NCBI GenBank assembly: GCA_013215775.1
Contig: JABSQO010000002.1
Location: forward strand, 62,001 to 126,000
Origin: Piscirickettsiaceae bacterium
Lineage (GTDB): Bacteria; Pseudomonadota; Gammaproteobacteria; Nitrosococcales; Methylophagaceae
DNA: 64,000 nucleotides
Direction of reading: 5' to 3'
Below the pieces are notes generated by a model that did not search any database, was not told the DNA's origin, and saw nothing but the letters and a program-made list of their open reading frames with translations. Positions 1 through 64,000 of this stretch are shown here, in pieces. Position numbers and translations under genes: made by a program. Each line of letters begins with the position of its first letter. Position 1 is the first letter of the stretch.

Positions 1-175
1 GGGAAAAATAAGCGGCTAATTATACGCAAGTACCCATACAAAAGATATATAAATCATATATTTAATTGCAAGGATGCTTTAGATATTACAAACTATGATA
101 TAACCATTATTAATGACTTTGATAATTCTAAGATCAAGTCTGAATAATGTCGTTGTATTTTATAAGGAAACAATC

Positions 176-382
176 ATGACTGAACATACATACAAACATA
201 TTGAACTCACAGGCAGTTCAGCAGAAAGTTCTGATCAAGCTATTCAAAATGCGATTGCAAAGGCCGCTGAAACCATTAAAAATATGCACTGGTTTAATGT
301 AATTGATACACGTGGATATATTGAAGATGATGGTGTCAAATATTGGCAAGTCACTATCAAAATAGGCTTTAGAGTAGATTAA
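176..382 (+). CDS. Dodecin family flavin-binding protein
   Basis: The 68-residue product matches dodecin along its whole length: an N-terminal YKHIELTGSS strand, a helix with AIQNAIAKAAETIKN, then the MHWFNV-TRGYIEDDGVKYWQVT hairpin and a GFRVD end. Dodecins are small dodecameric shells that bind and store flavins in the cytoplasm. The open frame continues upstream to 113, but the ATG at 176 has an AAGGA ribosome site 7 bases before it and gives the standard dodecin length. The gene stands alone; the genes after it run the other way. Family assignment is firm; the ligand in this organism is inferred. Confidence 0.93.
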   Translation: MTEHTYKHIELTGSSAESSDQAIQNAIAKAAETIKNMHWFNVIDTRGYIEDDGVKYWQVTIKIGFRVD

Positions 383-487
383 TGACCTAGATTTAAAGAA
401 TCTACGAGCGTAAATGAACGGAGAATAAAACCGATCATTTATTTCTAACAGTTGATAGTGTGCTTGCTTAAGCTGAGCGTGAATTTT

Positions 488-820
488 TTATGCTGTTTTG
501 CTAAATTGATGCACCCATACTTTGTGGCTTTCATTCCATTTCATACCAGCATGCATCCGTAGGATAATGGCTTTATAAGCTTCCATATTTGGATAGCCTT
601 CCGCTTGTGCATCCGCGTCGGTCATATCGCCTAATGTTTTACGCTCAAGACTTGTCACCGTAAATTCAACACCTTCTAATTCAAAGGTTTCTCCGGGATA
701 AGCATAAACTCCATCACGACGTTGTTGTGTTTTAGTGCCAGCTAAAGCAGATTCAACTAATTTGGGATGAGTCACTAGCCGATCTATTTCGCAGCTTTTT
801 TCTGGGTATTCATTTGTCAT
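488..820 (-). CDS. ASCH domain protein (PUA-like fold)
   Basis: This 110-residue protein looks like the small ASCH family: a LVTHPKLVESALAGTKTQQRR start, where the conserved GxKxxxxR-type motif is expected, followed by a PGETFELEG turn and an acidic helix MTDADAQAEGY. ASCH domains have a PUA-like beta barrel and are thought to bind RNA or nucleotides; a few have amidohydrolase activity. Its start codon lies one base past the stop of the SYLF gene on the same strand, so the two may be co-transcribed and translationally coupled. No further domain is present. The biochemical role is unknown. Confidence 0.8.
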   Translation of the reverse strand: MTNEYPEKSCEIDRLVTHPKLVESALAGTKTQQRRDGVYAYPGETFELEGVEFTVTSLERKTLGDMTDADAQAEGYPNMEAYKAIILRMHAGMKWNESHKVWVHQFSKTA

Positions 821-821
821 C

Positions 822-1382
822 TTATTTTACAATTTTGCTAAATTTAGAGCCTTCTATGGTTAAATTGAACATGAGTCCTTTGTTGCTAAATACAAAACCG
901 ACAATGGGATCTTCAATATCAATGGTATTGATATCTTCACCTACACCCCACTCAATAACCGCGACTGAACCATCCACACCGGCTTTCCAGCCTTTGCTAG
1001 ATTGAAAGTGTTTTAGTGCCTCATCAGTCATAAATACTAATACAAGGGATTTAGATTGAGCACCTAACTGAAAACCAATTGAAGCTGCTGCTGTGCTGTA
1101 GTAGGAGTCGGTTTTGCCACCAATGATCATAGCGCCTTCACCGTACTCGCCGCCAATACCAAAACCTACTTTGATTACGCTAGGAAAGACAAGAACGGCT
1201 TTGCCACGCTTTAAAAATTCCTCGCCTCCTGCAATATCTTGGCGGAAACGTTTTAATGTTTCGATAACGCCAATATCAATTTCGGTGGCCGATGAGGCAT
1301 TTGCCATGGAGCTAAATGACAAACTGAAACTAGTTAATAGAACAGCAAAAAAAGTGACTAACGAGAAGCGTGTTATGGACAT
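822..1382 (-). CDS. SYLF-domain (YSC84-type) lipid-binding protein with signal peptide
   Basis: The ATG at 1382 is preceded by GAAGGAAAC and opens a clear signal peptide (MSITRFSLVTFFAVLLTSFS, cut near ANA-SS), so the product is probably periplasmic or outer-membrane associated. The mature part has the SYLF features: a helix ending in FLKRGKAVLVFPSVIKVGFGIGG, the GEGAMIIGGKT turn, YYSTAAASIGFQLGAQSKSLVLVFMT and a C-terminal KGLMFNLTIEGSKFSK. Members bind phosphoinositides or other lipids; the bacterial role is unclear. A longer frame to 1484 would add a hydrophobic stretch but would spoil the signal peptide. It lies downstream of the ybiT terminator. Confidence 0.88.
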   Translation of the reverse strand: MSITRFSLVTFFAVLLTSFSLSFSSMANASSATEIDIGVIETLKRFRQDIAGGEEFLKRGKAVLVFPSVIKVGFGIGGEYGEGAMIIGGKTDSYYSTAAASIGFQLGAQSKSLVLVFMTDEALKHFQSSKGWKAGVDGSVAVIEWGVGEDINTIDIEDPIVGFVFSNKGLMFNLTIEGSKFSKIVK

Positions 1383-1455
1383 GATGTTTCCTTCATTCAA
1401 GTTGATTACTGATACGTTAGCACGGAGTGATATTTGAAACAAAGCACTCATCAAC

Positions 1456-1483
1456 AAAAATGGCCAGATAAAATATCTGGCCA
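1456..1483 (-). terminator. Rho-independent terminator after ybiT
   Basis: A perfect 10-bp stem (TGGCCAGATA with TATCTGGCCA) with a 3-base loop is followed on the minus strand by five T residues. It lies 14 bases after the ybiT stop and separates ybiT from the SYLF gene. Confidence 0.88.
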
Positions 1484-1496
1484 CAGAAAATGACTA

Positions 1497-3092
1497 TTAT
1501 TTAACACCTTGGCTGACTAGGTATTCTTCGTACGTCCCTTTAAAATCCACAATTCCTTCAGGAGTCATATCAAAAATGCGAGTTGCCAATGATGATACAA
1601 ATTCACGATCATGACTGACAAAGAATAATGTGCCTTCGTATTGCTCTAGCGCCATATTGAGCGATTCAATAGATTCCATATCCATGTGATTGGTTGGTTC
1701 ATCCATGATCAGAATATTGGGTTTTTGTAATAGTAATTTACCAAACATCATTCGGCCTTTTTCACCACCAGATAAGATGCGGGCTTTTTTCTCAATTGAA
1801 TGTCCAGAAAATAGCAAGCGACCTAAAGTACCGCGAATGACTTGTTCATCATCTTGAGATGAAGCCCATTGCGACATCCATTCGAATAGATCCAAATCAT
1901 TCTCAAAGAAATTTTCATGATCTTGGGCGTAATAACCAATATTGGCATTTTCTGACCACTTAACCGCACCGTCTTTAGGCGGTAATTCGGTAGCAAGTGT
2001 TTTTGCCAAGGTTGTTTTACCAATACCATTAGGACCAATAATGGCAATACGTTCACCAACTTCAGTCATGAATTTAAAATCTTTAAATAATAGTTCTTCT
2101 TTATCATAGCCTTGGCTAATACTTTGTACTTCTACAGCATTCCTAAACAATTTCTTTTCTTGCTCAAAACGAATGAAAGGATTAACGCGACTAGATGGTT
2201 TGATATCATCCAATTCAATCTTTTCAATTTTTTTGGCGCGAGAAGTCGCTTGTCTTGCTTTAGAGGCGTTAGCTGAGAAACGACGTACAAAATCTTGTAA
2301 CTCAATAATCTGTGCTTTTTTCTTAGCATTATCAGATAATTGACGGGCACGAGCTTGGGTTGATGCCAACATGTAGTCATCATAGTTACCCGGATAGACA
2401 CGTAATTCACCGTAATCCATATCGGCCATATGAGTACAAACACTATTTAAGAAGTGACGATCATGCGAGATGATAATCATCGTGCTGTTGCGTTGATTAA
2501 TAATTTCTTCTAGCCAACGAATTGTTGCGATATCAAGATGGTTAGTCGGCTCATCAAGTAGCAAGATCTCAGGATCGGCAAATAATACTTGTGTGAGTAA
2601 GATACGCAATTTCCAACCAGGAGCGATTTCGCTCATCGGGCCATAATGTTGCTCAATCGGAATACCGACACCTAATAGCAATTCTCCGGCACGTGATTCT
2701 GCGGTGTAACCATCCATTTCAGCATATTGACCTTCAAGATCGGCTACTTTTAAACCGTCTTCTTCAGACATTTCAGGCAAGTTATAGATACGGTCACGTT
2801 CTTGATGAACTTCCCATAATTCAGGATTACCCATGATAACGACATCAATAACACGCAAATCTTCATAAGCGAACTGATCTTGTTTTAATACGGCAAAGCT
2901 TTCATGAACATCAAGGCTAACATTGCCTGAAGTAGGTTCAAGTTCTTTCGATAGGATCTTCATAAATGTGGATTTACCACAGCCATTGGCGCCAATCAGA
3001 CCATAACGGTTTCCTCCGCCAAATTTGACCGAGACATTTTCAAATAAGGGCTTGGCCCCAAATTGCATAGTGATGTTTGCAGTAGTAAGCAA
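1497..3092 (-). CDS. ybiT: ABC-F family ATPase YbiT
   Basis: The product has two ABC ATPase cassettes with no membrane segments, the ABC-F plan. Walker A motifs are GANGCGKST and GPNGIGKTT, and Walker B/D-loop motifs are [11 protein letters not shown] and [11 protein letters not shown]. The first signature is degenerate ([10 protein letters not shown]), typical of YbiT, while the second is LSGGEKGR. The inter-domain linker contains the [13 protein letters not shown] and [15 protein letters not shown] helices. ABC-F proteins bind the ribosomal E site and relieve stalled translation. I chose a TTG start at 3092: it aligns with the E. coli N-terminus (MLxxxNxTMQFG) and has AGGA 8 bases upstream. 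The product is then 531 residues, the family length. It ends in its own terminator. Confidence 0.93.
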
Positions 3093-3149
3093 GATCGTAT
3101 TCCTGTGTAAGGGAGTTTTAGAAAACTCACCATTATACATGGTCTTACG

Positions 3150-3407
3150 TTACTGCTGTGCTATAAGTTCTTTTTTTGCTTGCCGAGATAACTTCTTAAT
3201 AGCAGCTTCACGTTTAGAAGCGCTACTACGGTCAGGATGGGGTTCTTGAAAGACAATTTTTTTGGCTGAACTGGTGTGAAAAAATCGTGCGCCACCCTGT
3301 TTTGACTGATGTTCAGAAAATCGACGTTTAATATCAGTCGTGATCCCGGTATAAAAATGTCCATTTTCAGCTTCTATGATGTAAACAAACCAATCACTCT
3401 TTGACAT
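3150..3407 (-). CDS. GIY-YIG nuclease family protein (YhbQ-like)
   Basis: An 85-residue stand-alone GIY-YIG domain: [16 protein letters not shown] supplies the VYI...YTG core, followed by the conserved KRRFSEHQ arginine/histidine helix and a C-terminal lysine-rich helix [19 protein letters not shown]. YhbQ/UPF0213 proteins have been linked to DNA repair or nuclease activity, but the physiological substrate is not settled. The start overlaps the end of msrB by 14 bases, so the two genes are likely translated from one message. Confidence 0.87.
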
Positions 3408-3792
3408 TAAAATCTATCGCTACCGAGTTAATACAATAACGTAACCCTGTGGGTTTTGGACCATCATCAAATACATGACCTAAGTGGGCATCACACCGTT
3501 GGCAACGTACTTCGGTACGATCCATACCAAGATTTGTATCGCTATGATGTGTCACCATGCCATGTTCTTTTTGAGATGAAAAGCTAGGCCATCCACAACC
3601 GGAATCAAACTTTGCATCCGATGAGAATAATGGTTGTTGGCAGCAAATACAGTAGTAGATGCCATTATCATGATGATTAGCATATTCACCTGAAAAAGGT
3701 GGTTCAGTTCCAGCCTGACGCGTCACACGATATTGCTCGGCATTAAGTTGTTCACGCCATTGTATATCTGATTTAACCAGCTTTTCTGCCAT
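3394..3792 (-). CDS. msrB: Peptide-methionine (R)-S-oxide reductase MsrB
   Basis: The enzyme reduces the R form of methionine sulfoxide in oxidised proteins. From the ATG at 3792 the product has 132 residues. Zinc ligands are C48/C51 (CICC) and C97/C100 (CQRC); the catalytic cysteine is C120 in [18 protein letters not shown] and [10 protein letters not shown] are family signatures. The frame reaches a TTG at 3807, but this gives an odd MTVLI extension with no better ribosome site. The protein lacks a signal peptide and should be cytoplasmic. The GIY-YIG gene follows with an overlap. Confidence 0.95.
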
Positions 3793-3859
3793 AATTAATA
3801 CCGTCAAAAGAGAGTAGACTCAAGAGTATGCTTGTCATGATTTTTTGTCAAAAAATGAC

Positions 3860-5185
3860 TTACGAATAATACTGTTTTCTAACAATATTTCGCATATGGA
3901 AAAATTGTACGGTTGCTGTTGTCCAAGTAGCAATGGCGATAGACCACCACACACCCATAATGCCGGTTCCTAAAATATTAAGAGCAATAGTAATAAGGGC
4001 CAGTGGCAGTATAAGTTGTCGAATAATATTGAAGTACATTGGAATAATTGGCATTTTCATACCTTGCAAGACCGCACCAGTGACGAAGGAAATGACATAG
4101 GCTGGTAAGACAATAGCCTCAATACGTAAATAGCTGGTCCCCACTGTGATCACTGCCGCATTGTCAGTAAATAGTGCAATAAGGGGTTGAGAAAAGATAA
4201 AAATAAAAATGCCACTAATAAGCATGATTGATGTGCCAATGGTGATTGAGGTAAGTGCGACTTTTTCCATACGGGGATAGAGTTTGGCGCCAAAATTAAC
4301 ACTGACTATCGATAGTACGGCGATATTAAGGCCGACAGTAGGAAGTAATACTAGCTGTTCTATACGCAATGCGATGCCCAATCCGGCAATGGCATTTTCG
4401 CCAAATCGAGCAACAGCAGAGGTAATAATAACTGAACCAACTGCGATCAAAAACATATTGGTGCTAGCGGGGAGCGACTGTCGAAAAAGTGCTTTGTAAT
4501 GAAGCCAGTTAGGCACTAAGTTCATTAAAGTGAGACTGTTTCCTAGTTTGCTTTGTCGCACTTTAAGGGTTAAATAAACTGCGCTACCCAATTGTGTTAA
4601 TGCGGTAGCGGCAGCTAGGCCATATATTCCCCAGCCAAAACCAAACATTAATAGTGGATCAAGTACGATATTGGCTAAAAAGGCGACGATTAAACTATTG
4701 CGAAAACTGGTGGTATCACCGAGTGAGTTCAATATTCCGTTAGCGGCCATGCCATGAGAGAGAAACCCTAAGGTAGGTAATATAATGGTGAGATAAGCGA
4801 GGGCATCATCAATGTAGTTACCTTTGGCTCCCATCATGACAAATAATGTGGGTGTCGATAGCAATATTAACAGCCCAGTGATGAGTGCCAATGCCCAAGC
4901 GAATGATATCGCATGCCCCGCGATTTTTTCAGCTTCTAACTGTTTTCCCGCCCCACGAGCATTCCCGACTAAGGCATTAGTCGCTTGACCTACCCCAATT
5001 GATATCGCTAGTCCCATAAAATAAATAGGTGCTGCAAGTGAAATACCTGCCAGTGCAGTTGATGACAACATTCCCGCATAGAAGTTATCAACCACGTAAT
5101 ACATGGTACTGAAAAACATACCTATACTCGCTGGAATGGCAATATTTCTAAGTAATTGAGGGACGGGGTCTTTGGTGAGATCCAA
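3860..5185 (-). CDS. MATE family efflux transporter
   Basis: The 441-residue protein is almost entirely hydrophobic with about 12 predicted membrane segments arranged as two homologous halves. Typical MATE features are the N-terminal PVPQLLRNIAIPASIGMFFSTMYYVVDNFYAG, the conserved SLAAPIYFMG and ATNALVGNARGAG region and the second-half SVNFGAKLYPRME repeat. MATE proteins export cationic drugs or metabolites with Na+ or H+ antiport; the substrate here cannot be read. The start is a TTG with AGGA 6 bases upstream. The gene is divergent from pxpA, about 120 bases apart, and monocistronic. Confidence 0.9.
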   Translation of the reverse strand: MDLTKDPVPQLLRNIAIPASIGMFFSTMYYVVDNFYAGMLSSTALAGISLAAPIYFMGLAISIGVGQATNALVGNARGAGKQLEAEKIAGHAISFAWALALITGLLILLSTPTLFVMMGAKGNYIDDALAYLTIILPTLGFLSHGMAANGILNSLGDTTSFRNSLIVAFLANIVLDPLLMFGFGWGIYGLAAATALTQLGSAVYLTLKVRQSKLGNSLTLMNLVPNWLHYKALFRQSLPASTNMFLIAVGSVIITSAVARFGENAIAGLGIALRIEQLVLLPTVGLNIAVLSIVSVNFGAKLYPRMEKVALTSITIGTSIMLISGIFIFIFSQPLIALFTDNAAVITVGTSYLRIEAIVLPAYVISFVTGAVLQGMKMPIIPMYFNIIRQLILPLALITIALNILGTGIMGVWWSIAIATWTTATVQFFHMRNIVRKQYYS

Positions 5186-5306
5186 GGGGTTTCCTAATGT
5201 ATTTGTAATCTAATGATGGGGTAATTTGATTTTACTTTTCCATAAGTTTTTGAATTACGCAAGTTATGAATGGTGCAATAGTGAAAATGACATTAGTATA
5301 AGCTTT

Positions 5307-5990
5307 ATGAAGTTGATTAATTGTGACTTGGGTGAATGTTTAACGCCAAATCAAGATGAGGAGATTATGTCTTTGATTGATATGGCGAGTATTGCCTGCG
5401 GAGGTCATGCTGGTGATGAAAACAGTATGCTCACGGCAATTAACTCGGCTAAACGACATGGTGTCCGAATTGGTGTTCATCCAAGTTATTTTGATCAGGA
5501 GAATTTTGGCCGAGTCAGTCACTCAATATCGACAAAAGATTTATTTCAACTTGTTTTTAAACAAGTTAGCTCTTTCAAAACATTGTGTGAACAACAGGGA
5601 GCAAAGCTAGAATATATCAAGCCACATGGCGCTTTATATCACGATATGATGCGTGATCCTGATGTGCTAGCTGTATTGTGTGATGTTATTCATGCCGTGG
5701 AACCAACAGCATTGTTGGTGGTACAGGTCGGTATTAATACTGAATTATTTGAAGCGATTTCAGATGAGAAAGATATTCAATTTCTTTATGAAGCATTTGC
5801 GGATAGGGGTTATGAGTTACATCAACTGATAGCGAGAGGCGAGCAAGGTGCAATATTTGAAGACCCACAGCAAATAGTCGATCAATATCACTATTTTTCC
5901 TTGGATTACGCAATCGATATTGACACTATTTGTTTTCATTCAGATAACCCAGCATCAGTGGAAGCGCTTAAAATACTGAAGAAAACCTAG
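5307..5990 (+). CDS. pxpA: 5-oxoprolinase subunit PxpA (LamB/YcsF family)
   Basis: The ATG at 5307 gives MKLINCDLGE, the classic PxpA beginning; the frame upstream to 5226 has no homology. Further signatures are ACGGHAGD, GVHPSYFD, YIKPHGALYHDM and EAFADRGY. PxpA works with PxpB and PxpC to hydrolyse 5-oxoproline to glutamate using ATP, clearing a product of glutamine damage. The 227-residue length is slightly short of the usual 240-250. The stop overlaps the GTG of pxpB (TAGTG), so translation is coupled. Confidence 0.93.
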   Translation: MKLINCDLGECLTPNQDEEIMSLIDMASIACGGHAGDENSMLTAINSAKRHGVRIGVHPSYFDQENFGRVSHSISTKDLFQLVFKQVSSFKTLCEQQGAKLEYIKPHGALYHDMMRDPDVLAVLCDVIHAVEPTALLVVQVGINTELFEAISDEKDIQFLYEAFADRGYELHQLIARGEQGAIFEDPQQIVDQYHYFSLDYAIDIDTICFHSDNPASVEALKILKKT

Positions 5991-6673
5991 TGTGTACCAT
6001 TAAGATGGCAGGTGAAAATGCCATCATTATCTATTTTGGTGATCGTGTTTCTTCAGATCTGATTGAAAAAATTAGCTTTTATACACAATTGTTAACGGAC
6101 GAACTGGCTGAGTTAATTATTGATGTTGTGCCGTCATATACAAGTTTAATGGTGAGCTACAAGCTCAATTTAGTGAACCATGACGGTTTTTGTCAACAGG
6201 TCGAACAAATATTATTAAGCAAGAGTGTGGTGTCCGACTCTTATAGTTTTAAAGTAATCGAAATTCCGGTTTATTATGATGTAGACGTGGGCTTAGATTT
6301 AGAAGATTTATTGAATTATAAAAACTTGAGCCTTGCACAATTTATTGAGATACATAGTTCAACGAAGTATTTAGTTTATGCGATTGGTTTTAGTCCAGCC
6401 TTTGCTTTTTTAGGTGAAGTAGATGAGCGAATAAGAAAGCCACGATTGCAAAATCCAAGAATTAAAATTCCTGCTGGTAGTGTTGGGATAGCTGATAATC
6501 AAACGGCTGTATATCCGGCCAATTCATCAGGAGGTTGGAATATTATTGGTAAAACCCCAATGGACCTTTCTCTTGATAACCCAGAGAATTTGACCCGATT
6601 TATCGTTGGCGATCATGTTCGGTTTATTCCCATTGATAAACAACAATATCTGTCTTTAGGTGGCTTATTGTGA
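5990..6673 (+). CDS. pxpB: 5-oxoprolinase subunit PxpB (KipI family)
   Basis: A 227-residue protein of the KipI/allophanate hydrolase subunit 1 family. Conserved blocks are EIPVYYDV, YLVYAIGFSPAFAFLGE (usual form GFxPGFxYLG), PRIKIPAGSVGIADNQTAVYPANSSGGWNIIGKTP, and a C-terminal FIVGDHVRFIPI. The start is GTG inside the pxpA stop, and the end overlaps the pxpC start by 4 bases. Together with PxpC it forms the part of 5-oxoprolinase that acts with PxpA. The N-terminal LGDRA-type motif is weaker than usual (GENAIIIYFGD). Confidence 0.93.
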   Translation: MCTIKMAGENAIIIYFGDRVSSDLIEKISFYTQLLTDELAELIIDVVPSYTSLMVSYKLNLVNHDGFCQQVEQILLSKSVVSDSYSFKVIEIPVYYDVDVGLDLEDLLNYKNLSLAQFIEIHSSTKYLVYAIGFSPAFAFLGEVDERIRKPRLQNPRIKIPAGSVGIADNQTAVYPANSSGGWNIIGKTPMDLSLDNPENLTRFIVGDHVRFIPIDKQQYLSLGGLL

Positions 6674-7578
6674 GTTTTAAAGTCATAAAGTCCGGCTTTT
6701 TATCATTAATAGAAGATTATGGTCGCTTTGGTTTTGCACAATATGGTCTCTGTCAATCGGGTGTAGCTGATGAACATGCCTATTGTTGGGCAAACCATTT
6801 ACTAGAGAATCATTTCAATGATGCGATATTAGAGATTACCTTTGGTGGCTGTGAATTAAAGGCGTTGACGGATAGTTTTATCGTGGTGACAGGCGCAGAT
6901 TTAGATTTTAAAATTGATGGTAAAACACAGCCATTATGGCAAGTCATTAGCATTAAGTCCGGAGATACTTTAACGTGGTCGGTAGCAAAAAATGGTATGC
7001 GAACATACTTAGCGGTGAAAGGTGGGTTTCAAACTGATCAGTTATTTAATTCAAGGTCGGTCACTTTACGTGAGCAAATTGGTTTGCAATTGATGGAGGA
7101 GGATGAGTTGCTAAGCCATGCTAATTCATCCAAAGTAGTACAACATTCTATTCCTTCACATTTTTTGCCTGATTATAAACCAGATCTCACACTTCGATTA
7201 TTACCCAGCTATCAGTTTGACCAATTTGATCAGCAACAAAAAGAGACATTTTTTAATCAACGTTATGCTATCAGTGGTGCATCGGATAGAACCGGTTGTC
7301 GGCTTGAAGGACAACGTATTCAAAATATTCCATCTACAATGATTTCTGAAGGTATTAGCTACGGTAGTGTTGAGATAACAACACAAGGATTACCGATCAT
7401 TTTGCTAAAAGATCGCCCAACGATAGGTGGATATCCTAAAATTGGTACTGTTTTTTCTTTGGATTTAGCTAAATTAGCTCAAAACCAGTCAGGCAGTACA
7501 GTATCATTTGAATTAATAGATATTGAAACTGCACAGAAAGAACGTCGCGATTTTAATACGTTTTTTGCTATTAATTAA
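6670..7578 (+). CDS. pxpC: 5-oxoprolinase subunit PxpC (KipA family)
   Basis: The 302-residue product belongs to the KipA/biotin-dependent carboxyltransferase-like family. Visible signatures are IEDYGRFGFAQYGLCQSGVADEHAYCWAN, the LEITFGGCEL strand, a TYLAVKGGF motif, and the late SDRTGCRLEG, SEGISYGSVE and LLKDRPTIGGYPKIG blocks. GTG start with a 4-base overlap (GTGA) to pxpB. It completes the pxpABC operon. ung follows after 12 bases and may be read from the same transcript. Confidence 0.94.
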   Translation: MSFKVIKSGFLSLIEDYGRFGFAQYGLCQSGVADEHAYCWANHLLENHFNDAILEITFGGCELKALTDSFIVVTGADLDFKIDGKTQPLWQVISIKSGDTLTWSVAKNGMRTYLAVKGGFQTDQLFNSRSVTLREQIGLQLMEEDELLSHANSSKVVQHSIPSHFLPDYKPDLTLRLLPSYQFDQFDQQQKETFFNQRYAISGASDRTGCRLEGQRIQNIPSTMISEGISYGSVEITTQGLPIILLKDRPTIGGYPKIGTVFSLDLAKLAQNQSGSTVSFELIDIETAQKERRDFNTFFAIN

Positions 7579-7590
7579 TAGGGAAACAGT

Positions 7591-8274
7591 ATGATTTTAG
7601 AAAATGCCCCCAGTTGGCAGCAAGAACTCAATGCGGAATTTGAGCAAGCTTATATGCAAGATCTTAAGCAGTTTTTGAGAATCGAAAAAGATCAGAAAAA
7701 GATAATTTACCCACATTCGTCTAATTGGTTTCATGCTTTAGAAACAACACCATTAGATGAAGTTAAGGTTGTTATTTTAGGGCAAGACCCTTATCACCAG
7801 CCTAATCAAGCACATGGTTTATGTTTTTCAGTATTGCCAGGGGTGAGAACACCACCTTCTTTGGTCAATATGTATAAAGAATTGCAAGCTGATTTAGATA
7901 TTGCACCAGCTAATCACGGCTATTTAGAAAGCTGGGCAACACAAGGGGTGTTATTGCTCAATGCAGTGCTAACAGTTGAAGATTCAAATGCAAATGCACA
8001 TCAAGGCAAGGGTTGGGAAAAGTTTACTGATAAAATAATTGCCACCGTTAATGAACGCTGTAAGCATGTCGTGTTTATGTTGTGGGGAGCTTATGCTCAG
8101 AAAAAAGGGGCGGTAATTGATGCGGAAACGCATCTTGTATTAAGAGCGCCGCATCCTTCACCACTGTCGGCTCACCGGGGTTTTTTAGGTTGTAAACACT
8201 TTAGTCAGGCTAATACTTATCTTCAACAGCATAGTAAGACAATAATCGACTGGCAGCTACCGACAATTACATAA
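7591..8274 (+). CDS. ung: Uracil-DNA glycosylase
   Basis: Family 1 uracil-DNA glycosylase, which removes uracil from DNA to start base excision repair. The water-activating loop GQDPYH is at residues 64-69 with D66, the uracil pocket motif is LLLNAVLTV, and the DNA-intercalating loop [13 protein letters not shown] contains the catalytic histidine. The length of 227 residues is normal. A GGGAAAC site precedes the ATG. It follows pxpC closely. Confidence 0.97.
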
Positions 8275-8323
8275 TATTCAAAAGCCTATCTTAAAGCGCA
8301 ATTACCTAGAGACGAAGGGTATA

Positions 8324-10225
8324 ATGCGCACCATGATAAAGCTCAGTCAACTCTCTATTCGCCGTGGACCACGGTTATTATTCGAATCAGTCAACCTGAT
8401 TATTCATCCTAAACAAAAGGTTGGGTTAACCGGTGCAAATGGGTCTGGAAAATCGAGCTTATTTGCTTTATTTCAAGATCAATTGCATGCTGATCATGGC
8501 AGTGTTTCTATTCCAAATTCATGGGTGATTTCCCATGTGGCACAAGAAACGCCCGCCGTTAATGTGGCTGCTATTGAATATGTATTGGAAGGTGATACGG
8601 AATATATTCAACTACAACAGAAATTGCTTAAAGCAGAAGCAGAACATGATGGTCATCTCCAAACTGAGTTGCATGATAAGTTAGCCGCGATTGATGGCTA
8701 CACGGCACGTAGCCGAGCTGGTCGTTTATTGCATGGCTTAGGTTTTTCTGGTGAACAGGAAAATATACCTGTTACCTCTTTCTCGGGTGGTTGGCGGATG
8801 CGGTTGAACTTGGCACAAGCATTAATGTGTCGTTCTGATTTGTTGTTATTAGACGAACCGACAAACCATTTAGACTTAGAAGCTGTTTATTGGTTAGAAG
8901 AATGGTTACGTCGTTATCAAGGCACCTTAGTTTTAATTTCACATGATCGTGATTTTCTTGACCGAGTGGTGACTCAAATTGTCCATATCGAACAACAAGG
9001 GATGAAAGCCTATACCGGTAATTATTCTGCTTTTGAATTGGCGCGTGCGGAACATTTAGCCCATCAGCAAGCAGCGCATAATAAACAACAACGTGAAATT
9101 GCTCATATTCGTAGTTTTGTTACTCGATTTAAGGCGAAAGCAACTAAAGCGAGGCAAGCTCAGAGTCGTATTAAAGCATTAGAACGGATGGAGTTAATCG
9201 CCCCTGCACATGTTGATTCTCCCTTCCATTTTAGCTTTTTACCGCCGACTCGATTGACGGCACCGTTAATTAGTTTGGATAAGGTGGCGGTGGGTTATAA
9301 CGATCAAGCAATTATTTCAAAGGTGAAGTTATCATTAGCTCCGGGTGACAGAATTGGTTTGTTAGGCCCAAATGGTGCGGGTAAATCAACATTAATAAAA
9401 CTGATTGCAGGTGTGTTGCCACCTTTGCAGGGTAAACGAAAAGAAGGCAAAGATATTAAAATTGCTTATTTTGCCCAACATCAATTAGAGCAGTTGATAT
9501 TAGAGGATAGCCCCTTACAGCACTTACAGCGGCTTGACCGCTTAGCATCAGAAAGTGACTTACGAAACTTTATTGGTGGTTTTGGTTTTCATGGTGATGA
9601 TGCACTCGCTCCAGTCGCCCCATTTTCAGGTGGTGAAAAAGCCCGCTTGGTATTGGCATTATTGGTCTATCAAAGACCGGCATTATTATTATTAGATGAG
9701 CCGACTAATCATCTTGATTTAGAAATGCGTTTAGCACTAACTATGGCCTTACAAGATTTTGAGGGTGCATTAGTGGTGGTATCACATGACCGACATTTAT
9801 TACGTACTGTGGCGGATGATTTATGGTTAGTATCAGATGGTCAAGCCAAAGAATTTGATGGTGATTTAGATGATTATCGCCAATGGTTAATGACCAAAGA
9901 TAAAGTGGCTAAAACAGAGACTAAGGTAGCCGTCGTTAATAATAAAAAAGAGGATCGACGTGCAGCAGCAGAGGCAAGGAAAAAATTACAGCCATTACGA
10001 AATACAGTTAAAAAAGCTGAGCAACAGATGGACTCTTTGCAAACCAAATTGAATGAGCTTGAGGAAAAGTTAGCGGATAACAGCCTATATGACGACACGG
10101 CTAAACAACAATTAAAAACATTATTATTAGAGCAAGCCACTTATAAATCTGATTTAGAACAGACTGAATTAAATTGGCTTGAAGCAAGCGAAGAATTAGA
10201 AACAGCACAAGCTGTTGAGGAATAA
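8324..10225 (+). CDS. yheS: ABC-F family ATPase YheS
   Basis: Two ABC cassettes with Walker A GANGSGKSS and GPNGAGKST, signature sequences FSGGWRMRLNLAQAL and FSGGEKARLVLAL, and DEPTNHLD in both halves. The IKALERMELIAPAHVD linker is diagnostic of YheS. The C-terminal 100 residues form a charged coiled coil like that of the E. coli protein. ABC-F factors act on the ribosome, probably at the E site. The ATG at 8324 sits 4 bases after GAAGGG; the ATG at 8333 matches the E. coli N-terminus better, and the TATAAT at 8320-8325 could be a promoter -10, so the start is uncertain by 3 codons. uup follows after 3 bases. Confidence 0.93.
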   Translation: MRTMIKLSQLSIRRGPRLLFESVNLIIHPKQKVGLTGANGSGKSSLFALFQDQLHADHGSVSIPNSWVISHVAQETPAVNVAAIEYVLEGDTEYIQLQQKLLKAEAEHDGHLQTELHDKLAAIDGYTARSRAGRLLHGLGFSGEQENIPVTSFSGGWRMRLNLAQALMCRSDLLLLDEPTNHLDLEAVYWLEEWLRRYQGTLVLISHDRDFLDRVVTQIVHIEQQGMKAYTGNYSAFELARAEHLAHQQAAHNKQQREIAHIRSFVTRFKAKATKARQAQSRIKALERMELIAPAHVDSPFHFSFLPPTRLTAPLISLDKVAVGYNDQAIISKVKLSLAPGDRIGLLGPNGAGKSTLIKLIAGVLPPLQGKRKEGKDIKIAYFAQHQLEQLILEDSPLQHLQRLDRLASESDLRNFIGGFGFHGDDALAPVAPFSGGEKARLVLALLVYQRPALLLLDEPTNHLDLEMRLALTMALQDFEGALVVVSHDRHLLRTVADDLWLVSDGQAKEFDGDLDDYRQWLMTKDKVAKTETKVAVVNNKKEDRRAAAEARKKLQPLRNTVKKAEQQMDSLQTKLNELEEKLADNSLYDDTAKQQLKTLLLEQATYKSDLEQTELNWLEASEELETAQAVEE

Positions 10226-10228
10226 ACA

Positions 10229-12115
10229 TTGGCGTTATTGTCATTAAAACAAATTACCGTTAGTTTTGGCGGCCCTAATCTACTGGATAAAATAGACTTT
10301 CAACTTAAGAAAGGTGAGCGAGTCTGTTTGGTTGGTCGAAATGGTGCTGGGAAATCAACATTAATGAAGTTGATTGCGGGTGAGATCAAACAAGATGGAG
10401 GAGAAGTCTTAGGTAAAGGTTTAAAAATTGCCCGATTAGAACAAGAAGTGCCAGCAGGGACAGAAGGTAGTGTATTTGATGTGGTGGCCAAAGGTTTAGG
10501 TGATATAGCGCCGTTATTAATTGAATATCATCATGTGATCCACCAATTAGAAACGGATAGTTCGGACAAAGTATTGGCGGCTTTAGAAAAAGCACAGCAC
10601 AACTTAGAAGCGGTTGATGGTTGGTCGGTGGAACAACGAGTCGAAAGTGTCATTACACGATTATCATTAAATGCAGATGATGATTTTTCATCATTGTCAG
10701 GTGGTAAGAAACGACGCGTATTGTTAGCACAAGCTTTGGTTAAAGAGCCTGATATTTTATTATTGGATGAGCCGACAAATCATCTGGATATTTCATCTAT
10801 TACGTGGTTAGAAGAATTTCTAAAGAGTTATAACGGTACTTTATTATTTATTACTCATGATCGAATGTTTTTGCAGTCGTTAGCAACACGAATTGTGCAG
10901 TTAGACCGAGGTAATTTAGTGAGTTTCCCTGGGGATTATGCGAATTATTTGCTGCGCCGGGAAGAAATGTTGTCTGATGAAGCTCAGCAAAATGCACTAT
11001 TTGATAAAAAACTAGCCCAAGAAGAAGTGTGGATAAGGCAAGGTGTTAAAGCCAGACGCACTCGTAATGAAGGCCGCGTACGCGCCCTTGAACAATTACG
11101 TCGAGAACGTAGCCAACGGCAAGAAAAACAAGGCAACGTTAAGATGCAGCTGCAAGATGCCGACCGCAGTGGTAAGTTGGTGATTGAGGCCGAAAATATC
11201 AGCCAAAGCTATGATGGCCGAGTATTATTTAAAGACTTTAATACGGTTATTCAGCGTGGTGATCGTATAGGTTTAATTGGCCCTAATGGCTGTGGTAAAA
11301 CGACATTATTATCTATTTTATTAGGTCGTTTAGAAGCTGAATCAGGCACCGTTAAATTAGGTACTAAAATTGAAGTTGCCTATTTTGATCAATTGCGGAG
11401 CCAATTAGATGAACAGGCCAGCGTCGTTGATAATGTCGGACAAGGTAAAGATTTCATTACAATAAATGGTGCTGAGAAACATGTTATGGGCTATTTACAA
11501 GACTTTTTGTTTACACCAGAACGTGCAAGAACACCCGTAAAAGCTTTATCAGGTGGTGAGCGAAACCGCCTGTTATTAGCTAAATTATTTACCCAACCTG
11601 CTAATTTATTAGTTATGGATGAACCGACCAATGATTTGGATGCTGAAACCTTAGATTTGTTAGAAGATCTGTTGCTGAATTATCAGGGAACATTATTATT
11701 AGTTAGCCACGATCGCTCATTTATTAATAATGTTGTCACCAGTAGTATCGTCTTTGATGATGACGGACAGGTGCGTGAATATGTTGGCGGTTATGATGAT
11801 TGGCTACATCAACGTCAAAAAGATATTCAAGTTGAGGCCAAGAAAAAAATAACGATAAAGGCGGCGGTAAAGCCAAATAAAAAGAAATCAACATTAACCT
11901 ATCAAGAACAACTTGATTTAGCAGCCTTGCCTCAGAAGATTGAAAATTTCGAACAACAACAAACAAAATTGCACGACACGATCAGTCAGCCAGAGTTTTA
12001 TCAACAAACGCCAGACAAGATTAGCCAAATTCAAGATGAATTAGAAAATATTACAATGGAGTTGGAAGCTGCTTATCAGCGTTGGGATTTGTTAGAGGCT
12101 AAACAGGAAGGCTAA
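10229..12115 (+). CDS. uup: ABC-F family ATPase Uup
   Basis: The 628-residue product has two ABC domains: Walker A GRNGAGKST and GPNGCGKTT, signatures LSGGKKRRVLLAQAL and LSGGERNRLLLAKLF, and DEPTNHLD / DEPTNDLD. The inter-domain part has WIRQGVKARRTRNEGRVRALEQLR, the Uup arm, and there is a C-terminal coiled coil from about residue 550. Uup influences ribosome function and precise excision of transposons in E. coli. Translation starts with TTG at 10229 behind GAGG at the end of yheS. The two paralogues form an operon. Confidence 0.94.
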   Translation: MALLSLKQITVSFGGPNLLDKIDFQLKKGERVCLVGRNGAGKSTLMKLIAGEIKQDGGEVLGKGLKIARLEQEVPAGTEGSVFDVVAKGLGDIAPLLIEYHHVIHQLETDSSDKVLAALEKAQHNLEAVDGWSVEQRVESVITRLSLNADDDFSSLSGGKKRRVLLAQALVKEPDILLLDEPTNHLDISSITWLEEFLKSYNGTLLFITHDRMFLQSLATRIVQLDRGNLVSFPGDYANYLLRREEMLSDEAQQNALFDKKLAQEEVWIRQGVKARRTRNEGRVRALEQLRRERSQRQEKQGNVKMQLQDADRSGKLVIEAENISQSYDGRVLFKDFNTVIQRGDRIGLIGPNGCGKTTLLSILLGRLEAESGTVKLGTKIEVAYFDQLRSQLDEQASVVDNVGQGKDFITINGAEKHVMGYLQDFLFTPERARTPVKALSGGERNRLLLAKLFTQPANLLVMDEPTNDLDAETLDLLEDLLLNYQGTLLLVSHDRSFINNVVTSSIVFDDDGQVREYVGGYDDWLHQRQKDIQVEAKKKITIKAAVKPNKKKSTLTYQEQLDLAALPQKIENFEQQQTKLHDTISQPEFYQQTPDKISQIQDELENITMELEAAYQRWDLLEAKQEG

Positions 12116-12134
12116 AGAATTAAGTTAGTGTTAT

Positions 12135-12162
12135 TTGTCAGATTAAAGCAGCGTGCTAGGAT
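12135..12162 (+). promoter_or_regulatory. Candidate sigma-70 promoter for the alanine symporter gene
   Basis: TTGTCA (5 of 6 matches to the -35 consensus) and TAGGAT (4 of 6) are separated by 16 bases, 34 bases upstream of the GTG start. It lies just after uup, so the symporter need not depend on that operon. Confidence 0.45.
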
Positions 12163-12195
12163 ACATTAACGTTGATTAGTTGAGGATAGTTAAGA

Positions 12196-13548
12196 GTGGA
12201 CATGATGTTACTGACAGATTTCATCAAACAGCTTAATGGCATTGTTTGGGGGCCATTGATGCTCGTGCTTATTCTCGGCACAGGTCTGGTGTTAATGATT
12301 GGGCTGAAGTTTATGCCAATAGTGAAAATGGGCTATGGGTTTAAGCTACTTTGGAGTGGGCGAGATAAAGAACGTCAACAAGGCGAGGGTGACATTACGC
12401 CTTTCAATGCATTGATGTCTTCACTAGCAGCAACCATTGGGACCGGAAATATTGCCGGAGTAGCAACCGCCATATTTCTAGGAGGGCCGGGTGCTCTTTT
12501 TTGGATGTGGATGACGGCTTTAGTCGGTATGGCAACCAAGTATTCTGAAGCGGTGTTGGCTGTCCATTTTCGTGAAACAGATGAAAATGGTCATAAAGTC
12601 GGTGGGCCGATGTACTACATCAAGAATGGTTTAAGTAGTCGCTTTGCTTGGTTGGGTACTGCCTTTGCGTTATTTGGCGCCTTAGCAGGATTTGGGATTG
12701 GTAATACAATCCAAGCTAATTCAGTTGCAGATGTTTTGTATTCAAATTTGGGTGTGCCACATTTGATAACTGGCATAGTGATTGCCATTCTAGTGGCAAT
12801 GGTATTGATCGGCGGCATCAAACGTATTGCTGAAGTGGCAGGGAAAATTGTGCCCTTTATGGCGGTTACTTATGTCTTAGCCGGTTTTATTATTTTAGTC
12901 ATGAACATGTCTCAGCTCCCATCCGCATTTGAACTTGTGTTTGTTCATGCTTTTACACCTGTTGCAGCGACGGGTGGTTTTGCTGGTGCGGCAGTCTGGG
13001 CTGCTATTCGATTTGGTGTTGCTCGTGGTGTATTTTCTAATGAAGCGGGTTTAGGTAGTGCACCTATTGCTCATGCTGCAGCAACGACAGATAGTCCTAT
13101 TCGTCAAGGCTCAATTGCCATGTTGGGTACCTTTATCGATACACTTATTGTTTGTACGATTACTGGGATGGTGATTATTGTATCGGGAGCATGGACCAGT
13201 GGCGAAACAGGTGCGAGTTTGTCTTCTCTGGCATTTGAATCGGCATTGCCGGGCATTGGTGGGTTTATTGTTGCTTTTGGCTTAAGTATTTTTGCATTTA
13301 CAACCATACTAGGTTGGAGCATCTATGGTGAGAAGTGTGTGGAATATCTCTTTGGTGTACGTTCCATTGTCCCATTTCGGATTCTGTGGATATTGGCAGT
13401 GCCACTAGGCGCTGTTGCTAATTTATCATTTATTTGGCTGGTGGCAGATACCTTGAATGCCTTAATGGCCTTACCAAACTTGATCGCTTTATTATTACTT
13501 AGCCCTGTGGTATTTAAACTAACTAAGGACTACTTTTCAGATAAATAA
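12196..13548 (+). CDS. Sodium:alanine symporter, AGCS family
   Basis: A 450-residue membrane protein with about 11 hydrophobic segments. The family signature region is LAATIGTGNIAGVATAIFLGGPGALFWMW, followed by GMATKYSEAVLAVHFRE and GGPMYYIKNGL; the later RFGVARGVFSNEAGLGSAPIAHAAA is also characteristic. AGCS proteins take up alanine or glycine with Na+. Start at GTG 12196 (GAGGA 9 bases upstream); the ATGs at 12202 and 12205 are alternatives. The gene ends 6 bases from the end of the convergent APS-kinase fusion. Confidence 0.93.
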   Translation: MDMMLLTDFIKQLNGIVWGPLMLVLILGTGLVLMIGLKFMPIVKMGYGFKLLWSGRDKERQQGEGDITPFNALMSSLAATIGTGNIAGVATAIFLGGPGALFWMWMTALVGMATKYSEAVLAVHFRETDENGHKVGGPMYYIKNGLSSRFAWLGTAFALFGALAGFGIGNTIQANSVADVLYSNLGVPHLITGIVIAILVAMVLIGGIKRIAEVAGKIVPFMAVTYVLAGFIILVMNMSQLPSAFELVFVHAFTPVAATGGFAGAAVWAAIRFGVARGVFSNEAGLGSAPIAHAAATTDSPIRQGSIAMLGTFIDTLIVCTITGMVIIVSGAWTSGETGASLSSLAFESALPGIGGFIVAFGLSIFAFTTILGWSIYGEKCVEYLFGVRSIVPFRILWILAVPLGAVANLSFIWLVADTLNALMALPNLIALLLLSPVVFKLTKDYFSDK

Positions 13549-13554
13549 AAGCGA

Positions 13555-14280
13555 TTAGGGCATATAGCTTTTTTTAATAAATTGAACGATCTTAGATGTT
13601 GCATCAGCAATGGATTCTGTATCTGAATCAATTATGATATGTGGTGATTCAGGTTCTTCATAGACATCAGATATACCCGTAAAATTCTTCAACTCACCTG
13701 ACTCTGCTTTTTTATAAAGACCTTTGATATCTCGTTTCTTACAGGTATCTAGATTAGCCTTCACGTAAACTTCAACATAATTAGTGGTCATTTCATTTAT
13801 AGCTTGTCTACTCTCTTTGTAGGGTGATACAAAGGATGAAACCGATGAAACAGAATTATTTTGTAGTGTTTTTATTAGGTGGCCGACTCTAGTGAGGTGG
13901 CGATGACGTTCTTTACGCTCAAATCCCACGTCTGGAATAAGATCACGGATATCTTTTGAGTCGATTCGTTCAAGGGGAATATCATTTTTTTGAAGCTCTA
14001 TAAATACCGCATCAGCTAATGTGCTTTTACCCGATGAAGGTAAACCTGTGAACCAAAGATTAAAAGGTTCTATACGTTGTTTTCCAAATTTGATTTTTTG
14101 CCAAGCACGTTCATGAAAGAAATATAAAAATATTTTTGCGAACGATTCTAGAATACCTGCTGCAATAGCGAGGTCTAGTCGGCCAAAAAAAAGATAAACA
14201 ATAATAATAGTTGTGCTGGTCGCAAAAAAGCGCCAGCTGATACCTTTGATCAGTGAGCGCTTCTTAGTTTCAATATACAT
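13555..14280 (-). CDS. DUF2061 membrane domain fused to adenylylsulfate kinase (CysC-like)
   Basis: Residues 8-60 are a DUF2061 domain: SLIKGISWRFFATSTT, two membrane helices around an FFGRLDLAIAAGILESFAKIFLYFFHERAW motif. Residues 70-241 are an APS kinase: P-loop GLPSSGKST (79-87), the IRDLIPDVGFERKERHRHLTRVGHL block, the FVSPYKESRQ motif, and a NFTGISDVYEEPESPHIIID lid. CysC makes PAPS from APS and ATP; the membrane domain would anchor it to the inner membrane. It is the last gene of the minus-strand run that begins with cbbM, 17 bases after the c-heme protein. That it belongs to the same transcript is inferred. Confidence 0.87.
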   Translation of the reverse strand: MYIETKKRSLIKGISWRFFATSTTIIIVYLFFGRLDLAIAAGILESFAKIFLYFFHERAWQKIKFGKQRIEPFNLWFTGLPSSGKSTLADAVFIELQKNDIPLERIDSKDIRDLIPDVGFERKERHRHLTRVGHLIKTLQNNSVSSVSSFVSPYKESRQAINEMTTNYVEVYVKANLDTCKKRDIKGLYKKAESGELKNFTGISDVYEEPESPHIIIDSDTESIADATSKIVQFIKKSYMP

Positions 14281-14297
14281 CTTCTATTAAATATTTT

Positions 14298-15062
14298 TTA
14301 TTCATCCAATAACGCATCACGATCATCACTATGTAGACGTGGCATTATCCACATTTCATACATAGAAACAATCCACATAAAGCCAAATGATAGTGCCATT
14401 GCGCCACCACCAATAATGACTAGCCATGCAAAGTTAGGGTTGAGTTTGGTGAGCCACCATGACGAGATGTCAAGGAGCAAGAAGATATAAGGCATTACGA
14501 CGACAGATGCCTTCAAATATTTAGGGACACCGGCAGCTAAACTAAAGATTAACCCAACAAACATAAAGATAAAGGCAATACCAAAAAGGTGAATATGTGA
14601 TACCCGTGCAAGAGAAGAGAAGCTTGCGCCAGTGTCTGTTTTAGCGCGTTCTACTACATTTTCAAATTGAGTAAAATCAGGGATGGGTAATCCAGAGTCA
14701 GCGTTATGACACATTACACAGCTAGTATCCATAATCTTGCGAATGCCAGTATCATAAAACGCTTTCTCATCAGCACCTTTATGTACCCAATTGATAATTT
14801 TTAATCGATCTTCTTCTGGTGCCATCAGTTGCATTGAGCCATTTAGTTTGGCTTCAAGGACTGAGCCAGAGCGTTTGCCATAATAACTATAAACAATATC
14901 ATCAACGGATAAACCTATTTCACCATCAGCGAGGCCATGTGTAAATTGGATTTGTACCAATGCCATCATATAACCAATAGCAACTACAATTAAATAGCCG
15001 GTGAATAATGCTTTAAGTGCAATACCTTGGCTGCAAAGATTGATTTTATGGGGTACTGACAT
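14298..15062 (-). CDS. Membrane protein with one c-type heme site (CVMCH)
   Basis: I do not recognise a named family. The 254-residue protein has one N-terminal membrane segment (about 18-38), a loop of about 105 residues containing the heme-attachment motif CVMCH (115-119), then about four membrane segments and a short charged tail. Heme attachment occurs in the periplasm, so the loop should face outward. A histidine pair in the sequence SLARVSHIHLFGIAFIF could be a further ligand or quinone-site residue. It lies between the DUF4197 gene and the DUF2061/APS-kinase fusion, on the strand of the RuBisCO operon. An electron transfer role is likely but its partner is unknown. Confidence 0.8.
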   Translation of the reverse strand: MSVPHKINLCSQGIALKALFTGYLIVVAIGYMMALVQIQFTHGLADGEIGLSVDDIVYSYYGKRSGSVLEAKLNGSMQLMAPEEDRLKIINWVHKGADEKAFYDTGIRKIMDTSCVMCHNADSGLPIPDFTQFENVVERAKTDTGASFSSLARVSHIHLFGIAFIFMFVGLIFSLAAGVPKYLKASVVVMPYIFLLLDISSWWLTKLNPNFAWLVIIGGGAMALSFGFMWIVSMYEMWIMPRLHSDDRDALLDE

Positions 15063-15107
15063 GGGAGATCCTATTGATATGTTTGGTTAGTGATAGTAAC
15101 AGATTTA

Positions 15108-15863
15108 CTAATTTCTAAAGACTTGTTTGAGTAGCTCTGTTGTTCTGGCAGCTGGGTTTTCACGAATTTTCTTTTCTTCTTGGGCGATGACTGTGAATAA
15201 GCCATTCAACGCTTGTTCGGTAACATAGTCGGGTAAATCAAGATTAACGTTTTCACCTATTAATGGTATAGCGGCAATTTGTCCTGCCAAATCATTGTAG
15301 TACTTAGTTGTGCCGACTTGGTTAAGTGAGTTTTCAATAGTTGGGCGAAATAATTCAGTTAATTGTGTAGTGGTTTTATCACGAAAATATTGTGTTGCTG
15401 CATCATCGTCACCTTGTAAAATCGTATTGGCATCTTCTATGCTCATATTTTTAATGGCATCAACAATTAATGCAGTTGCCTGTGGTGCAGCTGCTTCAGC
15501 TGCATGATTCATGCTTTGTTCAAATGCATCTGCTTGGCCACTTAAGCCAAATTTTCTCATTAAGTCAGTGACTTGTTGTAATTGAGGTGGCATAGCAATG
15601 CGGATTAATTCGTTGGCAAGGTATCCATCTACTTGGCTGACATTATCAACCGCATGGCGTGTACCGATATCTAACGCTTCTTTTAAACCAGAAACGATAG
15701 TGTCGTAATCAAGATCAGTTGAAGAGTCGGAATTGCTGGACAACAATTCTTTACCGGCAGTAGCAAGGTCTTCAAGGAATGATCCCCAATCGGCATATAT
15801 TGAGGTGCTGTATAGACTTATCACTAATAATAGTGAGGCTGATAATTTATATACGGATCTCAC
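15108..15863 (-). CDS. DUF4197 family exported protein
   Basis: The 251-residue product begins with a signal peptide (VYKLSASLLLVISLYSTSIYA-DW) and is otherwise helical. The pattern SGLKEALDIGTRHAVDNVSQVDGYLANELIRIAMPPQLQ, DANTILQGDDDAATQYFRDKT and the C-terminal QALNGLFTVIAQEEKKIRENPAARTTELLKQVF is that of DUF4197, a proteobacterial family without known function. It starts with GTG at 15863, with AAGGA six bases upstream, 19 bases after the cbbO stop, and so is probably in the RuBisCO transcript. It should be periplasmic. Confidence 0.87.
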   Translation of the reverse strand: MRSVYKLSASLLLVISLYSTSIYADWGSFLEDLATAGKELLSSNSDSSTDLDYDTIVSGLKEALDIGTRHAVDNVSQVDGYLANELIRIAMPPQLQQVTDLMRKFGLSGQADAFEQSMNHAAEAAAPQATALIVDAIKNMSIEDANTILQGDDDAATQYFRDKTTTQLTELFRPTIENSLNQVGTTKYYNDLAGQIAAIPLIGENVNLDLPDYVTEQALNGLFTVIAQEEKKIRENPAARTTELLKQVFRN

Positions 15864-15882
15864 ACTATGTCCTTATTTTATT

Positions 15883-18138
15883 TTATTTTGTCAGGCTGGC
15901 AAATAAAGCAGGTAGTTTTTCGGGCAATTTATTTACATTATCAATGACCATATGTTGATGACCAAAAATATCATCTACGTAGTCATCTGCATGGGGATCC
16001 AGCGTAATGCAATAGCTATAAATACCTTGTTGATCAAGTTCTTGTACTGCTTTATGTGTATCTTCAATTAATAGACGTTCATCATCCACGTCGATATCAG
16101 CGGGTTCACCATCGGTAATTATTAATAATAATTTCTTATCTGCTTTTTGAGCAGAAAGGTAGTGGGCCGCATGACGCATTGCTGCACCCATACGGGTTGA
16201 ATAGCCTGCTTTAAGCCCCGCTATTCGTCCTTTAACTTCATCATTCCATTGTTCGCTAAAACCTTTAATATGATGGTAACGCACATCATGGCGGGTATTT
16301 GAATGAAAACCTGCTATGGCAAATTTGTCCCCAAGCTGATCGATAGACCAAGAAAGAAGTGACACGGATTCTTGGCAAAGTTCTAAAATAGATTGGCTTG
16401 CACCTTGTGGAATATCATTGGTTGATTCGGAGAGATCAAGCAATAACATCACAGCAATATCTCGGCCATCATGACGATGGCTCATATTAATTCGGGTATC
16501 AGGTTGGCTACCACTTTTCAGATCAATTAATGAGCGAATGGCTATATCGAGATCAAGCTCAGAGCCTTCTTCTTGATAACGAATACGCACGGTATTTTGA
16601 GGTTTTAATAATTCTAAAATCTGTTTCATCCGTTTGAGAACGGCATTATGTTTTTCTAATAGTGTATCAATGTCACTTGCATTACCGGTTGGATGTAAGG
16701 CTTCGTACACACTTACCCAGTCAGGGCGGTAGCTTTGGGACTTATAATCCCATTCGGGATAATGGCGGGGGGGTAAACCTTGATGCTCTTCTTCCTCCGG
16801 TTGGGTTTGACGATGATCATCAAATGACTCTTCTTCATCCCCTTCTTCGATAAATATCCACATATGACGATTATCATCACGGTAATCAATTTCGGTATCA
16901 TCAAAAAAAACATTGGCAAGTTGGTCGCTTTGAATGCGTGTTCGAGCAACATACGATAAGGCAATACCGGCAATTTCTTTGGTACTGGATTCACCCTCCG
17001 TCATTGTGTCGTGGAAGCGTTCTGTAAACTCCAGTAAATCTGGATCGGTGTAACCATGATTAGGGTCTAGCAATGCCAATGACAACATAGCAAGACGATG
17101 GCGGAGACACGATTGTATTTCTGGATCGCATGCGCCCTCAATAGGACGAGGATGCAGTTTAATAAATACTTGCCGTAAACCAGGATATTGTTGGATGGCT
17201 AAATGTTCGACTCGAGCATCTTCAATAAACTCTACGGCCATGCGTTGAAAAGGACTATAGTTATCAGCGATGATAGGTTTAGTCCACCGTTGATGTGCTG
17301 CCATATGCGCTAAAGTCGCACGATAACGATCGATACCTGTGACGGTATTAATATCATCATAAACATCAGGAATTCTGAAGCCTAATTGATCAAAATAAGG
17401 TTGTGGTTTGCGTAGTTCATCAAACCCTAAAGAGTAGGGAACAAGTTGAGGGTCCGACTGCCATAAACCCTGCATATAGAGATTAAGTTTACGTTCATGA
17501 TCATAGAATAACGTGCCATGTCGCTCGCGTTGCATAATGGCAAGGCTATCAGCAGATTGTAGGGTAAAAAAGTCTCGTTGACGTTCAGGGTGTGTGTTGT
17601 AATAGCGAATGCCATAATCAATCCAGTTTTTTAAGCCTGCAAGTGATAACTGGCCGATCAGGTAAGGCATTTTCTCTAATAGATCAGACACACTAGGACT
17701 AGGTATAGTGGCATGATGCCCGTGAATTGATACCGATGTTTTTTCCATCATGTCAAAGATAAGATCACAGTAGAGCTGTAAGGCATCAATATCGCCCAAG
17801 CGTCGGGCAACCGTTGGCAGTGTCTGCAAAAATATGGGGATCGCTTTGCCATTAATGGTGCGAGAAAATTCCCACACTGTTTGAGAGACTAGGCTGATCA
17901 CCTGTTCACCAAGGTGTTCTGCCATGGCTGGAATGTCTTCCAAATAGCTCAGTACGGGTTCAACACCACGACCAATTGAGCAAATGAGTGAGGCACCTTG
18001 TAGATAATCTTCAATACCTTTCTCAGATAATAAGGCACTTGCTTCTGCCATACATTCATCAAAAATAGGATCGATTTGGTCAAAGCCACATGTTAGCTTT
18101 TCACGGTAGGGATTTTCTGCAATTTCAGTGTCACTCAT
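15883..18138 (-). CDS. cbbO: RuBisCO activation protein CbbO (VWA domain)
   Basis: CbbO is the von Willebrand A partner of CbbQ; together they form an ATP-driven complex that removes inhibitory sugar phosphates from RuBisCO. The 751-residue product has an alpha-helical N-terminal part, an acidic middle (residues 415-455), and a C-terminal VWA domain. The metal-binding MIDAS motif is DLSES (568-572), with the further motif ITDGEPADIDVDD. It lies 18 bases after cbbQ, the usual order. The related NorD of nitric oxide reductase has the same layout, but the adjoining cbbM decides for CbbO. Confidence 0.94.
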   Translation of the reverse strand: MSDTEIAENPYREKLTCGFDQIDPIFDECMAEASALLSEKGIEDYLQGASLICSIGRGVEPVLSYLEDIPAMAEHLGEQVISLVSQTVWEFSRTINGKAIPIFLQTLPTVARRLGDIDALQLYCDLIFDMMEKTSVSIHGHHATIPSPSVSDLLEKMPYLIGQLSLAGLKNWIDYGIRYYNTHPERQRDFFTLQSADSLAIMQRERHGTLFYDHERKLNLYMQGLWQSDPQLVPYSLGFDELRKPQPYFDQLGFRIPDVYDDINTVTGIDRYRATLAHMAAHQRWTKPIIADNYSPFQRMAVEFIEDARVEHLAIQQYPGLRQVFIKLHPRPIEGACDPEIQSCLRHRLAMLSLALLDPNHGYTDPDLLEFTERFHDTMTEGESSTKEIAGIALSYVARTRIQSDQLANVFFDDTEIDYRDDNRHMWIFIEEGDEEESFDDHRQTQPEEEEHQGLPPRHYPEWDYKSQSYRPDWVSVYEALHPTGNASDIDTLLEKHNAVLKRMKQILELLKPQNTVRIRYQEEGSELDLDIAIRSLIDLKSGSQPDTRINMSHRHDGRDIAVMLLLDLSESTNDIPQGASQSILELCQESVSLLSWSIDQLGDKFAIAGFHSNTRHDVRYHHIKGFSEQWNDEVKGRIAGLKAGYSTRMGAAMRHAAHYLSAQKADKKLLLIITDGEPADIDVDDERLLIEDTHKAVQELDQQGIYSYCITLDPHADDYVDDIFGHQHMVIDNVNKLPEKLPALFASLTK

Positions 18139-18156
18139 GGTGAACTATCTAAATAG

Positions 18157-18960
18157 TTAAGCGAAAATAGTATTAATGGCATGATCTAAGGTGTCACGGA
18201 TATCAGCATCATCAGTAATAGGGCGTACTAATGCCATTTTACAAGCGGCTTTAGCTTCGATACCTTGATCCATTAATGAGGCGGCATAGGTCAGTAGGCG
18301 TGTTGAGATACCTTCATCCAGACCATGGCCTTTCAAGTTACGTGCGGTACCTGCTACTTTAACTAATTTTTCTGCTAATTCGGCGTTAATACCAGTCTCT
18401 TTTTGCAAAATAGTTGATTCAGTTTCTGCATTAGGGTAATCAAACTCAAATGCGGTGAAACGTTGTTTGGTAGATTGTTTTAAGTCTTTCATGAGACTTT
18501 GGTAACCCGGATTATAAGAAATAACCAGTTGGAAATCAGGGTGAGCCTTAAGCAATTCTCCCTTTTTATCTAAAGGTAATACACGACGGTGATCGGTTAA
18601 TGGGTGGATAACAACCGTTGTATCCTGACGCGCCTCAACGATTTCATCTAAGTAACAAATTGCCCCAATTCGTGCTGCAATTGTTAAAGGCCCATCTAAC
18701 CAACGTGTGCCATTGGCATCTAATAAATAACGACCGACCAAATCAGAGGCGGTCATATCTTCATTACAGGCAACAGTGATCAATGGCTTATTTAATTTCC
18801 ACGCCATATGTTCAATAAAACGTGATTTACCACAGCCTGTTGGCCCCTTAACCATGACCGGTAGGCGAGCTTGATAAGCAGCACTATATAGTTCAATCTC
18901 GTCATTTTGAGCTTGATAGAAAGGTTCTTCTTTGATTAGGTATTGGCTTATATCAGTCAT
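18157..18960 (-). CDS. cbbQ: RuBisCO activase AAA+ ATPase CbbQ
   Basis: MoxR-type AAA+ ATPase of 267 residues with Walker A GPTGCGKS (39-46), Walker B ICYLDE (101-106) and the sensor-1 region LVISYNPGYQS. The QSTKQRFTAFEFDYP and ISTRLLTYAASL stretches are typical of the CbbQ/NirQ/NorQ group. It powers the CbbQO activase acting on the RuBisCO encoded next to it. The gene begins 170 bases after cbbM, with a strong stem-loop between them that may lower its expression relative to cbbM. Confidence 0.95.
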   Translation of the reverse strand: MTDISQYLIKEEPFYQAQNDEIELYSAAYQARLPVMVKGPTGCGKSRFIEHMAWKLNKPLITVACNEDMTASDLVGRYLLDANGTRWLDGPLTIAARIGAICYLDEIVEARQDTTVVIHPLTDHRRVLPLDKKGELLKAHPDFQLVISYNPGYQSLMKDLKQSTKQRFTAFEFDYPNAETESTILQKETGINAELAEKLVKVAGTARNLKGHGLDEGISTRLLTYAASLMDQGIEAKAACKMALVRPITDDADIRDTLDHAINTIFA

Positions 18961-19077
18961 AATGTCGGCTTTTTGTGAAAGAAAGAATTCAAGAAAAGAA
19001 AGGATAATTGTCGATATTATTTATTTTGCTGAATGCTCTCAATGATTGAGAATAAATGGAGTTTTGGTGTTGATATT

Positions 19078-19103
19078 CCCCCCACCACCGGAGTGGTAGG
19101 GAG
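19078..19103 (-). other. Stem-loop just after cbbM, possible mRNA-stabilising element
   Basis: An 11-bp stem (GTGGTAGGGAG pairs with a C-rich arm, two G-U pairs when read on the minus strand) closes a 4-base loop, 28 bases after the cbbM stop. On the minus strand the stem is not followed by a T run, so it looks like an RNA 3'-end protector or partial attenuator, not a full terminator. Confidence 0.6.
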
Positions 19104-19130
19104 GTATCTTTTTTCTTTTGGTAATTAGGC

Positions 19131-20513
19131 TTATTTATGTACGCCTAATTTTTCACGCCAGCCTGGGTAGAGCTTATCAGCATCACCTGGGAATGATTCA
19201 AATGCACGAGCAAATTCACGATGCTCCTTAGCAAATTCGATAGGATCTGCACCTGCTTTCCAACATTCAAATGCTTGGCGCAATGATGTTGCACCCGCTG
19301 CAGGGCTATCAATATGGCCATAAGCACCACCACCGGATGTGTTAATCACATTACCGTGACCTAAGTTCTCAAAGAAACCAGGTAAACGTAATGCATTCAT
19401 ACCACCAGAGATGATAGGGGTAGTAGGTTTCATGCCATACCATTCTTGATGATAGAAAGGACCATCAGCACTATCACGTTCGATCATGTAAGCGATGTTT
19501 CTATCATCAGCTCCGCCTTCCATTTTACCGTAGCCCATAGTACCTACGTGGATACCAGAGGCTCCCATAAGACGTGAAAGCTTAGCTAAAACAAACGCGG
19601 TATAACCACGAACAGATGAAGGTGATGTAATCGCACCATGACCTGCGCGATGGTAATGTAAGTATTGATTAGGATAGTTTCGACGAGCCGTTGTTACCAT
19701 GCCGCAACCACCTACATAACCATCGACTAAGAAGGCAACATGATGAGCATTTTCAGCAAATGTTTCCAAAATATAATCAGCACGAGCACACATTTCATGG
19801 TGATCGTCAGCAGTGATGTTGGCAGAGAATAACTTCGCTTCACCTGTTTCATCCTGAGCACGTCTCATTGCATCGGCAACTAATGGCGTAACCTCTTTCA
19901 TGCGAGCATAAACTTGGTTACCTTGTGGTTCATCATTTTTGATGAAATCACCACCTAACCAGAACTGGTATGCTGCTTCAGCGAAAGGCTTAGGACGTAG
20001 GCCTAGTTTTGGTTTAATGATTGTGCCAGCGATATAACCACCATCGACACGTGGGCGACCTAGCGTATTCCACATATCCGTGATGTCCATTGATGGGCCA
20101 TCAAAAATATCTAGCATTGCTTTTGGTATATAGACATCTTGCATTTGCGCACATTGAACATCACCCATGCCTTGGTTATTACCAATAGCTAGCGTTAAGA
20201 ATGATACGACCATAGTACGACCATCAATGATGTTACGATCGAATAGATCATTCGGGTAAGCAATTTTCATGATGCCTTTTGCTTCATCAATCTCGTAAAC
20301 CATTGCATCAAGATCTTTGGTGAAGTCATCAGTGGTTGAAACTTCAACATTAGTACCTGTTGATGATTCGGCTGCAAAGTGAGCTGCTGTTTCTAAATAG
20401 CCACCAAAACCTGGCATTGGGGTCATGGTATAAGCGACAAGCATATGCTTGCCATTAGCGATAAGATCTTCCTCTTTCAGACTAAGATCCGCGTAACGTG
20501 ATGATTGATCCAT
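19131..20513 (-). CDS. cbbM: RuBisCO form II large subunit
   Basis: The enzyme adds CO2 to ribulose 1,5-bisphosphate, the carbon-fixing step of the Calvin cycle. The 460-residue sequence is form II: active-site K167 in GTIIKPKLG, the carbamylated lysine K192 in [11 protein letters not shown] with the metal ligands D194 and E195, H288 in HYHRAGHGA, and loop-6 K330 in GTMGYGK. No small-subunit gene is adjacent, as expected for form II dimers. ATG with AAGG 9 bases upstream. It heads the cbbM-cbbQ-cbbO run and is divergent from cbbR. It is also the best evidence that the organism is autotrophic. Confidence 0.98.
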
Positions 20514-20546
20514 TATATTTACCTTCTATATAGTTAGTGAATGGCC

Positions 20547-20617
20547 AAGAAACTACTTAAAATATTTTATTTTTATCTCAATTCTTAAAAAAACTAAAAT
20601 ATTCTAAATAGTTTCTT
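20547..20617. promoter_or_regulatory. Large inverted repeat between cbbM and cbbR
   Basis: Two 23-base arms (20547-20569 and 20595-20617) are inverted copies matching at 21 of 23 positions, with a 25-base AT-rich spacer. The arms lie 34-104 bases upstream of the cbbM start, where a LysR-type regulator would bind. This is most likely the CbbR operator or a cruciform-forming region; the assignment to CbbR is inferred from position. Confidence 0.65.
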
Positions 20618-20663
20618 AAACTTTTCCTAATGTTCTCAGTTCGTACGTTTTTGAATAACGTAG

Positions 20664-20691
20664 TTGAAGTGTAGGGTATTTTTAGTATAAA
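20664..20691 (+). promoter_or_regulatory. Candidate cbbR promoter
   Basis: TTGAAG (4 of 6) and TATAAA (5 of 6) are separated by 16 bases, 40 bases before the cbbR start. The -10 lies inside the interrupted palindrome AGTATAAATAATACT (20684-20698), which could serve for autoregulation. Confidence 0.5.
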
Positions 20692-20731
20692 TAATACTCA
20701 AATATTTTGACAATATAGATAAGAAATACTT

Positions 20732-21646
20732 ATGATGATGGGTATGAACATAACAATACGCCAATTTCAAATATTTGAAGCTGTTGCACAACATTTAAGT
20801 TATACCCGTGCGGCTGAATTACTATATTTAAGCCAACCTGCTGTTTCAATGCAAATAAAACAATTGGAAAATGAAGTTGAAGTACCTTTGTTTGAACGGA
20901 TAGGTAAGAGATTATTTTTAACTGAAGCCGGTGAAGAATTACTTATTTACGCACGGAATATTTCACAACAACTCGCCGAGTTAGATGATGTGTTTAATGA
21001 AATACGAGGAAGTGAAAGAGGGCGACTGACTATTGCTGTAGCAACAACCGCTAACTATTTTTCTTTGAAATTATTAGGCGAATTTTATCGGCGATTTTCG
21101 GGTACAAAAATTAGTCTAGATGTCACCAATCGTGAAAGTTTATTAAAGCATTTGAATGATAATACGGTTGATATGGTGATCATGGGGCAACCACCAGAAG
21201 GGTTGGATGTCGAAGCAACCCCCTTTTTGGAAAATGCATTAGTTGTTATCGCTCCTAAAGGACATGAATTAATTACACAAAAACAAATCCCCTTATCTGT
21301 TTTGCAGCAGGAGACCTTTATTATACGTGAGCATGGATCGGGTACAAGGATCGCAATGGAGCGTTTTTTTGAACAAAGTGGTTATAGCATTAGCTCAGTA
21401 ATGGAAATGAGCAGTAATGAAGCTATTAATCAGGCTGTTGAAGCAGGATTGGGTTTAGGTATTGCATCACTGCATACTTTAGAAGCGGAACTTTCTTCAG
21501 AACGATTACATGTATTGGATGTAGAGTCATTTCCTATTGTACGTCATTGGTATCTAGTGCATCGTCGAGGTAAACGTTTAACGGCATTAATGGAAGCGTT
21601 CAAGCGGTTAGTTATAGATGAAACGGGTACAATATTAAAGATCTAA
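20732..21646 (+). CDS. cbbR: LysR-type regulator CbbR
   Basis: LysR-family activator of 304 residues. The N-terminal winged HTH is ITIRQFQIFEAVAQHLSYTRAAELLYLSQPAVSMQIKQLE; the following dimerisation helix and periplasmic-binding-like effector domain are complete, with LTIAVATTANYFSLKLLGEF at its start. Divergent placement from cbbM and the HTH sequence fit CbbR, which senses Calvin-cycle metabolites and activates cbb genes. Four possible starts lie close together (MMMGM); the fourth at 20744 would match most LysR proteins. Its end overlaps the convergent FMN-binding gene by 12 bases. Confidence 0.93.
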   Translation: MMMGMNITIRQFQIFEAVAQHLSYTRAAELLYLSQPAVSMQIKQLENEVEVPLFERIGKRLFLTEAGEELLIYARNISQQLAELDDVFNEIRGSERGRLTIAVATTANYFSLKLLGEFYRRFSGTKISLDVTNRESLLKHLNDNTVDMVIMGQPPEGLDVEATPFLENALVVIAPKGHELITQKQIPLSVLQQETFIIREHGSGTRIAMERFFEQSGYSISSVMEMSSNEAINQAVEAGLGLGIASLHTLEAELSSERLHVLDVESFPIVRHWYLVHRRGKRLTALMEAFKRLVIDETGTILKI

Positions 21647-22078
21647 TGATGTTGGTTCTAACCATTTTACTTGGCCGAAGCCTGCTACTAATCTGATTTT
21701 AGATAATTTTAGTAAATAAAAATTAAAACCAGGCAATTCTAATATCATCGAAGCTGCAGGAAATTTCTCAAGATAGTGCTTACGTAGTTGAATTTCATCT
21801 TTAGTAAGTTCTGCATTTGCCAAGCAGGTCACGCGTGCTCCCGCACTTGGGTTGTCAACATCAGTAGGATCAAAAATTGTTAATGATACTTTAGGATTGG
21901 CTTGAATATTATGGGTGTGTTCTGCTAAGTGACTAATGAAAATTGCAATGTCACCATTATCACTAATGATATAAGGCGTGACTGAACCAAAGGGATATCC
22001 AGCTTCTGATAGTGAGTGTGTTGATAAAACCCCATAAAATTGATCACGAATAAATTGAGCAGGGTCGAGTATTGTCAT
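21635..22078 (-). CDS. Pyridoxamine 5'-phosphate oxidase-like FMN-binding protein
   Basis: A 147-residue split-barrel flavoprotein of the PNPOx-like/HugZ type: LSTHSLSEAGYPFGSVTPYIISDNGDIAIFIS, ISHLAEHTHNIQANPKVSLTIF and GARVTCLANAEL are the typical barrel strands, where FMN or heme would bind. The C-terminal GFNFYLLKLSKIRLVAGFGQVKWL resembles HugZ-type proteins. Substrate unknown. The ATG overlaps the stop of the upstream gene (ATGA), so the pair is coupled; a TTG five codons earlier is less likely. Confidence 0.85.
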   Translation of the reverse strand: MTILDPAQFIRDQFYGVLSTHSLSEAGYPFGSVTPYIISDNGDIAIFISHLAEHTHNIQANPKVSLTIFDPTDVDNPSAGARVTCLANAELTKDEIQLRKHYLEKFPAASMILELPGFNFYLLKLSKIRLVAGFGQVKWLEPTSLDL

Positions 22079-22863
22079 GGTGTCATCAGCCAATTAATTT
22101 CTTCAGCTGTTGTCTTACCCACTAATACATAACGCAAGCTTTTAGGTATTTTGGACTCGATTTTTGATAGGGGAGTCCGGCCTGCCATAATTTCAGCATT
22201 ACGTTGAGGATAAAGTGGTTTTTGTTCAGGTTTAGCATAACCCTCTGGATAAATAGGTTGGTTGTTATAACCATATTTATCAGATGCACCAACGGTATGT
22301 AGTATTTCATGAGACATGATGATGGCATTTTGTGGGTTTTGTCGTGTATCAGCAAAAGCATGAATAACACCAATTAAACCTTTTTGCAGACCTAAAGAAT
22401 GATCGAGCGGTTGATTGTCTTGAGTTTGGTGATAGAGAACATAGAGCCGAATACGATCTGTATTGGACTTATTATCAGGGGTGTTTTTCCAAGCCCAATA
22501 CCGTAAATTAAGACTCCACATCATGACATCGAATATTGAATTACGATTTTCTGGTGGGGCTGGAGGTTTATCTTTAATACTGCTGCTAAGTGTCGTGAGA
22601 ATAGGTTGTTCTACGATTAAATGATATTGTTTGGCTCCGCGATTGAAGAAATCATCAATATCCTGAAAATCACTAAGTGACAATTGTTCAATATAGTTTT
22701 CGGTCTTTTGAGTGTTATCCCCATTGATTGGGAAAATAGTCACTTCTATTGGCTTAAACCATGAAGTGGTATTGAGACGTTGTTCTTGGGTGTAAATGGC
22801 CGCTATAGCTAATACTGATAGTAAAATAACAACACGAATGTTTCTAAAACTAAAGACTTTCAT
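22075..22863 (-). CDS. Putative membrane-anchored metzincin-like peptidase
   Basis: No named family is recognised. The protein has 262 residues with one N-terminal membrane helix (about 9-25) and a soluble, probably periplasmic, domain. Residues 185-195 read HEILHTVGASD, which is the extended zinc motif HExxHxxGxxD: H185, H189 and D195 as ligands and E186 as general base. About 30 residues later AEIMAGR (M226) could be the Met-turn. These two features together are those of metzincin peptidases. The substrate is unknown. It is translationally coupled to the FMN-binding protein. Confidence 0.72.
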   Translation of the reverse strand: MKVFSFRNIRVVILLSVLAIAAIYTQEQRLNTTSWFKPIEVTIFPINGDNTQKTENYIEQLSLSDFQDIDDFFNRGAKQYHLIVEQPILTTLSSSIKDKPPAPPENRNSIFDVMMWSLNLRYWAWKNTPDNKSNTDRIRLYVLYHQTQDNQPLDHSLGLQKGLIGVIHAFADTRQNPQNAIIMSHEILHTVGASDKYGYNNQPIYPEGYAKPEQKPLYPQRNAEIMAGRTPLSKIESKIPKSLRYVLVGKTTAEEINWLMTP

Positions 22864-22900
22864 GGATAAATCTTAATGAGTATTGAAATATGACACAAAT

Positions 22901-22937
22901 AAAAAAGGCCGGTGGATAACTCCAGCCGGCCTTTTTA
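22901..22937 (-). terminator. Rho-independent terminator after the cold-shock gene
   Basis: GGCCGG and CCGGCC arms form the base of a stem with an imperfect upper part. A run of six T residues follows on the minus strand, and the opposite strand has a T5 run, so it may work in both directions. It lies 18 bases after the csp stop. Confidence 0.85.
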
Positions 22938-22954
22938 TATTACTTAAGTGCTAT

Positions 22955-23164
22955 TTAAGCTGGGACTACATTCTCAGCTTGTGGACCTTTTGCACCTTGA
23001 GTTACTTCCATTGTTACAGCTTGACCTTCCGCTAAAGACTTAAATCCATCAGCTTGGATTGCACTGTGATGTACAAATACATCTGGACCATCTGTTTGCT
23101 CGATAAAACCGAAACCTTTTGCATCGTTGAACCACTTAACGGTTCCAGTAACTTGTTCTGCCAT
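22955..23164 (-). CDS. Cold-shock protein, CspA family
   Basis: A 69-residue single cold-shock domain with RNP1 KGFGFI and RNP2 VFVHH, beginning [17 protein letters not shown]. Such proteins melt RNA secondary structure or act in transcription antitermination. The length and the C-terminal [10 protein letters not shown] are standard. AGAGG lies six bases before the ATG. A doubled ACTAGT palindrome occurs in the leader. It is followed by a terminator and preceded by yggX. Which Csp paralogue it is cannot be told. Confidence 0.97.
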
Positions 23165-23210
23165 GTCTAACCTCTGTTGTTGTTTACTAGTTGTACTAGT
23201 ATGTTTAAAT

Positions 23211-23477
23211 TTATTCAGCTACAAAATCTGTTGGTGGTTTTGAGCCTTCACCAAAGAAAAATTTATCCAATTCTTCTTTAAGAAACTGCTGTGATTTTGG
23301 ATCAGCTAACGACAATCGATTTTCATTTATCAACATTGTCTGTTGGCCTAACCACATTTGCCAGCCTTCTTTTGAGACGGACTCATATATCTTTTTGCCA
23401 AGCTCACCAGGGTAGGGTTGAAAATCCAGACCTTCAGCTTCAACGCCGAGTTTAACACAATGGACAATATGTGCCAT
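23211..23477 (-). CDS. yggX: Fe(II) trafficking protein YggX
   Basis: The 88-residue product matches the YggX family: start [11 protein letters not shown], with the conserved cysteine C7, [35 protein letters not shown], and the C-terminal [14 protein letters not shown]. YggX is thought to protect iron-sulfur clusters from oxidation and to handle labile iron. It follows mutY by 9 bases, as in E. coli, which makes sense because MutY carries a 4Fe-4S cluster. Confidence 0.96.
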
Positions 23478-23486
23478 GGGTTCCTC

Positions 23487-24536
23487 TTATTGTAATGATT
23501 TTAAAAACGATTTTACCGGTGAAGGTAAACCTAGTTGTAATGCATCTTCTATTTTATACCAAGCAAAACTTTTATTCTCAGCAATATGATGATGATGTTC
23601 ATTACCGGACACAAGGTGGGGGTATATATCTAACCTAAAGTGGCTAAACACATGACGTATAGAAGATTGTGGCGATATGTTTATTACCGCCATATTGAAC
23701 AAGTTTTTACAAATATTACTAATATTTTCACTGGTATCCGATTCTGGAAAACTCCATAATCCACCCCAAACCCCACTGTTAGGTCGTTGTTGTAATAAAA
23801 CTTTTCCATCTGATGATTGTGCGATAATCCAATTGGTTTTGCGGATCGGTATGGCCTTTTTAGGTTTAGATGATGGATATTTTGTTGGATCACCTTGTTG
23901 AAATCCAAGACAATTAATTTGTATGGGGCAAAGATTGCATTTAGGTTTACTACGAGTGCAAATCGTTGCGCCTAAATCCATTTGCGCTTGAATATAGTTA
24001 GCAATACGTTTTTGGGGCAATAATTGTTCAGCACGTTTCCATAGCTTTTGTTCAATATCCTTTTTGCCAGTCCAACCTGACACTGCATCGTAACGAGTAA
24101 GAACACGTTTTACATTGCCATCAAGAATAGGATGATGTTGGTGATATGCCAGTGCCATAATGGCACCAGCAGTTGAGCGACCGATGCCTGGTAATGCAAT
24201 GAGTTGTTCTAAATCATTAGGCATTTCACCTTGATGCTGCTGCATAATAATAGTAGCCGCTTTGTGTAAATTTCTAGCTCGAGCGTAATAACCTAAGCCA
24301 GTCCACAAAGCGAGTACATCATCAAGGTGTGCTTGAGCTAAAGAATAAACATCCTTATAACGCTCGATAAAGCGTTGGTAGTAGGGAATAACCGTAGCAA
24401 CCTGTGTTTGTTGCAACATGATTTCAGATAACCAGACACGATAAGGCGTTACCTGCTGTTGCCATGGAAGATCTTTACGACCAGAATGATCAAACCAGAC
24501 TAATAAGCTATCACTGAACTCTTTTGAGGTAGTCAA
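23487..24536 (-). CDS. mutY: A/G-specific adenine glycosylase MutY
   Basis: MutY removes adenine opposite 8-oxoguanine. The catalytic residues are E38 (SEIMLQQTQV) and D139 (ILDGNVKRVL). The helix-hairpin-helix is LPGIGRSTAGA, and the 4Fe-4S ligands are C193, C200, C203 and C209. A C-terminal NUDIX-like domain from about residue 230 recognises 8-oxoG. The start is a TTG at 24536 and no ATG gives a complete N-terminus. I see no good ribosome site, so translation may be weak. yggX follows. Confidence 0.94.
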   Translation of the reverse strand: MTTSKEFSDSLLVWFDHSGRKDLPWQQQVTPYRVWLSEIMLQQTQVATVIPYYQRFIERYKDVYSLAQAHLDDVLALWTGLGYYARARNLHKAATIIMQQHQGEMPNDLEQLIALPGIGRSTAGAIMALAYHQHHPILDGNVKRVLTRYDAVSGWTGKKDIEQKLWKRAEQLLPQKRIANYIQAQMDLGATICTRSKPKCNLCPIQINCLGFQQGDPTKYPSSKPKKAIPIRKTNWIIAQSSDGKVLLQQRPNSGVWGGLWSFPESDTSENISNICKNLFNMAVINISPQSSIRHVFSHFRLDIYPHLVSGNEHHHHIAENKSFAWYKIEDALQLGLPSPVKSFLKSLQ

Positions 24537-24587
24537 AATAATGCAATGCCCGTAGCCAATATTTAGCTACGGATACCGATCTGAATT

Positions 24588-27035
24588 TTAGAAGAAGCTT
24601 TTCAGTTTATCTTTAAGCGCATCTTCAAGCTGTTGCTCTGGAGCTTTGGCAGGTTCTGGCTCTGGCTCTGAAGTTGGCTCGGCTTCTGTCGTATTACTAT
24701 CAGCTGGAGCGGTTGTTGTTTCAGTACTATCTGTTCCGAGTAAACCGCCTAATAATCCTCCCAATTCGCCACCTAATTGGTCTTTTAATTTGTCAGCAAC
24801 GACTTCTTTTGCTTTTTCAGTGGCTTGTTGTTTAAATAAGTTAGCAAGATCGACAGTGGGTTTGGGCTCACTAAATGTGCCGGTGATTTTCACGGGAATG
24901 GTTAGACCTTCGAGATCCGCTAAGTCTTCGCTGCCTTGGCCAGCTATTGAGCCAACGATAGATACTTTTAATCCGTAATTAATTTCTTCTTTTGGCACAT
25001 CGATTAAACCAGCACCAGTAATACGTAACAATGGTGATGATACTTGTAAATCTTGATTATCAACAATACCATTTTTGACGATAAATGAGCCTGTTAAGCT
25101 AGAAAAATCTGTTTGCACAGCTTCATCTGAAGAAGGTAGTATTTGACCAGATAATGCTGCTTTAGCTTTACGAATACTTTCAGCGACATTAATACCTTTC
25201 AATGCGCCATCAGTAAAAGAAAAATTACCATTGCCACTTAGAGATTGTTTAATCTGATCAACAGTGGCTCCATTACCCGTTAACTTTATTTGAGAATTAG
25301 CTATTCCAGAAAGTTTGTCATCGCCGGTTAAATCTTTTAATAAAGGGCCAACTTGCACGCCTTTTAGATTTTCATTAATGGCAAGTTTGAGTGTTTTTCC
25401 ACGAGCATCAAGATGAACGCTACCGTTATATTGGCCTTGATACAAATTGGCACTCATCGGATCTAGTTTGACTACACCTCCGGCACCATTGATTTCGATA
25501 TGGATATTTTCACTACGAGTACCACTGATTTTTAACTTGCCAATGTCGAATGTACCTTTGGCGTTAAGTTGTCTTATGGTTTCAAGAGGAAGTTCACTGG
25601 CACCAGCGGCGGCAGTTGCTGCAGGTGGAGCAGCAGCTTGTTGCTCCTCACTAACGGGTGGTAAATAGCGGTCAACATCAATTTCATCAAGCACTAATTT
25701 AAATTGAATGGCAGGCTTAGCAAAATTAGTCACTGCTAATTGACCGGTTAATTTGCTTTGGTCAAGAGTGAGATTCAATTGTTTGGCATTAAAGTGTTGA
25801 GCAGAAGCCGTAAATTCAGTGTTGAGCTCAATAAGTTCGAGAGTTGAGTCATCAGCCATAAGGGGTAGTTCGATGGCTAAACTTTTTGCTAATTGTCTTG
25901 CATTGAAAGGTTTAATATTAATATTGCCGGCAACATTGGGATTGTCTGACAATAATTTGCTGACGTTAATATCGCCGTTAAGTAACAAATCTTGTACTTC
26001 AAGTATTAAAGCAGAAAGTGATAGCGTCTGCTGTTGCATATCAGCCATAATATCGGTTGTTAACGTCAGTTTTGTTTTGCCACCAGGTAACGCTGGATCA
26101 GTAATTTCTGCAGATAATTCAACAGCTTTTAATGAAGTCTGTTGATTAGCAAGATTTGCAGAAATATTTGCAGACAAGGTAGCATCTATAGTTAGTTGAT
26201 CTTTGTTTGCTTTAGCCGTTAAAGATAAACCCTCAATAGTCACCAGTTGTTTGACCATATCGGCATTAATGTTTCCTTCCAAGGCGATATCTGCTTTGGA
26301 AAAAGGAAGTTCTTGTCCTTCTACTTGAGTGGTGAAGTTAAGATCAGTTAACGAATATTGCTGAGATTCAAGATCAACCATTATTTTGGTTTTTAAGGCG
26401 ATATGTGCTTTGGCCTGTGGCTTTATACTCACAATATCAAAATCCATTTCAACAGCTGTCGGTTTGCCTGGAACTAATGGGTCAGTAGTTAAATTTAGAT
26501 TGTTTAAACTATAACTTTCAGAAGTGCTGGCATCTGCCCATAGAATGTTAGCATTCGATAAGCTTACACCTGCAATACTAATGCCGGCTAGAGCGGGTGC
26601 ACTAGCACTTGAGGTGTCGGTTTTTTCCGATGTTTTTTCATCACCACCTGCGAGATCATCCCAGTTAGTCTTACCCTCTTTATTTGTTTCTAAGTTAAGC
26701 ACAAGCCCATCAAGAATAACGGTATCCATTTCTAATTGTTTTTGTAGCAATGGCATCAGTTTGATACGAATTTGTACCGCATTTACTTTGGCAAAAGTAT
26801 CGGCTTTAAAACCTTTTGCATTACTGAGTGATAATGGACCAAGTTCAAGTGCAATCCATGGGAAAACAGATAAGCCAATATCACCATCTAGTGTTAATGT
26901 CCGTCCGGTGGCTTTTTCTACTTGATCGGAGATTTCTTGTTTGTAATCATTGGGGTCAACAATGAATGGCACAGCAATGAGGCCAGCAATGGCGACAATG
27001 ATGAGTAATGCAATTAATTTAAACAGAATACGCAT
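24588..27035 (-). CDS. asmA: AsmA family protein
   Basis: The 815-residue protein begins with a membrane anchor (ILFKLIALLIIVAIAGLIAVPFIV) followed by the AsmA signature DPNDYKQEISDQVEKATGRTLTLDGDI and LSVFPWIALELGPLSLSNA. The rest is beta-rich and probably forms a long groove; a second AsmA-C domain covers about residues 490-760, ending in a Pro/Glu-rich tail and the sequence QLEDALKDKLKSFF. AsmA-type proteins act in outer-membrane biogenesis and may carry phospholipids between membranes. It is followed by mutY on the same strand. Confidence 0.92.
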   Translation of the reverse strand: MRILFKLIALLIIVAIAGLIAVPFIVDPNDYKQEISDQVEKATGRTLTLDGDIGLSVFPWIALELGPLSLSNAKGFKADTFAKVNAVQIRIKLMPLLQKQLEMDTVILDGLVLNLETNKEGKTNWDDLAGGDEKTSEKTDTSSASAPALAGISIAGVSLSNANILWADASTSESYSLNNLNLTTDPLVPGKPTAVEMDFDIVSIKPQAKAHIALKTKIMVDLESQQYSLTDLNFTTQVEGQELPFSKADIALEGNINADMVKQLVTIEGLSLTAKANKDQLTIDATLSANISANLANQQTSLKAVELSAEITDPALPGGKTKLTLTTDIMADMQQQTLSLSALILEVQDLLLNGDINVSKLLSDNPNVAGNINIKPFNARQLAKSLAIELPLMADDSTLELIELNTEFTASAQHFNAKQLNLTLDQSKLTGQLAVTNFAKPAIQFKLVLDEIDVDRYLPPVSEEQQAAAPPAATAAAGASELPLETIRQLNAKGTFDIGKLKISGTRSENIHIEINGAGGVVKLDPMSANLYQGQYNGSVHLDARGKTLKLAINENLKGVQVGPLLKDLTGDDKLSGIANSQIKLTGNGATVDQIKQSLSGNGNFSFTDGALKGINVAESIRKAKAALSGQILPSSDEAVQTDFSSLTGSFIVKNGIVDNQDLQVSSPLLRITGAGLIDVPKEEINYGLKVSIVGSIAGQGSEDLADLEGLTIPVKITGTFSEPKPTVDLANLFKQQATEKAKEVVADKLKDQLGGELGGLLGGLLGTDSTETTTAPADSNTTEAEPTSEPEPEPAKAPEQQLEDALKDKLKSFF

Positions 27036-27093
27036 GTTATTTCCTTAAGTTGTGTATTGCTATGACAGTAAATGATGTATTTTCGTTTCACCG

Positions 27094-29076
27094 TTACTTC
27101 TTGCTGGTAATATTAAAACTAAATTGCTCATAGTTGAAGGCATTATTGATTATTTTATCAGCAGAGATTGTATATTCCTCTGAACCTTCAACAATATGTA
27201 ACACTCGATTGGTTGAGTAAATACCTTTATTAACAATCAGTGTTGCGGGCTGTTTGGTGTCATCATCTGCTGATAATAATAACCCCTTTAACGATTTAGT
27301 TTCACCTTCAGGGGTAAAAGATATGGCTATTGGATGACCTAGATGGATATCTAAACCTATTTGAACAATGTCATTATTATTGGTGTGTAACCAGCGAATG
27401 GTGGCCAATTTTGGTTGTACATTGTTTTCAAATACACCTATTAATTCATTAATATTAAGTTGATAACAACCCTCACTATCTCGGCTAGCCATCATGCCGT
27501 TACTTCCTTGATTAATCATTGACCATTCAAGTGTTCTCGTTAGCTTGTTAGCGTTTAGGCAAGTTTGGATTGCGGAGACACCATTGGCTAAATTAATTTG
27601 GCGATTTTTCACACTAGGGAGACGATGATATTTTCGTTCATAAGATGTATTAATTTGTGGGATAATTTTTTTCAACAATTGCATATCAAGATCGTAAACG
27701 CTATGCCCAGCCTGAGATGCTTTGATAAAACTCTGCTCTATAGCAAGTAATACACCGTGTGTATTTAACATTCTTGTTTGTGGTAATACTCGTTTTTCTG
27801 CAGCCGTTTTAGTTAATGGCTTGGGAAGAGTGTCAGCAGTGCAATCAATGCAGAAGTAACCTGACATTAGAAAATCAAAGCTCGCTTTTTTCTGTTTATT
27901 CGTCAAAGACTTGATTTCTACTTTATCGGTTAATTTTTCCATTAAATTATAAAGCCGGAATACAGCATATTTTTCTAAGCTGTATGGATCTGCGAGGCCA
28001 GTCAGCATAATTTGGCAATAGAGTTGATAAACCGACGTGTTGATTTCAATCCCTTTAATCGAGACTGTTTTATGTGATATTTCACTTGCTTCACTATAAA
28101 TATAGAATTGGTGTAATTCATGTATTGTGTTTGTTGGAGGCGAATGATAATAACGGTAAGCATGGAGAATACGCAGACTATTCAGTTCTGTAGCACGATT
28201 AAGAGCGATTAAAAAGTGATCATTTGATTGCGGTCGTTCACCCTGCTGGTAGGCATTATTAATGATAATTTTATAGCCGATAGCTAGCTCTTCGAGTAAC
28301 AAGCCAAGGGCATTAACTGTTCTTAGAAATTCAGTAGGTGAATCTATTTCACGTTTGATAGCAACCATATCACGGTGGAAAACTAATTTACTGATAGGTT
28401 GACGATAAATATCTAATAGGGCGATGCGTGTTTTTGCCGGGATAACAGCACGGTTTAAGAGGAGAATGTTGCTCAAGATTGAGCTGATGATTTTGTCATC
28501 ATCATGTTCAGGCAGTCCATCAAGCCATTGTTTAAGTAAAGCAGGATCTAAAATTGTGTCCGGTTTTGTTTTGTTTTGTTCCGGTAAATATAACGTTAAA
28601 TTAGGCAGATCTTTAGCGGGTGATTTTTTGTTTGTTAATACTTTAGAAATACTTGATGACAGCGAAGTAAGCAAGGATGGCTTTTTAACTTTTGTTTGTT
28701 TTGTTTTAGCAGGCTTTTCCGTAGATGTTGTTTTTGCTATTTTCTCGGAGGCATTACTAAGTTTGATTTTTTTCTCAATAGCATTAAGTGCCTCGGAGAA
28801 ATTTTTCGCCCGCAGTGGTTTTTTTAAAATAATATCAGCGGTTTCAAGATCTGAATTATTGCCTGAGATTAATAAGGCTGTAAGACCTTTTCCTCGTTGT
28901 AGCCATGCGATTTTACTTTCAGCAGTATCTAAGGAATAAAGGCAAAGATCAGCTGTGCCGTGATCAACAATGATCCATTCATGAGTGAGCAGATCGCCAG
29001 CTAGGCCAAGCATAGACTTCAAAGAAATATTATCGATGCTACTTAAACTACAGGCTTTAAGTCGTAAAGGTGGCAT
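27094..29076 (-). CDS. Unrecognised large cytoplasmic protein, receiver-like N-terminal domain
   Basis: I do not recognise this 660-residue protein. Residues 1 to about 105 have alternating strands and helices ending in IILKKPLRAKNFSEALNAIEKKI, which resembles the KPL...L..AL..I end of receiver domains, though the phosphoacceptor pattern is degenerate. A Lys/Ser/Thr-rich linker (about 110-165) follows, then a long helical middle with LRILHAYRYYHSPP and HELHQFYIYSEASE, and a beta-rich end from about 500. There is no signal peptide or membrane helix. Its ATG overlaps the stop of the CorB-like gene (TAATG), suggesting translational coupling. A signalling role, perhaps nucleotide binding through the C-terminal beta domain, is only a guess. 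Confidence 0.75.
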   Translation of the reverse strand: MPPLRLKACSLSSIDNISLKSMLGLAGDLLTHEWIIVDHGTADLCLYSLDTAESKIAWLQRGKGLTALLISGNNSDLETADIILKKPLRAKNFSEALNAIEKKIKLSNASEKIAKTTSTEKPAKTKQTKVKKPSLLTSLSSSISKVLTNKKSPAKDLPNLTLYLPEQNKTKPDTILDPALLKQWLDGLPEHDDDKIISSILSNILLLNRAVIPAKTRIALLDIYRQPISKLVFHRDMVAIKREIDSPTEFLRTVNALGLLLEELAIGYKIIINNAYQQGERPQSNDHFLIALNRATELNSLRILHAYRYYHSPPTNTIHELHQFYIYSEASEISHKTVSIKGIEINTSVYQLYCQIMLTGLADPYSLEKYAVFRLYNLMEKLTDKVEIKSLTNKQKKASFDFLMSGYFCIDCTADTLPKPLTKTAAEKRVLPQTRMLNTHGVLLAIEQSFIKASQAGHSVYDLDMQLLKKIIPQINTSYERKYHRLPSVKNRQINLANGVSAIQTCLNANKLTRTLEWSMINQGSNGMMASRDSEGCYQLNINELIGVFENNVQPKLATIRWLHTNNNDIVQIGLDIHLGHPIAISFTPEGETKSLKGLLLSADDDTKQPATLIVNKGIYSTNRVLHIVEGSEEYTISADKIINNAFNYEQFSFNITSKK

Positions 29077-30356
29077 TATTCCTTTGCCTTGAGTTGTATT
29101 TTATCGGTACGAATCCGAATTGTACGTACGATATTATCAGTGGTCTGAATCACTTCAATGACATAATCTCCGATACGTAAACTGACACCTGGATCTGGAA
29201 TACTTTCTAAATACTCGAGAATAAGACCATTAATAGTTTTAGGGCCATCGGTAGGTAGATGCCAGTTATTATTACGATTGATATCACGGATATTGGCCGA
29301 GCCATTAATAAGGTAACTTCCATCATTTTGAGGATGAATATCTTTATCCTCATCAATGATATCGGCAGTAAATTCACCAACGATTTCTCGGAAAATATCT
29401 TCTAGTGTCGTGAGACCAAGAATATCACCATATTCATTTACGACTAGGCCCGTCCGTCTTCGATGACGCTGAAATTGAATCAATTGTGTATTGAGTGGCG
29501 TATCTTCTGGAACGAAATAGGCCTCTTTAATAATGCTATTCAATGTTTCTTGTGTCAGATTATCTTGAGCGAGTAAGTGCATTGCCTTACGAACGTGCAA
29601 AATCCCCGTTATATTATCCAACGTGTCTTGATAAACAAGTAATCGTGTATGGCCACAATACGATAATTGTTTGATGATGTCGGGCAAGGAGCCATTAATA
29701 TCTAATCCTTCGATTTCATTACGAGGAATCATGACATCATTAACCGTCATTTTCTCTAGATCGAGAATACTGACTAGCATTTCTTTATGGCGTTTTGGGA
29801 TGAGACTGCCAGCCTCTTTTAAGGCCATGCGAAGTTCTTCTGTATTAATGGCTGCAGAGGAGGAATCTTTTGGAGATACACCGAATAAGGCTAATAAGCG
29901 ATTTGTAATCACATTGATAAACCAAACTAAAGGGTAGAGCAATATTAGTAATGGTTTGAGTATAAAACTGGCTGGGAAGGCGACACGTTCAGGGTGTAGT
30001 GCTGCTAGTGTTTTAGGTGTTACTTCTGCAAATAACAATATAATTAAGGTCAGTGAAAGTGTGGCAATAACAATCCCGTTTTCACCATATAATTTCACCC
30101 CGATAATGGTAGCAATGGCAGAAGCAAAGATATTAACGAAATTATTACCGAGTAAAATTAAACCAATTAATCTGTCAGGGCGGGCTAATAATTGGCTTGC
30201 TCGAATAGCGCCTGCATGGCCCTCACTCTCAAGATGACGAAGGCGATAGCGATTGAGTGACATTAATGCCGTTTCAGAACTGGAAAAGAAAGCTGAAAAA
30301 AGCAGTAAGATGAATAAAATAAAAAATAATAAAGCGAGCGATGTTGATTCAAGCAT
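29076..30356 (-). CDS. CorB/HlyC family CBS-domain transporter (DUF21)
   Basis: The product has 426 residues. DUF21 with three or four membrane helices covers about 1-190, beginning LALLFFILFILLLFSAFFSSSETALMSLNRYRLRHLE. A CBS pair spans about 205-330, with NEYGDILGLTTLEDIFREIVGEFTADI at its end, and a CorC_HlyC domain lies at about 345-420. These proteins export Mg2+ or Co2+ or regulate other transporters. It lies 17 bases after the ypjD gene in the same direction, an arrangement seen in other gammaproteobacteria. The unknown 660-residue gene follows with TAATG overlap. Confidence 0.93.
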   Translation of the reverse strand: MLESTSLALLFFILFILLLFSAFFSSSETALMSLNRYRLRHLESEGHAGAIRASQLLARPDRLIGLILLGNNFVNIFASAIATIIGVKLYGENGIVIATLSLTLIILLFAEVTPKTLAALHPERVAFPASFILKPLLILLYPLVWFINVITNRLLALFGVSPKDSSSAAINTEELRMALKEAGSLIPKRHKEMLVSILDLEKMTVNDVMIPRNEIEGLDINGSLPDIIKQLSYCGHTRLLVYQDTLDNITGILHVRKAMHLLAQDNLTQETLNSIIKEAYFVPEDTPLNTQLIQFQRHRRRTGLVVNEYGDILGLTTLEDIFREIVGEFTADIIDEDKDIHPQNDGSYLINGSANIRDINRNNNWHLPTDGPKTINGLILEYLESIPDPGVSLRIGDYVIEVIQTTDNIVRTIRIRTDKIQLKAKE

Positions 30357-30373
30357 ATTTTAGTTATATAGGG

Positions 30374-31165
30374 TTATAAGATAAATTCTAATACTAATTT
30401 GCTGCCCAAATAGGCCAGCACCAGAAATATAGACCCTGTGATCGTCCATTTCACGGCTGTATTACCACGCCAGCCATATTTCCATCGGCCCCATAATAAT
30501 GTAGCAAAAACAATCCATGCTGTGATAGATAGCACAGTTTTATGGACAAGATGTTGAGCAAACAGATCTTCAATAAAGATTATGCCAGTAATGAAACCAA
30601 TAGTTAACAGAATAAAACCGACGGTAATAAGTTGAAATAGGTTGTGCTCCATCGTTTGTACGGGTGGCAATTTTCGCATAACGCCACTAATATTATGTTG
30701 GCGTAATTGGCGCTCTTGCATTGCTAAAATAATGGCTTGAATCGCTGCTAAAATAAATAACCCGTATGCTGCTAGGGACAATAAAATATGCCATTCAAGT
30801 GCTGGGTTAATGAGGGCAGTTGTTTGAGTGCTAGGTAAGCTGGATTTTAATACCAGAGTGATCATGACCAATGGATAAATCACTATTCCCGGATGTGCGC
30901 GGGATGATTTTGCACCGATTATTAAGGCAATAACTGCCATTAACCAACTTGCAATGCTTAAAGATGAAAATAGACTTAGATCCCAGCCGCCAGCATATTT
31001 CATTGTAAAAAATATATCAGCCGCATGGAAAATGAGTGCGAGTAATGTCACCAGATTAACTGGAAGAGAGATACTAGAATCACTTTCACGTTGGACAAAA
31101 ATCCGTATTAATATGACGCTGCAACTCAGATAGAGCAAAATAGCTAATGCGTTTGCCAAAGCCAT
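30374..31165 (-). CDS. ypjD: YpjD/CcsA-like cytochrome c assembly membrane protein
   Basis: The 263-residue protein has about eight hydrophobic helices. Features of the CcsA/CcmF/YpjD group are the WHILLSLAAYGLFILAAIQAIILAMQERQLR block, a PPVQTMEHNLFQLITVGF helix and the final HKTVLSITAWIVFATLLWGRWKYGWRG. These resemble the haem-handling membrane helices of cytochrome c assembly proteins, but the exact function of YpjD is not known. Divergent from ffh and followed by the CorB-like gene. Confidence 0.9.
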   Translation of the reverse strand: MALANALAILLYLSCSVILIRIFVQRESDSSISLPVNLVTLLALIFHAADIFFTMKYAGGWDLSLFSSLSIASWLMAVIALIIGAKSSRAHPGIVIYPLVMITLVLKSSLPSTQTTALINPALEWHILLSLAAYGLFILAAIQAIILAMQERQLRQHNISGVMRKLPPVQTMEHNLFQLITVGFILLTIGFITGIIFIEDLFAQHLVHKTVLSITAWIVFATLLWGRWKYGWRGNTAVKWTITGSIFLVLAYLGSKLVLEFIL

Positions 31166-31312
31166 GGCATTTTATTCCTCAGTGGTTTCTACAAGTTCTA
31201 TTGCGACTCGCCATGATAAACGAGTCACCGTAAACCTGCTAATCATATCAGTTATAATGACACCATAATATATGCTGGATTTTCCAGTATAGACAACAGT
31301 TCAAGGTGAACC

Positions 31313-32680
31313 ATGTTTGATAGTTTGAGTGAAAGACTTGGCAGTACGCTGCAAAAGATTCGTGGCCAAGGTCGAATTACGGAAGATAATGTAAAAGATA
31401 GCCTACGCGAAATACGCATGGCATTACTTGAAGCTGATGTTGCTTTGCCCGTCGTTCGTGAATTTATTGGCCGAGTGAAAGAACGTGCAATGGGCCAAGA
31501 CGTGTTACGTAGCCTTACCCCTGGGCAAGCATTAGTTAAAGTGGTTAATGATGAATTAATTGCTGTAATGGGCGATGCGAATGAAACGCTTAACCTTGCC
31601 ACTCAGCCTCCGGCCGTTATTTTGATGGCAGGCTTACAAGGTGCAGGGAAAACGACCAGTGTAGCCAAGTTAGCTCGATGGTTAAAAGAGCGTGAAAAAA
31701 AATCAGTTATGGTGGCTAGTGCTGATGTCTATCGGCCTGCAGCGATTGAACAATTGAAAACATTGGCGAATGAAGTTGATGCGCATTTTTTCCCAAGCCA
31801 GTCAGATCAAAATCCTGTTGAAATTGCTAAAGCGGCAGTAGCACAAGCGAAATCCCAACTTATTGATGTTGTGATTATCGATACGGCTGGTCGCTTGCAT
31901 ATTGATGACGATATGATGGCGGAAATTAAACAAATCCATGCTGCCATTAATCCTATTGAGACCTTGTTTACTGTTGATAGTATGACTGGACAGGATGCTG
32001 CCAACACAGCTAAAGCATTTAATGAAGCATTACCGTTAACAGGGATAATTCTAACGAAAACAGATGGTGATGCTCGCGGTGGTGCGGCGTTATCAATTCG
32101 TCATATAACTGGTAAGCCGATCAAGTTTATGGGGGTCGGTGAAAAAACAGCGGCGTTAGAGGCTTTCCATCCAGATCGTGTTGTATCACGAATTTTGGGA
32201 ATGGGCGATGTGTTGTCTTTAGTTGAAGAAGCGCAGCAAAAAATGGATAAGGGCTCTGCCGAGAAATTAGCCAATAAACTTAAAAAAGGTAAAGGATTTG
32301 ATTTAGATGACTTTCGAGATCAACTTCGCCAAATGAGCAATATGGGTGGTATTGGTTCGATGTTAGAAAAAATGCCAGGAATGAGTAATATTCCGACGGC
32401 GGCTAAACAACAAGTTAATGATAAAGAAATGGGTAAATTGGAAGCGATCATTAATTCAATGACCAAAAAAGAACGTATCCGTCCTGATATTATTAAGGGG
32501 TCTCGTAAAAAGCGCATTGCCGCAGGTTCAGGCACGCAGATCCAGGATGTTAATCGCTTACTAAAACAGTTCGCTCAAATGCAAAAAATGATGAAAAAAA
32601 TGAGTCAGAAAGGGGGTATGGCGAAGATGATGAGAGCCCTTGGTGGTAAAATGCCAATGGGGGGCGGACTACCTTTCTAA
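31313..32680 (+). CDS. ffh: Signal recognition particle protein Ffh
   Basis: Protein part of SRP, which targets nascent membrane proteins to FtsY. The N domain is at 1-85, and the G domain has P-loop GLQGAGKTT, DTAGR and TKTDGDARGG. The Met-rich M domain from about 295 binds 4.5S RNA and signal peptides, with MGGIGSMLEKMPGM and QMQKMMKKMSQKGGMAKMMRALGG. The length of 455 residues is usual. It is 86 bases upstream of the rpsP operon. Confidence 0.98.
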   Translation: MFDSLSERLGSTLQKIRGQGRITEDNVKDSLREIRMALLEADVALPVVREFIGRVKERAMGQDVLRSLTPGQALVKVVNDELIAVMGDANETLNLATQPPAVILMAGLQGAGKTTSVAKLARWLKEREKKSVMVASADVYRPAAIEQLKTLANEVDAHFFPSQSDQNPVEIAKAAVAQAKSQLIDVVIIDTAGRLHIDDDMMAEIKQIHAAINPIETLFTVDSMTGQDAANTAKAFNEALPLTGIILTKTDGDARGGAALSIRHITGKPIKFMGVGEKTAALEAFHPDRVVSRILGMGDVLSLVEEAQQKMDKGSAEKLANKLKKGKGFDLDDFRDQLRQMSNMGGIGSMLEKMPGMSNIPTAAKQQVNDKEMGKLEAIINSMTKKERIRPDIIKGSRKKRIAAGSGTQIQDVNRLLKQFAQMQKMMKKMSQKGGMAKMMRALGGKMPMGGGLPF

Positions 32681-32766
32681 AGATAAAGCAAACTTAAGCT
32701 TTTCAAACGCTGGATTGTTGCGTAGAATGTGTCTGTTTTTCGATCCAGTTTTGAACAGGTAGGAAT

Positions 32767-33015
32767 ATGGTAACAATTAGATTATCTCGTGGTGGCGCAA
32801 AGAAGCAGCCTTATTATACAGTTGTAGTCGCGGACTCACGTAACAAGCGTGATGGTCGTTGCATCGAACGTGTAGGTTTTTTCAATCCATTGGCTCAAGG
32901 CCAAGAAGAAACATTACGTTTGAATATGGAACGTATCACTCATTGGATTGCTGAAGGCGCGCAAACGTCAGCTCGTGTGACGAAGCTTATTGAGCAAGTA
33001 AAAACAGCAGCTTAA
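32767..33015 (+). CDS. rpsP: 30S ribosomal protein S16
   Basis: An 82-residue S16 with the standard beginning [25 protein letters not shown] and the conserved [15 protein letters not shown]. It is first in the rpsP-rimM-trmD-rplS operon. AGGTAGGA precedes the ATG. The 86-base leader contains a TAGAAT and a long-range pairing of CTGGAT with ATCCAG. Confidence 0.98.
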
Positions 33016-33041
33016 TTGCTGTTGATACTTTAGGTTTCAGC

Positions 33042-33554
33042 GTGTCCGAGGAATTTATCCCGGTCGGAAAAATATCCGGCATATTTGGGGTGAAAGGATG
33101 GATGAAAGTATTTTCATTCACCGAACCTAGACGAAATATTTTAGCTTATTCACCGTTATATATATCGCGTAAAGGTGAGTGGGTTGAAGCAAAGATATCG
33201 GGTGGTCGCGCACAAGGTAAAGGTATTGTAATTGGTTTGGTTGATATAACAGACCCTGATCAGGTTTTACCTTTAATCGGTAGTGAACTAGCGATTACTA
33301 AAAAACAGTTAAAACCAACAGCGAAAGATGAATTTTATTGGTCTGAGTTGATTGGTTTGGAAGTGATTAACTTGCGAAATGAAGTGCTAGGGCAGGTTAA
33401 AGAAATACTTGCGACAGGCGCACATGATGTGTTGCTGGTACAAGATAAAGAACATGATGTTGAACGATTGATTCCCTTTGTAATGGGAGAGATTGTTGAA
33501 CAGGTTAATTTGGATGATAATGTCATTCGAGTTAATTGGGAGTTGGATTACTGA
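33042..33554 (+). CDS. rimM: Ribosome maturation factor RimM
   Basis: RimM binds S19 and assists maturation of the 30S head. The 170-residue product has the N-terminal barrel (VGKISGIFGVKGWMKVFSFTEPR) and the C-terminal PRC-barrel (EFYWSELIGLEVIN, HDVLLVQDKE, RLIPFVMGEIV). GTG start at 33042. Position between rpsP and trmD confirms it. Confidence 0.97.
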   Translation: MSEEFIPVGKISGIFGVKGWMKVFSFTEPRRNILAYSPLYISRKGEWVEAKISGGRAQGKGIVIGLVDITDPDQVLPLIGSELAITKKQLKPTAKDEFYWSELIGLEVINLRNEVLGQVKEILATGAHDVLLVQDKEHDVERLIPFVMGEIVEQVNLDDNVIRVNWELDY

Positions 33555-33578
33555 TTTGGATAACTGGGGTAACAGGTC

Positions 33579-34328
33579 ATGCGAGTAGGTGTGGTGTCTT
33601 TGTTCCCTCAAATGTTTGATGCAATAACGCAATATGGTGTGACGGGTCGAGCGGTAACGCAAAGCAAATTAACCATAGATTATTGGAATCCGCGTGAATT
33701 TACGCAGGACAAACATCGAACAGTAGATGATAGGCCTTACGGTGGTGGTCCGGGCATGGTGATGAAAGTTGAACCATTGCAGGCTGCTATTCATGCTGCA
33801 AAAAAGGCATTAGGTCAGCAAACTAAAGTGGCTTATTTATCACCACAAGGTCGGAAACTCGACCAGCAAGGTTTGCAAGAATTAGCAACAAGAGAAGCGA
33901 TGATCTTTGTTGCAGGACGTTATGAAGGGATTGATGAACGTCTGATAGAACAAGAGGTTGATGAGGAGTGGTCTGTTGGAGACTATGTTCTCAGTGGTGG
34001 TGAACTGGCAGCAATGGTCATTATTGACGGTGTAGCAAGGTTATTACCGGGTGTATTAGGAGATGAAGAATCAGCGCAACAAGATTCTTTTATGGATGGT
34101 CTATTAGATCACCCACATTACACACGGCCCGAAAATTTATTGAACCAGATAGTACCAAAAGTACTGTTAGGTGGAGATCATGAGGCAATACGAAAGTGGC
34201 GTCTTAAACAGTCTCTAGGAAGAACGTGGTTAAGGCGGCCTGATTTGTTAGAAATAAAATTATTATCTAGCGAACAGACAGTATTATTAGAACAATTTAT
34301 TGCCGAATATAGGCATGAAGAGAAGTAG
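33579..34328 (+). CDS. trmD: tRNA (guanine-37-N1)-methyltransferase TrmD
   Basis: TrmD methylates G37 of tRNAs and prevents frameshifting. The 249-residue SPOUT enzyme shows the knot motifs [45 protein letters not shown] and the conserved [13 protein letters not shown] and HPHYTRPE. Spacing to rimM and rplS is short (24 and 17 bases). Confidence 0.98.
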
Positions 34329-34345
34329 GAATTAGGAGTAGAACA

Positions 34346-34693
34346 ATGAGTAATATTATTGAGCAGCTAAATGCTGAACAAATGAGACAGGACCTTCCTG
34401 CCTTTTCTTCAGGTGATACTGTTATTGTGAAAGTGAAAATTAAAGAAGGCGACCGTGAACGTGAACAAGCGTTTGAAGGTGTCGTTATTGCTAAACGTAA
34501 CCGTGGTTTACATTCAGCATTTACAGTCCGCAAAATTTCCAATGGTGTTGGTGTTGAACGTGTTTTCCAAACACATAGCCTAGCGGTTGCTAGTGTAGAG
34601 GTGATACGTCGCGGTGCTGTTCGTCGCGCTAAACTATATTACCTGCGTGAATTAACAGGTAAAGCAGCTCGTATTAAAGAAAAATTGTCTTAA
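34346..34693 (+). CDS. rplS: 50S ribosomal protein L19
   Basis: A 115-residue L19: start [31 protein letters not shown], the family block [42 protein letters not shown], and [14 protein letters not shown] at the end. It lies at the intersubunit bridge. GGAG is found upstream. It ends the operon; a strong terminator follows. Confidence 0.98.
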
Positions 34694-34740
34694 TACGATT
34701 TGTATCAGAGATCGTGTTAATCGATCTGACAAATTTAAAA

Positions 34741-34775
34741 GGGTGCTACTAATTATTTAGTGGTACCCTTTTTTT
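34741..34775 (+). terminator. Rho-independent terminator after rplS
   Basis: A 12-bp stem (GGGTGCTACTAA with TTAGTGGTACCC, two G-T pairs) with a 4-base loop is followed by seven T residues. It ends the rpsP operon and lies directly before the ogt start. Confidence 0.93.
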
Positions 34776-34780
34776 GTATT

Positions 34781-35251
34781 ATGAATATACAAACCCATAC
34801 AATTATTGATGTACCTTTTGGCCAAATAACGATATCGGCATCTGGTCACTATTTGCAGGGTATTGATTTATTCTCCTCACCAGTAGTGGCAAGCACTCAA
34901 AGCAATCCGACCATACAGAAATTTATTCGAGAGTTAGAAGCCTTTTTTGTACAAGCTCATAATACTTGGTCGACACCACTATTGTTTCAAGGCACCGATT
35001 TTCAACAAAAAGTATGGCAGTATCTACGTACTATTCCTATCGGTGAAACGCAGACTTATTCAGAGGTTGCTAAAGCACTAAATAGTTCAGCACGTGCCAT
35101 TGGAAATGCCTGTCATGCCAATCCATTCCCTATTGTTGTACCTTGTCATCGTGTAGTATCAAAACATGGAATTGGTGGTTTTGGTGGCAAAACAGAGGGT
35201 CAAGAAATAATGGTAAAACAATGGTTATTAGAGCATGAGCGAAATAGATAA
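34781..35251 (+). CDS. ogt: Methylated-DNA--protein-cysteine methyltransferase (Ogt/AGT family)
   Basis: Suicide enzyme that takes O6-methyl groups from guanine onto its own cysteine. The active site IVVPCHRVV puts the acceptor at C122; the helix-turn-helix region is FQQKVWQYLRTIPIGETQTYSEVAKAL and the following ARAIGNACHANPF is conserved. The product has 156 residues from the ATG. That start lies 5 bases after the rplS terminator T run, so no ordinary ribosome site fits; a GTG at 34760 inside the terminator stem is the only alternative. xerD overlaps by 17 bases. Confidence 0.94.
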   Translation: MNIQTHTIIDVPFGQITISASGHYLQGIDLFSSPVVASTQSNPTIQKFIRELEAFFVQAHNTWSTPLLFQGTDFQQKVWQYLRTIPIGETQTYSEVAKALNSSARAIGNACHANPFPIVVPCHRVVSKHGIGGFGGKTEGQEIMVKQWLLEHERNR

Positions 35252-36137
35252 CGACAGCCATTATTTACAGCCATTTCTGGATTCACTATGGTTGGAATCG
35301 GGTTTAAGTAAAAATACAGTCGCGGCATACCAACGTGATCTTGTCAGTTTTGCAACATGGCTAGGCAAGTTTGATGTTGATTTGGCAGCGGCGAGTCGCC
35401 AAGATATATTACGATATCAAAGTCAGAGGATGCGAGAAGGACGAAAAGTCCGCAGTGAAGCACGATTATTATCGGCCTTACGTCGTTTTTATCGTTATTT
35501 ATGTCGTGAAGAAATTCGTGATTCTGATCCGACTGCACAAATTGAATCGCCACGATTAGGCCGTCCCTTACCCAGTAGTTTAACTGAGGATGAGGTGGAG
35601 TCATTATTAGCACAACCTAATGTTGATGATGCGCTAGGTCTACGAGATCGGACAATGTTAGAAGTTCTCTATGCGACGGGTCTACGTGTGTCGGAATTAG
35701 TTGCCTTAACATTTGAACAAGTGAATATGCGGCAGGGACTTGTTCGTTGTGTGGGTAAGGGTAATAAAGAGCGTTTAGTGCCGCTAGGTGAAATTTCTTT
35801 GGATTGGTTACAGCAATATTTATTAGCTGGTCGACCTGCGTTATTAAATGGCAAGGTGACTGACGATTTATTTCCAACTAAACGCGGAAAAGCAATGACA
35901 CGGCAAGCATTTTGGTATTTGATTAAACGTTATGCTAAACAGGCCAATATAGAAAAGGACTTATCACCACATACGTTACGTCATGCTTTTGCAACACATT
36001 TACTGAACCACGGTGCAGATTTGCGAATCGTACAGTTATTATTAGGTCATTCTGATTTATCGACTACACAGATTTATACCCATGTGGCTAAAGAACGTTT
36101 GAAAACATTACATGCACAGCATCATCCAAGAGGCTAA
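35235..36137 (+). CDS. xerD: Tyrosine recombinase XerD
   Basis: XerD, with XerC, resolves chromosome dimers at dif. The product has exactly 300 residues. All catalytic residues are present: R151 (ATGLRVSEL), K175, H246 and R249 (HTLRHAFATHLL), H272 (LLGHSDLSTT) and Y281 (IYTHVAKERL). The N-terminal core-binding domain covers 1-110. XerD rather than XerC is favoured by the beginning HYLQPFLDSLWLESGLSKNTVAAYQRDL. It is translationally coupled to ogt. Confidence 0.95.
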   Translation: MSEIDNDSHYLQPFLDSLWLESGLSKNTVAAYQRDLVSFATWLGKFDVDLAAASRQDILRYQSQRMREGRKVRSEARLLSALRRFYRYLCREEIRDSDPTAQIESPRLGRPLPSSLTEDEVESLLAQPNVDDALGLRDRTMLEVLYATGLRVSELVALTFEQVNMRQGLVRCVGKGNKERLVPLGEISLDWLQQYLLAGRPALLNGKVTDDLFPTKRGKAMTRQAFWYLIKRYAKQANIEKDLSPHTLRHAFATHLLNHGADLRIVQLLLGHSDLSTTQIYTHVAKERLKTLHAQHHPRG

Positions 36138-36205
36138 TAATCTTATTCACGATGATCGGCAAGTGATAAACTGCACATCAATAATTACCGTTTTAGGAGA
36201 GCACA

Positions 36206-36691
36206 ATGCCATCATTTGATATTGTTTCGGAAATTGATAAACACGAATTAACCAATGCTGTTGATCAAGCTAACCGTGAATTAGCCAATCGATTTGATTT
36301 TCGAGGAACTGATGCCCGGGTAGAGCAGTCAGACAAAGTGCTGACGATGCATGCAGACAGCGATTTTCAATTGGACCAATTGCAAGATATCCTTAGAATG
36401 AAATTGGTGAAGCGAGGCATTGAGGTCAGTTGTTTGGATGTTAAAGACTCCGTTGGTAATGGCAAAATGCGTAAACAAGATGTCATTATTCGTGAAGGAA
36501 TTGATAAAGATTTATCACGCAAAATAGTCAAAATGATTAAAATAAGTAAAGCTAAGGTTCAATCTGCAGTACAGGGTGACAGTGTACGTGTTACCGGTAA
36601 AAAACGTGATGATCTGCAAGGAGTAATGGCTTTGTTACGAGATAATGATGATGTAGAGATGCCATTACAGTTTAATAATTTTAGAGATTAA
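36206..36691 (+). CDS. yajQ: YajQ family nucleotide-binding protein
   Basis: The 161-residue product is a UPF0234/YajQ protein: [37 protein letters not shown], a second alpha-beta repeat around [41 protein letters not shown], and a C-terminal [10 protein letters not shown]. Some members bind cyclic di-GMP and act as regulators, others bind tRNA or nucleotides. AGGAGAG precedes the ATG. It stands 68 bases after xerD. Confidence 0.96.
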
Positions 36692-36704
36692 GGAACGTTA
36701 AATT

Positions 36705-37442
36705 TTGAAACGACATTTTTTATGGTTGCCCCTATTAGCATGGATGAGCTTTTCGCAGGCGGCTGATGAATTAGCAGCAGGTGAGGCCACGATACAAGCA
36801 CAATTAGAATCAATTATGCCGGGCATCGAGATTGACAGTATTCAACCATTGGATAATACCGGCTTATATGAGACGGTTATTAAAGGTGAAGTGATTTATT
36901 TTTCTAAAGATCTTCGATATGTTTTCCAAGGAGAAGTGATTGCTCTGGAAACACGCGAGAATGTGACTGAAAATAAGCGTTCTAATCTGAGACGATCGGC
37001 TTTAGCGGCATTAGATGAAGCAGATTTGATTATCTATGAACCTAAAGAAACAAAATATACGCTGACAGTATTTACAGATATTGATTGTGCTTATTGTCGT
37101 AAATTACATCAACAAATGGCAGATTATAATGATCTAGGAATCCGAATCCGTTATATGGCTTTTCCTCGTGCAGGCATTGATTCTGAATCATTTGATAAGG
37201 CTGAAGATGTATGGTGTGCTAAGGACCGGAAACAGGCCATGACAGATGCTAAGAATGGTCAACTGGTTGATTCGGATAGTTGTGATACACCCGTGAAAGC
37301 GCATTATGAAATGGGCCGTCGTTTAGGTGTGAGTGGTACACCATCATTATTCTTGGAAAGTGGTGAAATTTTACCGGGATATGTACCACCTAAAAAACTA
37401 AAACAAGAATTAGATAGACGCGCTTTATTAGCGGGTACTTAG
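36705..37442 (+). CDS. dsbC: Periplasmic disulfide isomerase, DsbC family
   Basis: The 245-residue product has a signal peptide (MKRHFLWLPLLAWMSFSQA), a DsbC-type dimerisation domain to about residue 85, and a thioredoxin fold with the active site DCAYCRKLHQQM (C-A-Y-C) and the cis-proline loop SGTPSLF. A second cysteine pair (VWCAK and DSCDT) is typical of DsbC. It isomerises wrong disulfides in the periplasm. TTG start with AAGGA 10 bases before. Its end overlaps the convergent lpxH end by 15 bases. DsbG is an alternative name. Confidence 0.93.
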   Translation: MKRHFLWLPLLAWMSFSQAADELAAGEATIQAQLESIMPGIEIDSIQPLDNTGLYETVIKGEVIYFSKDLRYVFQGEVIALETRENVTENKRSNLRRSALAALDEADLIIYEPKETKYTLTVFTDIDCAYCRKLHQQMADYNDLGIRIRYMAFPRAGIDSESFDKAEDVWCAKDRKQAMTDAKNGQLVDSDSCDTPVKAHYEMGRRLGVSGTPSLFLESGEILPGYVPPKKLKQELDRRALLAGT

Positions 37443-38174
37443 CCTGTTTTTAGCGACGCGGTGATCAATCAGCTGATATTGTTGGTCATCGCATTTTAAG
37501 TAGCTTATTTCATTGTCCCAGTCACCTAATACAATACGATTGGCCGCCTTACCATTAACTTCAAGTTGGTGGATTGCGGGTCGATGGGTATGCCCATGAA
37601 TAAGCTGATTGACCTTAAATTGTTCCATGACTCGAATCACTTCCGCTTGGTTTACATCCATAATCATGGTTGATTTGAACTGTTTCTGTTGATGACTTTT
37701 TTGTTTAATTTTATCGGATATTCGTTGGCGGTAGCGGGTAGGAATATGATAGATAAACCACCGAAAGAGTTTAGTACGGCTCCAACAACGAAAACGTTGA
37801 TAACTTACATCGTCAATACACAAAGTATCACCATGTAATAGCAACGTTTCTGTTCCATATAGGTTTATTACATAATCGTCTGGGAGTAATTCACAACCTG
37901 TTTGCTGGGCAAAGTCTTTACCCATTATAAAGTCACGATTCCCCACCATTAAATAGGTTTTAATACCAGATTGATGTAACCGTTGTAGTTGTCTGATCAA
38001 TGGGTTAAACGCAGTGGGCACAATATCATCCCCCAACCACGTATTGAACAAATCACCTAAGATGTAGAGTGATTCTATGTCCTTTGTTTCTTCTTGCAGA
38101 AAATTGACAGCAAGTTCAATACAGTCTGGATTATTAGGACTAAGATGAAGGTCGGAAATAAACAGCGTGGTCAT
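37428..38174 (-). CDS. lpxH: UDP-2,3-diacylglucosamine diphosphatase LpxH
   Basis: Calcineurin-like phosphoesterase that makes lipid X from UDP-2,3-diacylglucosamine in lipid A synthesis. The five metal motifs are present: FISDLHLS, GDLFNTWLGDD, GNRDF, LLHGDTLC and HGHTHRP. The ATG at 38174 starts the protein in the usual place (248 residues); the frame opens with GTG at 38195. No clear ribosome site was seen for either. It is downstream of the cyclophilin on the same strand. Confidence 0.95.
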   Translation of the reverse strand: MTTLFISDLHLSPNNPDCIELAVNFLQEETKDIESLYILGDLFNTWLGDDIVPTAFNPLIRQLQRLHQSGIKTYLMVGNRDFIMGKDFAQQTGCELLPDDYVINLYGTETLLLHGDTLCIDDVSYQRFRCWSRTKLFRWFIYHIPTRYRQRISDKIKQKSHQQKQFKSTMIMDVNQAEVIRVMEQFKVNQLIHGHTHRPAIHQLEVNGKAANRIVLGDWDNEISYLKCDDQQYQLIDHRVAKNRLSTR

Positions 38175-38184
38175 AGGAGAATAT

Positions 38185-38208
38185 TTAGCCCCCACGAAGG
38201 AGGGCTAA
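38185..38208 (-). other. Stem-loop between cyclophilin and lpxH
   Basis: TTAGCCC (38185-38191) pairs with GGGCTAA (38202-38208). There is no T run after it on the minus strand. It covers the lpxH leader, so it could affect lpxH translation. Confidence 0.4.
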
Positions 38209-38222
38209 TGTAAGTAACGATG

Positions 38223-38807
38223 TTATTCAATAACAGTTGCTTTGGTGATAATAACATCTTCATCAGGTGCATCTGTTGGGAACGGACCTTTGCTACCTGT
38301 TCCAACCATGCGAATTTCATTCACAACATCCATGCCGTCAATCACTTTTCCAAAGACAGTGTAGCCCCAGCCAGCTTGGTTTTCTTCACGAAAATCAAGG
38401 AAATTATTATCTGCGACATTGACAAAAAACTGTGCTGTTGCAGAATGTGGGTCTCCTGTTCGCGCCATAGCAATTGAGCCGATTACATTACTTAAACCAT
38501 TATTAGCTTCATTATCGATAGGTGCTTTTGGTGACTTTTGGATGAAGTCTGGTGTAAAACCGCCACCTTGAATCATAAAATTAGAAATGACACGGTGGAA
38601 AATGGTGCCATCATAAAAGCCATCTTCAACGTAGCTTAAAAAATTAGCGACAGTATTCGGTGCTTTTTCTTCATTTAATTCGATGATGATATCACCATGA
38701 TTAGTTTCTAGTTTTACTTGTGGCAAGGCATGGTCTCCTTCTGCATTTGCAGAGAATGATAGGGTTATTAATAGTAGTGGTGCTAAGTATCGGAAAAAAG
38801 TATTCAT
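38223..38807 (-). CDS. Periplasmic peptidyl-prolyl cis-trans isomerase, cyclophilin type
   Basis: Cyclophilin of 194 residues with a signal peptide ([18 protein letters not shown]). Active-site blocks are [15 protein letters not shown] with the catalytic arginine, and [38 protein letters not shown] completes the fold. It catalyses proline isomerisation in exported proteins and resembles PpiA. Divergent from cysS. lpxH lies 48 bases downstream. Confidence 0.94.
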
Positions 38808-38950
38808 AACTATTTCATATTTACTTTATTAAAAGCGTAATGATAGAGCAATTAACATTTTAAGGGGAGTGTTTAAACTACTTTTCATGACCAACATCCC
38901 GTAAAATATGCAGCCAACGGTCAGAAGCGTAATCGATAAGTGAGTATTAC

Positions 38951-40333
38951 ATGCTACAAATTCATAATAGCCTAACTAAACAAAAAGAAGTGTTTACACC
39001 CATCGTACCAGGCAAGGTTACATTGTATGTTTGCGGTATGACGGTGTATGACTTATGCCATGTTGGTCATGCACGGGTGATGGTGGTCTTTGATGTGGTC
39101 ACGCGATACTTACGTACTAGTGGTTATGATGTCACTTATATTCGTAATATCACTGATATCGACGATAAAATTATTGCTCGCGCTAATGACAATGGCGAAA
39201 CCATCCAATCTCTAACCGAGCGTTTTATTGATGAGATGAATCAGGATGCAGATGCCTTAGGCGTGATAAGACCGAGTCAAGAACCTAAAGCTACAGAGTC
39301 AATGACTGAGATCATCGCAATGATTGAAACGCTCATTGAGAAAGGGTTTGCTTATGCTGCAGATAATGGCGATGTTTATTATGATGTGAGTGAATTTGAA
39401 GGCTATGGTAAATTATCCGGTCGCCATATTGATGAATTGCGCGCGGGAGAACGTGTCGCCGTTAATGAGGCTAAAAATGATCCTTTAGATTTTGTGCTGT
39501 GGAAAGCAGCAAAAGTAGAAGAGCCAGCATGGGATTCACCATGGGGCCAAGGTCGCCCGGGATGGCATATTGAATGTTCTGCGATGTCAGCAACAAGTTT
39601 AGGACAGCACTTTGATATTCATGGTGGAGGGCAAGATTTACAGTTTCCTCATCATGAAAATGAAATCGCCCAGTCAGAAGGTGCGCATGGTTGCCAGTCA
39701 GTCAATTACTGGATGCATAATGGCTTTGTGCGGATTGATGATGAAAAGATGTCTAAATCATTAGGTAACTTTTTTACGGTTCGTGAAGTGCTAGTGAGAT
39801 ATTCAGCGGAAGTCATCCGATACTTCATATTAACCAGTCATTATCGTAGCCCACTGAATTATTCTGATGAATCTCTGGAACAAGCTAAAGCAGCTCTAAC
39901 GCGTTTTTATACCGCGTTACGAAATATCACTCCCCAAGCGGATGTTAATTGGCAAGATGACAGTCACTTTGGTTCACGATTCCGTGATGCAATGGATGAT
40001 GATTTTAATACTGCTTTAGCTTTATCAGTCATGGCGGATGTTCGACAAGCTATTAACAAGGCGAGTGAACAGAATAATGGCGAACAGGAAAGTTACCTAG
40101 CTGCATTATTACGCTCTTTTGGTGATGTTCTTGGATTATTTCAACAAAACCCAGAAGACTTTTTGCTTGGCGATAACGGTGATGTTGACAAGATTGAAAG
40201 CCTTATTGAACAGCGCAATATTGCGCGAGCTGAAAAAAACTGGGCGATGGCCGATCAAGTACGTGATGAATTAACCACAATGGGTATTGTATTAGAAGAT
40301 AATGCTGGTCAGACTAGTTGGCGTCGAGTGTAA
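38951..40333 (+). CDS. cysS: Cysteinyl-tRNA synthetase
   Basis: Class I synthetase charging tRNA-Cys; 460 residues. HIGH-type motif [14 protein letters not shown] motif KMSKSLGN, and the zinc ligands including C28 (YVCGMTVYD), C209 (HIECSAMS) and histidines in [12 protein letters not shown]. The C-terminal DALR anticodon domain is complete. Convergent with folD, 14 bases apart. Confidence 0.98.
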
Positions 40334-40347
40334 TTTTACGCTATCAC

Positions 40348-41205
40348 TTAGTTATTATGTAACTTTTCAGCTGCATACAAGGTGTTTTCCATTAATGTAG
40401 CAACTGTCATCGGGCCAACGCCACCAGGAACTGGCGTAATCCATGATGCTTTTTCTTTTGCGACATCAAACTCAACATCCCCTACCAATTTGCCATTTTC
40501 AAGACGGTTAATACCGACATCAATAACAACAGCACCTTGTTTAATCCACGCACCTGGAATGAAGTTGGGTTTGCCGACTGCGACGACTAGAATATCTGCG
40601 CGACGGACTTGATCTTCTAAATTAGTTGTCATTCGATGGCAAACAGTCGTCGTACAACCCGCTAGAAGTAACTCTAAAGCCATTGGGCGACCAACAATAT
40701 TAGAGGCGCCAACAACAATTGCTTCTTGGCCTCGCAAATCAATACCTATTTTTCTTAATAAGGTAATTACACCTTTGGGTGTACAAGGACGAAGTTGGGG
40801 ATTACGTTGAGCTAAACGTCCGATATTATAAGGGTGGAAACCATCAACATCTTTATGCGGCACAATATGTTCAATAACGAGATCGGTATTAATATGATCA
40901 GGTAAAGGTAACTGGACTAAGATGCCATCAATCTCATCATCATTATTTAATTGTTCAATAAGTGCTAAAAGTTCGGCTTCGGTAGTGCTGACTGGCAGGT
41001 CATAAGAATCTGACTTGAAACCAATTTCTTCACAACTGCGACGTTTACTACTGACATAGACTTGGGACGCAGGGTCGCCTCCAAGGAGTATTACCGCTAA
41101 ACCTGGCCGACGTTTTCCAGCTGCTAAGCGTTTGTCAGTAGCCTTTTTAAGGTCTTGTTTAAGTTCAGCCGCAATAGCTTTACCATCTATCAATTGTGCA
41201 CTCAT
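40348..41205 (-). CDS. folD: Bifunctional methylenetetrahydrofolate dehydrogenase / cyclohydrolase FolD
   Basis: FolD interconverts one-carbon folate forms. The 285-residue product has the catalytic lysine in [14 protein letters not shown], the substrate-binding QLPLPDH and KDVDGFHP motifs, the Rossmann fold [17 protein letters not shown] and the C-terminal [20 protein letters not shown] chose ATG 41205 over the upstream TTG at 41226, since it gives the usual MxAxxIDGK start. Confidence 0.97.
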
Positions 41206-41271
41206 TAAGAGGTTCCGAGCAATCAAAAAGGGCTATGTTCTCACGTTGGCTTAATAACATCAAAGCAGTGA

Positions 41272-41300
41272 TTGACTGATGATAGTCAACGGCGTATCAT
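41272..41300 (+). promoter_or_regulatory. Strong sigma-70-like promoter for the tRNA genes
   Basis: TTGACT (5 of 6) and TATCAT (5 of 6) are spaced by 17 bases, ending 36 bases before tRNA-Pro. The -35 is one arm of the palindrome TTGACTGATGATAGTCAA (41272-41289). Confidence 0.75.
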
Positions 41301-41336
41301 TTCGCCTTTCTTCGGGGATGACTGTCTTCGAAATGT

Positions 41337-41413
<77 letters not shown>

Positions 41414-41454
41414 CTTCAAAACTCTATATAATATCCCGCCTACGATTTCATAAT

Positions 41455-41531
41455 GCGCCCGTAGCTCATTTGGATAGAGCATCGGCCTTCTAAGCCGAGG
41501 GTAACAGGTTCGAATCCTGTCGGGCGTACCA
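41455..41531 (+). tRNA. tRNA-Arg (TCT anticodon)
   Basis: A complete 77-base cloverleaf: acceptor GCGCCCG with CGGGCGT (a G-T pair at position 1-72), anticodon loop CTTCTAA carrying TCT, T loop TTCGAAT, discriminator A and encoded CCA. It lies 41 bases after tRNA-Pro and reads AGA codons, common in this AT-rich genome. Confidence 0.97.
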
Positions 41532-41646
41532 TTTTCTATATCCAAATTCTCTAACAGCGTTAACTCATAATTTAGAGACAAGTAATTTTTTGATTTATAT
41601 GAAATAATCACCCTTAATTTTTATTCAAGGATTGAAGTCGTTTCTT

Positions 41647-43572
41647 ATGTCTCACGCGATTATGTCATCTGTTTCACAATGGTTTTTATCACGCTCGCGA
41701 TCTATGAAGCGGCTTATCACGTTAAGCGTGGATCTTATCGCAATTGTGATTGCCTTATGGATGGCATTTTCTCTTAGATATAGTGAGTTATACCTCCCAC
41801 CACAAGAGCAGTTCTGGATTTTTGCATTGGCTCCGATTACTGCCATTCCAGTATTTATACGGTTTGGATTGTATCGTGCCGTTGTTCGATATATTGGGCT
41901 GCATGCATTAGCAACAATATTCCAAGCAGTTGCGTTATATACCGTATTGTTTGCGACAATGATATTGATTTCAGGTTCTTTAGCAGGTGTGGTTCCTCGT
42001 ACCGTCTATGGCATCAATGCCCTAATTTTATTGTTATTTGTTGGCGGTAGTCGTTTAGTTGCTCGTTGGTGGTTTTCAGATCTTCAGAATAACAAACAGT
42101 TTGATGTTAGCCTAAACCGACGTATTCCACCGGTTATTATTTATGGTGCAGGGGCATCAGGAGTACAGTTAGCGACAGCCTTGAAGAGTAAAAACCAACA
42201 AAGGCCAGTTGCCTTTATTGATGATGCAAAGCAACTCCATAACCAGCAGGTTGATGACCTTACTGTTTATCCTTTTAGCCGATTAAATCACCTAATTGAA
42301 AAATTCTATGTGCAAGAGGTACTACTGGCAATTCCCTCTATTTCTAGAGCTCGCCGTAATGAAATTATTGAGTTATTAGAACCCTATCCAATTCATATTA
42401 AAACACTACCGAGGTTGAGTGATATTGCTGAAGGTAAGGTGACCACCTCGGATATTCAAGAAGTTGATATTGCTGATTTATTGGGTCGTGAGCAAGTTAC
42501 ACCAATGCAGAATTTGTTAACTGCCAACATCAATAATAAAGCGGTGATGGTAACAGGTGCCGGTGGTTCAATTGGTACTGAATTATGTCGCCAAATTGCA
42601 CAAATAAGGCCAAAGATACTGGTTTTGTTTGAGCTTAATGAATTTGCTTTATATGCCATTGAAAAAGAATTGAAACAGCATCATGCGACATTAGCTGTTA
42701 TGGCTGTTTTAGGTTCCGTTCAAAATCAGCAACGCTTAGAAGTGATTTGTCGACGATTCTCAATCGATACAATTTATCATGCGGCAGCTTATAAACATGT
42801 GCCCTTGGTAGAGCAGAATGCCAGTGAAGGAATTAGTAATAATATTTTTGGCACGTTGAGTTGTGCCAAGGCCGCGCTGGCGGCCAATGTTGAAACTTTT
42901 GTTTTAATTTCGACAGATAAAGCGGTTAGACCAACTAATACGATGGGGGCGAGTAAGCGTTTTGCCGAATTGGTATTACAGGGACTCGCTGCTGATAAAC
43001 AGAATTCGACAACACGATTTACAATGGTACGCTTTGGCAACGTATTAGGTTCTTCTGGGTCAGTCGTACCATTATTTCGTGAACAAATTGAAAATGGTGG
43101 CCCTGTTACGGTCACTGATACCCGAATTATTCGTTATTTTATGACTATTCCAGAAGCAGCAGAATTAGTTATTCAAGCAGGAGCAATGGGTAAAGGCGGT
43201 GATGTCTTTGTATTAGATATGGGCTCTCCCGTTAAAATTCTTGATTTAGCAAAACGGATGATTCATTTAAGCGGCTTTATTGAGAAAGATGACGATCATC
43301 CAGAAGGTGACATTGAAATTATTTTTACCGGTCTACGATCTGGTGAGAAACTCTATGAAGAATTATTAATTGGCGATAATGTCACGGCTACCGAGCATAG
43401 CAAGATCAGTCGGGCTCAAGAGCTAGTCATTAATTGGCAACAACTGAGTAAGATTCTGGAACAACTGGAACGACTTAATAATAAAAATGATTGCCAAGGG
43501 GTGAGGCAATTATTGCTCAAGCATATTGAGGGGTTTCAACCGCAATGTGAGGTTCAAGATTGGTTAGGTTAA
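41647..43572 (+). CDS. WbpM-type nucleoside-diphosphate-sugar 4,6-dehydratase, membrane-bound
   Basis: A 641-residue two-part protein. Four membrane helices occupy about residues 18-140. A Rossmann domain (YGAGASGVQLATAL) follows, and a C-terminal short-chain dehydrogenase begins at VMVTGAGGSIGTELCRQIAQ. The catalytic motif TMGASK is of the SMK type found in WbpM rather than YxxxK. Such proteins turn UDP-GlcNAc into UDP-4-keto-6-deoxy-GlcNAc for surface sugars such as QuiNAc, FucNAc or bacillosamine. The ATG at 41647 has GAAG 9 bases upstream; a TTG at 41632 is possible. It heads the polysaccharide cluster. Confidence 0.92.
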   Translation: MSHAIMSSVSQWFLSRSRSMKRLITLSVDLIAIVIALWMAFSLRYSELYLPPQEQFWIFALAPITAIPVFIRFGLYRAVVRYIGLHALATIFQAVALYTVLFATMILISGSLAGVVPRTVYGINALILLLFVGGSRLVARWWFSDLQNNKQFDVSLNRRIPPVIIYGAGASGVQLATALKSKNQQRPVAFIDDAKQLHNQQVDDLTVYPFSRLNHLIEKFYVQEVLLAIPSISRARRNEIIELLEPYPIHIKTLPRLSDIAEGKVTTSDIQEVDIADLLGREQVTPMQNLLTANINNKAVMVTGAGGSIGTELCRQIAQIRPKILVLFELNEFALYAIEKELKQHHATLAVMAVLGSVQNQQRLEVICRRFSIDTIYHAAAYKHVPLVEQNASEGISNNIFGTLSCAKAALAANVETFVLISTDKAVRPTNTMGASKRFAELVLQGLAADKQNSTTRFTMVRFGNVLGSSGSVVPLFREQIENGGPVTVTDTRIIRYFMTIPEAAELVIQAGAMGKGGDVFVLDMGSPVKILDLAKRMIHLSGFIEKDDDHPEGDIEIIFTGLRSGEKLYEELLIGDNVTATEHSKISRAQELVINWQQLSKILEQLERLNNKNDCQGVRQLLLKHIEGFQPQCEVQDWLG

Positions 43573-43696
43573 CAACCATAAGAGACCTTAAAATTACTAT
43601 TGTGTAAAAAGACCTTAAATATAGAGATATTGCTAGCTGAAAAGCTGGTCAATGCAGTGTAGAATCAATCGTTAATTTAGTAATAGGATTTCCAGA

Positions 43697-45574
43697 ATGT
43701 GTGGCATTGTTGGTGGTATAGCTGAACGTAATTTAGTACCTGTGCTACTTGAAGGCTTAAGGCGGCTTGAATATCGAGGCTATGATTCTTCAGGTATTGC
43801 ACTTTTGGACTCGGAATCTAAAATAAATCGAGTGCGTTCTATAGGGAAAATCAAAAAACTTGAAAGTAAAATCAAGCAAGAAAACAATGAATTTAAAGGT
43901 AATATAGGGATTGCTCATACTCGATGGGCTACGCACGGTATTCCTTCTGAAAAGAATGCACATCCACACATCTGCAATAACAAAGTTGCCGTTGTTCATA
44001 ATGGAATCATTGAAAACTATCAGATTTTAAAAAATGAACAATTAGCCAGTGGTTATCAATTTACTTCTGAAACAGATACCGAAGTAGTAGCTCATGCTAT
44101 TCACCAAAAACTTGAGAAGACAGATGATTTATTACAAGCAGTGACGCAATCTGTTAGTGAATTTGAAGGTGCATATGCTCTGGGAGTGATATCAATTAGT
44201 GATCCAGATACGCTGATTGCAGCAAGAAATGGCTCACCACTTGTTATTGGTGTTGGTATTGGGGAATATTTTATCGCATCAGATGTTTCAGCATTATTGC
44301 CTGTAACCCAACGATTTATTTTTCTAGAAGATGGTGATATTGCCAAAATAAGCAAAGAAAATGTGCAGATTTATGATGCTAATGGTCAAGCCGTAGAGCG
44401 AGCTATTAAACAGTCAAGCCTGTCAGCAACAGCAGTGGAATTGGGTGGATATAAACATTACATGCATAAGGAGATTTTCGAACAACCACAAGCTGTAGCC
44501 GATACGCTTGAAGGTCGAATTAGTCAGCAGCATGTTTTACTATCAAGTTTTGGTCATGATGCCGAAGCGATATTTAAAAAAATTGAGCAGGTACAAATTA
44601 TTGCCTGTGGAACCAGTTATCATGCTGGATTAGTAGCGAAATATTGGTTTGAAGATATTATTGGTATGCCGTGTCAGGTAGAAGTAGCAAGTGAATATCG
44701 CTATCGTAATCCAGTACTACAAGATCATACTTTGATAGTGACGATTAGCCAATCAGGTGAAACAGCCGATACTTTGGCTGCACTACAACAAATAAAGAAA
44801 AAGATCGGACAAGTATTCAACAAAAACGATGGAAAATTAACGATTCCTACTCTAGCTATTTGTAATGTGGCTGAGTCCAGCCTAACGCGCGAATCAGATT
44901 TAATATTTCTAACTCAAGCAGGACCTGAAGTAGGTGTCGCTTCTACAAAATCTTTCACGACCCAACTAGTAAGTTTAGCATTACTTATAGCATCAATTGG
45001 TAAAGCTAAAAATACGCTAGACATAGAGCGTGAGGCTCTAATTGTCAAAGGACTACAAAAACTACCTAACTTGATTACAAAAGTATTGAGTCATGAAACT
45101 ATCATTGAAAAAGTTGCGGAAGACTTTGCTGATAAGCAACATGCACTCTTTTTAGGCCGCGGCACAATGTATCCGATTGCTATGGAAGGCGCTTTGAAAT
45201 TAAAAGAGATTAGCTATATTCATGCCGAAGCTTATCCGGCTGGAGAGCTTAAGCACGGTCCTTTAGCGTTGATAGATGAAAAGATGCCGGTTATTGCTGT
45301 TGCTCCACTGGATGATTTATTGGAGAAACTTAAATCGAATCTGCAAGAGGTTAAAGCTAGAGGAGGGCAGATGATTATCTTTGAGGATGAGGATTCAAAC
45401 ATCAGTTCTGAACAAGGCATGAAGGTCATAAAAGCCACAACTAATGTCGGGCGAATCACTGCACCGATAGTATTTAATATTGCTCTACAGCTGCTCAGTT
45501 ATCATGTTGCACTTATCAAAGGTACCGATGTCGACCAGCCGAGAAATTTGGCTAAATCTGTTACGGTAGAATAA
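43697..45574 (+). CDS. glmS: Glutamine--fructose-6-phosphate aminotransferase GlmS
   Basis: GlmS makes glucosamine-6-phosphate, the precursor of UDP-GlcNAc. The glutaminase nucleophile is C2 (MCGIVGG), with RRLEYRGYDSSG and HTRWATHG. Two SIS isomerase domains follow (ACGTSYHAGLVAKYWFE, TISQSGETADTL, ASTKSFTTQL), ending in the canonical DQPRNLAKSVTVE. The length of 625 residues is slightly above the usual 609. Its stop overlaps the flippase ATG (TAATG), so this copy is part of the polysaccharide operon. It may be the only copy or a second one. Confidence 0.95.
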   Translation: MCGIVGGIAERNLVPVLLEGLRRLEYRGYDSSGIALLDSESKINRVRSIGKIKKLESKIKQENNEFKGNIGIAHTRWATHGIPSEKNAHPHICNNKVAVVHNGIIENYQILKNEQLASGYQFTSETDTEVVAHAIHQKLEKTDDLLQAVTQSVSEFEGAYALGVISISDPDTLIAARNGSPLVIGVGIGEYFIASDVSALLPVTQRFIFLEDGDIAKISKENVQIYDANGQAVERAIKQSSLSATAVELGGYKHYMHKEIFEQPQAVADTLEGRISQQHVLLSSFGHDAEAIFKKIEQVQIIACGTSYHAGLVAKYWFEDIIGMPCQVEVASEYRYRNPVLQDHTLIVTISQSGETADTLAALQQIKKKIGQVFNKNDGKLTIPTLAICNVAESSLTRESDLIFLTQAGPEVGVASTKSFTTQLVSLALLIASIGKAKNTLDIEREALIVKGLQKLPNLITKVLSHETIIEKVAEDFADKQHALFLGRGTMYPIAMEGALKLKEISYIHAEAYPAGELKHGPLALIDEKMPVIAVAPLDDLLEKLKSNLQEVKARGGQMIIFEDEDSNISSEQGMKVIKATTNVGRITAPIVFNIALQLLSYHVALIKGTDVDQPRNLAKSVTVE

Positions 45575-46848
45575 TGGAAAATACCCGGGCGGCAAAGACG
45601 ATTTCATTATTGTGGTTCGGATCAATTTTGACCGCAGGTTGCGTGTTTCTTATTCAAGTAATTTTGGCCCATAATCTCGAACCAGATGATTTTGGTACAT
45701 TTTATTCCGCCTTGGCGACAATAAGTTTACTTATTTCATTAGCTGGATTTGGAGTATCCCAATACTGGCTCAAAGTATTTGGGAAAGAGGGTCGGCCAGC
45801 GGTACGTTGGTTGTCTAGCTCGTTTAGATTCACGGGAATAAGTACGGTAGTGGTTATCTTGCTTTTAGTCATATGGGCGGTATTTGGCCCACATGATAGT
45901 CTAATGACTACTATATTACTGATATTGGCAGTTTGTATTCTTGGTCAAATTGTTACAGATTTTGTGAATACTAAGCTACAACTTGAAGAAAGGTATATTG
46001 CTTTCTTCATTTTGCAGCTTCTCCCTCAATTAATGCGTTTACTGTGGGTCGCAATTTTTATTTATGTAGCAAGCACGATTACTATTCAATTAGCCGCTTC
46101 TTTTTATGCTGCGATTTCATTGATATTTTTTATAGTGGGGATTTATTTATTATTCCGGATGCACAAAGGCATTTTTTTACCAAAAGGCCATTATGTTATT
46201 GAACCCCCCCCCCATGTGAGCAGCTTAAATAAACCAGGAATATTTCAAGTTGCTGTTCAATCATGGCCGTTTGGTATGGCTCGTTTATTTTATCTTATAT
46301 ATCTTCAGAGTGACATCATACTTCTTAAATACATGGCGGGAGGAGAGGTTGCTGGTATTTACAATGTTGCCTTTTCAGTAATGGCTGCTATTTTTTTGCT
46401 GCCAAATGTGGTGCAAACGTTTTTATTACCTAAAATGCATCGGTGGGCTAACCATGATAGAGATAAATTTGATCAGGTTTATCAACAAGGCCCCTTGGTA
46501 ATGTTTGCAATAGGGATTATAGCAATGGCTCTGATATGGGTTTTAGCTCCATGGGCTATCCCATTCTTGTTTGGTAATCCTTATAAGCCTGCTGTAGAAA
46601 TTTTATTTATCCTAGCGATATCAGCACCTATTTTTTTTGTTGCAAGCAGTATAGAAGTGACATTAGTAACGCAAGATAACATTAAGAAAAAGGTTAAAAT
46701 AATAGGGGCGGCAGCAGTGATAAATGTCTGTTTAAACATAGCTTTTATACCAATATATGGTGCAGTCGGTGCAGCTGTGGCAACAGTATTCTGTAATAGT
46801 TTTTTGTTGCTATTCTATTATTTAGAAAGTTTAAAGGTTTCTAAATAA
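45574..46848 (+). CDS. Wzx-like polysaccharide flippase
   Basis: The 424-residue protein has about 12 membrane segments and belongs to the MATE/MOP polysaccharide transporter group: FGSILTAGCVFLIQVILAHNLEPDDFGTFYSALATISLL is the typical beginning. It would flip undecaprenyl-linked sugar units across the inner membrane. A C10 tract at 46204-46213 codes for P211-P213 and part of H214, so a one-base slip would truncate it. It overlaps glmS by one base and the downstream 25-codon frame by one base. Confidence 0.88.
   Translation: MENTRAAKTISLLWFGSILTAGCVFLIQVILAHNLEPDDFGTFYSALATISLLISLAGFGVSQYWLKVFGKEGRPAVRWLSSSFRFTGISTVVVILLLVIWAVFGPHDSLMTTILLILAVCILGQIVTDFVNTKLQLEERYIAFFILQLLPQLMRLLWVAIFIYVASTITIQLAASFYAAISLIFFIVGIYLLFRMHKGIFLPKGHYVIEPPPHVSSLNKPGIFQVAVQSWPFGMARLFYLIYLQSDIILLKYMAGGEVAGIYNVAFSVMAAIFLLPNVVQTFLLPKMHRWANHDRDKFDQVYQQGPLVMFAIGIIAMALIWVLAPWAIPFLFGNPYKPAVEILFILAISAPIFFVASSIEVTLVTQDNIKKKVKIIGAAAVINVCLNIAFIPIYGAVGAAVATVFCNSFLLLFYYLESLKVSK
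46204..46213. repeat. Homopolymer tract of ten C residues inside the flippase gene
   Basis: Ten C residues in a row sit in AT-rich DNA within the coding frame. No comparable C or G run was noticed elsewhere in the window. Such tracts are prone to slippage and are typical of phase-variable surface genes. Confidence 0.85.
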
Positions 46849-46925
46849 TGAAATATGAAAAATCATTAGATGGAAAGTTTGAACAGCTATTTCTATATCA
46901 TAAGCGCGGGTTAGTCATTGAGTAA
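46848..46925 (+). CDS. Possible 25-residue coupled peptide
   Basis: A short frame begins at an ATG overlapping the flippase stop (TAATG) and ends in a TAA that again overlaps the ATG of the glycosyltransferase. The predicted peptide is MKYEKSLDGKFEQLFLYHKR plus five residues. It might be a coupling peptide, a leader, or a remnant of a lost gene. Both overlaps are visible; function is unknown. Confidence 0.4.
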   Translation: MKYEKSLDGKFEQLFLYHKRGLVIE

Positions 46926-48037
46926 TGAGGAATATGAGCAGGAAAAAATCAGTTTCTATCATTGGCACTGTGGGTCTTCCTGCACAGTATGGTGGGTGGG
47001 AAACTTTAACAGAGCATTTAGTTCTAGAGTTAGAAGATAGATTTGATTTTACAGTCTATTGCAGTGCACCGCATTATGAGGAAAAAAGCACCCACTTTTC
47101 TAAGGCAAAATTAAAGTATATACGATTGAAGGCAAATGGAATCCAGAGTATTCCTTATGATATTTTCAGTATGTTGCACGCGATCAAGTACAGTGATTAT
47201 TTACTCGTTTTAGGTGTTTCGGGATGCATTTTCTTGCCGGTTCTCCGCTTGCTCACTAATAAACCAGTAGTAGTGAATATAGATGGCTTAGAGTGGAAAA
47301 GAGACAAGTGGGGGATATTGGCGAAATGGTTTTTAAAACTGTCTGAGGCAACTGCTATACGTTATGCAGATAGGGTAATTACTGATAATAAGGCAATACA
47401 AACTTACGTCTTTGAGGAATATGGAAAAACCAGCGACTTGATTTCTTATGGTGGTGACCATGTAGAAAAAATAACCGATATTGAAAATGTGGATATATAT
47501 CCGTTTGTAACTGAATCCTATTCTTTTACTGTTTGTCGAATTGAACCAGAAAATAATATACACATTATTTTGGAAGCATTTGAACAGAGTGATTTGACGT
47601 TAGTTATTGTTGGTAATTGGAATAATAGTCAATACGGAAAGCAGTTGAAAGCTAAGTATCTAAATGCTGACAATATTTATCTCATTGATCCTATTTATAA
47701 TCCTGAAAAGTTAAATTTTTTGAGATGTCATTGTTCAATTTATATCCATGGGCATAGTGCAGGAGGAACAAATCCTTCTCTGGTTGAGGCTATGTCATTA
47801 GGGCTTGCTATAGTAGCCTTTGATGTAATATACAATCGTGAAACTACTAGAAATAATGCATGTTATTTTAAAGGTGCAGCAGAGCTGATAATGACGGTTA
47901 ATTTATTGTTAGTAGATGATGAACGTAGAAATGCCTTGGGGAAAAGTATGTATAACCTTGCTACCAATTATTATCGTTGGGAGAATATTGCAAATCAGTA
48001 TGCGGTTTTGCTCAATCAAATAGATGGAAAAAAGTAA
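46925..48037 (+). CDS. Glycosyltransferase with DUF1972 N-terminal domain (GT4-like)
   Basis: A 370-residue transferase. The N-terminal part SIIGTVGLPAQYGGWETLTEHLV is the DUF1972 signature found in rhamnosyl- and other sugar transferases; the C-terminal part has a GT4-type nucleotide-sugar motif (HSAGGTNPSLVEAMSLGLAIVAFDV). It should add a sugar to the undecaprenyl-linked unit in the cytoplasm. The gene appears more AT-rich than its neighbours, a possible sign of transfer. ATG 46925 overlaps the preceding stop; ATG 46934 is an alternative. Confidence 0.9.
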   Translation: MRNMSRKKSVSIIGTVGLPAQYGGWETLTEHLVLELEDRFDFTVYCSAPHYEEKSTHFSKAKLKYIRLKANGIQSIPYDIFSMLHAIKYSDYLLVLGVSGCIFLPVLRLLTNKPVVVNIDGLEWKRDKWGILAKWFLKLSEATAIRYADRVITDNKAIQTYVFEEYGKTSDLISYGGDHVEKITDIENVDIYPFVTESYSFTVCRIEPENNIHIILEAFEQSDLTLVIVGNWNNSQYGKQLKAKYLNADNIYLIDPIYNPEKLNFLRCHCSIYIHGHSAGGTNPSLVEAMSLGLAIVAFDVIYNRETTRNNACYFKGAAELIMTVNLLLVDDERRNALGKSMYNLATNYYRWENIANQYAVLLNQIDGKK

Positions 48038-48072
48038 ATTAAAACTCAAATAAAATTGTCGGATAAAAGCTT

Positions 48073-49041
48073 ATCACTACTACAAATATATTATTAACTG
48101 GCGCAACAGGCTTTGTAGGCAGTGCTTTAACAGATGAGCTTTTATTACAAAAGTATCAAGTGTTCGCTAGTATTCGCGAATATTCTGCTAAGTTATCAAC
48201 TGAAATAAAGCAAGTCGATGTCGGTGATTTATTACCTTCTACAGATTGGACTGATGCACTAAGAAGTGTTGATGTTGTTATTCATCTTGCTGCTAGAGTT
48301 CATGTGATGGATGATGATGCTTTAGAATCGCTCACTGAATTTAGGAAAGTTAATGCTATTGCTACATTAAATTTGGCTCAGCAGGCAGTTGATGCAGGTG
48401 TGAAACGGTTTGTATTTATCAGTTCTATTAAAGTGAATGGAGAAGAGACAAAGAACGGATCAAAATTTTCACCAGATGATAATTATATTTCAACTGATCC
48501 TTATGGATTGTCTAAATATGAAGCTGAACAAGGTTTATTGGACTTGGTAAAGAAAACGGATATGGAGGTGGTAATTATTCGTCCGCCTTTAGTTTATGGC
48601 CCCAGTGTACGAGCTAATTTTTTATCAATGATGAAATGGATTAACAAGGGTATCCCTCTTCCTTTGGGTGCAGTAGATAATCAACGATCTTTAGTGGCAT
48701 TAGATAATTTAGTGAGTTTTATCATTCTCTGTATCGACCACCCAAAAGCAGTTAATGAAGTATTTTTAATTTCTGACGGTGAAGATGTATCAACAACTGA
48801 ATTATTAAAGAAAGTGGCAAATTCTTTTGATAAAAAATATTGTTTACTTCCCGTTCCAGTTGGTTTGATGAAGTTTGTGGCTAAATTATTGGGTAAAAGT
48901 GATGTGGCCGATCGTTTATTTGGGTCATTACAGGTAGACAGCTCTAAGGCGAGAAATCTACTTGATTGGCAACCAGTTATTACAATGGATGAACAATTAA
49001 AAAAAACAGCGGACTGGTATTTGCATGAAAAAACTGTTTGA
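48073..49041 (+). CDS. NAD-dependent sugar epimerase/reductase (WbpV/WbuV-like SDR), start codon abnormal
   Basis: Extended short-chain dehydrogenase: Rossmann motif NILLTGATGFVGSAL, NAD-region VIHLAARVHVMDD, FISSIKVNGE, catalytic YGLSK, and the IIRPPLVYGP block. It resembles the reductases that make UDP-QuiNAc from the 4-keto sugar delivered by WbpM-type enzymes. The homologous frame runs back to 48067, but contains no ATG, GTG or TTG before the GTG at 48160, which would remove the Rossmann motif. The natural N-terminus appears to be ATC-ACT-ACT-ACA (48073), as if an ATG became ATC. The gene may use a rare start, be impaired, or reflect a sequence error. The end overlaps the next gene by 17 bases. 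Confidence 0.82.
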   Translation: MTTTNILLTGATGFVGSALTDELLLQKYQVFASIREYSAKLSTEIKQVDVGDLLPSTDWTDALRSVDVVIHLAARVHVMDDDALESLTEFRKVNAIATLNLAQQAVDAGVKRFVFISSIKVNGEETKNGSKFSPDDNYISTDPYGLSKYEAEQGLLDLVKKTDMEVVIIRPPLVYGPSVRANFLSMMKWINKGIPLPLGAVDNQRSLVALDNLVSFIILCIDHPKAVNEVFLISDGEDVSTTELLKKVANSFDKKYCLLPVPVGLMKFVAKLLGKSDVADRLFGSLQVDSSKARNLLDWQPVITMDEQLKKTADWYLHEKTV

Positions 49042-49585
49042 TTTAATTCTGGCAGTTATTGCCTTAATGGTCCTTTTGGGTCCCATTATCGTGATTGCAT
49101 TTATGGTTAAGCTAACATCAAAGGGACCTGTTCTGTATTGGTCTGATCGTGTTGGTCAGGATAATCATATTTTCAAAATGCCTAAATTTCGTAGTATGAA
49201 TATTAATACACCTGCGGTAGCAACACATTTATTAGCCGATCCCGGAAGCGTTTTAACACCGATAGGGAATTTTTTACGTAAATCTAGTTTGGATGAATTT
49301 CCACAGCTTTGGTGTATTTTAAAAGGAGATATGAGTTTTGTAGGACCTCGCCCGGCTTTGTTTAATCAGGATGATTTGATTGAGTTACGATCGAAAAAGG
49401 GTGTACATAAGCTTGTGCCAGGTTTAACGGGTTGGGCGCAGGTTAATGGTCGTGATGAGTTGCCTATTCCACAAAAAGTTGAACTTGATATTGAATACAT
49501 GCAGCGGCAATCTTTCAGTTTTGATTTAAAAATCTTGTGGTTAACATGTTTGAAAGTACTTCTAAAAGAAGGGGTATCACATTAA
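49025..49585 (+). CDS. Undecaprenyl-phosphate sugar phosphotransferase, PglC-like
   Basis: A 186-residue monotopic sugar transferase: N-terminal re-entrant membrane helix (LFDLILAVIALMVLLGPIIVIAF), KMPKFRSM and the signature SLDEFPQLWCILKGDMSFVGPRPALF, then VPGLTGWAQVNGRDELP. These enzymes start synthesis of a lipid-linked glycan by moving sugar-1-phosphate to undecaprenyl phosphate. With the upstream dehydratase and reductase, QuiNAc is a reasonable guess for the first sugar. It ends the cluster. Confidence 0.92.
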   Translation: MKKLFDLILAVIALMVLLGPIIVIAFMVKLTSKGPVLYWSDRVGQDNHIFKMPKFRSMNINTPAVATHLLADPGSVLTPIGNFLRKSSLDEFPQLWCILKGDMSFVGPRPALFNQDDLIELRSKKGVHKLVPGLTGWAQVNGRDELPIPQKVELDIEYMQRQSFSFDLKILWLTCLKVLLKEGVSH

Positions 49586-49700
49586 TAAAATATTCAACCC
49601 TATCCTTCAAGATAATGATTTAGTTGTTACCTAATACGTTTTGAATTATGCTCTAGGTTGGCTGTTCATGAGGAATGGCTTTAACAAGGAGTAGGGACAG

Positions 49701-49973
49701 ATGTTTAAGAAATTATTTTTGTCAGTATTAATGGCGATGATTTTATCGACAGGGCTTGCATTTGCAAGTGATAAAATTAACATCAACACGGCAAGTAAGA
49801 CTGAGTTGCAAATGTTGAAAGGAATTGGTGATGCAACTGCTGATGCGATTATCAAATATCGTGAAGAAAATGGAGACTTCAAAACGGTAGATGCGCTCAT
49901 TAATGTCAAAGGTATTGGCAATAAAAAAGTGGAAAAATTAGCAGATAAGATTACCGTATCAAATTCTGAATAA
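49701..49973 (+). CDS. ComEA-like exported helix-hairpin-helix DNA-binding protein
   Basis: A 90-residue protein with a signal peptide (LFLSVLMAMILSTGLAFA) and two helix-hairpin-helix motifs: ININTASKTELQMLKGIGDATADAIIKYREENG and VKGIGNKKVEKLADKI. ComEA proteins pull incoming DNA into the periplasm during natural transformation, though short versions of unknown role exist. AAGGAG lies upstream. It is followed by a strong terminator and precedes the convergent glnD. Confidence 0.92.
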   Translation: MFKKLFLSVLMAMILSTGLAFASDKININTASKTELQMLKGIGDATADAIIKYREENGDFKTVDALINVKGIGNKKVEKLADKITVSNSE

Positions 49974-49998
49974 TTCGATATTTTTTAACACCAAATAG

Positions 49999-50033
49999 AT
50001 GGCGTAGTCAGAATCTCTGACTACGCCATTTTT
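49999..50033 (+). terminator. Rho-independent terminator after comEA
   Basis: A perfect 14-bp stem (ATGGCGTAGTCAGA with its complement) and 3-base loop are followed by T5. It lies between comEA and convergent glnD. On the glnD side no good T run is present. Confidence 0.92.
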
Positions 50034-52671
50034 ATATTAGTGTCTTTTCTTTTTGTATCAGCTTGGCAAGCAATTCTTGTTTGAGCTGGTCTCTTTCTGC
50101 CCTGTTTAATGACAGATTATCATTACTAGTAATAAAGAATATATCTTCAACTTGATCGCCTAGTGTCATGAGTTTGGCATTAATGAGTCGAATATTACAT
50201 TGCAGAAATACTTGGGCGATAGTGGAAACTAAGCCAGGACGGTCATGAGTGCCGAGCTCCAGGATCGTATGATTTTTTTGTTTGTTCGTCTGGAAGTGAA
50301 TAGTAGGCGTTGTTTTAAATAATTTCATCTGCCTTGGAACGAGGACTGGATGGTAAGGTTTGGTGTCTGCTAAATCGTTCAATTGACCTTCTAATGTTTG
50401 AGCAATTTCTAACTTATCTTGGTCAACAGGTGCATTCACAATATAGGTGTGAAGTGAGGAACCATTAGATGTAGTGTCAATGCGAGCATCAAGAATATCG
50501 AGCTGGAAATGTTCTAAGCATGTTGTGGTTGTAGCAAAAACACCTGCTTGGTCTTTAGAGCAAATAAATATTTCTAGCGTATTTTCGCGGCCATGAGCTC
50601 TTATTTTGACCAGAGTTGTGATTGTAGGGTTTTTAAGTCGACCAATTGTCTGCCATACGATTTCATTGGTAGTGTGGCGTAGAAAATAATCTGAGCCATA
50701 GTATTTCCATAATTCAGTCACCTGTTGTTCAGGCCAAGATTGATATGTTAGTTGTTGGAGAGCTTGTTGCCACCGTTGTTCACTTTTTTCAGCAATATTT
50801 CTAGCCGTATCTGTCTTATGTTCAAGCCATCTTTTTGTGGCGTGATAAAGTTGTCTTAATAGTGAATCACGCCAACTATTCCATAAGTTATTGTTGGTGG
50901 CACGAATATCAGCAACCGTTAATAAATAGAGATAATTAAGTCGGTCAACCGTCTTTACTTTGGCTGCAAAGGCTTTAATTACATCAGGATCATTAACATC
51001 AGATTTTTGAGCAGTGGCTGACATGGTTAAATGTTGTCGAACTAGAAAAGTAACCGTTTCAGTATCAAATTTACTGAGATCGTGGAGTGTACAAAATTTC
51101 TCAGCATCAACGACACCTAATAAACTGTGGTCGCCGCCACGCCCTTTGGCAATATCGTGGTATAAGCCAGCAATATAAAGTAGTTCATGTTTAGGCAGTT
51201 GATAAAACACCTCTGAACACAGTGGAAATTCCTCACGGTATTCTTCACATGAAAATCGACGTAGGTTTCTCACTAGAAATAAAGTATGTTCATCAACAGT
51301 ATAGATATGAAATAGATCATGTTGCATTTGGCCGACAATTTGCCCGAATTCAGGCAAGTAAGCCCCTAGAACGCCCAGTTTATTCATTCGCCTAAATTCA
51401 TGAGTAATGCCTGTGGGTTGACGAATGATCTCCATAAATAAGCTACGGCTTTTAATATCGGTACGAAATCGATTATCTATTAAATGAATATGAGCATGAA
51501 GTTGCCGAATAGTATCCGCCCGAACACCCAGAATTTCAGGGTGTTGTTCTAATAGTAGAAACAACTCAAGCATTGCATAGGGATAGTAGGCAAAGATGCC
51601 GTGATTAATTGTTTCAATATAACCATTATGAATTTGAAATCGTCTATTGATGGGCAGGATATGGCGTGGCTCATCGGCGAGAATGATGTTTTCTTCGAAT
51701 AGCTGCAATAACAATTCATTCATTTGGCCGACACTGCGAGCACAAAGGTAATAATCCTTCATAAATTGTTCAACAGCGAGGCGTGTATCTGTATCGTGAT
51801 AACCAAATTGTGTAGCAATATCGCGCTGATAATTGATCATCAATTTTTCTTGTTTTCGCTCGGCTTGGAGATGTAGTGCAAAGCGTACTTTCCATAAAAA
51901 GTAGCGTGCTTGTTCTAAATATTCATACTCGTTATCTGCGATAAAGCCTTTTTGCATCAGGCCATGTAGGTCTTGAACATTAAAATGTTGTTGGGCAACC
52001 CAGCTAATCACTTGCATATCACGTAAGCCACCAGGTGCTTCTTTTATATTGGGTTCAAGACTATTAGCGGTATCATTATATTTTTGATGGCGTTGAATTT
52101 GTTCTTGTTGTTTTTCTTTATAAAATCGACGGGTATCCCATGTTTTATTGTCAATAGTCAGCTGTTTTAAAGAAATAAACAGTGAAGAATCACCACATAA
52201 TAAGCGTGTTTCAAGCATATTTGTAGCGATGGTAATATCCGTTTCTGCCAACTGCCTACATTCGGAGATTGTACGAACGCTATGTCCTATTTCAAGACCA
52301 ATATCCCAGAGAAACGTCAGAAATTCAGTTAAGCCTGCAGGTGGCTCTTTAGAAATGGAGTCATCCAGTAAAACGAGTATATCGATGTCTGAATAAGGGT
52401 GAAGTTCATTTCGACCATATCCTCCCACTGCAAGTAAACTAACAGGGCAGTTATCACTAATATTTTTATGCCAAAGATGTTGCAATACTTCATCAACAAA
52501 AGCAGAACGTTGTTGAACTAACTCGATGACATCGGCTTGAGATTCAAATTGTTGTTTAAGGTAAGTTTGGCCCTGATGAAGAGCATCTCGATAGAAAATG
52601 CAATCTATGGTACTTTCAGTGGGTCGAGTATTATGACCAATCTGCCATAATGATAATGGTGAATCAGTCAT
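50032..52671 (-). CDS. glnD: [Protein-PII] uridylyltransferase/uridylyl-removing enzyme GlnD
   Basis: The 879-residue nitrogen sensor modifies PII proteins according to glutamine level. The nucleotidyltransferase motif is AVGGYGRNELHPYSDIDILVL, the HD domain contains LYHDIAKGRGGDHS, and two ACT domains lie at the C-terminus (HGRENTLEIFICSKDQAGVF, LELGTHDRPGLVSTIAQVFL). Complete and of normal length. It follows map by 3 bases, the same arrangement as in E. coli. Confidence 0.97.
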   Translation of the reverse strand: MTDSPLSLWQIGHNTRPTESTIDCIFYRDALHQGQTYLKQQFESQADVIELVQQRSAFVDEVLQHLWHKNISDNCPVSLLAVGGYGRNELHPYSDIDILVLLDDSISKEPPAGLTEFLTFLWDIGLEIGHSVRTISECRQLAETDITIATNMLETRLLCGDSSLFISLKQLTIDNKTWDTRRFYKEKQQEQIQRHQKYNDTANSLEPNIKEAPGGLRDMQVISWVAQQHFNVQDLHGLMQKGFIADNEYEYLEQARYFLWKVRFALHLQAERKQEKLMINYQRDIATQFGYHDTDTRLAVEQFMKDYYLCARSVGQMNELLLQLFEENIILADEPRHILPINRRFQIHNGYIETINHGIFAYYPYAMLELFLLLEQHPEILGVRADTIRQLHAHIHLIDNRFRTDIKSRSLFMEIIRQPTGITHEFRRMNKLGVLGAYLPEFGQIVGQMQHDLFHIYTVDEHTLFLVRNLRRFSCEEYREEFPLCSEVFYQLPKHELLYIAGLYHDIAKGRGGDHSLLGVVDAEKFCTLHDLSKFDTETVTFLVRQHLTMSATAQKSDVNDPDVIKAFAAKVKTVDRLNYLYLLTVADIRATNNNLWNSWRDSLLRQLYHATKRWLEHKTDTARNIAEKSEQRWQQALQQLTYQSWPEQQVTELWKYYGSDYFLRHTTNEIVWQTIGRLKNPTITTLVKIRAHGRENTLEIFICSKDQAGVFATTTTCLEHFQLDILDARIDTTSNGSSLHTYIVNAPVDQDKLEIAQTLEGQLNDLADTKPYHPVLVPRQMKLFKTTPTIHFQTNKQKNHTILELGTHDRPGLVSTIAQVFLQCNIRLINAKLMTLGDQVEDIFFITSNDNLSLNRAERDQLKQELLAKLIQKEKTLI

Positions 52672-52674
52672 AAA

Positions 52675-53442
52675 TTAAATTACTTCGTCTTCACGCAAGG
52701 TCAGAATTTCATGTCCATCATCTGTGACTAAAATAGTGTGTTCCCACTGTGCTGAGAGGCTTCGATCCTTGGTGACCACCGTCCAGCCATCAGGTAATTG
52801 CTTCATATGGCGTTTGCCCGCATTAACCATTGGTTCAATTGTAAATGTCATTCCAGCCTCTAAAACCAACCCTTCGCCAGGATTTCCGTAGTGTAAAACT
52901 TGTGGTTCTTCATGAAATACTTTACCAATGCCATGACCACAGTATTCACGAACAATAGAAAAGTGTTGAGCTTCGGCATGTTGTTGGATGATATGTCCAA
53001 TATCTCCCAAGGTGGTACCTGGTTTGACGATGCTGATGCCGAGCAGCATTGCTTCTCGGGCGTTATTACATAATCGGTTAGCTAAAATAGACGTTTTGCC
53101 AACATGAAACATTTTGCTCGTGTCACCGTGGTAACCATCTTTAATAACAGTGATATCAATATTAATGATGTCGCCTTCTTTTAGTCTTTTGGTCCCTGGA
53201 ATACCATGACAAATAACATGATTGACAGAAGTACAAATTGATTTTGGAAAACCGTGATAATTTAGTGGGGCAGGGATTGCTTGTTGCTCATCGACAATAT
53301 AATTGTGACAAATTTGGTCTAACTCATCAGTCGTAATTCCTGCTTTAACATGGGGCTCAATCATGGTGAGGACCTCTGCTGCAAGGCGTCCTGCGATATG
53401 CATTTTTTGAATTTCATCTGCGGTTTTTATGCTAACAGCCAT
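52675..53442 (-). CDS. map: Methionine aminopeptidase, type I
   Basis: Removes initiator methionine from new proteins. The product from ATG 53442 (GAGGA 10 bases upstream) has 255 residues; the longer frame is out of family. Metal-binding and catalytic elements are seen in NHVICHGIPG, NIDITVIKDGYHGDTSKMF, CGHGIGKVFHEEP, FTIEPM and AQWEHTILVT. Divergent from rpsB, as in E. coli. Confidence 0.97.
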   Translation of the reverse strand: MAVSIKTADEIQKMHIAGRLAAEVLTMIEPHVKAGITTDELDQICHNYIVDEQQAIPAPLNYHGFPKSICTSVNHVICHGIPGTKRLKEGDIINIDITVIKDGYHGDTSKMFHVGKTSILANRLCNNAREAMLLGISIVKPGTTLGDIGHIIQQHAEAQHFSIVREYCGHGIGKVFHEEPQVLHYGNPGEGLVLEAGMTFTIEPMVNAGKRHMKQLPDGWTVVTKDRSLSAQWEHTILVTDDGHEILTLREDEVI

Positions 53443-53608
53443 GAGTGAATATTCCTCATAATAATATAGGTAATTAGTAGGACATTTTGCCGTAAAATAG
53501 ATCAAACAACCAGAAATGGATTTTCTTTTGTAACAAATATGCCGAACTAAAAATTACGTTGGGTCATAATTTAACGATAAAGTCTTGAATGTCGGACTTG
53601 TTTTACAT

Positions 53609-53637
53609 TGTTATTTGTTCGATTTTATGGTATAAAA
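53609..53637 (+). promoter_or_regulatory. Candidate rpsB promoter
   Basis: TTGTTA (4 of 6) and TATAAA (5 of 6) with 17-base spacing, followed by a GC-rich GCGCGCC start region typical of stringently controlled ribosomal promoters. The remaining bases from 53443 to 53608 hold no feature I can support. Confidence 0.65.
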
Positions 53638-53639
53638 TG

Positions 53640-53769
53640 CGCGCCTATTAAGGCAAAAATCACACATACATCGGCACAAGTACCGGGGTGCTATCTGCTG
53701 GTCAGGTTAGTCGATACTTGGGATGTATGGAGGTTTAACCCCACATTAATATAAAGGTAGAATTTTAAA
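53640..53769 (+). promoter_or_regulatory. rpsB leader, likely S2 autoregulatory RNA
   Basis: The untranslated leader from the promoter to rpsB is about 120-130 bases long. Local pairing is visible (for example GGGGT and ACCCC arms around the bases CACAAGTACCGGGGTGCTA and GGAGGTTTAACCCCAC). Gammaproteobacterial rpsB leaders are known to bind S2 and repress their own translation. Assignment is by position and partial pairing. Confidence 0.5.
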
Positions 53770-54519
53770 ATGGCAAAAACAACTATGCGCCAAATGTTAG
53801 AAGCAGGCGTTCACTTTGGTCACCAAACACGTTATTGGAACCCTAAAATGGGTCCATTTATCTTTGGTAAACGTAATAATATTCACATCATCAACCTTGA
53901 GCACACTTTGCCAATGTTTAACGATGCGTTGAACTTTGTTGGTAAATTGGCTTCAAAAAAAGGTCGTATCCTATTCGTAGGTACTAAACGTGCAGCACAA
54001 GATGTTATTCGTGAAGATGCAGAACGTGCAGGCATGCCTTACGTTAACCGTCGTTGGTTAGGTGGTATGTTGACCAACTATCAAACAATACGTCAATCAA
54101 TTAAACGTTTGGATTCAATCCAAACCATGATCGAATCTGGAAAATTAGAAGGTTTGAAAAAGAAAGAAGTATTGAATTTGACTCGTGAGCAAGAAAAATT
54201 AGAAAAAAGTATCGGTGGTATCCGGAAAATGGGTGGCTTACCTGATGCAATGTTCGTAATTGATGTTGACCATGAACGTATTGCAATTAAAGAAGCAAAC
54301 AACTTAGGTATTCCTGTTATCGCGATTGTTGATAGTAACAGCAACCCAGATGGCGTTGATTATGTCATTCCTGGTAACGATGATTCTATGCGCGCTATCA
54401 AGCTTTATACTTCAAGTATGGCTGATGCGATTTTAGAAGGTCGTGCATCTGTTGCAACAGGTGATACTGAACAAGAAGTAGAGGTTGCTGCAGAAAGCAC
54501 AAAAGCGGCTTCTGAGTAA
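53770..54519 (+). CDS. rpsB: 30S ribosomal protein S2
   Basis: A 249-residue S2: start [29 protein letters not shown], the ribosomal signatures [13 protein letters not shown]-like stretch, [17 protein letters not shown], and the [26 protein letters not shown] block. S2 is the last protein joining the small subunit. It leads the rpsB-tsf-pyrH-frr run. Confidence 0.98.
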
Positions 54520-54540
54520 CATCGATAATTGAATGAGAAT

Positions 54541-54568
54541 ACAGGCTCGCTATTTCTAGTGGGCCTGT
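54541..54568 (+). terminator. Attenuator stem-loop between rpsB and tsf
   Basis: A 12-bp stem (ACAGGCTCGCTA with TAGTGGGCCTGT, two G-T pairs) and TTTC loop without a strong T run. E. coli also has a partial terminator in this gap, so it probably sets the S2 to EF-Ts ratio. Confidence 0.65.
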
Positions 54569-54633
54569 GTTGTATATGTGGATCTGTTTGCATTAAAACG
54601 GATCGACAGAAAGTGAATTAAAGGTAAAAAGAA

Positions 54634-55518
54634 ATGGCAATTACAGCAGCATTAGTTAAAGAACTGCGTGGGCGTACTGGCTCAGGCATGATGGAATGTA
54701 AAAAAGCATTAGTAGAATCAAATGGTGATATTGAAGCAGCAATTGAAGCGATGCGTAAATCAGGCTTAGCAAAAGCAGATAAAAAGTCAGATCGCATTGC
54801 AGCTGAAGGTGTAATTGCCATTGAAACAAGCGCTGATGGTAAACGTGCAGTAATGATTGAAATTAACTCAGAAACTGATTTTGTCTCTAAAGCAGATGAT
54901 TTCATTAACTTTGTAAATCAGGTGTCGAGCAAAGTTCTTGAAGCTCAACCTGCTGATATTGAGGCATTAATGGCACTTTCATTGAGCGATTCTGGTGATA
55001 GTGTTGAGCTTGTTCGCCAAGCACTCGTGGCAAAAATTGGTGAAAACATCCAAATCCGTCGTTTTGAATTAATGAGTAATGATAATGGTATTATTGGTTC
55101 ATATCGTCATGGTGAACGCATCGGTACTCTGGTTAAATTAACGGGCGGTGATATGGCCTTAGGGAAAGACTTGGCTATGCATGTTGCTGCAAGTCGACCA
55201 CAAGCTGTGTCAGGTGATGATTTACCTGCGGAATTGCTTGAGAAGGAACGTGATATCGTAGTCACTCAAGCTAAAGACAGTGGTAAGCCAGAAGCAATTA
55301 TTGAAAAAATGGTTGAAGGCCGCATGAAAAAATTCATCAATGAAATTAGCTTGCTAGGTCAGGCATTTGTTAAAGACCCTGATGTGACAATTGAAAAATT
55401 GGTCAAACAAGCTAATGCGACAGTTGAAGCTTTTGCATTCTTTGAAGTAGGTGAAGGTATCGAGAAGAAAGAAGATAACTTTGCTGAAGAAGTAATGGCA
55501 CAAGCTAAAGGCAACTAA
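54634..55518 (+). CDS. tsf: Elongation factor Ts
   Basis: EF-Ts recycles EF-Tu from GDP. The 294-residue product has the N-terminal UBA-like region [19 protein letters not shown], the [13 protein letters not shown] motif and the [16 protein letters not shown] segment. Spacing to pyrH is 4 bases. The downstream genes follow the standard order. Confidence 0.98.
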
Positions 55519-55522
55519 AGGA

Positions 55523-56248
55523 ATGGCAGAAATGGGAAATCAACCAATATTCAAACGCATATTACTTAAATTAAGTGGTGAGGCGTTAATGGGTGATGCT
55601 GATTACGGTATCCAACCTGAGGTGATTTCCCGCTTTTCCAAAGAAATTGCTGATCTCAGCGCTCAAGGCGTTGAGATCGGTATTGTCATTGGTGGTGGCA
55701 ATATTTTCCGTGGTGCAGGATTGGCCGCTAGTGGTATGGATCGTGTGAGTGGCGATCATATGGGTATGTTAGCCACGGTAATGAATGCATTGGCATTACA
55801 AGATGCGCTTGAACATCACGGTGCCTTCTGTCGTGTGATGTCAGCAATACAGATTAATGAAGTATGTGAAGACTATTTACGCCGTCGCGCAATCCGTCAT
55901 TTAGAAAAAGGTCGGGTAGTGATTTTTGCAGCTGGTACAGGAAATCCATTTTTTACCACTGACTCAGCAGCAAGTTTACGTGCAGTTGAGATTAATGCTG
56001 AATTGATGTTGAAAGCGACACAAGTAGATGGTGTGTACACTGCAGATCCTAAAAAACACCCTGATGCAGTGCTTTATAAAGAGCTTAGCTATGATGAAGT
56101 CATTGACAAGCGATTAGGTGTAATGGATACCACTGCGGTTGTGATGTGCCAGGAGCAGAATATGCCATTCCGGATATTTGATGTTCATAAACAGGGTAAT
56201 TTAACTAGAATTATTCACGGTGAAGATATTGGTACTTTAGTGAAATAA
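55523..56248 (+). CDS. pyrH: UMP kinase PyrH
   Basis: Phosphorylates UMP to UDP. The 241-residue amino acid kinase-fold protein shows [12 protein letters not shown], the [12 protein letters not shown] glycine-rich loop, and the nucleotide site [27 protein letters not shown] precedes the ATG. Confidence 0.98.
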
Positions 56249-56271
56249 GGGCTGATATAGGATAGATAAAC

Positions 56272-56829
56272 ATGATTGAAGATATTAAAAAAGACGCAGC
56301 AGATAGAATGCAAAAGAGTGTGGCAGCATTGACCAATGCAATGGCCAAAATTCGTGCTGGACGAGCCCATACCAGTCTTTTGGACCATGTGATGGTTCCA
56401 TATTATGGTTCAGATGTGTCACTTAGCCAAGTCGCTAATGTGGGCATTGAAGATTCTCGTACTCTGGTTGTGACACCGTGGGAAAAACCGATGTTGTCGG
56501 TAGTTGAAAAAGCAATAATGACATCAGATCTAGGGGTGAACCCGAATAGTGCTGGTATGACTATTCGTATTCCTATTCCGCCATTAACTGAAGAACGTCG
56601 TCGAGATTTAGTGAAAGTGGCTAAATCTGAAGCAGAAAATGCACGTGTTGCTGTGCGAAATATTCGCCGTGATGCAAACAGTACGTTGAAAGAATTACTA
56701 AAAGAAAAAGAAATTTCAGAAGATGAAGAGCGCGGCGCGGAAGAAGCTATTCAAAAATTGACTGATTCTGGTATCAAACAAATTGAAGCGGTATTTGCAG
56801 AGAAAGAAACAGATTTGATGGAAGTGTAA
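56272..56829 (+). CDS. frr: Ribosome recycling factor
   Basis: With EF-G, Frr splits ribosomes after termination. The 185-residue product has the family beginning [34 protein letters not shown], the [26 protein letters not shown] hinge region and the long C-terminal coiled coil. Normal length. Confidence 0.98.
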
Positions 56830-56848
56830 TTACACTTAATTCAAGTAT

Positions 56849-57595
56849 ATGTCTGAGGAAGTCCCCCGCCCAGTTCCACAACATATTGCGATTATCATGG
56901 ATGGTAATGGTCGCTGGGCAAAACAACGTCATCAACCTCGTCTTATGGGGCATCGAGCGGGCGTCAAAGCTGTTGAAGACATTGTAAAGCATTGTGTGGA
57001 GCGAGAAATTTCTGTACTAAGCTTATTTGCCTTTAGCAGTGAAAATTGGCGACGGCCGAGTAAAGAAGTGAGCTTGCTAATGGAATTGTTTGCATTGGCA
57101 TTGAAACAGCAAGCTAAACGTTTGCACAAAAATAACATACGTCTACGTATTATTGGCGAGTGTAGTAAATTCTCTCTAAGCCTGCAAAAACAGATCACTG
57201 AAGCGGAGCAATTAACAGAAAATAATACAGGTCTTATTATTAATGTGGCTGCGAACTATGGTGGTCGCTGGGATATCACTCAAGCTGTCCAAAAAATCGC
57301 TGAAAAAGTGAAGTCAGGTGATATTTTACCGGAAGAAATTACCGAAGAAAGTATCAGTGCCGGACTCGCAACATCATCATTACCTGATCCTGACTTATAC
57401 ATTAGAACGGGTGGTGAGCAGCGAGTGAGTAATTTTCTACTTTGGCAATTGGCCTATACAGAATTTTATTTTACAGATACCTTATGGCCAGATTTTAATG
57501 CCCAAGAATTAGATAAATCTATTTCATCATTTTGTCAGCGTGAACGTCGCTTTGGCAAAACATCTGAACAAATACAAGAAGAGCATGATGCTTAA
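56849..57595 (+). CDS. uppS: Undecaprenyl diphosphate synthase (ditrans,polycis)
   Basis: Makes the C55 lipid carrier for cell wall and O-antigen. The cis-prenyltransferase motifs are HIAIIMDGNGRWAKQR with the catalytic D, LFAFSSENWRRP, and DLYIRTGGEQRVSNFLLWQLAYTEFYFTDTLWPDF; 248 residues. The end overlaps cdsA by 11 bases. It links to the polysaccharide cluster through its product. Confidence 0.98.
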   Translation: MSEEVPRPVPQHIAIIMDGNGRWAKQRHQPRLMGHRAGVKAVEDIVKHCVEREISVLSLFAFSSENWRRPSKEVSLLMELFALALKQQAKRLHKNNIRLRIIGECSKFSLSLQKQITEAEQLTENNTGLIINVAANYGGRWDITQAVQKIAEKVKSGDILPEEITEESISAGLATSSLPDPDLYIRTGGEQRVSNFLLWQLAYTEFYFTDTLWPDFNAQELDKSISSFCQRERRFGKTSEQIQEEHDA

Positions 57596-58412
57596 GCAGC
57601 GTTTATTAACAGCAGCCATATTAATTCCATTGGTAGTTTGCAGTATTTTGCTATTACCGACATTGATCTTTCAGTGGTTACTAGCAGGGATTGTGGCTTT
57701 AGCCGCATATGAATGGTTCACAATTATTGGGTTTAATACTCGCAGTAAGATGATTTTTGCAATGGTAGTACTGGTCTTTATTACGGTTGTGGGATGGTTG
57801 TTGCCAGTGACAGTATTATTCTCATTTGTAGCATTGACTTGGGGATTAATTTTATTGTTTGTTAGTCGTTACGCCCATCAAATTTTACCAACCAAAATAC
57901 AAAAAATATTGATGCAGCCTCTTTTTTCTTTATTGTTGGCCGCAACAGTACTTGCACTATTTTTGCATGGCGGAATTCAGCTTCATCAATCAACAGGCCT
58001 AGGTCCACAACAATTATTGTATATATTGGTTTTAGTTTGGCTGGCGGATACAGGTGGCTATTTTGCAGGTAAACGGTGGGGGAAAACACCTTTAGCAAAG
58101 TCAATCAGTCCTAATAAAACATGGGAAGGTGTTGCCGGTGCAGTTGTACTAGGCACAATATGGACACTTATTAGTTATGGTTTAGGATTCTCTGGTTCAG
58201 TGGGTTTGTTGGGTTGGCTGTTGTTATCAATTATCGCATTGATAATATCTATTATTGGTGATTTGTTTGAGAGTTTATTTAAACGATTTCATCAGATAAA
58301 AGACAGTGGTACTTTATTGCCAGGTCATGGCGGCATGCTGGATCGTATTGATAGCCTTATTGCTGCAGTACCCGTCTTTACTGCTGGATTATTTTTCTTT
58401 GGAGCAATATAA
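57585..58412 (+). CDS. cdsA: Phosphatidate cytidylyltransferase CdsA
   Basis: Makes CDP-diacylglycerol for phospholipid synthesis. The 275-residue membrane protein has about eight helices and the signature SISPNKTWEGVAGAVV followed by IIGDLFESLFKRFHQIKDSGTLLPGHGGMLDRIDSL. I chose the ATG at 57585 (or 57588) inside uppS; the longer frame is a translation of the uppS end. Confidence 0.96.
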   Translation: MMLKQRLLTAAILIPLVVCSILLLPTLIFQWLLAGIVALAAYEWFTIIGFNTRSKMIFAMVVLVFITVVGWLLPVTVLFSFVALTWGLILLFVSRYAHQILPTKIQKILMQPLFSLLLAATVLALFLHGGIQLHQSTGLGPQQLLYILVLVWLADTGGYFAGKRWGKTPLAKSISPNKTWEGVAGAVVLGTIWTLISYGLGFSGSVGLLGWLLLSIIALIISIIGDLFESLFKRFHQIKDSGTLLPGHGGMLDRIDSLIAAVPVFTAGLFFFGAI

Positions 58413-59588
58413 GTGCAATCAATAACATTGCTTGGTTCAACAGGTTCAATTGGTGTCAGTACGCTAGATGTTTTATCCCGACACCCTGACAAATATAGCA
58501 TTTATGCTCTTACAGCTAACCGTTCGGTTGATACTTTGTTTGAACAGTGCCAGAAATTTCAACCCAAAATCGCCGTCATGCTGAATGAAAGTGCTGCAGC
58601 GTTATTGGAGGAAAAACTCAAAATAGCAGGTCTAGAGACGCAAGTATTAGCTGGGGAGCAGGCTTTAGTTGATGTTGCAGAAAGTGAAAATACGGACTAT
58701 GTTATGGCGGCGATTGTAGGTGCTGCGGGATTGTTGCCAACACTTGCTGCTGCAAAGGCTGGCAAACGTATTTTATTAGCGAATAAAGAAGCGTTGGTGA
58801 TGAGTGGTGGCTTATTTATGCGTGAGGTTGCAGCTAATGGTGCAACGTTATTGCCGGTGGATAGTGAACACAATGCGATTTGGCAATGTTTACCGGTCGG
58901 TGACCAACAACAACATCGTTTTGAAGGTCAGGGTGTTCGCCGAATCATTTTAACGGCTTCAGGCGGTCCTTTCCGGGATTATGATGCTGCCGATCTAGAA
59001 CATGTCACGCCAGAGCAGGCAGTAGCACATCCAAATTGGTCTATGGGACAAAAAATATCAGTTGATTCAGCAACTATGATGAACAAAGGCCTAGAAGTGA
59101 TAGAAGCACACTGGTTATTTGGCTTGCCAGCTAGGCAAATTGAAGTGTTATTACATCAACAAAGTATTATCCATTCGATGGTAGATTATGTCGATGGTTC
59201 GGTATTGGCTCAAATGGGAAATCCTGATATGAGAACACCGATTGCTAATGCATTGGCATGGCCAGATAGAATTGACTCCGGTGTTGCACCATTAGATTTG
59301 GTTACGGTTGGCCGATTAGACTTTTCGGCAGCTGATTATCAGCAGTTTCCATGTTTGGCTCTGGCATATCAGGCTTTAGATGCGGGTGGTACTAGTACGG
59401 CAATTCTGAATGCAGCTAATGAAATAGCAGTAGAAGCTTTTTTACAGAGACAGATTAAGTTTACTCAAATTGCCAAAATTATTGAACAGGTTTTGTCTGA
59501 AATAACTGCGAATGATGGCGATACTTTAGAGCAAATTCTTGCAGATGATCAACAGGCAAGACTACTAGCCGAGCAATTGATAAAATAG
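58413..59588 (+). CDS. dxr: 1-deoxy-D-xylulose 5-phosphate reductoisomerase
   Basis: Second step of the MEP isoprenoid route. The 391-residue protein has the NADPH motif [16 protein letters not shown], the metal/substrate region [15 protein letters not shown], and [39 protein letters not shown]. It starts with GTG immediately after the cdsA stop. Confidence 0.98.
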
Positions 59589-59589
59589 T

Positions 59590-60933
59590 ATGCAATCACT
59601 GTTCTTTTTTATAATTGCACTGGCATTACTGATTGTTGTGCATGAGTTTGGACATTTTTGGGTTGCTCGACGTTGTGGCGTCAAAGTACTTAAATTTTCG
59701 GTTGGTTTTGGTAAGCCTTTATGGACTAAACAAGGTCGAGATGGTACTGAATATGTAATTGCAGCCATTCCGCTCGGTGGCTTTGTAAAAATGCTAGATG
59801 AACGTGAAGGCGATGTGCCACCCGATCAATTAGATAGAGCATTCAATCGACAACCCTTGCGCTCACGTGTTGCCATTGTCGTTGCTGGTCCTGTTGCAAA
59901 CCTATTATTTGCTGTTGTTGCTTATTGGTTTATTTTTGTGATGGGTATTTCCGGTATTCGACCGATCATTGATGAAGTTCATATAGACTCACCAGCTGCT
60001 ATAGCGCAGCTCATGCCGGGTGATGAACTTACAGCAGTTAATGGTCGCAGCACTCCTACTTGGTGGAGTGCATCAAAAGCATTATTGGAGCAGTCTGAGT
60101 CCGGTGGTACAGCACAATTGATCCTACGATCAGGTGGTCGTGAGATTCGGCGTGCTCTTGAAATAAAGAAACAAGATTTCATGTCATTTAATTCAGTCAC
60201 TATTTTACAGGAATTGGGTATAGCGCCTATTCGCATTACGATAGCGCCTATTATTGGTTCGATTGTAAAAGGTGGTGCTGCTGAAAAATCAGGTTTGCAA
60301 ATTGGTGATCGACTGTTATCAGCGAATGGTGAGATCATCAACAGCTGGAGAGTGTGGGTTGAATTAATTAGAACAAATCCTAATAAACCTTTAGTCATTA
60401 CCATTGAACGATTAGGCAAACAATTAGAGATTTCTATTACGCCTATTAGAACAGGTGAAAATATTGGTCAGATAGGTGCCGGTGTTGATAGTAGCCAGAT
60501 AGTTGTACCGGAAGAATTACAGGCAGTGTTTCGCTATGGACCGATAGATGCAATAGCACCGGCTATTGCTGAAACACAGAGATTTATTGTACTTACACTA
60601 AAAAGTTTAGTGGGAATGATTACGGGCTCAGTTTCAAGTAAAAACTTAGGCGGCCCTATTAGTATTGCTCAATATGCGGGCGCGTCAGCGGAAAGAGGGT
60701 TGATTTCATTTGTCAGCTTTTTAGCGATGATTAGTATTAGCCTAGGCATTTTAAATTTATTGCCTATCCCAATATTAGATGGTGGTCATCTTGCTATGTA
60801 TTTAGTTGAATGGTTACGCGGAAAACCTCTGTCAGAGAGTACTCAATTACAAGGCCAGAAAATTGGCATCATACTGTTACTAATGTTGATGTCTTTAGCG
60901 TTTTTCAACGACTTATCAAGACTGTTTGGATAA
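59590..60933 (+). CDS. rseP: RIP zinc metalloprotease RseP
   Basis: Intramembrane site-2 protease that cleaves anti-sigma factors such as RseA. The zinc site is HEFGH (H18, E19, H22) in the first helix, with the second motif NLLPIPILDGGHLAMYLVE near the C-terminus. Two PDZ domains lie between, at about 115-300. Family length (447). It lies one base after dxr. Confidence 0.97.
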   Translation: MQSLFFFIIALALLIVVHEFGHFWVARRCGVKVLKFSVGFGKPLWTKQGRDGTEYVIAAIPLGGFVKMLDEREGDVPPDQLDRAFNRQPLRSRVAIVVAGPVANLLFAVVAYWFIFVMGISGIRPIIDEVHIDSPAAIAQLMPGDELTAVNGRSTPTWWSASKALLEQSESGGTAQLILRSGGREIRRALEIKKQDFMSFNSVTILQELGIAPIRITIAPIIGSIVKGGAAEKSGLQIGDRLLSANGEIINSWRVWVELIRTNPNKPLVITIERLGKQLEISITPIRTGENIGQIGAGVDSSQIVVPEELQAVFRYGPIDAIAPAIAETQRFIVLTLKSLVGMITGSVSSKNLGGPISIAQYAGASAERGLISFVSFLAMISISLGILNLLPIPILDGGHLAMYLVEWLRGKPLSESTQLQGQKIGIILLLMLMSLAFFNDLSRLFG

Positions 60934-60991
60934 TGGGCTAATTGCAGGTACACTAGCACTCTCGATTCGTAGACTGACTAACATAATAACG

Positions 60992-63268
60992 ATGAATAAA
61001 TTACTCAAGATTCTTTCTTTATTACTGATTGCCAACATGGCGATGGCTGATAGCTTCGTAATAAAAGACATTCGGGTTGAAGGTTTACAACGCCTGTCAG
61101 CAGGTACAGTCTTTAATTTCTTGCCAGTGAAAGTTGGCGACGAAATGAGTGACAAAGATGCTAAAAATATTATTCGCGCTTTATTTAAGTCTAAATATTT
61201 TAATGATGTTGGTGTTGAAGAAGAAGATGGCGTCTTAGTCATTAAAGTCAGTGAACGTCCTGCGGTTGCGAGCATTGAGTTTGTGGGTAATAAAGATTTA
61301 GACAGCGACCAATTATTAAAGTCTTTACGTCAGATAGGTCTTGCTGAAGGTCAAGTGTATCAAAAGGCAAAATTAGACCAAGTAGAATTAGAGTTGGAAC
61401 GACAATATTTTAGTCGTGGTAAGTATGGTGTCATTATTGAGTCAGAAGTTACTCCATTACCTCGAAACCGAGTAGCTGTTCGCATCACGATGGCAGAAGG
61501 TATTGTAGCGACGATTAGTGATATTAATATCGTAGGGAACACTAGTTTTGATGAAGATGATTTACGGGCAGATTTTGAATCAACAACAGGTACTATGCTG
61601 TCATTCTTCACCAAAGACAATCAATATTCACGTCAGAAATTATCAGCAGATTTAGAAAGTTTACGCTCATTCTATTTAGATCGTGGTTATGTTGACTTTA
61701 CCGTTGAATCAACACAAGTTTCGATTACCGATGATAAAAAGCAAATGTTCATTACCATTAATATTTCGGAAGGCGAGCGTTATAAGATTAAAGAAGTACG
61801 ACTGGCCGGTAATTTGATTGTGCCGGAGCAAGAATTATTTGAGATGGTCACGATTAAGCAAAATGCTATATTTTCTCGAAAAGCAATTACAGAAAGTACT
61901 GAATTATTGACTAATCGTTTGGGTAATGATGGTTACGCTTTTGCCAACGTCAATGCGGTACCAGATATTGATCGTGAAAATAATGAAGTAATACTGACAT
62001 TTTTTGTTGATCCTGGTCGTCGGGCTTATGTACGCCGGATTAATATTGCGGGTAATAGTAAAACGCGAGATGAAGTTTTACGCCGAGAAATGCGCCAGCA
62101 TGAAGCTGCATGGATTTCAACAGGTAAAGTCGATCAGTCCCGCGCTAGAATTAAACGTCTTGGCTATTTTGAGGATGTTAACGTAGAAACAATTCCAGTG
62201 ACGGGCACAACAGATCAGGTTGATTTAGACTTTAATGTGACCGAAACGCCTTCAGGTAGCTTGTCCGCTGGTGTGGGATTTTCGCAGTCAGACGGTTTGA
62301 TCTTCAATGCCAACATAACGCAGAAGAATTTTTTGGGTAGTGGTAAACATATTAACTTTGGGTTTAATAATAGTAGTGTGAATACGGTATACAGTATTGG
62401 TTACACTAATCCGTTTGCAACAGTCGATGGTATCAGTCAAGGCTTTAATGCTTTTTACCGAGAAACAGATGCTAACGAAGCGGATATCGCAAACTTTAGT
62501 ACTGATGTATGGGGCGGTGATATCAGCTTAGGTATTCCTATTTCGGAAAACAATCGTATTCGGGTGGCATTTGGTTATGAAAATACGCAATTAACGCTTT
62601 CAGATACCGATCCAGTCCAATCCTACCAAGACTTTGTAGATAGAGAAGGTGATCAGTTTGATACATTTTCATTCACATTAGGTTGGTCTAATGATAGTCG
62701 GGATAGTGCTGTTTTACCCACAAGCGGTATGGTGCAGAGTTTAAGTGCACAAGTAGCGATTCCTGGTGGTTCATTGCAGTATTATAAATTACGCTATAAA
62801 GCAAGCTGGTTCCATCCTATTACAGATTCATTAACATTCGCCTTAAAAGGAGCGCTGGGTTATGGCGACGGCTATGGCGATACTGAAGAGCTTCCCTTCT
62901 TCGAAAACTATTATGCTGGTGGTATAAAAAGCGTTCGTGGGTTTAGATCAAATACATTAGGCCCTAAAGACGGTGAACAATCTTTAGGTGGTAGTTTATT
63001 GACAACGGCAGGAGCAGAAGTCATATTTCCTTTCCCGTTCCTCAAAAAAGCATTGAAATCAGTTCGTTTTAGTGCCTTTGCCGATGTGGGTAATGTGTAT
63101 GCGGATGGTGAAGGGTTTGATGCTGGGTTATTACGCTATTCAGCTGGTGTTGGTGCAACATGGCTTTCACCATTTGGTGCATTGAGTATTAGTTTGGCTC
63201 AACCATTTAATGAACAAGACGATGATGAAACGGAAAGTTTCCAATTCTCATTGGGGTCAACATTTTAG
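60992..63268 (+). CDS. bamA: Outer-membrane assembly factor BamA
   Basis: Essential component that inserts beta-barrel proteins into the outer membrane. From ATG 60992 there is a signal peptide (LLKILSLLLIANMAMA) and 758 residues in all: five POTRA domains (about 20-420) and a C-terminal barrel. The barrel has the VRGF motif (GGIKSVRGFRSNTLGP) and ends in SFQFSLGSTF. The upstream frame to 60926 has no signal peptide. No strong ribosome site was seen before the ATG, but rseP is only 58 bases away. Confidence 0.97.
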   Translation: MNKLLKILSLLLIANMAMADSFVIKDIRVEGLQRLSAGTVFNFLPVKVGDEMSDKDAKNIIRALFKSKYFNDVGVEEEDGVLVIKVSERPAVASIEFVGNKDLDSDQLLKSLRQIGLAEGQVYQKAKLDQVELELERQYFSRGKYGVIIESEVTPLPRNRVAVRITMAEGIVATISDINIVGNTSFDEDDLRADFESTTGTMLSFFTKDNQYSRQKLSADLESLRSFYLDRGYVDFTVESTQVSITDDKKQMFITINISEGERYKIKEVRLAGNLIVPEQELFEMVTIKQNAIFSRKAITESTELLTNRLGNDGYAFANVNAVPDIDRENNEVILTFFVDPGRRAYVRRINIAGNSKTRDEVLRREMRQHEAAWISTGKVDQSRARIKRLGYFEDVNVETIPVTGTTDQVDLDFNVTETPSGSLSAGVGFSQSDGLIFNANITQKNFLGSGKHINFGFNNSSVNTVYSIGYTNPFATVDGISQGFNAFYRETDANEADIANFSTDVWGGDISLGIPISENNRIRVAFGYENTQLTLSDTDPVQSYQDFVDREGDQFDTFSFTLGWSNDSRDSAVLPTSGMVQSLSAQVAIPGGSLQYYKLRYKASWFHPITDSLTFALKGALGYGDGYGDTEELPFFENYYAGGIKSVRGFRSNTLGPKDGEQSLGGSLLTTAGAEVIFPFPFLKKALKSVRFSAFADVGNVYADGEGFDAGLLRYSAGVGATWLSPFGALSISLAQPFNEQDDDETESFQFSLGSTF

Positions 63269-63290
63269 TTAAATTGTTTTGGAGAGAAGT

Positions 63291-63794
63291 GTGAAAAAAA
63301 TGAAGTTGTTCTGGCTGTTTTTGGTTCTTGCTTTAGTAGGAACATCGCTTAATGCGGCTGAATTAAAAATTGGTGTGGTTAATGCTGGAGCAGTATTAGA
63401 AAAATCACCACAAAAAGCACAAGCTTTAGCACGATTAGAAAAAGAATTTTCTTCGCGTAGTTCAATGTTAGAGAAAAAACATAAAGCGTTACGTTCAAAA
63501 CAAGAACAATTAGCAAAAGATGGCGCAATACTGGGCGCTGATGAGCGAAAACTGAAAGAGCGTGCAATTCTAAGTGACCAACGTGAATTAAAGCGTTTGC
63601 AAGATGAATATAGTGAAGATTTATCTATCCGACGTAATGAAGAATTACGCAAGTTAGAAAAAGATATTGCTCAGACGATTGTAGAGCTAGCTAAAAAAGA
63701 ATCTTATGACTTAGTGATTTATCAAGGTGTCATTTTTGCCAGTGATAAGGTAGATATGTCTGATAAAGTGTTGGAGCTTCTTAAAGCAAGGTAG
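63291..63794 (+). CDS. skp: Periplasmic chaperone Skp (OmpH)
   Basis: Skp holds unfolded outer-membrane proteins for BamA. The 167-residue product from GTG 63291 has a signal peptide (MKLFWLFLVLALVGTSLNA), ELKIGVVNAGAVLEKSP, and a charged coiled coil to residue 130. GGAGAG lies before it. ATG 63300 is an alternative. It follows bamA by 22 bases and precedes lpxD by 3. Confidence 0.95.
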   Translation: MKKMKLFWLFLVLALVGTSLNAAELKIGVVNAGAVLEKSPQKAQALARLEKEFSSRSSMLEKKHKALRSKQEQLAKDGAILGADERKLKERAILSDQRELKRLQDEYSEDLSIRRNEELRKLEKDIAQTIVELAKKESYDLVIYQGVIFASDKVDMSDKVLELLKAR

Positions 63795-63797
63795 ATA

Positions 63798-64000
63798 TTG
63801 AAAATGGCTTGGACTCTACAGCAAATAGCTCAGCATGTTGGGGGTGTTGTATATGGTGATAAAGATTTTCAAGTAGATAGCTTTGCTACCTTGCAAGATG
63901 CGACTAGCAATCAGATTAGCTTTTTATCTAATACCAAATATAAAAAATACCTAGCCACAACAAATGCTGGCGCAGTTATTATTGGCAATCATGTTGTTGA
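63798..64000 (+). CDS. lpxD: UDP-3-O-acylglucosamine N-acyltransferase LpxD (5' part, cut by window end)
   Basis: The open frame MAWTLQQIAQHVGGVVYGD and SFLSNTKYKKYLATTNAGA match the N-terminal uridine-binding domain of LpxD, which adds the second fatty acid in lipid A synthesis. It runs off the window. The AAGG before skp's end fits a TTG at 63798 (6 bases), while the ATG at 63804 is the other choice. The order skp-lpxD is conserved. Confidence 0.92.
   Translation, partial: MKMAWTLQQIAQHVGGVVYGDKDFQVDSFATLQDATSNQISFLSNTKYKKYLATTNAGAVIIGNHVV

Follow-up and report, generated by a model that had tools for sequence, protein, structure and literature searches.

Gene content of the locus

The window, i.e., the whole 64,000-nucleotide stretch of DNA analyzed here, lies within a 242 kb contig of a 2.2 Mb assembly in 48 contigs, from a bacterium that is probably a marine methylotroph and harmless. 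The gene of interest encodes a putative sugar reductase and stands between a glycosyltransferase gene and a PglC-type transferase gene, with a WbpM-type dehydratase gene further upstream (Table 1); GlmS and a flippase are also encoded at the locus. By its gene content, this neighborhood is a predicted surface-polysaccharide locus, and it is this context, with the dehydratase, flippase, glycosyltransferase, and PglC-type transferase all adjacent, that makes plausible the link to the surface glycan drawn in a preliminary description of the same DNA. The glycosyltransferase has two in-frame ATGs, at 46925 and 46934, and since the Shine-Dalgarno-like sequence is stronger at the second (−4.5 vs −2.4 kcal/mol), ATG 46934 is probably its true start.

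Table 1 Features of the reductase locus, with positions counted from the first letter of the window
Feature	Position	Strand	Basis or remark
WbpM/PglF-type nucleotide-sugar 4,6-dehydratase, likely substrate source	41632..43572	+	PF02719 1.3e-122; only copy in genome
Glycosyltransferase (DUF1972 / Glycos_transf_1), directly upstream of reductase	46925..48037	+	1/29 genus genomes
TTG, other frame; 13 codons, then stop 48095-48097	48056..48058	+	Canonical start, the only one close upstream with a frame that runs into the gene's first codons
GGA, possible minimal Shine-Dalgarno element	48061..48063	+	Gap of 9 bases to ATC
In-frame TAA closing reductase frame upstream	48064..48066	+	Sequence
ATC, proposed weak start codon	48073..48075	+	No earlier in-frame canonical start; GGA 9 bases upstream; anti-SD energy near the median for real starts of the contig
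Putative NAD-dependent sugar epimerase/4-reductase, from proposed ATC to stop; open frame from 48067	48073..49041	+	324-codon frame, PF01370, homologues
Codons for TGATGFVG, Rossmann nucleotide-binding motif, 5' of first canonical start	48103..48126	+	Translation; conserved in aligned homologues
GTG, first canonical start in reductase frame	48160..48162	+	3' of Rossmann motif; product without nucleotide-binding motif
PglC-type bacterial sugar transferase; start overlaps reductase end by 17 bases	49025..49585	+	PF02397 7.8e-58

The reductase matched Pfam PF01370 (Epimerase) with an E value of 1.9e-34 and 119.6 bits, against a gathering cut-off of 20.9, in a match read from upstream of GTG 48160. 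Its translation, aligned with homologues, contains TGxxGFxG as TGATGFVG and YxxxK as YGLSK, the latter of which we take to be the catalytic pair of the epimerase/dehydratase family. The Pfam match and the position of TGATGFVG upstream of GTG 48160 bear out the initial identification of a Rossmann-fold sugar reductase. The best homologue in the genus is 71% identical, while the best match among solved structures, PDB 4zrm (residues 6–318, E 1.1e-15), is distant and is a UDP-glucose 4-epimerase, i.e., it is named as an epimerase and not as a reductase. Among the best 25 of the 33 NCBIfam models matched by the protein, none reached its cut-off. A second copy of the reductase was sought in the genome and not found, the next match being 26% identical.

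Based on the neighborhood and on known pathways, the likely chemistry is the conversion of UDP-4-keto-6-deoxy-GlcNAc to UDP-QuiNAc or UDP-FucNAc, with an exact substrate that we infer. The UDP-4-keto-6-deoxy-GlcNAc 4-reductases of the WbpV/WreQ type, which act in UDP-QuiNAc synthesis, have the epimerase/reductase family in common with the window gene as well as the locus plan, beside a PglC/WbpL-type initiating transferase and a WbpM-type dehydratase. Unlike them, however, the window gene has no canonical start, and the likeness is one of neighborhood, not of aligned sequence. PMC4514872 describes a pair from Bacillus, and both the Rhizobium etli reductase and WbpV of P. aeruginosa are named there.

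An intact gene without a canonical start

The reductase frame is open over 324 codons on the + strand, from the TAA at 48064–48066 to the stop at 49039–49041. Immediately after the TAA, its codons read AAG CTT ATC (48073–48075) ACT ACT ACA AAT ATA TTA TTA ACT GGC GCA ACA GGC TTT GTA GGC. On re-reading, the preliminary description was correct in placing the stop at 48064, in taking base 48075 as the third of an ATC, and in finding no ATG, GTG, or TTG in this frame between the TAA and GTG 48160. Readthrough of the stop from an upstream frame was considered and ruled out: the frame above TAA 48064 extends for 7 codons, to a TAA at 48040, and contains no canonical start.

Inside the genes of the contig, 20% of 31-codon stretches (3881/19316) contain no ATG, GTG, or TTG, so the bare absence of these codons over such a length is not rare. 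Instead, the unusual feature is that conserved protein sequence lies inside the start-less stretch. We evaluated this for the 64 contig genes that could be compared with a homologue from the relative G027 (64 of the 67 non-overlapping genes, with alignments of at least 100 columns). Upstream of the first canonical start, 19 residues of the reductase are identical to its G027 homologue, vs 5 in the next gene and none in 45 of the 64. It is thus the only one of the 64 with more than five identical residues preceding the first canonical start.

Homologues point the same way. The preliminary description had proposed a comparison with relatives, and among 21 homologues complete at the 5' end, the window reductase is the only one without a canonical start before the motif: in each of the 20 others, an ATG, GTG, or TTG lies 3' of the preceding stop and 5' of the motif, a comparison that left out G007, whose contig ends inside the gene, and the more distant L021–L032. 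Distant homologues L021, L023, L030, and L032 also have canonical starts. A non-canonical start conserved in relatives, which would be a supporting and not a strictly defining feature, was therefore found in none of these 20, and AUC use is not conserved. In most relatives the start lies 4 to 13 codons before the motif and is ATG, GTG, or TTG depending on the species. ATC 48073, 8 codons before the TG motif, falls inside this spread, and the nearest relative, G027, starts at a TTG one codon further upstream.

Taken together, these positions support one part of the earlier proposal of an altered start, namely that an ATC occupies the likely start site, and leave its other part, a single-base change from ATG to ATC, unsupported. 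With relatives starting at differing codons, and with the TTG of G027 one codon upstream, such a change is at most conjectural. A conspecific or near-identical sequence was found neither in the 29 genus genomes nor among genome contigs (best 68%), plasmids (best 56%), or viral contigs (pattern search, 0 matches).

We next consider decay, in tests that covered 11 of the 21 homologues from the start comparison. The 324-codon frame contains no internal stop. At 99 columns invariant in ten other homologues, the window protein departs at one, joint lowest of the 11 proteins. Against five homologues, dN/dS was 0.12–0.18 for the pairs with a computable dS, one pair being saturated. Relative-rate tests against G027 with nine outgroups gave mixed directions and no consistent acceleration of the window gene; the only two chi-square values above 4, 7.36 and 4.92, correspond to more changes in G027, and that of 3.63 to more in the window gene. 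Neither frame-breaking lesions nor relaxed selection, as expected of a pseudogene, were thus detected, although a start lost very recently would go unnoticed in these tests, since with a nearest relative just 71% identical a very recent loss of function leaves no trace. The silencing suggested in the preliminary description found no support in decay (no internal stop, 1/99 invariant columns), and a start-loss reading is weighed below as a rival. Overall, the reductase gene is real, whole, and under selection, and its start, as sequenced, is non-canonical.

A variable 5' junction

The sequence upstream of the reductase is poorly shared. The longest frame upstream of the window reductase matched none of the upstream proteins of the 20 other homologues at 1e-5, and the glycosyltransferase was found in 0 of the 28 other genus genomes at 1e-20. 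More generally, the genes upstream of the reductase tend to differ from species to species. With a private glycosyltransferase and upstream genes that differ by species, the 5' end of the reductase lies at a variable junction. DNA likeness to the nearest relative starts at 48078, just 3' of the ATC. This limit would fit an exchange of upstream genes in which each arrangement supplies its own start, and ordinary divergence of non-coding sequence would give the same pattern.

The reductase itself is an accessory gene in the genus, as judged from its distribution at E ≤ 1e-60: 14 of the 29 genus genomes have a match, including 11 of the 16 more complete ones. On the downstream side, the reductase and PglC genes are not adjacent in every genome: the gap between the reductase and PglC matches is 271 bases in G027 (L004) and 940 in G017 (L005), and in G021 (L007) the PglC match is on the strand opposite to the reductase.

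Candidate start sites and translation signals

Five candidate start sites were scored (ATC 48073, AAG 48067, ATA 48088, TTG 48056, and GTG 48160), with 58 shared starts of the contig and, for GGA, 2000 random places as comparison sets. ATC 48073 was the only candidate with a GGA at a normal Shine-Dalgarno gap. At AAG 48067 the GGA is just 3 bases upstream, and no GGA occurs within 25 bases upstream of ATA 48088, TTG 48056, or GTG 48160. For comparison, a GGA at a gap of 5–12 bases precedes 19 of the 58 shared contig starts vs 147 of the 2000 random places (~7%). The anti-SD energy at ATC 48073, obtained with a generic octamer and not one taken from the genome of the window, was −3.3 kcal/mol, which is matched or exceeded by 48% of the 58 real starts and by 16% of random places. 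Local folding at the site is weak (−2.3 kcal/mol vs a real-start median of −4.3). Since the element is three bases long and a GGA is found at ~7% of random places, these signals provide support, not proof, for ATC 48073. With the sole GGA at a normal gap among the five and a position within the spread of the relatives, ATC 48073 is, as initially suggested, the likeliest start site.

Initiation at AUC 48073 and its alternatives

We consider the locus best explained by an intact, selected nucleotide-sugar 4-reductase gene at a variable junction, without a canonical start and with translation likeliest from AUC 48073, a reading to which we assign a probability of about 0.5. We infer AUC initiation at a reduced level, with the base calls taken as correct. 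Initiation at AUC 48073 would be aided by the GGA at 48061–48063 and by a start region that is rich in A/U and has little structure. The resulting protein would begin MTTTNILLTGATGFVG..., with the N-terminal peptide (M)TTTNILLTGATGFVG, and its level would probably be below that obtained from AUG.

Some initiation at AUC and other near-cognate codons is known, and Hecht and others are said to have carried out a 64-codon study. Bacterial genes with an AUU start include infC and pcnB. In both, as in the window reductase, a near-cognate codon offers the sole plausible start for a gene that is intact; however, the odd start of infC is conserved and regulatory, whereas no homologue of the window reductase has AUC. 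For AUC itself, PMC6925171 reports that a GFP reporter with an ATC start is measurably expressed in E. coli, and gives ATC in two conflicting ranges, 19–44% of ATG and 0.01–6.5%, so that the cited AUC efficiency is ambiguous. Beyond this paper, our literature search found no bacterial work on AUC starts, and PMC11497404 and PMC9841429, in the portions available, do not treat AUC.

An error in a consensus base, with the true sequence carrying a canonical start, is an unlikely explanation that nevertheless deserves serious weight. The assembly is a fragmented draft in 48 contigs and probably a MAG, and it contains no match to a generic 16S 3'-tail pattern, as is usual for MAGs. An error would also agree with the canonical starts in all homologues, and would leave the gene otherwise intact, as it is. 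On the other hand, the contig genes show no real frame break relative to G027 (each of two split calls lies antisense to a larger gene), which suggests a clean consensus, and single-base errors are rare in a consensus built from deep short-read data.

A true start-loss allele, yielding little or no reductase and a surface glycan without the reduced sugar or with its 4-keto form, seems improbable. It would account directly for the lack of a canonical start in frame, and loss may be tolerated in the genus, given that 15 of the 29 genomes, several of them incomplete, have no match at 1e-60. According to PMC4514872, a Rhizobium wreQ mutant carries the 4-keto derivative and still infects, but slowly. 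Yet no further lesion accompanies the missing start, the gene shows no consistently faster change, and a plausible weak start is at hand. Moreover, because the start of the next gene lies within the end of the reductase, a lack of reductase translation might harm that gene as well.

We regard as very unlikely a start at TTG 48056 followed by a change of frame, through either a one-base length error or ribosomal slippage. The short frame opened by this TTG extends over the beginning of the gene, and TTG is in use at 7 of the 58 shared contig starts. However, no Shine-Dalgarno-like element, including GGA, precedes it, and its anti-SD energy is at the weak end, with 95% of real starts at least as strong. 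In addition, no classical slippery heptamer was seen in the stretch, and no split genes on the contig point to length errors. Finally, a protein start at GTG 48160, the first canonical start in frame, is extremely unlikely, as it would remove a nucleotide-binding motif conserved in every aligned homologue, and this GTG has no Shine-Dalgarno-like element and sits in a −9.2 kcal/mol hairpin.

Returning to initiation at AUC 48073, a broader and rather doubtful extension is that glycosyltransferase exchange beside a conserved reductase/sugar-transferase pair repeatedly replaces the reductase start, giving starts of varied strength and position. In the species of the window, the AUC left by such an exchange would then keep the dose of reduced sugar in the surface glycan low, and possibly tuned. 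Provided that the sequence is correct, the locus would add a natural near-cognate start to the small set of classic cases, and would do so at a junction that differs from species to species. Gene callers restricted to ATG, GTG, and TTG would in that case truncate the enzyme by ~30 residues, with loss of its cofactor site, or overlook its function. The biological stake is small: a single accessory gene for the glycan, in a single genome.

Separately, a 9-codon ATG frame at 48024–48053 opens within the 3' end of the glycosyltransferase gene and terminates 19 bases 5' of the ATC; such a frame could pass ribosomes to the reductase.
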